Below, one piece after another: positions 1 to 36,173 of a stretch of 36,173 bases of DNA (its first letter is position 1; each line of letters begins with the position of its first letter). The translations under genes and the position numbers were made by a program. Under the pieces are notes generated by a model. The model was not told where the DNA came from, did not search any database, and worked only from the letters and a program-made list of their open reading frames with translations. Source of the DNA: a virus; IMG/VR virus record IMGVR_UViG_3300022074_000154, positions 1 to 36,173 of that record; one strand, 5' to 3'.

Positions 1-1
1 A

Positions 2-3000
2 TTAACTCCTATTACTCTTTCTGACAATTACTTTGCACTTAGATGGATCTGTTTTAGAGGCTGTTGCCGTGGAATTGGTTCCGTTTTTCTCCCTAACAAC
101 ATCACCTTTGCTTGCAACCCATGCCGCGTTTATTTGAGTCTCGGCATTTCCCGGCTGTATTGTGTGTGTTGTTTTTGTAATCATATAATATCCACCAATG
201 CCAAATCTACTCAAATCTTCTGTTGCCTTTGGATCAAATCCTTTCGGAGTTATATAAATATACGTGCCGGGAAAAGTCTGAACATTTAAGAAAGTTGAAA
301 TGTTTGCATTGTAAACTTCTCTCAACTGGGTTAATCCACTAAATCCTTCCTGTTCAAACCTCAACTCTTTTAGACCGGGTGTGTTTGTTTTATCGAGAGA
401 AATAGTTTTTACAATTCCTCTATTTTCCCCAAGAGTGTAGTGAAAAATGCCTTCTGATTCATCTGTGTTTTTTCTGCCTTTAAATTTCTCAGTGGGCTTG
501 GAACGACCAACAGAAAAAATATAATAATTTCTCATATCTTTAATATTTCCATCTTTTCTAGGATCATCTCTTGGGCCAGAAATATCCAAAAGTGGTATGT
601 GTGTATCTGTTACTTTATTAAGTATTAAACAGTTATTTATAGCGGCGCCTGTACCCTTCTTTTTATAATTTACTGACTGTCTAAATATAAAATCTGATAG
701 ATCGTCCTCTGTAAGTCTTTTTCTGTTTTCTTTATTATATGCCAACACGGTCGTGCTGTTTAGAGATAGCTTTTGTGAAGCATTTGAAGCAAAGCAGTCA
801 TCAGAATTAAGAAAATTTTTCATGCAATCTTTTATTAAGTTACTGACAAACTTTGAAAGTGGGTATTCGACCAAGCTGTTGGATAATATTTTTTCTGACA
901 TAAAACTTATGAAATAGTTTAGCGATATTGGTATGTCGCCAAGAGAGCCTTCTATGAATTCTTTTGTTGAGTTTGTCATTGAAAATGGTGTTACCTCAAC
1001 TGGACCCAAGACAATTCTGAGTTTTCTTAGCTGTTCGTGAGCCGAATTAACATTTGGCATATCTTTTTCTTTAACTTTTTTTTCAATTGCCCTTTTCAAA
1101 TCAGAGGCACCTTTGAAATTTTTCCTAACAACACCATCATAATAGCCCCCCGACCCAGTTGAAGAGGGTTTTGCTCCGGGTGGGTCAATATAATTTTTTG
1201 GTTGTAATGTATTTTCTATTAATTCTAAAACAACAGATATTAGATCGGAAAGATAAAAGAATTTAATTGATTCTTGTCCACCAAAATATGGTGATATTAA
1301 CATACTACTTAAGTAATCAGTTTTTGCAGCAGTTGTGGCTGTTGTGCCACCAGCTTTTTTTGTAGCAGCAGTGGCAGCAGCCGCAACAGGGGGAGTTTTG
1401 CCTTTAGATGTTTTAATGCTTTCTGTAAAATTTTGTGTCAAAAGATAATCTCTAGGATTTTCAATAAACATTTTCATTTTTTCTCTCTCAATGCCATAGT
1501 AATATAATTTATTCTTTGACATTAATTTATCAATAATAGTCTGCAATGACCGGGCGTTCCTTTGAGAAATATACAGGGCATCAGCTTTTTCAAACTCTTC
1601 TATCTCTTTTGAGTTACAATCTTTTTCTTTAAAATAATCAATACACATTTCTCTGACTATTCTGTCTCGTGCGTTAGAACCAAAGATATCAAAATTTGCC
1701 GTTGCAAAATAATCTTCAATATAAGCAAGATAATTAATGCTAAACGTTACTCCACCCGCCTCATCAAAATCAAATTCGTGAATTGTTGGAGTTAAATAAA
1801 TGGATATTGCTGAATTGTAAACGGCGTCATTTAAGGCTGATACATCTTCACCTCGGTCTAATCCAGCATTTGTAAAGATTCCTTTATTGTCAGCAGTGAG
1901 TTCAACCAACACCCTTATTCTAAAGTTAAGCTTTTCTAAGTTTTCTTTTTCTTCCTCGGTTAAAGTGAACTTTTTGGCGACCTGTTCTGATGCTCTACCA
2001 GTTTTTAAAGCCAAGTCAACATACTTATATTTTTTTCTTCGGGTTTTTGAGCCTATGACTTTTGCTGTTCTATCTGCTAGCAAATCGCTGAAACTCGGGG
2101 CATAAATATCAAGCTTGGCACTAATTGCCTTCTTTACAGAAAATGGATCTGTTCCTTCATACGAGAAGGTAAAGCCTTTGACTCCAACACCGACGCCGCG
2201 ACCAAGAATTGCGCTACCGGGTGCATTATTGTTTTTCTCTAAATAAGCAGAGATATCTCTATTTGCATTGGTATCAAATGTTATTTCAATTTCTTCATCT
2301 TTGCCAGTTTTTTCATTTTTTTCAACCTTAAAGAACCTCATCCTTGGGGTAAGAAAAGACATTTGCTCAGCGTGCATGTTGAATAGAGCTTTAGTTTTGC
2401 TATCTATGACCACTTTATTTAAAAATGGAAATGGGCTTCCTTGTATCAAAATGGGATGATTTAAAGGAATCGGGTCGGCTTTCGCATATGGAAGGGGCAG
2501 GGCGCTTGGAGACTCTTGTCTTAGTTTTATAAAATTATCTAAATTTGCTAGAAGAAAGCACTGCTGTCTATAAATTAATAATTCAGCGGTCGCTGCTGAA
2601 ACACTGGCGGCAGCAGTTCCTGCAGCCAATGCACCCTTAAGTTTCGCTAATTCAGCTTCTAACTCTGCATCACTTCCCAGCAACAATTTGCCTAAACTAT
2701 TGGCAAGGAAGCCCCCTGCCTTTCGGGCATTAAGCACAGCCTCTAATCGGGCAATCTCATCTTCAACGGACGTATCATCGCTTAATAATTTATCCAGTCC
2801 TTTTTGATAAATTTCATTTAAATATGTAGAAAAAGACTGACCTGTGGGTGGTTCGGGTAAGAGACCAAATCCTCCCTTAGTGGCAATTTTTAATTTTTTT
2901 AATTCTACAGTAAATTTGTATAAATTATCTAATGCATTGGCCTTGTAGATGGCGGGGTTCTTCTGGAATGCGTCAGTCATGCTAACAAGACCGGTATAGT

Positions 3001-3406
3001 TGAAATCTTTGGTTACAGGGTCGTTAAAGTAAACGCCGTAAGCTGTTTCAATATCAAGAGAAGTACCGTCTGCAAGAGGTAATGGTTTTAATAACGGCTT
3101 ATATTTATCAAAAAGTGCTATTAATTCTTCGGCAGCTTCTTGTGCAAATCTATAATTTTTAACTGCTGTTGTATATTCTTGAAAAATTGTAACAGAGCCA
3201 GCCGCTGTTATTAAGTCATCTACGCCCCCAGTAAAAGTATCAAGTTTGGAATTCTTAAAGCCGGGCACAGCCGCTATATGTGCCCAACCCACCAGCATCT
3301 GTGTATGGATCTTAGCAAATTGAGAAACATACTCATCTGCGATGACGCTCGCAAAATCAATTACGGCATCACCCGCATCTAGCTTAGTTTTAATACCGGC
3401 TGCCAT
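2..3406 (-). CDS. Large baseplate hub-like structural protein
   Basis: This 1134-residue protein is complete: its TAA stop lies at positions 4-2, and the ATG at 3406 follows an AGGAG ribosome binding site in the 1-nt gap after the LysM-type gene. It is the last gene of the tape measure, tube cap and LysM-type protein series, the position where contractile-tail phages encode their central hub. The C-terminal third has beta-rich, hub-like text (for example GTYIYITPKGFDP and GIGGYYMITKTTH), which I read as a tube-like fold that binds the end of the tail tube. An Ala/Thr-rich linker at about residues 670-695 divides it into two halves. I see no lysozyme or peptidase motif. The length far exceeds T4 gp27 (391 aa), so it may fuse several hub or wedge functions. 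The hub call rests mainly on position; an alternative is a large wedge protein. Confidence 0.5.
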   Translation of the reverse strand: MAAGIKTKLDAGDAVIDFASVIADEYVSQFAKIHTQMLVGWAHIAAVPGFKNSKLDTFTGGVDDLITAAGSVTIFQEYTTAVKNYRFAQEAAEELIALFDKYKPLLKPLPLADGTSLDIETAYGVYFNDPVTKDFNYTGLVSMTDAFQKNPAIYKANALDNLYKFTVELKKLKIATKGGFGLLPEPPTGQSFSTYLNEIYQKGLDKLLSDDTSVEDEIARLEAVLNARKAGGFLANSLGKLLLGSDAELEAELAKLKGALAAGTAAASVSAATAELLIYRQQCFLLANLDNFIKLRQESPSALPLPYAKADPIPLNHPILIQGSPFPFLNKVVIDSKTKALFNMHAEQMSFLTPRMRFFKVEKNEKTGKDEEIEITFDTNANRDISAYLEKNNNAPGSAILGRGVGVGVKGFTFSYEGTDPFSVKKAISAKLDIYAPSFSDLLADRTAKVIGSKTRRKKYKYVDLALKTGRASEQVAKKFTLTEEEKENLEKLNFRIRVLVELTADNKGIFTNAGLDRGEDVSALNDAVYNSAISIYLTPTIHEFDFDEAGGVTFSINYLAYIEDYFATANFDIFGSNARDRIVREMCIDYFKEKDCNSKEIEEFEKADALYISQRNARSLQTIIDKLMSKNKLYYYGIEREKMKMFIENPRDYLLTQNFTESIKTSKGKTPPVAAAATAATKKAGGTTATTAAKTDYLSSMLISPYFGGQESIKFFYLSDLISVVLELIENTLQPKNYIDPPGAKPSSTGSGGYYDGVVRKNFKGASDLKRAIEKKVKEKDMPNVNSAHEQLRKLRIVLGPVEVTPFSMTNSTKEFIEGSLGDIPISLNYFISFMSEKILSNSLVEYPLSKFVSNLIKDCMKNFLNSDDCFASNASQKLSLNSTTVLAYNKENRKRLTEDDLSDFIFRQSVNYKKKGTGAAINNCLILNKVTDTHIPLLDISGPRDDPRKDGNIKDMRNYYIFSVGRSKPTEKFKGRKNTDESEGIFHYTLGENRGIVKTISLDKTNTPGLKELRFEQEGFSGLTQLREVYNANISTFLNVQTFPGTYIYITPKGFDPKATEDLSRFGIGGYYMITKTTHTIQPGNAETQINAAWVASKGDVVREKNGTNSTATASKTDPSKCKVIVRKSNRS

Positions 3407-3407
3407 T

Positions 3408-3749
3408 TCAAACTCCTAAAGCGTCTAACGCAGCATTGATGTCAAGAGGAATATCCAAAAAGTCTCCAGTTTGAACATTTGCTTCTGTTGGGTATCCATT
3501 CCACCAAGCAATAACCCACCAAAATCTTACGTCACCATAATATTGATTTGCTAATTTATAAAATCTGTCGCCATAAGCCCAGATATAGCCTACTGAAGTA
3601 ATAGAGGCTCTTTGTGATATGGTAGGATGACGAAAAATTGGTGTTTCGTAATGAGCAATTCTTTTAAGACCTCTGCGCTCATACAGTTCCTTGTAGAATT
3701 CTGAATCATTTTCAATTACATCTTGCTTTTTGTTTCTTGTGTTTGCCAT
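3408..3749 (-). CDS. LysM-type baseplate protein (gp53 / gpX-like)
   Basis: A 113-residue protein whose second half reads as a LysM-like module: GDRFYKLANQYYGD, then a Trp-rich stretch (WWVIAWWNGYP), and a closing GDFLDIP. T4 gp53 carries a LysM-like domain, and P2 gpX-type proteins of contractile tails are small LysM proteins that clamp the hub beside the tape measure. The N-terminal half (about residues 1-50) is charged and probably extended. It lies 5 nt downstream of the tube-cap gene and 1 nt upstream of the hub gene, so it is probably translated with them. The LysM-like pattern is visible in the sequence; assignment to gp53 rather than gpX is inferred from position and size (T4 gp53 is longer, 196 aa). 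Confidence 0.6.
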   Translation of the reverse strand: MANTRNKKQDVIENDSEFYKELYERRGLKRIAHYETPIFRHPTISQRASITSVGYIWAYGDRFYKLANQYYGDVRFWWVIAWWNGYPTEANVQTGDFLDIPLDINAALDALGV

Positions 3750-3754
3750 TTGTG

Positions 3755-4921
3755 TTATCCTAGAATATCATCAATTTCTTCAATTGACGCCCCGAGATTG
3801 TCGTTAATTGCGTTATAGACATCATGAAAATTTTGGTCTATACCCGCTCTATCATCAGCACGGACAGCACGATTTAGCAGCCTATTGGATCTGGCACTGC
3901 CCTCCTCCGCGTTTGAATTCATAAATTTTTCTGTGGCTCGGATGGCGCGGGCTGTTTTTCTATCTTGGTCGTTTTGAAGGGATGCGCGACCTCTGCGGAG
4001 GGATTCGGAATCTCTCTTTAATTGCCTCAACTCAGATAATGTTCTTCCACTTTCTACTTCCCTGCTTTTAAACTCGTCCAGATCCTTATCCATGTTTGAA
4101 ATATTTGCTCCATAAAGCATAGGCATTTTACCAGTTAAAGTAGTTTCGTGTAATGGAGAAAAACTAATATTTATATCAATAAGCTTTGGAAGAATAGTAT
4201 TTTTGGTTTTTCCTTTTTTGTTTTCAGGGTCTGTTATAGAGTAGTCAATTTTTTCAAACACACCATCAGACCCCTCAAGATTGTGATTGATTGTACAGGA
4301 GGTAATAACACCCAACAATCCTTTGTCGGTAGACGTAGACTTATAGCCATTGAAAATTTGTCGTGGGTTATTACCTGTCCCGGTTTCACTAGTCCCAACT
4401 TTTTGAATTAAATTCATCATTTTTAGTCTAACTAATGGTGCCTCAGATAGTGTAAGGGCGTTGCCATCAATACTTGCATCAGTATAATTTGGATATAACA
4501 TGCCGACAAGCCTCTGGACTTTTACAAGATTTTCATATGCTTCTCCGTCTGAAGAAGCAGGCATTTTCCAAGCAAGAGTGATAGCCCTTGTCGTGCCTTT
4601 GTATTGATAAATTGGGTCAGTCCTACCAAATACTTGTGTTGGATTAAAATCTGGTGTGTAACTCTCATTAAATGCTGTTATAAATGCCTTGAAGAAAACT
4701 TTACCTCCACCAGTTCTAATATTTTGAAATGATAGAAAAGTTTGATTGAAATTGGCATATACATCAGAGCCATCTGGTAATGCCGTGTTTACAAGCTTTG
4801 TATCATAACCTATAATTTCACCTTTTTTATTTTTTACAGGAACAAGATCTGCAAATCCTGACGCTGGATCATCAGAATAAAAGTTTCTGTTAAATAATTG
4901 TGGTGGCTTTTCGTTGCTCAT
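3755..4921 (-). CDS. Baseplate tube cap / tube initiator protein (gp48/gp54-like)
   Basis: A 388-residue protein placed between the tape measure and the LysM-type baseplate protein. The core at about residues 70-250 has features I associate with gp48/gp54-type tube caps of T4-like phages: VFFKAFITAFNESYTP, VFGRTDPIYQY, LAWKMPASS, then a YENLVKVQRLVGMLYP segment. Such proteins sit on the hub and nucleate tail-tube polymerisation. The last 110 or so residues (after about residue 270) are a strongly charged, helical Arg/Glu-rich extension that I would not expect in T4 gp48 or gp54. Only one such gene is present where T4 has two (48 and 54), so it may replace both. The start lies 1 nt after the tape measure stop. 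Confidence 0.6.
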   Translation of the reverse strand: MSNEKPPQLFNRNFYSDDPASGFADLVPVKNKKGEIIGYDTKLVNTALPDGSDVYANFNQTFLSFQNIRTGGGKVFFKAFITAFNESYTPDFNPTQVFGRTDPIYQYKGTTRAITLAWKMPASSDGEAYENLVKVQRLVGMLYPNYTDASIDGNALTLSEAPLVRLKMMNLIQKVGTSETGTGNNPRQIFNGYKSTSTDKGLLGVITSCTINHNLEGSDGVFEKIDYSITDPENKKGKTKNTILPKLIDINISFSPLHETTLTGKMPMLYGANISNMDKDLDEFKSREVESGRTLSELRQLKRDSESLRRGRASLQNDQDRKTARAIRATEKFMNSNAEEGSARSNRLLNRAVRADDRAGIDQNFHDVYNAINDNLGASIEEIDDILG

Positions 4922-4922
4922 C

Positions 4923-7310
4923 TTAAATTACCGCCTTTCTTGCTGCTCTGCCGATAGACTTTTCAACCTGAACATCAAAAAGATCAGCAAATTTCTTATT
5001 ATCAAATTTGATATTGATTCCTGTTTCGCCGCCATTACCACTATTATTGACTATAGTGCTGCTAGTTGCATTCTTGATGGCTGTGTTGTTCGCAATAACA
5101 GGGGCAGTTGCTCTCATTGTCGCTGCTGTCTTAGCGGAAGCATCGCCTATGCCCTCTACTCCCGCCGCAGTCATTTGAACACCAGCAATCAAGTTGTTAT
5201 CACCCGAGAATAATTCTCCTCTGAAGCCGCTCATTTTAGCTTTAAGTTTATCAACAGAGCCCATGGCAGAGCTAGAAGAATCATCAACCATTGACAAACC
5301 AGATGCCATTTGTGATAACCCTTCCAACAAAGTGGGTGAGCTTTTATCTACACTAATTGATTTTCTGAAGAATGTGAATGCTCCTGTTACCTCCCCGATG
5401 ACAGATACAATTTTGCCAAATAGGGCAGCTAAACCAAGAATTATTCCACTCAAAATTATGAGCGGGGACATCGCCATTCCAACACTGAGTGCGATCAGAG
5501 GGAAAAACTCTACGAATCCCTTGAACAGACCTTGTATTTCGTCTTTATATTCCAAAATGATTTCTGAAAAATAATTTGTTAGTTCCCCAATCATCTCAAT
5601 CATTGGCTTCATTACTGGCACTAGAGAAGCAAAAGTATTTTTTAGTTGTTCTTGAACAGATTGTAATTCTCTTGCGCGTTTAGCTGATGCTTCAAAGTCT
5701 GCCTGTGTTTTTCCAATTTCTGCACCAACTGCGCCAAAGTCACCACTCATAGCAAGAGCGAGTTCTCCAACATCTGCCATACCTGCAGCATCTGCAAAGA
5801 ACATCTTTTGGCGGTATGACATTTCATCAAATGACAATCCAGTGTCAAGTATGGAATCTCTTATCATTTCAAAACGCTCAACTGGGTTTGTTGCAGTCAT
5901 TAATTCCATAGCGTTTACAAAGTTGCCACCAAGTGCGGCATTCAACTTTCCTGCTTGTTTGGCAGCACCTTCAAAAGTATCAAACTTTTCAGTTATTGCC
6001 AGAAGTCTAGAAACCTCAATACCTGTTGCCTTTGAAACAACAGAAAGTTGTTTAAATGCCTGTAATGCTTCTGGCCCAGAAAGTTTTTGTAAGTGGGCTG
6101 AGGCTCCTGCAAAATCGGCTCCCATTTTAGCCGTGCTTACATTTAGATCACGAGCTATAGCATCTAACTCCAGCATGGTATCTGCCGCCTGCTGTGGTGT
6201 TTGAGAAAAAGCCTTCGTTAACACTTGGAATCCCTTCGCTGTGTCATCAGCAGACATGCCCAACTTACCAAGGACAACTGTGGTATCTTTTATTTTTGAT
6301 GCGCTTGTAGTGTTTAACATACTAAAGTCTGTAAAAGTTGCATTTAATGCTGTAACGGCATTATTGATATCTTCTGAAGTGCCTCCAAATTCTCTTAAGG
6401 CGTCAGCGTTTTCATGCATTGCATGTGAGAAATCTTTAGATAAGCCTGTTACTTTTGTTAATTGTCTTGCAGAATTTTCAAGCTCAAGGGCAAATTGTGC
6501 TATCTTGACCGTAACTCCTATAGCGACTGCCAGAGCAATGAGCATCGGAAGAACAATAAACAGCGCTGCCCCCAATGCCGCCAAAGCTGCGCCGGCACCT
6601 CCAATGGAGGCTGCAAATCCTGACATTGCTGCACCTGCGCCGCCGGTGCCTGTTCCTGCTGCTGCGGATACTTCTGGAAGTTTTTGTCCTATTTTAGCCA
6701 AAGAAGAAATAAATTTTTCTTTTTGTTCTTGGAACATCTTGTTACCAATAGGCTTAATTGAGTTTGCTAGACCCTTTCCTATTTGTTTAAACCCGCTAAC
6801 AAAATCGCCGCTGGCTATACTTTTTAGTCCTCCCTCAATTTGATCTACAGTTTGTTTTGCTTCTTGGAGGCTTTTATTATATTCTTCACTAGCATCTGTT
6901 AGATCTTTATTTGCTTTTTTTAAATTTTTAATATTATTTAAAATTTCCGAATAGGCAGCGTCTTCTTCATCTAGATATTGTAATTGTTTTTCTAGTTGCC
7001 TTATTCTAGTATTATTTACTTCTTCAGCTAGTCTATATTGTTTTTCAATGTTTTTTTCTTTATTAAACAATTCTTCAGCTAATTCATTTTGCTGTGCCAG
7101 ACGAGAAAGAATTTGTTCTCTTTTGCTTATCTCTTTGCCAAGGGCAACGGCGACCTCCCCAGCAACCGCAGCGAGTTCTGAAGAATTTTTTAAGGTTTCA
7201 ATCGTTGCCGTGCTAGCCGATTCAAGCTCTCGCCTTAGTTTGCTGGCACTAGGGGCGGCTGCATCTAAAGCATCTAATAGGTTTGTTATTTCTTCTGGTG
7301 TCAGCGCCAT
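4923..7310 (-). CDS. Tail tape measure protein
   Basis: A 795-residue protein with typical tape measure architecture. A long coiled coil rich in Glu, Lys and Gln covers about residues 25-160. A Gly/Ala-rich, strongly hydrophobic segment covers about 215-270, alternating helical segments follow, and a second hydrophobic stretch lies at about 595-640. Tape measures fill the tube lumen, set tail length and may later cross the host envelope through their hydrophobic segments. It follows the candidate tail assembly chaperone pair, the usual order in lambda-, P2- and Mu-type tails. T4 gp29 is 590 aa, so a somewhat longer tail than T4 would be expected from length alone. A terminator and a TATTTATA-type motif lie just upstream, suggesting its own transcript start. 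Ribosome binding site GGGAGAGG precedes the ATG. Confidence 0.8.
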   Translation of the reverse strand: MALTPEEITNLLDALDAAAPSASKLRRELESASTATIETLKNSSELAAVAGEVAVALGKEISKREQILSRLAQQNELAEELFNKEKNIEKQYRLAEEVNNTRIRQLEKQLQYLDEEDAAYSEILNNIKNLKKANKDLTDASEEYNKSLQEAKQTVDQIEGGLKSIASGDFVSGFKQIGKGLANSIKPIGNKMFQEQKEKFISSLAKIGQKLPEVSAAAGTGTGGAGAAMSGFAASIGGAGAALAALGAALFIVLPMLIALAVAIGVTVKIAQFALELENSARQLTKVTGLSKDFSHAMHENADALREFGGTSEDINNAVTALNATFTDFSMLNTTSASKIKDTTVVLGKLGMSADDTAKGFQVLTKAFSQTPQQAADTMLELDAIARDLNVSTAKMGADFAGASAHLQKLSGPEALQAFKQLSVVSKATGIEVSRLLAITEKFDTFEGAAKQAGKLNAALGGNFVNAMELMTATNPVERFEMIRDSILDTGLSFDEMSYRQKMFFADAAGMADVGELALAMSGDFGAVGAEIGKTQADFEASAKRARELQSVQEQLKNTFASLVPVMKPMIEMIGELTNYFSEIILEYKDEIQGLFKGFVEFFPLIALSVGMAMSPLIILSGIILGLAALFGKIVSVIGEVTGAFTFFRKSISVDKSSPTLLEGLSQMASGLSMVDDSSSSAMGSVDKLKAKMSGFRGELFSGDNNLIAGVQMTAAGVEGIGDASAKTAATMRATAPVIANNTAIKNATSSTIVNNSGNGGETGINIKFDNKKFADLFDVQVEKSIGRAARKAVI

Positions 7311-7329
7311 ACAAAATTACCTCTCCCTA

Positions 7330-7337
7330 TAAATAGG
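7330..7337 (-). promoter_or_regulatory. Variant late promoter-like motif before tape measure gene
   Basis: On the coding strand this reads CCTATTTA and continues into TATAGG, a variant of the ACTATTTA motif found at other unit starts. It lies about 20 nt upstream of the tape measure ATG and just after a terminator. The surrounding 12 nt form a near-palindrome. Promoter activity is inferred. Confidence 0.35.
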
Positions 7338-7356
7338 CTTCCTACAAAAAAGCAAA

Positions 7357-7373
7357 GGCACCTTTAGGGTGCC
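7357..7373 (-). terminator. Rho-independent terminator after chaperone-like gene
   Basis: On the minus strand a perfect 6-bp stem (GGCACC / GGTGCC) with a 5-nt loop is followed by TTTGCTTTTTTG. It lies immediately after the stop of the 95-residue frame and before the tape measure gene, separating the tube/chaperone genes from tape measure and baseplate genes. Confidence 0.8.
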
Positions 7374-7377
7374 CTAC

Positions 7378-7665
7378 TTAGAAGGTTTTTGGCATTGTTG
7401 GCTGATTTTGAGAGTTTAATGTTTGTCTTGTTCCGCCGCTACTTGATGATTGTTTGATCGCTTCTGCCTCATCTTCTAATTGTTTTATTGTTCTCTTTAC
7501 AAACCAGTTTCTGAGACCTATGGGAAGACTATAAGCCTCAGCAAAACTCCACCCGCCATTATACTTAAGAAAGAAAATCTGTTCATAGATTCCCTCGTTG
7601 TATTCATCGGTCAGGCCAAAAAAAGTCCGCCGTAAGCGGCACCTCCATTTCCTGCGTGTAATCAC
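7378..7665 (-). CDS. Candidate tail assembly chaperone extension (gp51-like position), possibly frameshift-expressed
   Basis: A 95-codon open frame overlaps the 3' end of the gp26-like gene by 62 nt in the +1 frame. From GLTDEY (residue 17) onward it looks like real protein: YEQIFFLKYNGGWSFAEAY, then LPIGLRNWFVKR, followed by a polar Ser/Gln-rich tail. The 16 residues before it are Arg-rich and look like a shadow of the other frame. The only in-frame start before GLTDEY is a GTG at 7665 with no good ribosome binding site. The two frames can be joined at a run of seven T (plus positions 7618-7624), giving a fusion of about 349 aa. It lies between tail tube and tape measure, the place of the G/GT chaperones of lambda and similar pairs in P2 and Mu. 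Alternatives are GTG initiation or a one-base assembly error. Confidence 0.6.
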   Translation of the reverse strand: MITRRKWRCRLRRTFFGLTDEYNEGIYEQIFFLKYNGGWSFAEAYSLPIGLRNWFVKRTIKQLEDEAEAIKQSSSSGGTRQTLNSQNQPTMPKTF

Positions 7666-8428
7666 AATTTTCGCAAGAGAACTCCTGTGTTAGATCGACA
7701 TTTGGCGTAGCCTTTTTGATCGCCAACCGAAGGTGGCGAGAGTCCATTGATGGAACATTGTTAGCGACATATTGTATAGCTTGACGAGAAGTGTCTCCAT
7801 TAACACTGACAATTAAAGACTCAAGCTGCTGAGATATTTGATTATCACTTTTAATAATTGAAGATAATTTATTTTCCTCTTGCCCCGTTAATAGTCTAGC
7901 AACAACTTCCACTTGAGTCTTTGGCAATCTGCAAGTTATTGTACCATTTGGGTTTATTGTTGCACGAAGGTTCTCGTTATCTTCACCATGATATACATGG
8001 GCAGAATTTAAATCAAAGGTGTATGTCTGCTTAGTGCCACACGCTGGGCACTGCACATTAGTAGAATAATCACTTCCATATCCAGATACTCGCGCCGCAA
8101 CAATAATTGCGTTGCGATCACCAATGAGTAAAGTTTTTGGATCAATTGTTTTATCAACAATAATACTTTGTATTAATCTTTCGAGAGCAACACCTTTCTT
8201 TAAAAGAGTTCTTGAAGTAAGAATATCTTCTTCTTTCGCAGTCATCTGCTTAATTTCAATAGAGTCTTTTCCATGAAGTGGATGCCCCTGTACATAAAAG
8301 CGACCCTGTGATGGTAGATCCACAAACTCTGTGGGGATCACAAACGAGAAGCCCCCGCCGCCCTGTTGGGGCGGAGGGCTCGTGTCAGGCTGTTGAACGC
8401 CGCCTAGGCGATCCTGATTTCTTGACAA
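7604..8428 (-). CDS. gp26-like baseplate/tail assembly protein with zinc-binding cysteines
   Basis: A 274-residue protein resembling the T4 baseplate protein family of gp26 (Pfam T4_baseplate, by recollection). Seen directly: a Pro/Gly-rich N terminus (residues 15-28), the entry segment IPTEFVDLPSQGRFY (31-45), a CPAC pair (127-130) and a CENC pair (252-255) that probably bind one zinc ion, and the C-terminal ending ADFFWPDR. T4 gp26 is 208 aa and acts in hub assembly. The position between tube and tape measure suggests a role as tail assembly chaperone. The start appears to be a rare TTG at 8428 with GAGGTG upstream; there is no nearby ATG in frame. A small inverted repeat brackets that ribosome binding site. 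Confidence 0.75.
   Translation of the reverse strand: MSRNQDRLGGVQQPDTSPPPQQGGGGFSFVIPTEFVDLPSQGRFYVQGHPLHGKDSIEIKQMTAKEEDILTSRTLLKKGVALERLIQSIIVDKTIDPKTLLIGDRNAIIVAARVSGYGSDYSTNVQCPACGTKQTYTFDLNSAHVYHGEDNENLRATINPNGTITCRLPKTQVEVVARLLTGQEENKLSSIIKSDNQISQQLESLIVSVNGDTSRQAIQYVANNVPSMDSRHLRLAIKKATPNVDLTQEFSCENCDYTQEMEVPLTADFFWPDR
7618..7624 (-). promoter_or_regulatory. Candidate +1 frameshift site (T7 run)
   Basis: On the coding strand seven T residues fall in the gp26-like frame as GAC TTT TTT TGG. Skipping one base changes the reading to GGC CTG ACC GAT GAA and enters the 95-codon frame. The normal frame ends five codons later at TGA (7606-7604). The tract is seen directly; frameshifting is inferred. 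Confidence 0.45.
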
Positions 8429-8453
8429 TTTACACCTCGCGTTTTATATTGTC
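8424..8453 (-). promoter_or_regulatory. Inverted repeat enclosing the ribosome binding site of the gp26-like gene
   Basis: GACAAT at 8453-8448 and ATTGTC at 8429-8424 (coding strand) can pair across an 18-nt loop containing GAGGTG and the approach to the TTG start. Pairing would hide the start codon. The stem is short and AT-rich, so this is only a possible translational brake. Confidence 0.25.
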
Positions 8454-8457
8454 TAAA

Positions 8458-9045
8458 TTAAATCTTGAAGAACTCGCGACCACCGGAAGCAACTGCCTTG
8501 GAGTCGTTAGTTGTTTCAATTCTAGCCCAGTCATAGCGAAGGGTGATTGAAACCTCTGTTAGATCGGAGTTACTGTAATCGAGTGAATCGCCATACTTGA
8601 TGTCCTGAATGAATGGGTTCCAAAGAGTCCAAGTCTCTAGTGGGTTGCCGTCAGAATCAATCTGGGTGACAGTTACGGCACCGAGAGCAGACGCCGCCTT
8701 AGCCTTTGACATAGTACCAAGAGTGGTAGTGTCAGTAGGAGGGGCGTAGCCACCCTGCACAATAATATCGGAAAAAGTCGCAGCCATATCAGGGTCAACA
8801 GGATCTACCATAGTAATAGTAACAGGGTTCCATGTTACACCACCGGGATAGTAAAAAGTATGGTTTAGATATTTGTGCTCATTCTCAGCTATTGCAAATG
8901 AGGGCTTAGCAGCAGTCTTGGCGTACCAAGCTACAGCGCCGCCGGGCGTGGCGTTTATACCACCAAACTCTACAATGAATCTGTGGTTTCTTTTTGGATC
9001 ATTTAGGGTTGCATCCTGTCCGAAGTTAGTTGACCAAAATGGCAT
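8458..9045 (-). CDS. 19: Tail tube protein (gp19)
   Basis: A 195-residue protein starting MPFWSTNFGQDATLNDPKR, followed by a FIVEFGG strand, the entry typical of T4 gp19-type tube proteins. Later features also fit: NHTFYYPGGVTWNPVTITMVDP, a TLWNPFIQDIKYG loop and the C-terminal EVSITLRYDWA strand, which in the family belongs to the beta-barrel tube subunit. Hexameric rings of this protein stack to form the inner tail tube. It follows the sheath gene, as in T4 (18 then 19), and has an AGGAG ribosome binding site. T4 gp19 is 163 aa, so this one has modest loop extensions. A hairpin between it and the sheath gene could set different expression levels. Confidence 0.92.
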   Translation of the reverse strand: MPFWSTNFGQDATLNDPKRNHRFIVEFGGINATPGGAVAWYAKTAAKPSFAIAENEHKYLNHTFYYPGGVTWNPVTITMVDPVDPDMAATFSDIIVQGGYAPPTDTTTLGTMSKAKAASALGAVTVTQIDSDGNPLETWTLWNPFIQDIKYGDSLDYSNSDLTEVSITLRYDWARIETTNDSKAVASGGREFFKI

Positions 9046-9085
9046 TTGTTAGGTTCTCCTGTGTATTCAGTAATAAGTAGTAGGT

Positions 9086-9101
9086 GGGGGCAAAAGCCCC
9101 C
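9086..9101 (-). terminator. Strong hairpin after sheath gene, terminator-like
   Basis: A perfect 6-bp GC stem (GGGGGC / GCCCCC) with a TTTT loop lies just after the sheath stop codon. No uninterrupted T tract follows on the coding strand (ACCTACTACTTATTACTG), so it may be a weak terminator or an mRNA-stabilising or processing hairpin that lets tube message accumulate separately from sheath message. Confidence 0.5.
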
Positions 9102-9106
9102 GGTTA

Positions 9107-11986
9107 TCAGTCGTCAAATGATGCGCCGGTTGAAGCAACAATGAAGTCAATAGCGATGTACTCGATTGCTCGTGCTGGCTTAATCATAATCTTAGCGTAC
9201 ACAACGTTCTGGTCAACAAGATCAGGTGTTGTGGTGTTTTCGTCTAGAATGAGACGGTAATCAGTGATACCGAACTGAGTCTTGACGTTAGCAAGGAATG
9301 GCTCGATGAGACCCTTGAAGCGGTTCCAAGTTGCCTGTACGTTCTGCTCAAATAGAATCTGAGTAGAGAGAATGGATATCTGCTTCTTAAGGAAGATTAC
9401 TAGACGACGCACATTGATGCGGTCTAGAGCAGATGGGCGCTCTTGTAGGGTCTTCTGACCGAACACTACGATGCCAGTGCTTGGGAAACTTGCAATTGGG
9501 TTAATGCGTGACTCGTAAAGAATATCACGTTCCTTAGAGGTTAGTCTGCGTGAAACGCCAGTAACAGGGATTCCCGCAGCGCCGTCAGATAGTCCACCTC
9601 TGTTGAAGCCCGCCGGAGCAAACCAGATTTGTGAACTTCTCTCAGAGCTTGCGAGAACACCCATCATAGCGACACTGGGTGGAACCCAAAGTGACTGACC
9701 AGTTGGCTCGTCTACGGTCTGTATCCATGGATAGAATGTAGCACCGTAAGATGAATCAATCTGGCGCTGGCGCAACTTGTTGGCGGTAACGGTTGGGCTA
9801 TCGCCTTGCTTGTTCTTGGCTTGTGAACTGTATACCTCGTGGTTTGGCTTGTACACATCAGGTAGGTCGAGGAGTGCTAGAGCATCTGCTCTTTCCTCAC
9901 AGACATTTACTGCGTGGGTAGTCAAGCCGTCCTTAGTTAGACCGGGAATGGCGAGCAAGTTCATGTCTACAAACTCAGGATCTGCAACTGTATCAATTGC
10001 TCTCTTGAATGTGTTAAAGATGTAGTTGTTCTTATCATTCACAGTTCCGCCAGTCATGCCGCCGTTGAAAACAGGGTCGGGCTTAGTGATGTCGAAGCCA
10101 TCGAAGCCGCCCCATAGTGGCATTGTAAATTTGTCGTAACCATCATCAATAAGATCCTTGTAGGACCCGCTGGTTCTGGAGGTAGCTTCAGCACGAGAGC
10201 CAGAAGAGTAGAAAGCACCGGTGGTATCAACAATGATATCATCCAAAGTAAAGATGTAAGAACTTGCTACGATTCCAGCGCTATCCGTATCTGTCCAGCT
10301 ACTTTGTAGCCAAAGTCTGTGGTAATCTTTCATTGAGAAGTCGCCGCGAGTGCCGCCGCGAGTTCTGGTTGTCTGTAGACCAAAGTATGCGTTAGTTGAG
10401 TCAGACAAGCCGCCATCAGATGCAGAGTGACGTAGGCGGGCAACTGGCCATACAAGTGAGCCAGTAAAGTTACCATTTGTGCCACTCAAGAACAAGTTAG
10501 CTTCAGCACCATTGACGCTATCTGCGTCAATAAATCTTCCTACAAGTGGGAGATGATCGCTATCTGCTGCGGAGCCTGACCAGTTAACAACTGACTGGAA
10601 GTTAGGAGGTCCGTAGTAGCCGAATGGAATTGAAGAAGCATTTGCAACCTGAACTTCGCTAACATATACAAACTTGGATTGGTTAGGGTAATCACCGTAA
10701 AGGCGCAATCTTCTCTCAGACTCAACCCACTCGTAGTATTGGTTACCAATTACCTTTTCAATGTAGTTGGGTGAAGTTGGATCTAGAGTAACATTATCAA
10801 ATCTTTCTAGAACAACTGGGTTGCTGTCTGTGTCAAGTAGAGAACGAAGAACAACAGAGAAGCTTCCGTATTCAGTTGTGTTTGTTGTTGAGTAACGAAT
10901 TTTTTCAATGGAAATCTTTACATTCTTGTTCAACCACTCACCGTGCCCGCGACCCTTAAGCTTGAATAGCTTGTCTGCGGTTGCTGGGTTATATGCCGCA
11001 GGAGCGCCTTGGTCTTGACCAATGACCCATCCGGTCTGAGCTTCTTGAGTTGAGACCTGCATTTGGTGTGGTCCGGTAGTTCCATTACTGATAGCTTGTA
11101 TAACACCGAAGACCTTCTTTCCAACTAGGCTTGTTACACTTCCAGTTAGGGAATCTACAGCGCCATCTCTAATTTCCTGCTCAAATGTTTCACCAAGCCA
11201 GTAATTTCTCTCTTGATCAGCAGCATAGAAGTCGCCGCCAGCAACCAATTGTGGATTGGTGTTGAATACTTTGCGAATGAATCTATCGCTTGAGTCATCA
11301 AAGTTGAATACAAAGGTCTTGTCTGCATCATTGGATGCAATTGCGCCCTTTATCACGACAGTAAATCTACCTTCACTATCGCTCTCAATAACTTTGCCAA
11401 CACCTTGCCCAAAGTGATCCTGATCTCTTGCTACATTACCAGTTAGCTGAACAGATGCATCTTCATCAACATACCAAATTGCTGCCAATGAGCCTGTTCC
11501 AATATCAGCAACCGCCGCATCGGAGGCGTCGTTGCTTACAGCCTCCCCTCCAGAACTAGATGGGAAAACCCAAAGACCAAAAGCACCGCCATTGTCAGTT
11601 TGGGCAGCGGCTGGGCTGTTAGTTGTCTTCCAACCAGCAACACCGGCTGCAGTCTTGTTATCGTTTTCGACTCCAAGAAGTCTGACATAAGTAACTGGAG
11701 CAACGGCAGCATCCAAGAATGCTTTGGCTGCGTAGGTTCCATACATTGGAGACTGGTAGTTTCCATCACGATATGTATCGCCGGTGGCATTACCGGGAAC
11801 AGTATCTCCGTACATGGTCAGGAAGTCAGAATATGATTCTAACTTGACTGGCTGCATTGCGAGACCTCTTACAGAGCGTCCAATAATTACTGGACCAATG
11901 GTGTCGGGTCTACGTGGGCGGAAAGAGTTATCAATTTCGTTGATAAACACGCCGGGAGACACAAATTTAAAACTTTTTACGGGCAT
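9107..11986 (-). CDS. 18: Tail sheath protein (gp18)
   Basis: A 959-residue contractile sheath protein. The N terminus (KSFKFVSPGVFINEID) and the following YSDFLTMYGD region are typical of sheath proteins. The C-terminal part has the expected RINVRRLVIFLKKQI helix, FEQNVQATWNRFK and the closing YIAIDFIV strand that forms the sheath handshake. It polymerises around the tube and contracts on infection. It is about 300 residues longer than T4 gp18 (659 aa). The extra sequence lies in the middle, roughly residues 120-600, and is rich in Ser, Asp, Gly and Asn, like surface-exposed insertion domains. A candidate late promoter motif lies upstream at 12041-12048, and GAGGA precedes the ATG. Upstream is the gp15-like gene; downstream is the tube gene. 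Confidence 0.93.
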   Translation of the reverse strand: MPVKSFKFVSPGVFINEIDNSFRPRRPDTIGPVIIGRSVRGLAMQPVKLESYSDFLTMYGDTVPGNATGDTYRDGNYQSPMYGTYAAKAFLDAAVAPVTYVRLLGVENDNKTAAGVAGWKTTNSPAAAQTDNGGAFGLWVFPSSSGGEAVSNDASDAAVADIGTGSLAAIWYVDEDASVQLTGNVARDQDHFGQGVGKVIESDSEGRFTVVIKGAIASNDADKTFVFNFDDSSDRFIRKVFNTNPQLVAGGDFYAADQERNYWLGETFEQEIRDGAVDSLTGSVTSLVGKKVFGVIQAISNGTTGPHQMQVSTQEAQTGWVIGQDQGAPAAYNPATADKLFKLKGRGHGEWLNKNVKISIEKIRYSTTNTTEYGSFSVVLRSLLDTDSNPVVLERFDNVTLDPTSPNYIEKVIGNQYYEWVESERRLRLYGDYPNQSKFVYVSEVQVANASSIPFGYYGPPNFQSVVNWSGSAADSDHLPLVGRFIDADSVNGAEANLFLSGTNGNFTGSLVWPVARLRHSASDGGLSDSTNAYFGLQTTRTRGGTRGDFSMKDYHRLWLQSSWTDTDSAGIVASSYIFTLDDIIVDTTGAFYSSGSRAEATSRTSGSYKDLIDDGYDKFTMPLWGGFDGFDITKPDPVFNGGMTGGTVNDKNNYIFNTFKRAIDTVADPEFVDMNLLAIPGLTKDGLTTHAVNVCEERADALALLDLPDVYKPNHEVYSSQAKNKQGDSPTVTANKLRQRQIDSSYGATFYPWIQTVDEPTGQSLWVPPSVAMMGVLASSERSSQIWFAPAGFNRGGLSDGAAGIPVTGVSRRLTSKERDILYESRINPIASFPSTGIVVFGQKTLQERPSALDRINVRRLVIFLKKQISILSTQILFEQNVQATWNRFKGLIEPFLANVKTQFGITDYRLILDENTTTPDLVDQNVVYAKIMIKPARAIEYIAIDFIVASTGASFDD

Positions 11987-12008
11987 TAGTTATTCCTCAC
12001 TTTTTAAA

Positions 12009-12042
12009 TAAACATGCTATAAAGCACAATCAATCATGTTTA
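12009..12042. repeat. Inverted repeat in the sheath gene leader
   Basis: An 8-bp perfect inverted repeat (TAAACATG at 12009-12016 and CATGTTTA at 12035-12042) with an 18-nt spacer. Its distal arm overlaps the ACTATTTA promoter-like motif. It could be an operator or a leader hairpin; no function is shown. Confidence 0.35.
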
Positions 12043-12048
12043 AATAGT
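12041..12048 (-). promoter_or_regulatory. Candidate late promoter motif before sheath gene
   Basis: Coding-strand ACTATTTA, 54 nt upstream of the sheath ATG, in the gap after the gp15-like gene. Same 8-mer as at other unit starts. Promoter function is inferred from recurrence and position. Confidence 0.5.
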
Positions 12049-12080
12049 AGGCTTGGAACGCAAAGGACTTCAGGAAGTCT

Positions 12081-12968
12081 TTAGTCCATAAAAAAGTTAT
12101 CGTTTCCTGCAGGAACAATAGATTCTCTTGGGAAAGCAATTTCAACTATACTTTCTTCTTTAGTAACGATGGGTCTATCATCACTATTGCCTTCACCGAT
12201 GAGGTAACCTAGCACCTTTATATTTATTTCACTTGTAAACTGCCGCTCATCTTCTCCAAGGTTAGCAACATTGTTACTTTGATTGAAGCCCTGATCTATA
12301 AATGCTTCGTATATATGTCCATTTCTGCGCATTACAAAAGAATTTATTTGTCCTGTTCTCGTCATGAAGGGTTGTGTAAGATCATTCATTTGCTGTTGAT
12401 ATTCAGTCTTTACAATAATCTTATAATCGAGATTAACATAGATTGGAATTGGAATTGATAGAGTTTCAATAACAACTTTTTTGTTTTGCCTTGGGAAGAA
12501 CTTTTGACGAGTTCCTCCGCTATTGGTGCGAGTGTTACCAACAACAGCAAAATTGCGTGTTTTATCTTGCTTTATTCTTTTGGCAATCACCAACCTTCCT
12601 GATCTGCCATTTCTTTTATCTGAAAAGATGTGAGCTTGGAAGCCACCTTTATTATTTGGATCTTTTGTTATACCAGTTCTTTCGATGGTGACAACAGGAA
12701 GAATTATAGCGTCTCCACCCATTTCATCAGGAGTTCTTAGTTCTTTATTGTTTTTGATCTGGAACGCTCTTTCGGGAGTTTGCCAAATGACAGGAACTCT
12801 TTTGTTTCCTTCATTCGTAATTGTTGAAAGATCTAAATCCTCTTTTAGCCAAGAAGTGATTGCATAGTCAATGTCCTCTATACGAGAAGAAAGCATTCCA
12901 ACTTCTTTTAAACTAAAGTCTTTCCTATCATCAGGTAGTTGTGCAAAATCAAAGTTATCAGGTAGCAT
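12081..12968 (-). CDS. 15: Tail completion and sheath stabiliser protein (gp15-like)
   Basis: A protein of about 295 residues. I choose the start at 12968 (MLPDNFDF), with AAGGGA upstream and an 11-nt overlap with the preceding gene, rather than an upstream ATG at 13013 that would overlap by 56 nt. Features resembling T4 gp15 are a VPVIWQTPERAF segment, a PIPIYVNLDYKIIVKTEYQQQMNDL strand-helix unit (quoted in part: IPIPIYVNLDYKIIV, then YQQQMNDL) and a C-terminal INIKVLGYLIGEG stretch. In T4, gp15 caps the tail and joins it to the head neck. Its position after the gp13- and gp14-like genes and before the sheath keeps the T4 order 13-14-15-18-19, with 16 and 17 absent from between. The assignment rests on pattern and order, not a database match. 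Confidence 0.7.
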   Translation of the reverse strand: MLPDNFDFAQLPDDRKDFSLKEVGMLSSRIEDIDYAITSWLKEDLDLSTITNEGNKRVPVIWQTPERAFQIKNNKELRTPDEMGGDAIILPVVTIERTGITKDPNNKGGFQAHIFSDKRNGRSGRLVIAKRIKQDKTRNFAVVGNTRTNSGGTRQKFFPRQNKKVVIETLSIPIPIYVNLDYKIIVKTEYQQQMNDLTQPFMTRTGQINSFVMRRNGHIYEAFIDQGFNQSNNVANLGEDERQFTSEINIKVLGYLIGEGNSDDRPIVTKEESIVEIAFPRESIVPAGNDNFFMD

Positions 12969-13449
12969 CGAATAGTCCCTTGCGTGCTCTCTTACATAGA
13001 GCAGAAATTTCAAATGTGCTGTTTACTTGTCCAAACAACTTTCTTTGTGTTGAAATTTTTGTTATCTCGTAGTAAATGTCTCCATACAAAACAAAATCGC
13101 CCTCTCTTACAAATAAATCTTGATCTTCGGTGAGTCTACGTTTATGAAAATGTATGGTAAGCTGTGAAGAATTGTCAATTCCAACAGATTCAAGGTATGA
13201 AGTGCTCTCATCATCAAACTTTACAAGAGCATATACTCTTACCGGAGGGAGAAAAGTTTTTTCTATAGCCTCTCCATATAGCTCATGAAAATTTGTTGTC
13301 TCCATATCAATGGGGTAGTAAAGTATTTGCTGCCCGATGACCTTCTCTACGAGTTCGTCATTAACTTGCTTTACAAGATTGCGCTCCTTCTCACCTAGAA
13401 ACAATGGAGGCGGCGGGGACGCGGGTCTGGACCATTCGTTATCTGACAT
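12958..13449 (-). CDS. 14: Neck / head completion protein (gp14-like)
   Basis: A 163-residue protein starting MSDNEWSRPASPPPPLFLG, with a Pro-rich lead-in followed by EKERNLVKQVNDELVEKVIG. The centre has YYPIDMETTNFHELYGE and a FLPPVRVYALVKF segment, and the later part has GDFVLYGDIYYEITKIS. This series (helix, YYP strand, LYGE turn, beta hairpin) resembles T4-type gp14 neck proteins, which with gp13 close the packaged head and provide the tail docking site. T4 gp14 is longer (256 aa), so this is a compact version. It follows the gp13-like gene by 4 nt and overlaps the gp15-like gene by 11 nt, implying coupled translation of the neck set. Confidence 0.7.
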   Translation of the reverse strand: MSDNEWSRPASPPPPLFLGEKERNLVKQVNDELVEKVIGQQILYYPIDMETTNFHELYGEAIEKTFLPPVRVYALVKFDDESTSYLESVGIDNSSQLTIHFHKRRLTEDQDLFVREGDFVLYGDIYYEITKISTQRKLFGQVNSTFEISALCKRARKGLFDAT

Positions 13450-13453
13450 TTAA

Positions 13454-14731
13454 TTATCCTACAAAGATAGGTAGTGGGGAGCGACGAAGGGTTTCTTCTG
13501 CTGCCGTAACCTTTTCTTGATCTTTCTTCGCGAGTTCTGTATATTCGATTTCCTTCAACATATCTCTAAGTCCTTGGCGCAAATCATCTTTTTCTTTTTG
13601 TGCCTCGGATAGAAGTGAAGAATAGTTAAGAGTAACAGACTCGCCGGGGATTGGTACAGTCTGGAACTTGCCACGAATCTGACCGAGCATCTCTTTACAG
13701 AGGGCGAGGGCATAGTTACGAATCCACTGCTTACCCATGGAATTGATATTTTCATATGGTATATTGTCAAATGGAAGTGTGTTGATGTTATTGACCCCAA
13801 GCACGCCAGTGTTGGTATCATCATCCTCTCCCCATGAATTGTCAGCGATTCTAAATCTAAACCATACACGATCAAGGTATCCGCCAAAACTATCTTCCCC
13901 TCTGGGCTTTGGATATAATCTTAATTTGTTATCAAATATCTCATATGAATAGTGGGAAACTCTGGTATAAAGAGAATCTTCATACATTATAGCCTGTAAT
14001 TTATTCTGCCAAGTTGGGACAATCTCGAAAGTAGAATCATCAGCATACTGTCCATATGTGGAGTAGTTACCAACCACTCCCATGCCACCATAGTAGCCGT
14101 AGAAGCGCCACATGGCGACAGGGGAGCGATAAAAAACTTTGTCTATGATGATACGTGAATTACTAATTTTTCCAGCATATGGAACTGCAGTGCCAGCATC
14201 ATCAACCCCAGAAGTAGAAGCTGACTGGACTATCTCTTGAAGATCGTAGTCTTGCTTAGCCTTTACAGTTGTAAAGGATGCAGAATATATAGCGGTCGTA
14301 CCACCTATTCCCGCCATTGTGGCAGCACCATCACCTATCTTATTGGCGTATGATAAGGTGACTTTTGGATACTGCAAACTTGCGCTGGCGGGTCCGCTAA
14401 CAAGTTCGCCCTTGTGATCAAAAGTGCCTGTAAGTTTTCCAAGAGTATCCGACAAAACATTTTTGCCTTGATGCATGTTGACAATGTAAGAATACTCCAA
14501 TACTGCCTCTTCATAAGATGCATAAACATTATCATCAGTTAATTCAATATCGACTACATCGCCACCAAGCTTCTTGAAAACATAATTTACTTGTCGTGCG
14601 GCGCCAGTTACAAATTCAGCAGAGTCTGTGTATATTGCAAAAGGAACTGCTGATGATACGTCGCCAGTAGAGCCAGTTGAAGAAAGTATGATAGCGCTAG
14701 TTTGCGATAGCGGCTGTAAGTTTGTGGGCAT
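13454..14731 (-). CDS. 13: Neck protein / portal adaptor (gp13-like)
   Basis: A 425-residue protein with the helical C-terminal core I associate with gp13-type neck proteins: WIRNYALALCKEMLGQIRGK (about residues 336-355), then VPIPGESVTLN and a charged helix EAQKEKDDLRQGLRDMLKEI. The N-terminal part has NYVFKKLGGDVVDIELTDDN and YEEAVLEYSYIVNMHQ, also typical of adaptor proteins that dock under the portal. T4 gp13 is 309 aa; the extra sequence is a Gly/Tyr-rich middle region (about residues 205-240). It is the first gene of the neck unit: a terminator and an ACTATTTA motif lie just upstream, and AGGAGG precedes the ATG. Confidence 0.75.
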   Translation of the reverse strand: MPTNLQPLSQTSAIILSSTGSTGDVSSAVPFAIYTDSAEFVTGAARQVNYVFKKLGGDVVDIELTDDNVYASYEEAVLEYSYIVNMHQGKNVLSDTLGKLTGTFDHKGELVSGPASASLQYPKVTLSYANKIGDGAATMAGIGGTTAIYSASFTTVKAKQDYDLQEIVQSASTSGVDDAGTAVPYAGKISNSRIIIDKVFYRSPVAMWRFYGYYGGMGVVGNYSTYGQYADDSTFEIVPTWQNKLQAIMYEDSLYTRVSHYSYEIFDNKLRLYPKPRGEDSFGGYLDRVWFRFRIADNSWGEDDDTNTGVLGVNNINTLPFDNIPYENINSMGKQWIRNYALALCKEMLGQIRGKFQTVPIPGESVTLNYSSLLSEAQKEKDDLRQGLRDMLKEIEYTELAKKDQEKVTAAEETLRRSPLPIFVG

Positions 14732-14753
14732 TCATAGAGCCTCCTGTTCGTAG

Positions 14754-14761
14754 TAAATAGT
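14754..14761 (-). promoter_or_regulatory. Candidate late promoter motif before neck genes
   Basis: Coding-strand ACTATTTA, 22 nt upstream of the gp13-like ATG and about 16 nt past the preceding terminator hairpin. The order terminator, motif, ribosome binding site, gene supports a new transcript start here. Confidence 0.55.
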
Positions 14762-14777
14762 GAAAGCATAAACAAAA

Positions 14778-14803
14778 CCCCCTCACCTTGTTAGATGAGG
14801 GGG
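14778..14803 (-). terminator. Rho-independent terminator after H1-like gene
   Basis: A perfect 8-bp stem (CCCCCTCA / TGAGGGGG) with a 10-nt loop, followed on the coding strand by TTTTGTTTATGC. It closes the transcript that carries the capsid-associated genes ending with the small basic protein. Confidence 0.85.
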
Positions 14804-14822
14804 TAACAAACTTTAGTTTGAT

Positions 14823-14987
14823 TTACTCTGGCTTAGCAGCCTTCTTTGTAGCAGTTCTTGCGCGGGGCTTAGCGGGTGCCTTTGCCTTGGCAGGAGCCTT
14901 GGCGGGTGCCCTTGCCTTAGCAGGAGCCTTGGCAGGTGCAGCCTTTTTGCGATCTATTAAGCGCCTTAATGCTTTTTTTCTAGACAT
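14823..14987 (-). CDS. Small histone H1-like KAPA-repeat basic protein
   Basis: This 54-residue gene is short but well supported: ATG at 14987, a strong TAAGGAG ribosome binding site, a stop at 14825-14823 and a terminator just after it. The N terminus is MSRKKALRRLIDRKKA. The rest is almost entirely Ala, Lys, Pro and Arg in repeating APAKA / APAKAKA units, ending TATKKAAKPE. Composition resembles histone H1 tails and bacterial H1-like or AlgP-type proteins, which bind DNA without a fixed fold. There are no acidic residues except one Asp in the N-terminal part and the final Glu, so it should be very basic. It lies 10 nt after a capsid-associated gene in the late region; a role in condensing or neutralising packaged DNA, or binding host DNA or RNA, is inferred. 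Confidence 0.8.
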   Translation of the reverse strand: MSRKKALRRLIDRKKAAPAKAPAKARAPAKAPAKAKAPAKPRARTATKKAAKPE

Positions 14988-14997
14988 TCATATCTCC

Positions 14998-15570
14998 TTA
15001 TAGATCGTCCGGTACAGCGTGACCGTAAAGTCTGATAAGGAACTTGCCAGCAGTGTAAGTTGTTCCAGTCGCACCATCGGTGGAACCACCAAAAGTGAGG
15101 TAAAGATACTGATCAGCGAGAACGTTGTTATCAAATAGTGTGGCGTCCTCTGCACCAATAGTGGCTGCGCCGGCATCAATTACTGAAGCAATGTTTGTTG
15201 AACCGGAATATGCAAGTGCGGTATCAGAACGTGACAAATCAATATCAGTGTCACCACCGGTAGGTGTTTCAACACAGGTCATCTCAACCAGTGTAACAAC
15301 ACCGTTTTCGGCAGTGGTAACTTGTGTTAGGTATGCATTTTCTGCGGTATCGCCGTTACCAATGACCAAGGCATTAGTTCCGGGCTGTACCAAAGCACCT
15401 GCTGATGAACCGAGATCAACGTAAATCTCAGTTGTAATTTCGTTACCGCTCTTCATAATCTTACGATGACCGACAGACCCGGATACACCGGGCTGAAGGG
15501 GTGAGGTAACACCCTGTCCTTGTAGAGCCAAGGCGTTGAGTCTTCTGACTCCTAATCTTCTACTTCCCAT
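14998..15570 (-). CDS. Candidate capsid decoration or accessory head protein
   Basis: A 190-residue protein with a basic N terminus (MGSRRLGVRRLNALALQG) followed by a beta-rich, Thr/Gly/Asp/Ala-rich body: EITTEIYVDLGSS, then TGGDTDIDLSR and a final YLYLTFGGS and FLIRLYGHAVPDD. No membrane segment or catalytic motif is visible. It is the first gene after the major capsid protein, beyond a terminator, with an AAGGAG ribosome binding site. Gene position and beta-rich composition suggest a virion protein such as a head decoration protein. T4 gp24, Hoc and Soc are possible counterparts only by position; I see no sequence signature of any of them. I recall similar MGSRR starts in marine phage structural proteins, unverified. 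Confidence 0.55.
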   Translation of the reverse strand: MGSRRLGVRRLNALALQGQGVTSPLQPGVSGSVGHRKIMKSGNEITTEIYVDLGSSAGALVQPGTNALVIGNGDTAENAYLTQVTTAENGVVTLVEMTCVETPTGGDTDIDLSRSDTALAYSGSTNIASVIDAGAATIGAEDATLFDNNVLADQYLYLTFGGSTDGATGTTYTAGKFLIRLYGHAVPDDL

Positions 15571-15724
15571 AATATTTTCTCCTTTATGATTATATTATTG
15601 CAATAACTTGTCCTATCCAATGAATTATTACCAGCCACCTCGGTAATAAAACTTTCTAAGAGCAGTGGCCTCGCCCAGAGGAGAATATTTCAAGTTACTT
15701 TAATTAGTTCTCTCAAAACAAAAA

Positions 15725-15745
15725 CCCCCTGCACAGGGCAGGGGG
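15725..15745 (-). terminator. Rho-independent terminator after major capsid gene
   Basis: A perfect 8-bp GC-rich stem (CCCCCTGC / GCAGGGGG) with a 5-nt loop, followed on the coding strand by TTTTTGTTTTGAG. It lies 28 nt after the gp23 stop. The remaining part of the 15571-15772 gap is the AT-rich leader of the next gene; no small gene was found in it. Confidence 0.88.
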
Positions 15746-15772
15746 CTTAGGTTTAGTAAGTGGGCTTACTTA

Positions 15773-17593
15773 TCAGGAAGAAGCGCCTTGCTCACCTAGG
15801 AGACCACGAACGATGACTAGACCGTACATATCTGGACGAACCATCTTCTTCGCGTAACGGGTCATAACACCCTTACGTGGTACGAAGTCTTCTGGTCCGA
15901 AGATTGTGGGAGTAGTCTGTAGTGGCACGTAAGGTGCGTAGACATAGCCGCTTTCAAGGAAAGAAGCACCGCGACGACCAACGAGTACGAGGTTACGTGG
16001 GAAGTATGGGTCAACAATGACATCAAACTTCTTGCTTAGTGAACCAACGCGGAGAGCGCCAATGGAGCCCTTCTCGTCGTCGTGAGTGACGCTTGCACGG
16101 AAGCCAGCGGTGAACTCAAGGATGTTGGCAACTTCGGGTGAGGTCACGACGAAGTTAGCACCACCACGTAGAGTCTTACGGTGGATCTGAGCGGAGACAT
16201 CATTGATGGTCTCAATGAGGGTCTCGTACCACTCGGAAACGGTACCGGTGAAGTCAGGAGCAGCAGAAGCAGCGCCTAGCTCGTTACCATTAACGTCAAC
16301 GAAAAGACCGGGAGCGCGTGACCAGTAGCGGGTAGCTGCGGTAGCACCGTTAACAAGGTCAGCAAGGATCTCACGGTCAATCTCAAGAGCAATCTGCTCG
16401 GAGAGAATTGAGGTAAGCTCAACCTCTGCATCCAAGTTGTGGTATGCGTTGAGGTCCTGACCAAGCTCTGGGGTCCACTTAGCCTTGAGCTTCTTGGTCT
16501 GAGCGGTGACTGCGGTTGAATCAACCTTGATGTCAATCTCAGGAATGTTCTCGGTCTTCTCTAGTGGGAAGAGATCGCCGACAACTGCACCGACAGCGCT
16601 AGCAGCAGCATCAATCTCGTCCTTAAGTGGGAAACGAATGTCTGCGCCGGGAATACCATCGCCAGTCATGTTGGTGGTAGTAGTCGCGGTTCCATCGGAG
16701 CCAACGGTGTAGATGAAGCGCACTGACTCAACACTAAGCTGGTTATCAGCAGCAGCGAGATCATCAGTTAGACGACGAATCTGGGTGAACGTTGGGGTTC
16801 CACCGACACCAGAAACCTGTGCTGCTGCAGTAAGGTTAAGTAGGAAAGGTGAAAGGTTGTCGAAGTCGGGACCACCAGCAGCGGAAGCAAGGGAGGACTT
16901 GGCAACATCGAGAACAACAACACCGGTGCTGTCAGTTAGGGCAAGAAGGTCAGGGTCGTAACGAATTGACTTCTTGTTTGGATCTGAAACCGCGCCATCA
17001 AGTAGGAAGACGGTGGTCATAGCAGCCGCAGCGCCACCGTTAATGGTTGCGTTGTTGCTACCGGTTGGGCTTGCGTAAGCGTAACCGGTTGAACCAGCGC
17101 GGTCAGGACCGCTACCGCCAGCACCAGTTGAAGCCTCAACAAGGTTAACACCGTTGATGATTCCTCTACCAACCTTGTCGCCACCGTAGATGGATTCACC
17201 GTAGGCGTTACCAAGGCGATCACTAGCTGAATCTCTACCGGTTCCTAGGTCACTTGAGAAAGTGAAATCTAGGAAGAAGATGAGACCAGATGGAAGGCTC
17301 ATGGGCTGGACGCTGACGAGATCGTTGGCGATAAGACCAGCGAAAACGCGGCGAACGATGGGGAATGCGACGGCAGCGAAGCCTTCAACAGAACCCGCGC
17401 CAAGGGTAGTAGCCTCACGGAGTAGCTCCTTGGCTTGGTTTTCGAGGAGACGGGACATAGTGTTCTGCTGACGCTCGTCCTCAAGACCCTCTAGGAGACC
17501 AGTCTTCTTCCACTTAGATAGAAGAGCGTGGGACTCAGCACGCATATCACGATTGACAACTCCTTCGGTCAATCTTTCAACAATGTTAGACAT
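15773..17593 (-). CDS. 23: Major capsid protein (gp23)
   Basis: A 606-residue major capsid protein. The strongest signature is at about residues 69-100: EGFAAVAFPIVRRVFAGLIA and then LVSVQPMSLPSG, nearly diagnostic of gp23. The N-terminal 60 residues are a charged helical region ending LLENQAKELLRE; LRE at 58-60 matches the (I/L)xE pattern cut by T4-type prohead protease, so a cut after Glu60 is likely. An insertion-like Gly/Ser/Ala-rich region follows at about 120-190, and a second Thr/Asp-rich region near 240-330, together making it longer than T4 gp23 (521 aa). The C terminus (VTRYAKK-like MTRYAKKMVRPDMYG, VIVRGLL) is also typical. A very strong AAGGAGGAT ribosome binding site precedes it; a terminator follows. 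Confidence 0.97.
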   Translation of the reverse strand: MSNIVERLTEGVVNRDMRAESHALLSKWKKTGLLEGLEDERQQNTMSRLLENQAKELLREATTLGAGSVEGFAAVAFPIVRRVFAGLIANDLVSVQPMSLPSGLIFFLDFTFSSDLGTGRDSASDRLGNAYGESIYGGDKVGRGIINGVNLVEASTGAGGSGPDRAGSTGYAYASPTGSNNATINGGAAAAMTTVFLLDGAVSDPNKKSIRYDPDLLALTDSTGVVVLDVAKSSLASAAGGPDFDNLSPFLLNLTAAAQVSGVGGTPTFTQIRRLTDDLAAADNQLSVESVRFIYTVGSDGTATTTTNMTGDGIPGADIRFPLKDEIDAAASAVGAVVGDLFPLEKTENIPEIDIKVDSTAVTAQTKKLKAKWTPELGQDLNAYHNLDAEVELTSILSEQIALEIDREILADLVNGATAATRYWSRAPGLFVDVNGNELGAASAAPDFTGTVSEWYETLIETINDVSAQIHRKTLRGGANFVVTSPEVANILEFTAGFRASVTHDDEKGSIGALRVGSLSKKFDVIVDPYFPRNLVLVGRRGASFLESGYVYAPYVPLQTTPTIFGPEDFVPRKGVMTRYAKKMVRPDMYGLVIVRGLLGEQGASS

Positions 17594-17600
17594 AATTATA

Positions 17601-17610
17601 AATCCTCCTT
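17601..17610 (-). promoter_or_regulatory. Strong ribosome binding site of the major capsid gene
   Basis: Coding-strand AAGGAGGATT lies 7 nt before the gp23 ATG, the longest anti-Shine-Dalgarno match I noticed in the window, as expected for the most abundant virion protein. Confidence 0.7.
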
Positions 17611-17619
17611 AAATTTGAT

Positions 17620-18999
17620 TTAATTAATACCTGCTAGTTTACGCATTCTCGTAGTAAACGGATCAGCCTTTGGCTCTTCCTTACGAGATGCACGGATAAC
17701 GGAAGTTGGACGGGTGATAGCTTCGCTCAGTGATTGTGGTCCTCTCTTGGGAGTGGACGCCACGGTGCTTTGAAGGGTCTCGTGTATTGTCTTCGCTTCC
17801 TCAACCGAAGCAGCCTTAGAAATCGCTTCGACAATTCTTTCTTTTTGTCGCTCATTCAGGGAGGTATTTCTCAGCGTGCGGTTGGTGTAAAGGAGTCGTG
17901 CATTACTAAGATTTACATCTTGCACATTCTCCTTAAGGGATCCTACTACTTCTTGGTAGTTGGAAAGTGTTTCTTTTAATTTCTTGTTCTCGAACACTAG
18001 CTCTTCTTGAGCCTTCTTAAGTGCTTCGAGTTCTTCTTCGACATCGGTGCTGCGGCGATGAGCCATTTCTAGCTCCATCTGGTGCTTGACTGCTTCTTCA
18101 GAGCGTCCAGCCCAGCCGCCTAGCGTAGCACCCATATCTACGGTAAGTTTTTCCATAATTGCATCGAGGAGATCATCGGAGAGTTCTTCGTAAAGATCTT
18201 CTCCTTCATCTAATGCGGACTCTTCATAAGTGCTTTGTAGTGCGTCATCATCGGCACCGCGAGCAATCATATCTCTAAGTTCCATCATTACATCACGATC
18301 AAGGTCGGATAGGTTCTCTCTCATCCATTTCCCACCAGAGCCTTGCTGGAGCGCACTGCGGAAACCTTGCCAGTCTGGTCTCCCTTCTACGCCTGCTTCC
18401 TCAAGACCAGCCTTCTCCATCTGGTCAGCGTCTGCTTCTTCTTCAGCAGCGGCAGAATCACCAGATAGCATAGCAGCGACCATCTCCATGATGGAATCTT
18501 CGTCAAGTTCAACTTCTTCCTCTGCTTCATCAAGTCTTCCAAGTCTCTTGCATTCAGCCATGGCTTCTCTACGAGACATTCCTTCTGCCATCATATCCTT
18601 GATACAATCATACGCCTCTTCTTGTAGGGGCTCCTCTTCAATACCTTCGCGGAGTTCATTTAGTGCCTCGGCAAGCTCAGCAAAATCGATGGTAACCTCA
18701 GACTGGTCGCCCTCGTTAACGCCATCAAGCTCAGCAACGTCCTCAGTAAAAGCATCGGGAACGCCTTCGGCAATCTCATCTTGATCGACTTCCTCGTCCA
18801 TGGTAGCCTCTGCATCGGCAGAAGGCTCATCGCCTCCAAGCAGAGCACCCAACTCATCCTGCTCAAGAAGCTGGTCGAGGGTTGACTTGACCTCTTCTGA
18901 ATACTTGTCGATAATGGTAGCTTCCGCATTTTTCATTGCGGCTTCCTTCAACGCCTTGGCGTCTACGATTGCTTGCTCTAATAGTGAAGACATAAACAA
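17620..18999 (-). CDS. 22: Prohead core scaffolding protein (gp22)
   Basis: A 459-residue, very acidic scaffold protein directly upstream of gp23, as in T4. Seen: an N-terminal helix SSLLEQAIVDAKALKEAA, long Glu/Asp-rich stretches (about residues 45-200), a coiled coil at about 300-360, the conserved-looking NARLLYTNRTLRNTSLNERQ with EEAKTIHETLQST, and a basic end closing in TRMRKLAGIN. Scaffold fills the prohead and is destroyed by the gp21 protease; many LxE-type sites are present. T4 gp22 is 269 aa, so this is much longer. The ATG at 18999 has AGGAG at good spacing; a second ATG two codons on is possible. An ACTATTTA motif lies 28 nt upstream. The last residues resemble those of the 205-aa gene at 26467-27084. 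Confidence 0.92.
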   Translation of the reverse strand: MFMSSLLEQAIVDAKALKEAAMKNAEATIIDKYSEEVKSTLDQLLEQDELGALLGGDEPSADAEATMDEEVDQDEIAEGVPDAFTEDVAELDGVNEGDQSEVTIDFAELAEALNELREGIEEEPLQEEAYDCIKDMMAEGMSRREAMAECKRLGRLDEAEEEVELDEDSIMEMVAAMLSGDSAAAEEEADADQMEKAGLEEAGVEGRPDWQGFRSALQQGSGGKWMRENLSDLDRDVMMELRDMIARGADDDALQSTYEESALDEGEDLYEELSDDLLDAIMEKLTVDMGATLGGWAGRSEEAVKHQMELEMAHRRSTDVEEELEALKKAQEELVFENKKLKETLSNYQEVVGSLKENVQDVNLSNARLLYTNRTLRNTSLNERQKERIVEAISKAASVEEAKTIHETLQSTVASTPKRGPQSLSEAITRPTSVIRASRKEEPKADPFTTRMRKLAGIN

Positions 19000-19027
19000 A
19001 AACTCCTATAGAAATAGTTTTTCATTT

Positions 19028-19035
19028 TAAATAGT
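19028..19035 (-). promoter_or_regulatory. Candidate late promoter motif before scaffold/capsid unit
   Basis: Coding-strand ACTATTTA, 28 nt upstream of the scaffold ATG, in the 61-nt gap after the last fibre-like gene. It could drive scaffold and major capsid together, since no other motif lies between them. A partial copy (ACTATTTC) lies 11 nt further downstream. Confidence 0.55.
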
Positions 19036-19060
19036 ATGCTATTAAAGTAAAAGCAGTTAA

Positions 19061-19870
19061 TTAGCGTCCCGGTATCGATTGTGGCGTGTCGTTAAATGTT
19101 AGCATAGATACTTTATAAAATGTTCTAAATTTAAAAGTTTTGGCGCCGGAGCCGGCTGTGCCTTTTCTACCGACAGCTATAAACGCATAAGAACCTGTTC
19201 CTATGGGTCGGGCAGATGGGCTGTTTTGATAAAGGTTTATACCAGCAGAGTATTTATCTCTTTGGAAGTCCCCGTTAACATCATATGCTGTCGAAGTAAT
19301 GGAATAAAAAGGATTCAATTCACTGCCTGTTGGTGTCGTAGTCAATGTTGATCTCAAAACAAGAATATCTGCGTCGGCGCCACCTTCGTTCATGCCACCC
19401 CCACCTGAAAAGTTTCCTACTTTTCCACCAGTTGAAGTATCAAATTCAATAAAACCTCCGAATCTTCCATTTTCCATTGAACTAGTACCGTCGTTTATAC
19501 CTATTGCCAAGATGACATTATTATCGTCAGTAATACCGGGAGTGGCTGTTACTTCTAATGACAAATCTATTGTAAAACAATCTGCACCCAAATCTAAAGG
19601 ACTTCCGTCTGGCTTTGTTATTGGAAAACCAAAGTATGATGCAACCGCCGTTGGGGTTCCACTATTCAATCTTGAATTAACATCTTCAACTACTACAGTA
19701 TTTACATCTCCATCATCAGAAAAAGAAGAAATAACAGTGTTGGGGCTTGATGCCCGATCGGTTAATCTGACAACAGATGCATCACTTAGCAGTAATCTTG
19801 TCCACTCTCCTTCTCCAACAAGACCCCAAAACGTACCTGAAGATCCTGATAAAAGTCTTCTTTGTGCCAT
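19061..19870 (-). CDS. Fibre-associated or beta-sandwich structural protein
   Basis: A 269-residue protein, unrecognised by family. It has a basic start (MAQRRLLSGSSGTFWGLVG) and a beta-rich body with strands such as DCFTIDLSLEV and NNVILAIGIND, a GRFGGFIEFDTSTGG hairpin and a Gly-rich loop (GNFSGGGGMNEGGAD). The pattern recalls lectin or concanavalin-like sandwiches on tips of fibres, but I cannot assign a fold. It lacks the shared C-terminal module of the neighbouring fibre proteins. Its ATG overlaps the TAA of the preceding gene as TAATG, so the two are probably translated together and might form one appendage, this one as a cap or receptor-binding part. That role is inference. Confidence 0.5.
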   Translation of the reverse strand: MAQRRLLSGSSGTFWGLVGEGEWTRLLLSDASVVRLTDRASSPNTVISSFSDDGDVNTVVVEDVNSRLNSGTPTAVASYFGFPITKPDGSPLDLGADCFTIDLSLEVTATPGITDDNNVILAIGINDGTSSMENGRFGGFIEFDTSTGGKVGNFSGGGGMNEGGADADILVLRSTLTTTPTGSELNPFYSITSTAYDVNGDFQRDKYSAGINLYQNSPSARPIGTGSYAFIAVGRKGTAGSGAKTFKFRTFYKVSMLTFNDTPQSIPGR

Positions 19871-21570
19871 TAGTTGGTCCCCACGATGTAGAAGCTATTA
19901 ACACCATCAGACGCGAGGGTTACAGAACCAAAGCCAGTTTGTATCTTTACAACACCTTGCCCATCAATTCTGTCACCAGAGCCGTAAGCACTTGCACTAA
20001 TAACAATGTGGTTAGATGAGCCTGAGCAGCTTCCGCTGACATCTTTAAATATAAATTTCTGTCCGGGACCATACGTGTTTGCCGCTGCTAACGAAGCTGT
20101 GATGGCTGAGCCGGTTGTTACAATTCCTAGTATATCACTTTCTTGGGCTACTGTAAAATTAGCTGTAAAACTATTATAGGCGCTCTGTCCACCTACGTTT
20201 TGTAAATTGCTCCCGTCTCCATAGAAGAATGAAGCGGAAATATTACCAGAAGAACTAACTTCTTGAACAGCCAGCGTGTTTGTAGAAGCATTGAATGTAA
20301 AGGCATTATCTCCAGTAAATGCATTGCTACTATTGAACTGAACTTGTGTGTTTGAGCCACCTGCACCATTACCTTGAACAAGAGTTACAACACTTTCTAG
20401 TGTTGCTTTTTTAACTTGATTGCTTGCAGCGCTATCTGCAATTAAAATTACGTCTGCGGCGACAGGCGTGGTTTTTGCAGTAGCTCGTGCTGGGCTCACA
20501 ACAATACCACCAATTGCCTCGGTAACGTCAAGTCCGCTTGTATTGCTTGCCGTAACCTCTAGCCCGTTAGCACTCGCTGTTAAGCCAAAAGAAGCCGAAA
20601 CTGCTAGCGCATTTGAATCATTAAATAATCCATTTCCAATGTTAATATTACTAGCGTTGACATTGCCGTTTAACTCAGCGGCTGGTAGATTTTTTAAATT
20701 TGCTCCGTCTCCATGGAATGCTGCAGCGTGAACTTGCGATGAAGACACCGCAGTAGATGCAGTCATCTGTCCGGTCACTGTCATAATATTTGTTGTTGAA
20801 TTAAATGTAAGATTAGACGAAGCTGCAAATGCGCTGGCACCATCAGCAAACTGTATTTGCGTATTTGAGCCAGCCGCGTTGCCAAAACTCAAGCTTGATT
20901 GCATGTAAGTTTGAAGATTGGTAATAGTTGCTTTTCTTAAAGCATTGGACGCATTATTATCAGAAACTAAAAATTCATCTGCGCCTGCTAAAGAGCCGCC
21001 GCTAATAGAAGCAGCACTGTTGGGGTCAACTCCAAGACCATCCGAAGTTAATGAAAGTCCTGAAGAATTAGAAAGCTTGGCTTTTAAACTACCGCCATCA
21101 TTCTCAACACCATTCCCAAGTGTCAAACTAGCTGCTGAAATTGATCCATTAAACTGGTTAGTGGGAATACTCGTTAATCCTTCTGCTGAACCATAGAATG
21201 CTGAGCCTGAGATATTAATTGAAGCTGTGATATCTCCGGTAACAGTTAAGAGATTACTGCCCCCATCAAAAGTAAAGCTTTGTTCAGCTTGGAGGGTTGA
21301 ATCTCCTTTTGCTGTCAAAACTCTGTTGTTTGCATCATTGGCGATTGTAACACCTGCGGCGGTCACACCAGTAATGCCGGTGCCTGCACCAGTGAAAGAT
21401 GTTGCCTCTATTCCAACAGAAGAACTTAAGCCAAGTGACGCGGTTATGGCGCCAGAGAATGTTTTAACACCCGCTATTGTTTGATTACTGTAATCATCAA
21501 CCATGCTCTCAATTGAACCAGTATCAGAGTTAATGAATTGTACGTTTCCTTTCAGGACATTATAAGCCAT
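19870..21570 (-). CDS. Repeat-containing fibre-like structural protein
   Basis: I start this protein at 21570 (MAYNVLKGNVQF), about 566 residues. An upstream in-frame ATG at 21651 is rejected because it would translate the terminator hairpin; the chosen start has AAAAGGA upstream, and its first residues match MAYNLLSG of the gene at 23673-24668. The body is Ser/Ala/Asn/Thr-rich with repeats of a GDGSNLQN-like unit (also GDGANLKNL, GSAEGLTSI) preceded by SASFF-type text, and of NTQVQF / NTQIQF with TFNASTNTL / TFNSTTNIM. The end is a beta module (GQKFIFKDVSG, IVISASA, DRIDGQG, SFYIV) shared with neighbouring proteins. These are hallmarks of trimeric phage fibre shafts. Attachment to head or tail is unknown; its location in the head gene block is notable. 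Confidence 0.65.
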   Translation of the reverse strand: MAYNVLKGNVQFINSDTGSIESMVDDYSNQTIAGVKTFSGAITASLGLSSSVGIEATSFTGAGTGITGVTAAGVTIANDANNRVLTAKGDSTLQAEQSFTFDGGSNLLTVTGDITASINISGSAFYGSAEGLTSIPTNQFNGSISAASLTLGNGVENDGGSLKAKLSNSSGLSLTSDGLGVDPNSAASISGGSLAGADEFLVSDNNASNALRKATITNLQTYMQSSLSFGNAAGSNTQIQFADGASAFAASSNLTFNSTTNIMTVTGQMTASTAVSSSQVHAAAFHGDGANLKNLPAAELNGNVNASNINIGNGLFNDSNALAVSASFGLTASANGLEVTASNTSGLDVTEAIGGIVVSPARATAKTTPVAADVILIADSAASNQVKKATLESVVTLVQGNGAGGSNTQVQFNSSNAFTGDNAFTFNASTNTLAVQEVSSSGNISASFFYGDGSNLQNVGGQSAYNSFTANFTVAQESDILGIVTTGSAITASLAAANTYGPGQKFIFKDVSGSCSGSSNHIVISASAYGSGDRIDGQGVVKIQTGFGSVTLASDGVNSFYIVGTN

Positions 21571-21602
21571 ATAAAAAAATCCTTTTATTTTTAGTTTCTC
21601 AG

Positions 21603-21610
21603 TAAATAGT
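21603..21610 (-). promoter_or_regulatory. Candidate late promoter motif before fibre-like gene
   Basis: Coding-strand ACTATTTA, 32 nt upstream of the chosen ATG at 21570 and 15 nt past the terminator hairpin. It also argues against the longer frame starting at 21651. Confidence 0.55.
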
Positions 21611-21625
21611 CGCAAGAAAAAAGGA

Positions 21626-21646
21626 TGCCCCCCATATAGGAGGGCA
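21626..21646 (-). terminator. Rho-independent terminator after repeat fibre gene
   Basis: An 8-bp stem with one mismatch (TGCCCTCC / GGGGGGCA on the coding strand), 5-nt loop TATAT, followed by TCCTTTTTTCTTG. It lies 35 nt after the stop of the 632-residue protein. Confidence 0.82.
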
Positions 21647-21681
21647 CCCAAGAGAAATCTGATTATAATCAGAAGATTATA

Positions 21682-23580
21682 TCAGACAATGAACCACTTG
21701 TCAGAACCGCCGTAGACTAGAGTAACAGCGGCGCCATCGTCTAGAAGATCGATAGAACCAGTTTGCTGATCAATAGTCTGGTCACCAGAAGCGGAGATGA
21801 CAAGTCTAATACCACTAGCGATTTCGCCTGCCTTAACAAGAACCTGATCGCCCGCTGACAAATCAGCAGAAGCTGGCAAGGTGTAAGTCTTGTTGCTTGA
21901 AGCAATTGAAGCTGTAGAGAAGTTTAGACCTTCTACTAGACTGCCGTTGGCATTACCGAGAGGATTGACTGTCATGCCACGGAAGAACTTAGCAAGAGTG
22001 TCAAGTCCAACTCTTTTCACTACACTATCAGTAGCATCGTGAATCAACATATCATCAGCGTCAGCGAGAGTGCTCAACTCGCCCTGACCGAAAATGACGT
22101 TATCGTTGAGCATACCATGCTCAACTGCGCCGGCAGCAATTGTAAGAGCACCGTTAGCAGCCAAGGTGGCATCACCAGAAACTGCGACGGAAGCAACATC
22201 GGTACCATCACCAACAAGAATTTGACCAGACGCCTTGGCATTCAATGCGGTTGGAGCGTTTGAGCTACCACCGACGATGAGACTACCTTGAGCGATTGCA
22301 TCCAACTTGGCAAGGGTGACAGCATCATCAGCAAGGTGCGCAGTCTGGACAGAGCCAGTGCCATAGTTGTCCTGTGTGACACCGCCGAGAGCAATCTTAG
22401 CTGAAGTAACGCCACGATTAGCGAGCTTGGCGGTAACGACACCAAGGTCCTTGAGACGAAGAGCATCGGAGTCAAGCTCGATGCCAGTGTCGTCAACATT
22501 GACAGATAGTGCAGAACCACCACCACCAGCGAGACCGTCACCTGCAACAGCAGTTGCAATTTTGGCAGCAGTAACAGCGGCAGCAGCAAGGTTGGCAGTG
22601 TCAACAGAACCAGTTTTGAGCATATCGTTAACGACCTTCTCATCACCAATTGAAAGAACACCACCAGCAGCGACAGTTGCATCGCCAGAAATTGAGACGT
22701 ATGATGGATCAGTTCCGTCAGACTGAAGGAACTGGGCAGCAGTACCCTTTGCAAGTAGCGAAGGATCGCCAGAAGAGTCACCAAGAATGATAGAGCCTCT
22801 AGTGATGCCAGCTAGCTTGGCAAGAGTAACGCCGTTGTCTTTGAGGCGGAGAGTATCAGAGTTGATCTCAATACCACTACCATCAACGTTGACAGATAGT
22901 GCAGAACCACCACCACCAGCGAGACCGTCACCTGCAACAGCAGTTGCAATCTTAGCAGCAGTAACAGCGGCAGCAGCAAGGTTGGCAGTGTCAACAGAGC
23001 CAGTCTTAAGCATATCGTTTACGACCTTCTCGTCACCAATGCTGAGAGCACCACCGGCAGCGACAGTAGCGTCACCAGAGATTGAGACGTATGATGGATC
23101 AGTTCCGTCAGACTGAAGGAACTGTGCTGCGGTACCCTTTGCGAGAAGGGATGGGTCGCCAGAAGAGTCACCAAGAATGATGGAACCTCTAGTGATACCA
23201 GCCAACTTAGCAAGAGTAACACCATTGTCTTTGATGCGAAGAACATCAGAGTCGGTTTCAATGGTTGAGTCATCAACACCAACAGCAAGAACACCGGATG
23301 AATCACTAAGACCGTCACCAGCAATTGACTCAGCAAACTTATCTATGGTCACTCTTCTCATTAGAGTGGTGGTGGCATCACGGAAGTACAAAGAGTCTTC
23401 CCCTACAGCGAGACTGTTACCAATATCGGTTACACCATCTAAGACGACTTGGCCGCCTACTTTTAGCTTGTCAGATGATGAAAGCTCAGTAGCTCCAAGG
23501 GTGCTCTGAACATCAACTGACTCCTTGAAAACATTAGAGCCGCTTAGAATCGCGGGTCCAATTTTAAATTTGTATGACAT
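21682..23580 (-). CDS. Fibre-like structural protein with 130-residue tandem repeats
   Basis: A 632-residue protein. The N-terminal part (1-87) is unique. Residues 118-247 and 248-377 are two almost identical 130-residue units containing GVTLAKLAGITRGSIILGD, AAQFLQSDGTDPSYVSISGD and AGDGLAGGGGSALSVNVD. A half unit precedes them (88-117) and a degenerate partial one follows (about 418-495). The C-terminal 80 residues end in the module shared with other proteins here: GDQVLVKAGE, LVISASGDQTIDQ and DKWFIV. The composition (Ala, Gly, Ser, Asp, Thr; no Cys) and repeats are typical of elongated trimeric fibres. TAGGAGGAT precedes the ATG. Terminators lie both before and after it, and an ACTATTTA motif 74 nt upstream, so it is probably a single-gene transcript. 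Virion location is not known. Confidence 0.65.
   Translation of the reverse strand: MSYKFKIGPAILSGSNVFKESVDVQSTLGATELSSSDKLKVGGQVVLDGVTDIGNSLAVGEDSLYFRDATTTLMRRVTIDKFAESIAGDGLSDSSGVLAVGVDDSTIETDSDVLRIKDNGVTLAKLAGITRGSIILGDSSGDPSLLAKGTAAQFLQSDGTDPSYVSISGDATVAAGGALSIGDEKVVNDMLKTGSVDTANLAAAAVTAAKIATAVAGDGLAGGGGSALSVNVDGSGIEINSDTLRLKDNGVTLAKLAGITRGSIILGDSSGDPSLLAKGTAAQFLQSDGTDPSYVSISGDATVAAGGVLSIGDEKVVNDMLKTGSVDTANLAAAAVTAAKIATAVAGDGLAGGGGSALSVNVDDTGIELDSDALRLKDLGVVTAKLANRGVTSAKIALGGVTQDNYGTGSVQTAHLADDAVTLAKLDAIAQGSLIVGGSSNAPTALNAKASGQILVGDGTDVASVAVSGDATLAANGALTIAAGAVEHGMLNDNVIFGQGELSTLADADDMLIHDATDSVVKRVGLDTLAKFFRGMTVNPLGNANGSLVEGLNFSTASIASSNKTYTLPASADLSAGDQVLVKAGEIASGIRLVISASGDQTIDQQTGSIDLLDDGAAVTLVYGGSDKWFIV
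22450..22839. repeat. Tandem repeat, unit 2 (390 bp)
   Basis: Encodes residues 248-377 of the fibre-like protein. Aligned with unit 1 at an exact 390-bp offset. By eye there are about 28 base differences in about 300 bp compared, nearly all synonymous. Confidence 0.9.
22840..23229. repeat. Tandem repeat, unit 1 (390 bp)
   Basis: Encodes residues 118-247 of the fibre-like protein. Over its first 115 or so residues only one amino acid differs from unit 2 (Ala178 against Val308). Confidence 0.9.
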
Positions 23581-23614
23581 TTATAAAAATCCTCCTAAAG
23601 ATAAAAAAATGTAC

Positions 23615-23647
23615 AATGCTCCCGGCACAATAGGCACCAGTAGCATT
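23615..23647 (-). terminator. Probable rho-independent terminator after 331-residue fibre gene
   Basis: On the coding strand AATGCT pairs with AGCATT, and an inner CTGG pairs with CCGG (one G-T pair), with a single mismatch between; GTACATTTTTTTATC follows. It lies about 25 nt after the stop codon. Confidence 0.65.
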
Positions 23648-23654
23648 ACATCAT

Positions 23655-23662
23655 TAAATAGT
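23655..23662 (-). promoter_or_regulatory. Candidate late promoter motif upstream of the 632-residue fibre gene
   Basis: Coding-strand ACTATTTA, 74 nt upstream of the ATG at 23580. Unlike the other sites it lies upstream of the terminator hairpin, so a transcript from here would have to read through that hairpin, or the hairpin acts as an attenuator. Confidence 0.4.
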
Positions 23663-23672
23663 TTAGGAAAAA

Positions 23673-24668
23673 TCAAGTAATAAAGAACTTTGATGCGCCG
23701 TCTGTGTAAATGGTCAAAGATGAATAAGGTGACTCTAAAATTACTTTATTTTGATTATCGATTGTTTGTCCTGCGCTAGCAGAAATGACTATATTATGGG
23801 CGTTTGACGATCCACCTTCATCTTTGAAAACAAAGGTCTGCCCGTTATTCAGAGTATTTGCATTGGGCAAGCTAGCGGTGATTATAGCACTTGGTGTAGC
23901 AGAGTCTATACCCACATAGTAATCAGATTTCAGCACTGAATAGTTTGATGTAATAGATACTCGGTTAAGTGTGAGTCCAGTTTTAATTTTTGTTGTCTTG
24001 TTCTCAACATCAACCGCAAACAAATCGGTGCTTGATGAAAAAATAGAAAGAGAGCCAGTAAAGTGATGAGTATCATCATTTGAGTTGCCAAGTTTACTTG
24101 AGCCAGATTGGTTTATCTCAACAAGGCTTGTTTGTATTATATCAAAAGAATGGGCTTCAACATTACCAGATACTACAAGCGCGCCTGTTATGAATAGTGT
24201 ATTGTTTGAAAATGTGATGCTCTCAGAACCACTTATATCACCGGGGCTTGAATGAAATTGTAAAGAATTAATTGGACCTTGGGCTGTGGCGAAATCAGGA
24301 CCTCCAGCAGAGGAGGTTAGGACAACATTGTTGTTAGAATCTAAAGCAAGAAAAGAAGATGTTGAAGCTTGGCCTGATGCCAGCGAAGTAAGTTGCATGG
24401 CTGACGCTGTGACTTGCCCGTTCACATAAAGTCGAGAGCCGTTGAACTGCAAGTTTGGTTCACCAACTAGGCTATCATTATCTGCTCCCATAGAAACAAG
24501 GTAATCAGTTGTGCCGTTGGCTACTACTCTAGCAACGTTTTGCAATAACTGTCCGTCGCCTCGAAACTCACCAACAATTATGTTTGTAAATTCGCTGTCG
24601 TTTGTGGACGGCTCAAAGACAATAGAATCGTTTGCGTGAACAGTTCCTGAGAGGAGGTTATAAGCCAT
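23673..24668 (-). CDS. Fibre-like structural protein of the shared C-terminal module family
   Basis: A 331-residue protein starting MAYNLLSGTVHANDS, similar to the start of the 19870-21570 protein. It has one FRGDGQLLQNV unit near residue 35, a central SLQFHSSPGDISGSESITF and NNTLFITGALVVSGNVEA region closely matching the next protein (24683-25330), GNSNDDTHHFTGSL, and the C-terminal module GQTFVFKDEGG, IVISASAGQTIDNQ and ASKFFIT. Ser, Thr, Asn and Gly dominate and there is no cysteine. It looks like a short fibre or a fibre-connecting protein that mixes parts of its two relatives, as if domains had been shuffled. Fourteen nt separate it from the upstream gene. Function is inferred from composition and relatives. 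Confidence 0.6.
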   Translation of the reverse strand: MAYNLLSGTVHANDSIVFEPSTNDSEFTNIIVGEFRGDGQLLQNVARVVANGTTDYLVSMGADNDSLVGEPNLQFNGSRLYVNGQVTASAMQLTSLASGQASTSSFLALDSNNNVVLTSSAGGPDFATAQGPINSLQFHSSPGDISGSESITFSNNTLFITGALVVSGNVEAHSFDIIQTSLVEINQSGSSKLGNSNDDTHHFTGSLSIFSSSTDLFAVDVENKTTKIKTGLTLNRVSITSNYSVLKSDYYVGIDSATPSAIITASLPNANTLNNGQTFVFKDEGGSSNAHNIVISASAGQTIDNQNKVILESPYSSLTIYTDGASKFFIT

Positions 24669-24682
24669 TGGTTAACTCCTCG

Positions 24683-25330
24683 TTAGAATACGAACCAGTT
24701 AGCACCATTGGAATAAAGTGAAATTGCTGGGTTTGAACCGGTTAATACATAGGCTCCATTGTTATCAATAGTGTTTGGAGCAGATGCAGAGACCGTTACA
24801 GCGCCTGTGCGTGTTACTGCCTCGTCTTTTAAAACCAAAATAGCACCCGAATTATAAGTTGAAGCCGAAAGCAGTCTAAATTCTAAATTGCTGCTGCCGC
24901 CAAATCCAATGATATAATCGCCTGTAGACGATGTTAATCCAGTTGAACTTACGGTTCTATATGTGTGTCTCATCCCCAAGGTTATTGATTGACTTAGCGA
25001 TGGGATAACTTGGAAGGTAGATGGCTCCGAGACTTTTCCTACGAATAAACTACCAGTTATCTCATGTGTGTCTTGGTTGCTGTTACCAAATATTGTTGAG
25101 CCAGAGATAGTATCTGTCTGATTCACAACAAAAGCACTAGCACTAATCGTACCAGACACCAATAAGGTTCCAGTTAAAAATAAAGTATTACTACTAGTAT
25201 TAAATATTAAATTTTCAGATCCAGTCACACCACTAGATGTTGACAAAAATTGTAGTGAGCCGGTTGGACCAGCTATGGTAATTGTTTCTGATTCAGCGCA
25301 ATCAACGTATGCCCATCTAAATTGAGCCAT
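24683..25330 (-). CDS. Short fibre-like structural protein
   Basis: A 215-residue paralogue of the preceding family. Residues 25-75 (SLQFLSTSSGVTGSENLIF, then NTLFLTGTLLVSGTISASAF) and GNSNQDTHEITGSL align with the 331-residue neighbour. The C-terminal module is present: GAILVLKDEAV, VTVSASAPNTIDN and ANWFVF. The N terminus (MAQFRWAYVDCAESETI) differs from the MAYN type and holds the only cysteine, so it may attach to a different site. It probably forms part of an appendage or decorates the head. The gene follows the 132-residue gene by 13 nt with an AGGGAG ribosome binding site. No signal peptide or enzyme motif is visible. Confidence 0.6.
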   Translation of the reverse strand: MAQFRWAYVDCAESETITIAGPTGSLQFLSTSSGVTGSENLIFNTSSNTLFLTGTLLVSGTISASAFVVNQTDTISGSTIFGNSNQDTHEITGSLFVGKVSEPSTFQVIPSLSQSITLGMRHTYRTVSSTGLTSSTGDYIIGFGGSSNLEFRLLSASTYNSGAILVLKDEAVTRTGAVTVSASAPNTIDNNGAYVLTGSNPAISLYSNGANWFVF

Positions 25331-25343
25331 TATAAAACTCCCT

Positions 25344-25742
25344 TTAGAATGTGCTAAACGCCATTGTTACAACACTGTCACTGCCAGACTTAATTGAAAT
25401 CCAATCAGCACCATTGATATCTACGATAACATGTTCGTCGTTCCCTACAGCAACTGCGCTCCTGTTTCCATTAGCAGGGTTAATATGCTTTAGTTCCTGC
25501 CAATACCCCGAAGCGTAGTTGTAAAGATAAACGTTTGTGATTGTGCTAGAGCCAGAACACATTAGATGTGCGTATCTCTGATTTTCAGTTTGGTAACACC
25601 CGTTAGCTGGGGTAAACTGAGCTTCTGTTAATCCATTTAAATCCGACGTTCCGGTTGAACCTGTAATAAGTCGCTTGTCTTTATTCCCGTGCGCCTTTGG
25701 TCTTCTCGTGCGCCCCCAGCTTGTTGGTTTATAAATCGACAT
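25344..25742 (-). CDS. Small virion-associated protein of the fibre cluster
   Basis: A 132-residue protein with a basic N terminus (MSIYKPTSWGRTRRPKAHG) and a beta-rich body: NGCYQTENQRYAHLMCSG, TNVYLYNYASGYWQELKHI and the final DEHVIVDINGADWISIKSGS. The last part faintly resembles the final strands of the shared module in the neighbouring fibre proteins (NGADWISIK against SNGANWFVF). It is first in the fibre unit, behind an ACTATTTA motif and a GGAGG site. I do not recognise a family. By position and composition it may be a head-surface attachment protein for the fibres, or an independent decoration protein. Confidence 0.5.
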   Translation of the reverse strand: MSIYKPTSWGRTRRPKAHGNKDKRLITGSTGTSDLNGLTEAQFTPANGCYQTENQRYAHLMCSGSSTITNVYLYNYASGYWQELKHINPANGNRSAVAVGNDEHVIVDINGADWISIKSGSDSVVTMAFSTF

Positions 25743-25772
25743 AAGAAACCTCCGTTTTTATATAGTCGTAAA

Positions 25773-25780
25773 TAAATAGT
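25773..25780 (-). promoter_or_regulatory. Candidate late promoter motif before fibre cluster
   Basis: Coding-strand ACTATTTA, 30 nt upstream of the 25742 ATG and starting only 2 nt after the bS21 stop. A near copy (ACTATATA at 25766-25759) follows 7 nt downstream. Confidence 0.5.
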
Positions 25781-25781
25781 C

Positions 25782-26030
25782 TCAACTATTTCTTTCGCGG
25801 CGTGCTTCTTTAGCCTTTTGCTTAACCAAGTCGCGCCGCTGTCTACGAATGGCTGCCTGCTTTGCGTGTCGTTTTTGATCAGAGGGTTTCTTGAAGTATC
25901 TTCTATCTCTCAATTGTTCGATAATCTTTGCTTTCTTACATTTCTTAATGAACTTGCGGATCATCTTTTCATGGTTGCCTCTGCATTGTCTTGCAGTAAC
26001 CAATACATTCGCGCCCTTTCGTCTACTCAT
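25782..26030 (-). CDS. rpsU: Ribosomal protein bS21 (phage-encoded)
   Basis: An 82-residue, strongly basic protein matching small-subunit protein bS21. The core aligns with E. coli bS21 across NHEKMIRKFIKKCKKAKII (E. coli FDVALRRFKRSCEKAGVL), LRDRRYFKKPSDQKR (VRRREFYEKPTTERK) and the Arg/Lys/Ala-rich helix at the end. The first 18 residues form an extension with MSRRKGANVLVTARQC. bS21 joins the 30S subunit late, near the anti-Shine-Dalgarno end of 16S rRNA, and affects initiation; phage copies have been reported from several environmental phages. Here it sits in the late head operon, 8 nt after a candidate internal head protein gene. Replacing or supplementing the host protein to favour late phage mRNA is a reasonable inference. 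Confidence 0.9.
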   Translation of the reverse strand: MSRRKGANVLVTARQCRGNHEKMIRKFIKKCKKAKIIEQLRDRRYFKKPSDQKRHAKQAAIRRQRRDLVKQKAKEARRERNS

Positions 26031-26038
26031 TGTTAATC

Positions 26039-26470
26039 CTATTTAAGTGCTTGCCAAATTTTGCTTGAATTTCCCATGATTGAGCTAATATCTACGCCGG
26101 CATCTGTGGGATCATCACCTAAGACATTTGATTTGTGTGCTTGTCCCGGTGTTCCAGTATTTCTTAAAGGCTCTGTTCCTTCAAATAAATCTACACCATT
26201 GTAAGCGTCGCCACCAATTGAATTTAGTAACTTTCTACGATGCTCTTGTAGTTTCTTGTTCGCCTCGCGGGACTTACTCTGTATTTGCAAGTCTTCACTA
26301 AATAGCTTATCGTTTCTTTTCTTTGGTGTATTCTCAACAATTGGCTGCTTAGTTAATCCAGCAGTGACCTGAGACACAACCTCAGTAAGAAGCCCCTCTT
26401 CTATAAGAACTTCTTGAATACACTCTTTTACAACTGGCTTAATTAATTTTTTAAGTTGTGCTTTGTTCAT
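26039..26470 (-). CDS. Candidate prohead core / internal head protein with amphipathic N terminus
   Basis: A 143-residue protein of unknown family. The N terminus is an amphipathic helix, LKKLIKPVVKECIQEVLIEE, then GLLTEVVSQVTAG; the rest is hydrophilic with Asn, Asp, Lys and Gly. Similar helices start several other small genes in this head block (26, 28 and 34.9 kb), and T4 internal head proteins carry short amphipathic capsid-targeting peptides, so I suggest this protein is packed in the prohead core. No catalytic motif is visible. It overlaps the preceding gene by 4 nt (ATGA) and is followed by bS21 8 nt later. Confidence is high for a real gene, low for its role. Confidence 0.5.
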   Translation of the reverse strand: MNKAQLKKLIKPVVKECIQEVLIEEGLLTEVVSQVTAGLTKQPIVENTPKKRNDKLFSEDLQIQSKSREANKKLQEHRRKLLNSIGGDAYNGVDLFEGTEPLRNTGTPGQAHKSNVLGDDPTDAGVDISSIMGNSSKIWQALK

Positions 26471-27084
26471 AATACCTTCTTGTTGATTCCTGCAAGGATT
26501 TGCATTCTTTGCATCTGTTCTTGTAGTGGCTCGGGAAGCTCTAAATCGTCAGGATCATCATCCATAGCTTTGCCAATTTGTTTTTGCTTTAAACTATCTT
26601 TATAGGAGGTTTCGTCTTCTGTTCCAGCCAAAGGAACATCTAACTCCCAGCTTTCTACAATTGCATTTATTATTCTCTGATCTTGTCCTGATAAAACGGC
26701 TAAATATCCAGCAGCATCAAAGGCAGCCGTTTTTAGCATAAACGTTTTAAACAATTTAGGAAATTTCTTTCTAAATTTATCTAGACCCCTATTATACCAA
26801 AAGAAAAAATCTGATGGTTTGGCTGTTGCTTGATCAATAAAAGGTATCTTGTCAATATCTACGCCAGTGACTCTATGTAAAAATCCTGCAATTTTTCTAA
26901 TTAAAACGCCAGCATACTTTGGATTTGCAGCAAGTACGGTAAGTGTAGGATACAATAAACCGGGAATAGGCGTTACTACAACCTCCTCAACAGGGGCAAT
27001 ATCGCTCAACATTTTTTTTAATAATTCTTCTGGAACCATTTGCCCAAATTGATTAAGGGCGTCTATTAGCTTTTCATCCTTCAT
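26467..27084 (-). CDS. Unknown head-block protein with scaffold-like C-terminal tail
   Basis: A 205-residue protein directly after the prohead protease (11-nt overlap). It begins with a helix rich in Leu and Glu (ALNQFGQMVPEELLKKML), has a Val/Ile/Pro-rich section (VEEVVVTPIPGLLYPTLTV), then FFFWYNRGLDKFRKKFPKLF, and ends with an acidic stretch (DDDPDDLELPEPLQEQ) followed by RMQILAGINKKVL. That ending closely matches RMRKLAGIN at the end of the scaffold protein. The shared tail suggests a common binding partner in the prohead, such as the capsid shell or protease. No family is recognised. A prohead core component is the best guess. Confidence 0.5.
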   Translation of the reverse strand: MKDEKLIDALNQFGQMVPEELLKKMLSDIAPVEEVVVTPIPGLLYPTLTVLAANPKYAGVLIRKIAGFLHRVTGVDIDKIPFIDQATAKPSDFFFWYNRGLDKFRKKFPKLFKTFMLKTAAFDAAGYLAVLSGQDQRIINAIVESWELDVPLAGTEDETSYKDSLKQKQIGKAMDDDPDDLELPEPLQEQMQRMQILAGINKKVL

Positions 27085-27676
27085 CTTTTAATACCTCATT
27101 TAGTAGCCTGTTGATTCGGTCGGCTTTAGTAAAGACTTTGTTGTTGAAATCTTTTGCTTCTCGCATCATAAAAGCATTTGGAGTTGAAGGCTCAGACACA
27201 AAGTCAAAGCAGATTAGCTGGAAGTCCTCTTGAACAACTACGTTGCCAGCAGCTTCAGACACAGAGCCCATGCCACGAGAGGAGATGCCAAGCTTGACGC
27301 CTGATTCCACAAGAGACTTAAGAACCTGTCCTGACGGGGTGTTAAGAACCTTTACCTTGCCCATAACAGCCTTGTCTTCCATCCAGATAGCGGTAACCAT
27401 ATGTGAAGCGTTCTTTAGATTGATAACAGAATCATCAGGGTGATCTAGTTCGCCGAGTGCTCTGTTTTCTTTTACTAGCTTCTCGTAGTTCTGGACCTCT
27501 CGGGCTAAAACCTTAAAAGGGTAAACGCGACCATTTCCATTTTGCACATCGGCTTCTTGTAGCTTGCCCGTAAGAAAAGTCGCACCTTCGGCAACCTGCC
27601 TCTTTTCGTCTTCGGTCAAAAGATCGTGACAGATTCCTCCGTCACATAGTTCGTAAAATTCTCGTAGTAGTTTCAT
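27074..27676 (-). CDS. 21: Prohead core protease (gp21)
   Basis: A 200-residue protease of the T4 gp21 type (serine protease). Seen: QNGNGRVYPF (46-54), typical of prohead proteases; GELDHPD (75-81) containing the likely catalytic His79; and KLGISSRGMGS (128-138) containing the likely catalytic serine at 132 or 133. Then comes a FQLICFDFVSEPSTPNAFM strand that places the C-terminal half of the active site. It matures the prohead by cutting scaffold, internal proteins and gp23 after (I/L)xE, then itself. T4 gp21 is 212 aa. The N terminus (MKLLREFYEL) resembles capsid-targeting peptides. Two hairpins lie between it and the upstream gene, and the ribosome binding site is weak (AAGAGAA), so its level may be kept low. 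Confidence 0.92.
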   Translation of the reverse strand: MKLLREFYELCDGGICHDLLTEDEKRQVAEGATFLTGKLQEADVQNGNGRVYPFKVLAREVQNYEKLVKENRALGELDHPDDSVINLKNASHMVTAIWMEDKAVMGKVKVLNTPSGQVLKSLVESGVKLGISSRGMGSVSEAAGNVVVQEDFQLICFDFVSEPSTPNAFMMREAKDFNNKVFTKADRINRLLNEVLKDEG

Positions 27677-27700
27677 TTTTGTTCTCTTAAAAGTAAAATG

Positions 27701-27717
27701 CGGGCGTTACCCGCCCG
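27701..27717 (-). terminator. Probable terminator before prohead protease gene
   Basis: A 6-bp stem (CGGGCG / CGCCCG) with a 5-nt loop, followed on the coding strand by CATTTTACTTTT. It lies between the 88-residue gene and the protease start at 27676, in its leader. The tail is broken by AC, so read-through is likely. Confidence 0.55.
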
Positions 27718-27742
27718 AGTTAGGAGCCCTTACAGCAACGAC

Positions 27743-27758
27743 GGACTGGTTGCAGTCC
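27743..27758 (-). other. Second hairpin upstream of prohead protease gene
   Basis: A 6-bp perfect stem (GGACTG / CAGTCC) closed by a CAAC tetraloop, with no T tract after it. Together with the hairpin 26 nt downstream it makes a structured leader. A TAGATAGT variant of the promoter-like motif (coding ACTATCTA) lies at 27764-27771, just upstream. Confidence 0.45.
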
Positions 27759-27784
27759 CCATTTAGATAGTAGAAAGTTGTTCA

Positions 27785-28051
27785 TTAAGCCTTCTCTGCC
27801 ATTTCGGCGGCGCGCTTTACCATGGAGTTAACCATCTCGACTACTCTGAAGACATCATAGCCATCTTTCTTGTAACCTACAATAAAATTATAGAGAGCAT
27901 TGTTTAAGTCTCTAGTCATTTCACGGGTAACATTGGATGGCTTGACACCCTTTTGTCCGTAGGGATCATCGTCCTCTGCAAGCTCTGCGCCTTGCACTGC
28001 CTCAAATTCTTCTTTGATTATTTGCTTTAGTGTTTCTTTGGTGATTTTCAT
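27785..28051 (-). CDS. Small head-block protein with amphipathic N terminus
   Basis: An 88-residue protein. It begins MKITKETLKQIIKEEFEAVQ, the same amphipathic start type as other genes of this block, continues with an acidic segment (ELAEDDDPYGQKG), and ends in helices with TREMTRDLNNALYNFIVGY and VVEMVNSMVKRAAEMAEKA. It could be a T4 gp67/gp68-like prohead core protein: small, near the protease, and with a targeting-like N terminus. I see no direct sequence match to those, and call it by analogy. It follows the membrane protein gene by 3 nt with a GAGGAA site. Confidence 0.5.
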   Translation of the reverse strand: MKITKETLKQIIKEEFEAVQGAELAEDDDPYGQKGVKPSNVTREMTRDLNNALYNFIVGYKKDGYDVFRVVEMVNSMVKRAAEMAEKA

Positions 28052-28054
28052 TTT

Positions 28055-28396
28055 TTATTCCTCTGTGAAAAAATTGTCATGCTTGTAATTATGCTTTATT
28101 TGAATTCCTTCATCTGAAAACACCATGTTTAGAACATAGGAGGTAGCAGATGAAAGACAGCCAAATAGAAAAGCATTGACTATTGTGGCGTCAAACGTAA
28201 ATAGTTCGGTCCAAGGAGAAAGAAGGAGCAAAAACCAACCGACGTGAAAACCCATGCACATGGGGCAGTGAAAAACCTTGCCATAACCCTTGTAGGATTC
28301 CTTGTGAGGTCTTAGTTTTTTTATTATGGGCATGTCGCTATAGACTAAAATTTGTGTTAGTCCGTAGGCTATGAGGACGAATAATAGAAGTTCCAT
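28055..28396 (-). CDS. Small membrane protein with CPMC motif
   Basis: A 113-residue integral membrane protein. Hydrophobic segments are seen at about residues 2-19, 48-62 and 68-88. Between the first and second is HCPMCMGFHVGW (43-54), a Cys-Pro-x-Cys pair with nearby histidines just before the membrane, reminiscent of small DUF1360-like membrane proteins. It is odd in a head block: prohead assembly in T4 starts at the inner membrane, so this could be an assembly site or membrane anchor, or an unrelated host-takeover protein. The start overlaps the previous stop as TAATG. An ACTATTTA 8-mer lies inside this gene at 28205-28198 and could serve the downstream gene. Confidence 0.55.
   Translation of the reverse strand: MELLLFVLIAYGLTQILVYSDMPIIKKLRPHKESYKGYGKVFHCPMCMGFHVGWFLLLLSPWTELFTFDATIVNAFLFGCLSSATSYVLNMVFSDEGIQIKHNYKHDNFFTEE
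28198..28205 (-). promoter_or_regulatory. ACTATTTA motif inside membrane protein gene
   Basis: The same coding-strand 8-mer as at the unit starts, but inside a gene and about 146 nt upstream of the next ATG (28051). It may be a chance copy. Confidence 0.2.
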
Positions 28397-28854
28397 TATT
28401 TTTTGACCTGATTGTTGTTAAATTTGCCAGCTAAGTATTTTTGAAGTTCATCATTGACATCTGGAATGGGGGCTAGATCGTCCATATCTTCCATTGTTTT
28501 CAGCAGATCATTGATAAATGCCACCTCGATTGGGTCATCTACAATCTTGGATACGTCATCATCGACGTTTAACTTGTCTAAGCCGGTCGCTGATTTGAAA
28601 GAATCTTCTGCTCCGTAGAGTTTGCCCACGATTTCTTTAGCGTCCTGCGCACCCTTCCAAAGTGAAAAGATGTTGCTAACAACTGGGATTTGCTCTATTG
28701 CTGCTTCAGCGGCTTTCTTACCTAGCTCTTTCCCAGCCTCCACGGCGCGGTGTGTTTTAATTAATTTTCTTAGATCTCCGACTGTTTCAAGAGGAGCCTC
28801 CTGTAGAATAAATCTATCCCAGTTTTCCATTATGATTTTCATTTTACTTGGCAT
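28396..28854 (-). CDS. Candidate internal head protein (MKIIMENWDRF-type start)
   Basis: A 152-residue protein of unknown family. The ATG at 28854 has a well-spaced AGGAG. The first residues (MPSKMKIIMENWDRFILQEA) strongly recall T4-type capsid-targeting peptides and starts I remember from marine phage head proteins. An Ala/Glu/Lys-rich helix (about 40-60: GKELGKKAAEAAIEQ) is followed by an acidic C-terminal half (DDDVSKIVDDP, MEDMDDLAPIPDV). The pattern of targeting peptide plus small soluble protein suggests a protein carried in the prohead core or injected with DNA. This is inference. It overlaps the membrane protein gene by 1 nt. Confidence 0.5.
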   Translation of the reverse strand: MPSKMKIIMENWDRFILQEAPLETVGDLRKLIKTHRAVEAGKELGKKAAEAAIEQIPVVSNIFSLWKGAQDAKEIVGKLYGAEDSFKSATGLDKLNVDDDVSKIVDDPIEVAFINDLLKTMEDMDDLAPIPDVNDELQKYLAGKFNNNQVKK

Positions 28855-28863
28855 GATGGGCTC

Positions 28864-29436
28864 CTAGATTGTGTACATGTAAGAGAAAGTGTAAGGATCT
28901 CGAATGTAGCCCTTACGAATAGAGCCCTGCTCATCGCGTTGTGGCACTTCACCAAGTTCTGTCGAATCAGTCTTGGATGGATCTACAAATTCATCTTCGA
29001 CACCAGCCACAACTGCCTCGACATTATCGTAGTAAGGCTTTTCTTCTTTGATAAACTTTTCAATGTTTACAAGCGCAAACTTAGCAGCGTTTAGCTTACC
29101 ATCTGCAGCTTCTTGTAGTGATGCCTCCATAGCACCATAAAAAGAGCCGCCCTGAATTGACTCTGGGATTATAATTCCCTTGCGAGCTAGGTGGGAAAAT
29201 AAACGATTTTGTGCGCCATATGTAAAGTCAGTCATTGTCTGCTTTGGAAATGCAGTGACTTTCTTGTCTTTACCGGAAAGAACAATATCAATGTCGCCGT
29301 GGTCAAAAATCATTAGATCACCACTTAGCGACTTACGAATATCAAGCTCTAGGGTTATAGTGGGAGGGGGGCTCTTAGGCTTAATTGTTACCTTAATGGG
29401 CTCTGGAACTGGGACAATTCTAACTGTTACTGGCAT
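28864..29436 (-). CDS. Conserved-looking unknown protein downstream of portal
   Basis: A 190-residue protein of unknown function. The first 30 residues are Val/Pro/Ile-rich with alternating prolines (RIVPVPEPIKVTIKPKSPPP), then a beta-like region (TITLELDIRKSLSGDLMIFD, DIDIVLSGKDKKVTAFP), a helical part (AQNRLFSHLARKG, EASLQEAADGKLNAAKFALV) and an acidic tail. It shows no signal peptide or catalytic motif. Its ATG overlaps the upstream gene by 17 nt and the next gene follows after 9 nt, so it is an integral part of the portal-to-protease operon and likely a virion or assembly protein. Beyond that I cannot say. Confidence 0.5.
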   Translation of the reverse strand: MPVTVRIVPVPEPIKVTIKPKSPPPTITLELDIRKSLSGDLMIFDHGDIDIVLSGKDKKVTAFPKQTMTDFTYGAQNRLFSHLARKGIIIPESIQGGSFYGAMEASLQEAADGKLNAAKFALVNIEKFIKEEKPYYDNVEAVVAGVEDEFVDPSKTDSTELGEVPQRDEQGSIRKGYIRDPYTFSYMYTI

Positions 29437-30250
29437 CGTTATAGATTTCCTTTACTAACTCCTGTGTCTTCAGCACGGTCAACAGGGTGGATTCGTTTAA
29501 GCTTGTTTCATTTGACAAGGCATTAAGTCTTACTCTCACAGCGTTTGTCTTGCGAATCATTTCTGGATCGTTGGCAATATCCTCAACTTCAACCGCCTCG
29601 GAGAGCGACTTCTTTAGTCTGCCAAGCTCGCGGTTAAGGAAGATTTTTGTCTCAAGGTCATCGTGCGAGAAAGAGGAAATATAATGATTAAGGAGTTCCT
29701 TTTGCTCTGCCAATAGAGAGCTATTATATTTATCATTAAACTTCTTGGTGAAAGTGGTGTATGTAAGACTATCAATAGCCTCCATCTTCTGCTCTTCTAT
29801 AACACCAGCCATACCATCGATAATCTTGGTTTCAAGCATCACCGATTGCTTTGGAGAATTGGTATTGAACATTTTGGCTATAGTGGCTAATGTTTTGTAA
29901 TTTGGAACAAAATTGTTGAAGGTTGCAGGACTCAAGTCCTTGTTAATATCATTGATAATTTCAGTCTGCTGCTTGAATAATCCATCGGGATCTATAAGAC
30001 GCTTAGCAACCATCACAGCCTCTACAATCTTTTTACTAGTAGCTTCGTCTAGGTTTTGATTTTCATACAGAGAGCGGTAGCACTCAAGGTCTTTTTTCAA
30101 TAATGAGCCACCTGTAAAATGCTTCCGCACAATGGAAACAACTTTTTCTTTTTTCGCGTGATCTCCCTTGATAATAGCAACCGTTGCTTCGCGGGACAAA
30201 GCCTCAAAGACGAAAGCCGTATTGCGCTTCTTATTGTGTTTACTCTTCAT
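29420..30250 (-). CDS. Unknown helical protein after portal
   Basis: A 276-residue, mostly helical protein. It begins with a basic stretch (MKSKHNKKRNTAFVFEALSR), and the body alternates Lys and Glu with many helices (KKDLECYRSLYENQNLDEA, LLNHYISSFSHDDLETKI, LGRLKKSLSEAVEVEDI). There is no membrane segment or known catalytic motif. It overlaps the portal gene by 11 nt, which suggests translation in step with portal, and it might help portal or core assembly (T4 has gp40 and gp67/68 for such jobs). I recall the basic NKKRNTAF start from other marine phages but cannot confirm. Reality of the gene is firm; function is unknown. Confidence 0.5.
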   Translation of the reverse strand: MKSKHNKKRNTAFVFEALSREATVAIIKGDHAKKEKVVSIVRKHFTGGSLLKKDLECYRSLYENQNLDEATSKKIVEAVMVAKRLIDPDGLFKQQTEIINDINKDLSPATFNNFVPNYKTLATIAKMFNTNSPKQSVMLETKIIDGMAGVIEEQKMEAIDSLTYTTFTKKFNDKYNSSLLAEQKELLNHYISSFSHDDLETKIFLNRELGRLKKSLSEAVEVEDIANDPEMIRKTNAVRVRLNALSNETSLNESTLLTVLKTQELVKEIYNDASNS

Positions 30251-32249
30251 TATCGTTCTCCGTAGTCTTTGTTTCTAGGCTTTCAATAAGCATCTTAACT
30301 GAACTATTTACCTCAAGAAGAGCTACCTCTTCTTCTTGGTCTCGCAAGTAATTAGGGTCTTGCTCTTCATAAATGCCCCTAGCGAGTGATCTTAGTTCTG
30401 GAGCACCTAGATTATTGGTGCGGTAAGTATTCATCTCGGGTGTGGGGATGCTGGAATAGTTGCGAGTTCTAGCGCCTGCTGGACGCTTGTCAACGGCAAC
30501 CTCTTGGTATGCTTTGCCCTTAGAGTTTTTAGTTACATATTTCTTACCCTTTCTGGCTCTCTTGCCAAGAGATGGCGCCAATCTTGGGGCGTCACGAGAT
30601 CCGGGGGGTGCTGCGAGTAATGGCGAATCGCCGCCACCACCGGCATCAGCTTCAGGAGCAGCCGCATCGTCACCACCAAGGTCGAGTCCGCCTCCTTCAT
30701 CCCCACCACCGAGGTCTAATCCACCTGCATCATCACCACCGCCACCAAGGTCGAGACCTCCACCAGCATCTCCCCCACCGCCAGCGGCTGCTTCGGCAAC
30801 ACCCTCAAGTGCTGTGTCATGCTTACGATCATAGAACATCTCGCGTTGGTTGCGTAGGAACTCCTCGTGAGACATATTAAAGATATTATCGGCAACCCAC
30901 CGGCGAGAGAAGTACCCTTCAGTTGCAGACGCAGCAATATCAAACTTGGTCTTCCAGTGTTCGAGTTCTTGTAGTTCTGCAATCTTGCTTGGGTTGTTTA
31001 GGGCAAGCTTGAAGTTTAGAAGATCCTCGCCTCTGTAACCAAGAGTGTAAAGATGGATAATACCAATCTTTTCTAGCTCGTGAAGGACGGAGCGTTGTAG
31101 GCGTTGAATGGTACGAGCAAAGCGAATGTCCTTGGTTGCTAGTGTGGTCTTGTCTTCTTGTGCGCCCTCACCCATAGTAAGGTAAGCCTGTGGGATTTTG
31201 ATAGCGGAGAACAACTTATCGCGAAGATACTTAACATCATCAATCGCAGTTGTGTTCTGTCCGCCTGCAAGATTTTGAATATCAGTTACAGATCCGGCGC
31301 GGACAGGGATATAGTAATCCTCTTCAATAGAGAGTGGATTATATCGGAGGTCAATGCGACCAGTGTCCTTATCTACAATTGTGTGGCGCTTCAACTGGGT
31401 AACAATCTTCTGCATGTATTGTTCAACTTCTTGTGGCGGAATCGCACCAACATCAATTTTGAATACTTTTCTTTCAGACGAACGAACAATGCGGTATGCC
31501 ATCATTGCGTCTTCCATAAGAGTCAACTGACGCCAGATACGACGCGCTGGCTCCATGACGGAGGTTCCGTATGGAGAATACTTGTCGTTACCAAGAATGC
31601 GGAAGTGAGCAACTTGCCAGTTCTCAAAAGTCATTCCAGCAGAGTTCCACTGATATTGAACATAATTCGGGTTTGTGGCATCAAGACCCTCAAGTCTTTC
31701 TACCTCTTGAAGCGGAAGGGCAATAGAGGACTGAACGCCCATCTCATCATCAATATCTAGATACATGATAAAATCGCCATACTTGCACATTGTGCGGCAC
31801 CAACCAAAAAGGTTGTGCTCGATGTTCATCACATTATGATAAAGAATATTAAGGACAGCTTTAATTTCGTCATTGCGACACTTAATATTCAGCATTGGTG
31901 ATAAAGCAGAAAATGTTGTCATCTCGTCTGCATAAATGTCTAGTGCAGACGCTAACTCTGGCATGTACTCCATCTGGTCAAAGTCAATGTAGCGCTCCGA
32001 ACGTCGTTGGTTACCAATTGCATTAGCAGCAATGGTGTCCAAAGGATTGTAAGATTGCTTTTTAAACTGCTGACCTGAAGCAGACTTGAAACGAGTAGAA
32101 TACTTGTCAAGATGCTGTCTACGAATCTTGCGACCAGACTCCGAGCGGTAGCTTACAATAGGACCAGAGAATAGCCGGGTAAGTGACCGGAATAACTGAG
32201 AGTCTCTATTTGCTGGATTCTTGCCTTGCTTTGGTGTTTTGGGTGCCAT
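30240..32249 (-). CDS. 20: Portal vertex protein (gp20)
   Basis: A 669-residue portal protein. The body fits T4 gp20: YIDFDQMEYMPELASALDIY (88-107), FGWCRTMCKYGDFIMYLDI (148-166), SPYGTSVMEPARRIWRQL (225-242), AYRIVRSSERKVFKIDVG (251-268), and DVKYLRDKLFSAIKIPQAYL (338-357). It forms the dodecameric ring at one vertex through which the terminase packs DNA, and it nucleates the prohead. Residues 490-540 contain a low-complexity insertion with three GLDLGG units, followed by a basic region (RKGKKYVTKNSKGK). It is longer than T4 gp20 (524 aa), mostly because of this C-terminal part. It follows the terminase gene by 8 nt. Confidence 0.95.
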   Translation of the reverse strand: MAPKTPKQGKNPANRDSQLFRSLTRLFSGPIVSYRSESGRKIRRQHLDKYSTRFKSASGQQFKKQSYNPLDTIAANAIGNQRRSERYIDFDQMEYMPELASALDIYADEMTTFSALSPMLNIKCRNDEIKAVLNILYHNVMNIEHNLFGWCRTMCKYGDFIMYLDIDDEMGVQSSIALPLQEVERLEGLDATNPNYVQYQWNSAGMTFENWQVAHFRILGNDKYSPYGTSVMEPARRIWRQLTLMEDAMMAYRIVRSSERKVFKIDVGAIPPQEVEQYMQKIVTQLKRHTIVDKDTGRIDLRYNPLSIEEDYYIPVRAGSVTDIQNLAGGQNTTAIDDVKYLRDKLFSAIKIPQAYLTMGEGAQEDKTTLATKDIRFARTIQRLQRSVLHELEKIGIIHLYTLGYRGEDLLNFKLALNNPSKIAELQELEHWKTKFDIAASATEGYFSRRWVADNIFNMSHEEFLRNQREMFYDRKHDTALEGVAEAAAGGGGDAGGGLDLGGGGDDAGGLDLGGGDEGGGLDLGGDDAAAPEADAGGGGDSPLLAAPPGSRDAPRLAPSLGKRARKGKKYVTKNSKGKAYQEVAVDKRPAGARTRNYSSIPTPEMNTYRTNNLGAPELRSLARGIYEEQDPNYLRDQEEEVALLEVNSSVKMLIESLETKTTENDNEE
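30630..30782. repeat. Gly/Asp-rich repeat in portal gene
   Basis: Encodes portal residues 490-540: three GGLDLGG units separated by DDAGG, GDEGG and similar. On the plus strand it appears as repeated CCACCAAGGTCGAG-like text. Confidence 0.85.
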
Positions 32250-32257
32250 TTATTTTC

Positions 32258-33838
32258 TCACTTTATTATCCACATATATTGGGAGTATAATTTTTTTGCT
32301 TCGTTCATTTTACTAGTATTATCTTCTCCTGTGTAGCCAATTTGTCCCCTTATCTGGGTATTCAAAGTGGTTCTGGAAGTCATAATAGCGTCAACAAAAG
32401 CTTTTTGGTAATTAAGGTCTCGGGAGTTTGATTGTATCGCTGTGTCTCTGACCCAGCAACAAATCGCAAGAGCCATCACCAAGTCATCGTTATACCCTCG
32501 CATTGCTTGTGGCTTCCCGTTGTTCCAAATAAATGTTCTAAATTCATTTGCCAAACGTGAAGAATACGTTTTAATTAGTTTGTTTCTTATAAACTCTTCT
32601 AACTTAGCAACAATGAGGGGTCTAGTCTTGCTTGTTGTAGAGAAGCCCGCGATAGTTCCGGTGCGGTGTTCCCCTAGGTGCTGGTCGATGTACTCATGTG
32701 TAGACTTAATGGAATAATAAAGATTAGGATAAGCATACTCTATAAGCTTGTCTATGACGGTGTAACCGATTGAATTATTCTCGACTACCATCATGGCATT
32801 GCCGAACTCTCGTCCAACCTGATTGAGCATGTTGGCATAAAGATCGGGTGTAGGTTTGCCCTGATACTCTCCAATGATCTCCATCGTTTCTAATTTTAAA
32901 ATGTGAAATGTGGAGCTATCAGCACCGTCACCTCTTGCAACGTCAGCAGCGATAAGATAATTGCAGGTTGGATCGTGCTCTTCCCAAATCCAAAAGTTTC
33001 TATCAAAGCCAGTTCTATGCTTTGGTTCTTTTACCATGGACATCATCCATTCAATCGCTGATGGATCGACAACTGTCTCGCCTGAAGTATTGAAGTTGCA
33101 CTCCAACTCCTGTGCGATTTGTCTTTTAGACATGTTCTTGGTTTCTTTCTTAAACCATTCTTCATCTCTTTCCGGGTGAACGTCCCACATAAGTGTCGTG
33201 AGTTTGAAATTATTATCATTGCTCTCGGCACCTACGCAAGTTTTATGGAACCAGTTGCCAACACCATTTGGTGTCGAGATTGCAATGCAGCGACCACCAG
33301 TAGATAGCGTTGGATAGAGACCAGTCCAGAGATCTTCTAGACCCTCAATGTGCGCTGCCTCATCAAGAACAAGCAGGGACAGAGCCTCAGAGCGACCAGC
33401 GTCGCCCGATGTTGAGGCAGCCTTGATTGAAGAACCATTGGACAACTCAAAAGATGTGCGGTTGTCGGTGGTGATGCTAGCAATCCTGATCCAGTCAGGA
33501 AGGTTCTTCATTATGTTTTTGACTTTGCGAACCAAGTTGCCTGCTGTTTCAAACTTGGTAGCCATAACAAGGATGGCTTTGTCTCTGTGAAACAACATCA
33601 TCCAAACAATGTAGCCAGCCGTAATCGTTGAGATTCCTAGCTGGCGACCTTTATTGATAATGTTAAAGCGATAGTCGTTAAATTCGTTTAGTAAGACATC
33701 CTGATAATCGTAGGTCTTAAACAACATAAGCCCATGCATCGGGTGAGAGATGCGGGCATAGTTTTTCAGAAAGTAAGAAGGATCTTTACCACACTTAACG
33801 ACTTCTTTAAGTATCTGTTGTTTCGTTAATCTCGGCAT
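32258..33838 (-). CDS. 17: Terminase large subunit (gp17)
   Basis: A 526-residue packaging motor. The ATPase half shows Walker A-like GRQLGIST (64-71), Walker B LLVLDE (155-160) and the coupling motif ISTPNG (187-192). The nuclease half shows Asp299 and Asp304 in AADVARGDGAD, Glu353 in VVENNS and Asp451/Asp452 in YNDDLVMALA, the RNase H-like metal site. It docks on the portal, pumps DNA and cuts it when the head is full. T4 gp17 is 610 aa, so this one is shorter at the N terminus. The canonical Lys of Walker A is absent after Gly, which is common in terminases using an Arg nearby (Arg65 here). Gene order terminase then portal fits. The small subunit (gp16) was not identified with certainty. 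Confidence 0.96.
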   Translation of the reverse strand: MPRLTKQQILKEVVKCGKDPSYFLKNYARISHPMHGLMLFKTYDYQDVLLNEFNDYRFNIINKGRQLGISTITAGYIVWMMLFHRDKAILVMATKFETAGNLVRKVKNIMKNLPDWIRIASITTDNRTSFELSNGSSIKAASTSGDAGRSEALSLLVLDEAAHIEGLEDLWTGLYPTLSTGGRCIAISTPNGVGNWFHKTCVGAESNDNNFKLTTLMWDVHPERDEEWFKKETKNMSKRQIAQELECNFNTSGETVVDPSAIEWMMSMVKEPKHRTGFDRNFWIWEEHDPTCNYLIAADVARGDGADSSTFHILKLETMEIIGEYQGKPTPDLYANMLNQVGREFGNAMMVVENNSIGYTVIDKLIEYAYPNLYYSIKSTHEYIDQHLGEHRTGTIAGFSTTSKTRPLIVAKLEEFIRNKLIKTYSSRLANEFRTFIWNNGKPQAMRGYNDDLVMALAICCWVRDTAIQSNSRDLNYQKAFVDAIMTSRTTLNTQIRGQIGYTGEDNTSKMNEAKKLYSQYMWIIK

Positions 33839-33848
33839 TCATCTTTCT

Positions 33849-34397
33849 TTATTCTTTCTTGCCAGAGTTTGCTGGTCTCTTATCATTTGGTGGGCGAGTG
33901 CCATAGCCACCCTGTGACATAAACTTTTCCCAACCTGCAGCAAGCTTGTCTTCGGTCGCCTCACCGACGACGGAGACTTCTTCCATACCGCCGACCTTAT
34001 ATTCAAGAACAGCAGTAACCCAAGAACGAACACGAGATGAATTTTCAACACGAATGTCTATCTCACCTTGCTTGGCTAGAGATGGGGTGGTGCCAGTAAT
34101 CTTGCGGGCTTCCTTCTTAAGAAACTTGACAATCTCAGCCATCTGTGATTCGACATCAGACTCAAAACCATTAGCGTAAACCTCTTTAAGGGTGACTTCT
34201 GACATATAAGAGAGGCGCATCATGTTGCCATGGAACTTGACATTGAAGCCATCCATTATTCTCTTATCGATAAGAGGGTCACCCTCTTCTCTCTTTAGAC
34301 CTGCCTTGATGGGCTCGCCATCTTCGGTTATTGCGCCGTCGTAGGCGTTTGCTGCGGCTTGTGATAAGCCTTGAACGATTTCGTATACTGTAGCCAT
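33849..34397 (-). CDS. Unknown protein preceding terminase
   Basis: A 182-residue protein with no recognised family. Seen: a helical start (YEIVQGLSQAAANAYDGAIT), a segment KIMDG-like IDKRIMDGFNVKFHGNMMR, the amphipathic EVTLKEVYANGFESDVESQM, a beta stretch (GEIDIRVENSSRVRSWVTAV then LEYKVGGMEEVSV) and a disordered basic Pro/Gly-rich tail (GGYGTRPPNDKRPANSGKK). It sits immediately before the large terminase, where a small terminase subunit could be, but it does not have the coiled-coil look of gp16; a structural role is equally likely. It starts in a TAATG junction with the gene before it. An ACTATTTA motif lies 29 nt upstream. Confidence 0.5.
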   Translation of the reverse strand: MATVYEIVQGLSQAAANAYDGAITEDGEPIKAGLKREEGDPLIDKRIMDGFNVKFHGNMMRLSYMSEVTLKEVYANGFESDVESQMAEIVKFLKKEARKITGTTPSLAKQGEIDIRVENSSRVRSWVTAVLEYKVGGMEEVSVVGEATEDKLAAGWEKFMSQGGYGTRPPNDKRPANSGKKE

Positions 34398-34927
34398 TAT
34401 TCCATTCCTTTATGTTGCTTGCCATCTAAATAGTGGTAGACTTTTCCTAAATAGTCAGCAGATAGAGTAATCTTTGATTGAACCCAGCCGGGTAGGTCAG
34501 AGTATTGAGAAGCTAGTTGGGCGACCTGCGGAGCATATTTTTCTAGTTTATGCAAATCTGAAAGAGCCATCTCAACTTCGTGCCCATCATCTTCTATGCC
34601 ACCTGCCATTTGGTGTCCATGCCCTTCCTTAACAAGCCTTTTTTGAATTTGTTTCATTGCTTTTTCAAGAAAAGACCTATGTTGCAATAAATCAATACCC
34701 TCTGTTGCTGCCAAATCAGCAATAAATTTCTCAAGTTGGTCTACAATCTTCTGCTCTTGTGGGGTAAACTCGCCGGTAGTATCTGTGATTCTTTCTCTTG
34801 AGGACTTAACTCTTTGAGAAGCAGACATAGAGCCAGTCTTTAGCTTGGTGGCTTTGTTGTCAACGGTGTCTTGTTCTTGTTCTTCAAGAACTTCTCTGAT
34901 TAGTTGTCTTAGTTCTTCAGCTTTCAT
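34397..34927 (-). CDS. Unknown protein with LRQLIREVLEE start and GWVQSKIT motif
   Basis: A 176-residue protein. It begins MKAEELRQLIREVLEEQEQD, an amphipathic helix of the type shared by several genes in this window. A hydrophilic linker (about 21-50) leads to a helix (EFTPQEQKIVDQLEKFIADL) and to MALSDLHKLEKYAPQVAQL with LPGWVQSKITLSADYLGKV and a final YHYLDGK. I recall the GWVQxKIT...DY...HYL signature from cyanophage and other marine phage proteins; it is not tied to a known function. It overlaps the zinc-ribbon gene by 11 nt and the next gene by 1 nt. A small terminase or internal head role is possible but unproven. Confidence 0.55.
   Translation of the reverse strand: MKAEELRQLIREVLEEQEQDTVDNKATKLKTGSMSASQRVKSSRERITDTTGEFTPQEQKIVDQLEKFIADLAATEGIDLLQHRSFLEKAMKQIQKRLVKEGHGHQMAGGIEDDGHEVEMALSDLHKLEKYAPQVAQLASQYSDLPGWVQSKITLSADYLGKVYHYLDGKQHKGME
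34427..34434 (-). promoter_or_regulatory. ACTATTTA motif 29 nt before the pre-terminase gene
   Basis: The same coding-strand 8-mer, inside the 3' end of the previous gene, at the spacing seen at other sites (29 nt to the ATG at 34397). A second copy lies 13 nt further upstream. Confidence 0.4.
34448..34455 (-). promoter_or_regulatory. Second ACTATTTA motif before the pre-terminase gene
   Basis: A second exact copy of the 8-mer, starting 21 nt upstream of the first. Two exact copies within 30 bp inside a coding region are unlikely by chance, although the host gene's codons may explain one. Confidence 0.35.
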
Positions 34928-35297
34928 TTGGTCGCCATCCTTTTTGCCAACGTTCTTCTCTTCCCTCTACCCACTTAATGTAACACTTGTAGCAGCAGTC
35001 AAACTTTACGAGCGATACGTCATCACGGGCAGAATGTGAGAAGGCACCACAAACAGGACAACCTGTCTTGGATTCTCTATTAAGTAGTTTTCTTGAAACC
35101 TTTATCCCATTTACTTCTACTTTATCGTTGGCTTCATCATTTTTCTTTTGCTTCTTGTAGAGATCTCGCATCTGCTCCAGATAAACTTTTTCTTTGTTCT
35201 CGTCCCATTCTGCCTTGGGATTCTGGATTGCTTCTTCGCCATACTTCTGTGCGATGGCTTGCTCTACTTTTGCGATGTAGTCTAAGTCCTTGCTCAC
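34917..35297 (-). CDS. Small zinc-ribbon protein
   Basis: I start this gene at a GTG at 35297, which overlaps the upstream stop as GTGA, giving 126 residues; an ATG at 35369 would only add an Arg/Trp-rich shadow of the overlapping gene. The N-terminal half is helical and charged (DLDYIAKVEQAIAQKYGEEA, VYLEQMRDLYKKQKKND). The second half holds CPVCGAFSHS and, 20 residues later, CCYKCYIKW, four cysteines spaced like a zinc ribbon. The end is basic and Trp-rich (RWQKGWRP). Function is unknown; zinc ribbons of this kind in phages bind nucleic acid or proteins. It precedes the LRQLIREV-type gene with an 11-nt overlap. Confidence 0.6.
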   Translation of the reverse strand: MSKDLDYIAKVEQAIAQKYGEEAIQNPKAEWDENKEKVYLEQMRDLYKKQKKNDEANDKVEVNGIKVSRKLLNRESKTGCPVCGAFSHSARDDVSLVKFDCCYKCYIKWVEGREERWQKGWRPNES

Positions 35298-35713
35298 TGC
35301 GTCACCGCTTGTTGAACGCCGTAATAGGTCAGACCTCCAGCTACGACGCCACCAGCAAACCACAGCCACTTGCGCTGAGGTGCTTGCTTCTTGATGGTTG
35401 CTTTGAGCGCATCTATCTCAATATTCTTTTGGACGTTCTCGGCTGCCCGTGCTTCTTCACAAGTCTCAGCACGAATCTCAATAAGTCGCTTGTGAAAGTC
35501 ACAATCTGATCCAGCTTTGTCTAGCTCAAACTCAATCTCCAAATCACATTTGGACTGCTGTTCGTCGTGAGTTGTAAGTATCTCTGCGGCTGCTGGTGGG
35601 CTAAGCAAAACGCCCGCAAAAGGTGCGGGCTCGTTTTCACCAACGATGGTGAAGGTAGGTTCGTCTGCGTGTGCCACCGACATCGCGAGAACCAAAAGCA
35701 AGTTACTGAACAT
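35294..35713 (-). CDS. Exported protein with C-terminal membrane anchor, possible spanin partner
   Basis: A 139-residue protein. The first 17 residues (MFSNLLLVLAMSVAHA, then DEP) are a signal peptide with a likely cut after AHA. The exported part has GENEPAPFAGVLLSPPAAAE, two cysteines (CDLEIE and SDCDFHK), a third in AETCEEAR, and a helical segment ENVQKNIEIDALKATIKK; a single membrane segment (WLWFAGGVVAGGLTYYG) closes the protein. I recall the PAPF-GVLLS signature from small proteins in lysis regions of environmental phages. It overlaps the coiled-coil membrane gene by 11 nt; together they resemble a two-component envelope-disrupting pair. There is no lipobox, so it is not a classical o-spanin. 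Confidence 0.55.
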   Translation of the reverse strand: MFSNLLLVLAMSVAHADEPTFTIVGENEPAPFAGVLLSPPAAAEILTTHDEQQSKCDLEIEFELDKAGSDCDFHKRLIEIRAETCEEARAAENVQKNIEIDALKATIKKQAPQRKWLWFAGGVVAGGLTYYGVQQAVTQ

Positions 35714-36083
35714 AGTATAATCCGTATGTGTCTATGAATCTTTGGATAAGGGCTTCCTTATCTTCTGTGAACTCCTTTATTATAATCGCTTTTTCTTCTT
35801 TTGTCAAGGTCTCGATCTCAACAAGTCTTATCTCGTATTGTTCTTCAAGTGCTTGGAGTTCTGCCTGATACTTCTCTATTGCCTCGTCGCGTAGCTCTAG
35901 TTCTTTCGCGTGGAAAGATTTAAGGTTCTCTATCTGGGTTCGCATAGACTGCTCAGAGATCTCGTGCGCCTTTATAATGTTGCGCATATCGTATTGCGAC
36001 TTACCAAACACAACAAGAAGGAGCAGGACAAGCCCGATCTCCTTCCAGTGTTTTAGACAGAAAGCTAAAATCTTTTCTTTCAT
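35703..36083 (-). CDS. N-terminally anchored coiled-coil protein, i-spanin-like candidate
   Basis: A 126-residue protein. A basic N terminus is followed by one membrane segment (IGLVLLLLVVFG, about residues 17-28), then a long coiled coil over about 35-115 (SEQSMRTQIENLKSFHAKEL, EKYQAELQALEEQYEIR and on). This layout, inside anchor plus periplasmic coiled coil, is that of Rz-type i-spanins, which with an outer membrane partner fuse the two membranes at lysis. The upstream partial gene overlaps it by 4 nt (ATGA). No endolysin or holin is visible in this window, so the lysis assignment is inferred from topology and neighbour alone. Confidence 0.5.
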   Translation of the reverse strand: MKEKILAFCLKHWKEIGLVLLLLVVFGKSQYDMRNIIKAHEISEQSMRTQIENLKSFHAKELELRDEAIEKYQAELQALEEQYEIRLVEIETLTKEEKAIIIKEFTEDKEALIQRFIDTYGLYYVQ

Positions 36084-36173
36084 TTACGATCTTGTTCCTC
36101 TGCCTCTATCAATTGTAATCTGGTCGCTTTGCGACAACCATATACACCATCACACCAAGCATCATAACTGTGC
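36080..36173 (-). CDS. Partial gene at window edge (C-terminal 30 residues)
   Basis: Only the 3' end lies in the window. The frame reads HSYDAWCDGVYGCRKATRLQ and then LIEAEEQDRK, ending at TGA (36082-36080), which overlaps the next ATG as ATGA. Two cysteines (CDGVYGC) and an acidic tail are visible. The alternative frame here gives only a short hydrophobic peptide with no continuation. No function can be given. Confidence 0.55.
   Translation of the reverse strand, partial: HSYDAWCDGVYGCRKATRLQLIEAEEQDRK

Follow-up and report, generated by a model that had tools for sequence, protein, structure and literature searches.

The virus record IMGVR_UViG_3300022074_000154 is a genome fragment of 36,173 bases (hereafter the window, meaning the whole stretch that was analysed). 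Because it encodes a gp23-type capsid protein, a gp20-type portal and a T4-type prohead protease, we place it in the T4 supergroup. All genes of the part considered here lie on the minus strand, in the order tail sheath, tail tube, gp26-type protein with an overlapping second frame, and tape measure:

11986-9107, minus strand: tail sheath gene, given as context, upstream of the tube gene
8458..9045, minus strand: tail tube protein (phrog_4542, 1.5e-24; PF06841, 3e-4)
8434..8438, minus strand: SD-like GAGGT, 5 nt before the TTG start, read from the sequence
7604..8428, minus strand: gp26-type protein, the putative zero-frame short chaperone, 274 aa from a TTG start (PF12322, 8e-19; phrog_150, 2e-19)
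7378..7617, minus strand: +1-frame extension, predicted T-like domain, 79 aa plus stop (alignment of 25 loci, HMM and AlphaFold)
7345..7375, minus strand: terminator-like hairpin with a T run, between the extension and the tape measure gene
4923..7310, minus strand: tape-measure-like protein, 795 aa (from its position, length and weak coiled-coil-type matches)

The gp26-type gene therefore occupies the G/GT-type position between the tube and tape measure genes, and the same order of tube, chaperone and tape measure genes is found in Mel-JY01, immuto, LIS04 and SP-15. PF12322 matches its product with 68.6 bits against a cut-off of 24.5, over model positions 12-219 of 219. We folded the gp26-type part and the T-like domain separately by structure prediction. 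AlphaFold predicts the N part with a pLDDT of 85.9, and the resulting structure matches many predicted T4-type 'baseplate hub' proteins. Its top-probability PDB match is the HK97 tail assembly chaperone 2ob9 (0.80), with an E value of 0.42 that is below significance, and a sequence search of the PDB with the gp26-type profile gave no match.

Near its 3′ end the gp26-type gene runs into a homopolymer, and the zero frame at this junction reads GCG GAC TTT TTT TGG CCT GAC CGA TGA. The elements of the junction are as follows:

7618..7624, minus strand: T7 slip run, TTT TTT T in the zero frame (sequence and relatives)
7618..7621, minus strand: minimal +1 shift tetramer, TTT_T (conserved as YTT_T in relatives)
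7604..7606, minus strand: zero-frame stop TGA, four codons past the T7 run (sequence)
7611..7613, minus strand: TGA at which the -1 frame ends, immediately past the run (sequence)

Skipping one T gives TTT TTT GGC CTG ACC GAT GAA TAC, a +1 frame that stays open to the stop at 7380-7378 and reads FFGLTDEY...PKTF, for a predicted fusion of 349 aa. The sole start upstream of the site in this frame is a GTG at 7665, and no ATG follows until close to the extension's end. The sequence facts from which the initial annotation had argued for a frameshift here, namely the T7 run at 7618-7624, the frames, the stops and the GTG as the only other start, all hold on re-reading.

The initial annotation had also proposed comparing the length of the T run in related genomes. 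In 79 of 80 IMG/VR relatives (59-95% identity to the gp26-type protein) we found the same T7 run and the same frame relation, the remaining locus being truncated. Together with two further scans and nine deposited phage genomes, these relatives supplied 246 junctions, of which 169 were non-redundant over 240 nt, extending to about 25% protein identity. Among these 169 junctions, which were located via the tetramer itself, with the distant phages L084, L085 and L087 that lack it set aside, YTT_T (the last shift codon plus the next base) is present in 169; the preceding base is T in 164 of the 169, and GG follows in 163. The full string TTT TTT TGG CCT occurs at 174 of about 200 distinct sites, and the rarer variants (TTT CTT TGG, CTT TTT TGG, TTC TTT TGG and TTT TTT TAC) all keep YTT_T, some of them with runs of just three or four T.

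At codon level, 44 loci of less than 95% identity show no variation in T7GG, in either TTT codon or in the CCT that comes next, nor in the TTG start codon of the gp26-type gene; other conserved Phe codons of the same loci are a mixture of TTT and TTC. The first Phe codon of the site is TTT in 159 cases and TTC in 3, compared with 828:299 elsewhere in the genes (p = 3e-16). Conservation of GGCCT after the run is explained by coding in both frames (WP and GL), but the two TTT codons are not so explained. Judged by these comparisons, the putative recoding site is conserved far beyond chance.

The arrangement extends to cultured phages. A +1-frame extension is present in Microcystis phage Mel-JY01, immuto, Bacillus phage SP-15, LIS04 and GXN1; the corresponding site is TTC TTT CGT in Streptococcus phage GXN1 and TTT TTT CAC in SP-15, and CTT_T occurs exactly in the cultured Flavobacterium immuto phages and others. 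Among 16 matching contigs from bacterial or archaeal genome assemblies, mostly MAGs, 13 show the same arrangement. As a separate observation, two loci (L260 and L261) place the gene close to each end of a contig of 305,838 bases that carries the label Methylococcaceae bacterium TMED69, which would fit a large phage genome with redundant ends, and a third (L256) places it within a 2.85 Mb WOR-3 'chromosome'.

The +1 frame can be entered from the T7 run by more than one route. A -2 shift, as in phage Mu, would reach the same frame as +1, yielding DFFFGL instead of DFFGL, with T7 permitting perfect -2 re-pairing of tRNA-Phe; moreover, the first TTT is conserved beyond what a +1 slip on the second codon needs. 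However, the CTT TGG and TTC TTT TGG variants would prevent clean -2 re-pairing yet keep YTT_T, and we consider a -2 shift improbable. Because the variants that break T7 retain YTT_T, we favour a +1 slip of the P-site tRNA over both a -2 shift and slippage during transcription.

Base variability across the relatives shows which frame is read on either side of the site. Base entropy peaks at zero-frame position 3 upstream of the site and at position 1 downstream, which corresponds to +1-frame position 3. This switch in codon-position phase indicates that the extension is translated in the +1 frame and that the T run is kept for its bases. Aligning 25 loci yields a conserved extension core, YxxGGxSxxExYxxPxxxRxxxxxxI. 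In 50 of 164 loci, the +1 frame contains no ATG, GTG or TTG before the end of the slip site, which excludes a separate gene in these relatives; in 25 loci a start is lacking all the way to 15 codons before the core. The phase switch, the alignment and the loci without a start together show that selection acts on the protein which the extension encodes in the shifted frame, and that the extension lacks a start of its own. Comparison thus demonstrates the conserved candidate recoding site, its frame and the coding of the extension.

Two further features lie just upstream of the slip run:

7642..7646, minus strand: SD-like GGAGG motif, 20 nt ahead of the shift codon, conserved at the same position in 91/108 window-clade loci
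7627..7639, minus strand: putative and tentative 4-bp stem CCGC-N5-GCGG, between GGAGG and the slip run, with all four pairs in 73/108

In the window clade, the Glu codon within GGAGG is GAG in 94 of 94 cases versus a background of 35%, and the Pro codon after it is CCG in 89 of 108 versus 13%. The motif is absent in the Mel-JY01 clade. For the putative stem, pairing is found in 85% of cells compared with 83.1% (s.d. 0.5) for shuffled partners, with some two-sided changes, and relatedness may explain it.

GGAGG also bears on the possibility of two separate overlapping genes, in which the T-like protein would have its own start aided by this motif. Candidate starts do occur: the GTG at 7665 in the window, a +1-frame ATG located 11 nt ahead of the shift codon in 18 of 55 loci of the Mel clade and 3 of 108 of the window clade, and other-frame overlapping ATGs in LR756511 and Atu_ph07. 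Against this stand the 50 loci without any start, the conservation of the T run, which separate genes would leave unexplained, and the codons at initiation distance from GGAGG, which are mostly CGG, CTG, CCG or TTA; with no start codons at the right distance, we rejected GGAGG as the start signal of a separate T protein. We attach little probability to separate genes as the general explanation, and relatives with the ATG 11 nt before the shift codon may make an extra, separate T product.

Slippage of RNA polymerase on the T run, giving mRNAs short of one U, would produce the same fusion, and in the window clade the U7 run is preceded by the short GC-rich stem. Seven-base runs are short for polymerase slippage, however, and the arrangement is kept with only three or four T, so that this route seems very unlikely. 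A single-base error of assembly or sequencing within the run, with the true gene in one frame, was the main rival named in the initial annotation, as homopolymers are error-prone and this one is seven long, but it has essentially been eliminated: the same T7 run and frame relation recur in unrelated contigs, both independent IMG/VR records and MAGs, as well as in genomes deposited for cultured isolates, the broken-run variants show the same +1 relation, and the zero-frame WP and stop are conserved too.

Public records miss or truncate the +1 extension for immuto gp232 and SP15_046, and the extension of Mel-JY01 is annotated as a separate hypothetical protein (WWT39326). Mis-annotated extensions lie at 4336-4446 of L083, 4255-4374 of L089, 4203-4419 of L088 and 4237-4473 of L082.

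AlphaFold predicts a helix-turn-helix or helix pair for the extension, with helices at residues 4-21, 25-29 and 33-59; on this model the extension would be a small domain of helices, in a position corresponding to that of lambda T. Foldseek found no match to the T-like domain in the PDB. A T-domain HMM recovers the extensions of SP-15, LIS04, GXN1 and LR756508, and matches those of LR756511, CM1 and Atu_ph07 more weakly. Similarity to DUF6760 (PF20546) is weak: 16 of 23 extension members show it, with a best value of 2e-4, and the window extension scores 17.3 bits (E 0.005), short of the 27-bit cut-off. In Stenotrophomonas phage CM1 the extension is in the -1 frame, and in LR756511 and Atu_ph07 ATGs adjoin or overlap the gp26-type stop. 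In the distant jumbo-phage relatives L087, L090 and L086 it is the -1 frame that encodes the T-like domain; two of them have an ATG that overlaps or adjoins the gp26-type stop, and they represent a third arrangement of the pair.

Within the PF12322 family, T4 gp26 spans the whole domain and T4 gp51 consists of PF12322 plus 48 aa. T4 thus has two PF12322 genes, compared with one each in the other phages and contigs with a family match. Three relatives of 127-194 kb likewise carry one copy each and show no two-gene arrangement of the T4 type. At its cut-off the PF12322 model missed Mel-JY01 and immuto, where we found the gene by tblastn. The claim that T4 has no such pair, and that a frameshifted chaperone would be wholly new for the T4 group, was therefore too strong: gp26 and gp51 belong to the same protein family as the window protein and provide a short form and a C-terminally extended long form, from two genes with no shift, whereas the window has one gene with a shift. 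The T-domain HMM gives 0.2 bits against the T4 gp51 tail, too little to show a relation between the two; an hhalign comparison of the fused profile with T4 gp51 placed just a 43-column zinc-ribbon part. As the gp51 tail is not detectably homologous to the extension, gp26-GT-type is a better name than 'gp26-gp51 fusion'. One PF12322 gene with a shift and two without look like alternative routes to a short and a long form.

Vladimirov, Gautam and Davidson reportedly identified tail assembly chaperone genes in T4-like phages in 2022 (Virology 566:9-15). According to PMC5009743, the tail chaperone frameshift is conserved among long-tailed phages, T4 excepted, and that of the archaeal myovirus HSTV-2 is very likely +1. 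The lambda gpG/gpGT pair (Xu et al. 2004, reviewed in PMC5009743) also lies between the tail tube and tape measure genes but uses a -1 shift, whereas the window has a predicted +1 shift at YTT_T and an N protein of the T4 gp26 family. Closer in direction are the HF1-group haloviruses, for which a +1 shift with a UUU_CGN motif is predicted (PMC7230728); as in HSTV-2, it falls between tube and tape measure. The HF1-group motif, TTT-CGC, is from archaeal viruses and contains a TTT codon, and we liken it to the window site by its description; the GXN1 site, TTC TTT CGT, resembles UUU_CGN. Vandenendeviridae and Andersonviridae share contractile tails, a conserved T run near the TAC-N end and an extension before the tape measure gene, but differ in having a GTTTTT motif and the -1 direction (PMC12846349). 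Two sources concern T4-like phages themselves: one describes some of them as having a short gene plus a longer fusion copy that does not shift (PMC10885494), and the other attributes a report of poly-T -1 signals to Vladimirov et al. 2022 (PMC12846349). The literature we searched, to which Vladimirov et al. 2022 did not belong, contained no description of a +1 YTT_T site in gp26-type genes. Frameshifted chaperones are a known kind and the T4 pair has been recognised as chaperones, so that the +1 one-gene form found here would be a variant not described before.

We conclude that the locus very probably encodes a G/GT-type tail assembly chaperone pair built on the gp26 (PF12322) family and produced by +1 programmed frameshifting. 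The earlier proposal of a +1 shift that fuses a tail chaperone extension onto a gp26-type protein has gained strong support from the tetramer shared by 169/169 junctions, the phase switch and the 50/164 loci without a start. Cellular activity of the site, how efficiently it shifts, the precise step of the tRNA and the role as a chaperone are inferred. The majority of ribosomes would stop at the TGA and release the short form of 274 aa. In a minority, the P-site peptidyl-tRNA-Phe, paired with the second TTT while the Trp codon TGG is in waiting, would slip one base forward on TTT_T and re-pair on TTT. The shifted ribosomes would then read GGC CTG and onwards, giving the 349-aa long form, which ends in the helical T-like domain. 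If lambda is a guide, the tape measure protein would be covered by the N part, with the T part bringing in tail tube subunits; in T4, gp26 as the short form and gp51 as the long form would serve the same need from two genes.

The proposed slip shares its YTT_T tetramer with the CUU_U site of prfB, at which UUU counts among the codons next in slipperiness (PMC10885494). In prfB, however, a stop codon occupies the A site and an SD lies 3 nt upstream, whereas the window has TGG in the A site and its SD-like motif 20 nt away; an SD at the prfB distance is not present. When the 75 nt following the site were folded for 23 relatives, the mean z was -0.5 and no common stem emerged that could act as a downstream stimulatory structure. 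A broader scenario is possible, although we regard it as rather unlikely in its entirety: an undescribed +1 signal made of GGAGG, the short stem and TTT TTT_T GG would serve an extensive, uncultured T4-supergroup branch in making the long chaperone, the stem, once folded, would place GGAGG near enough to push the ribosome as in prfB, and the one-gene shifted form would be the older one, with T4 gp26/gp51 derived from its duplication.

For annotation, the comparison restores an extension that public records lack, truncate or present as a separate hypothetical protein. It also supplies hundreds of natural variants for the study of +1 slippage without a stop codon. T4 has been listed as the exception to tail chaperone frameshifting (PMC5009743), yet the T4 supergroup genomes described here would shift, in the uncommon +1 direction and with a very well conserved bacterial signal. 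Their single shifted gene can be linked to the two-gene solution of T4, and the two look like alternative ways to the same short and long pair.
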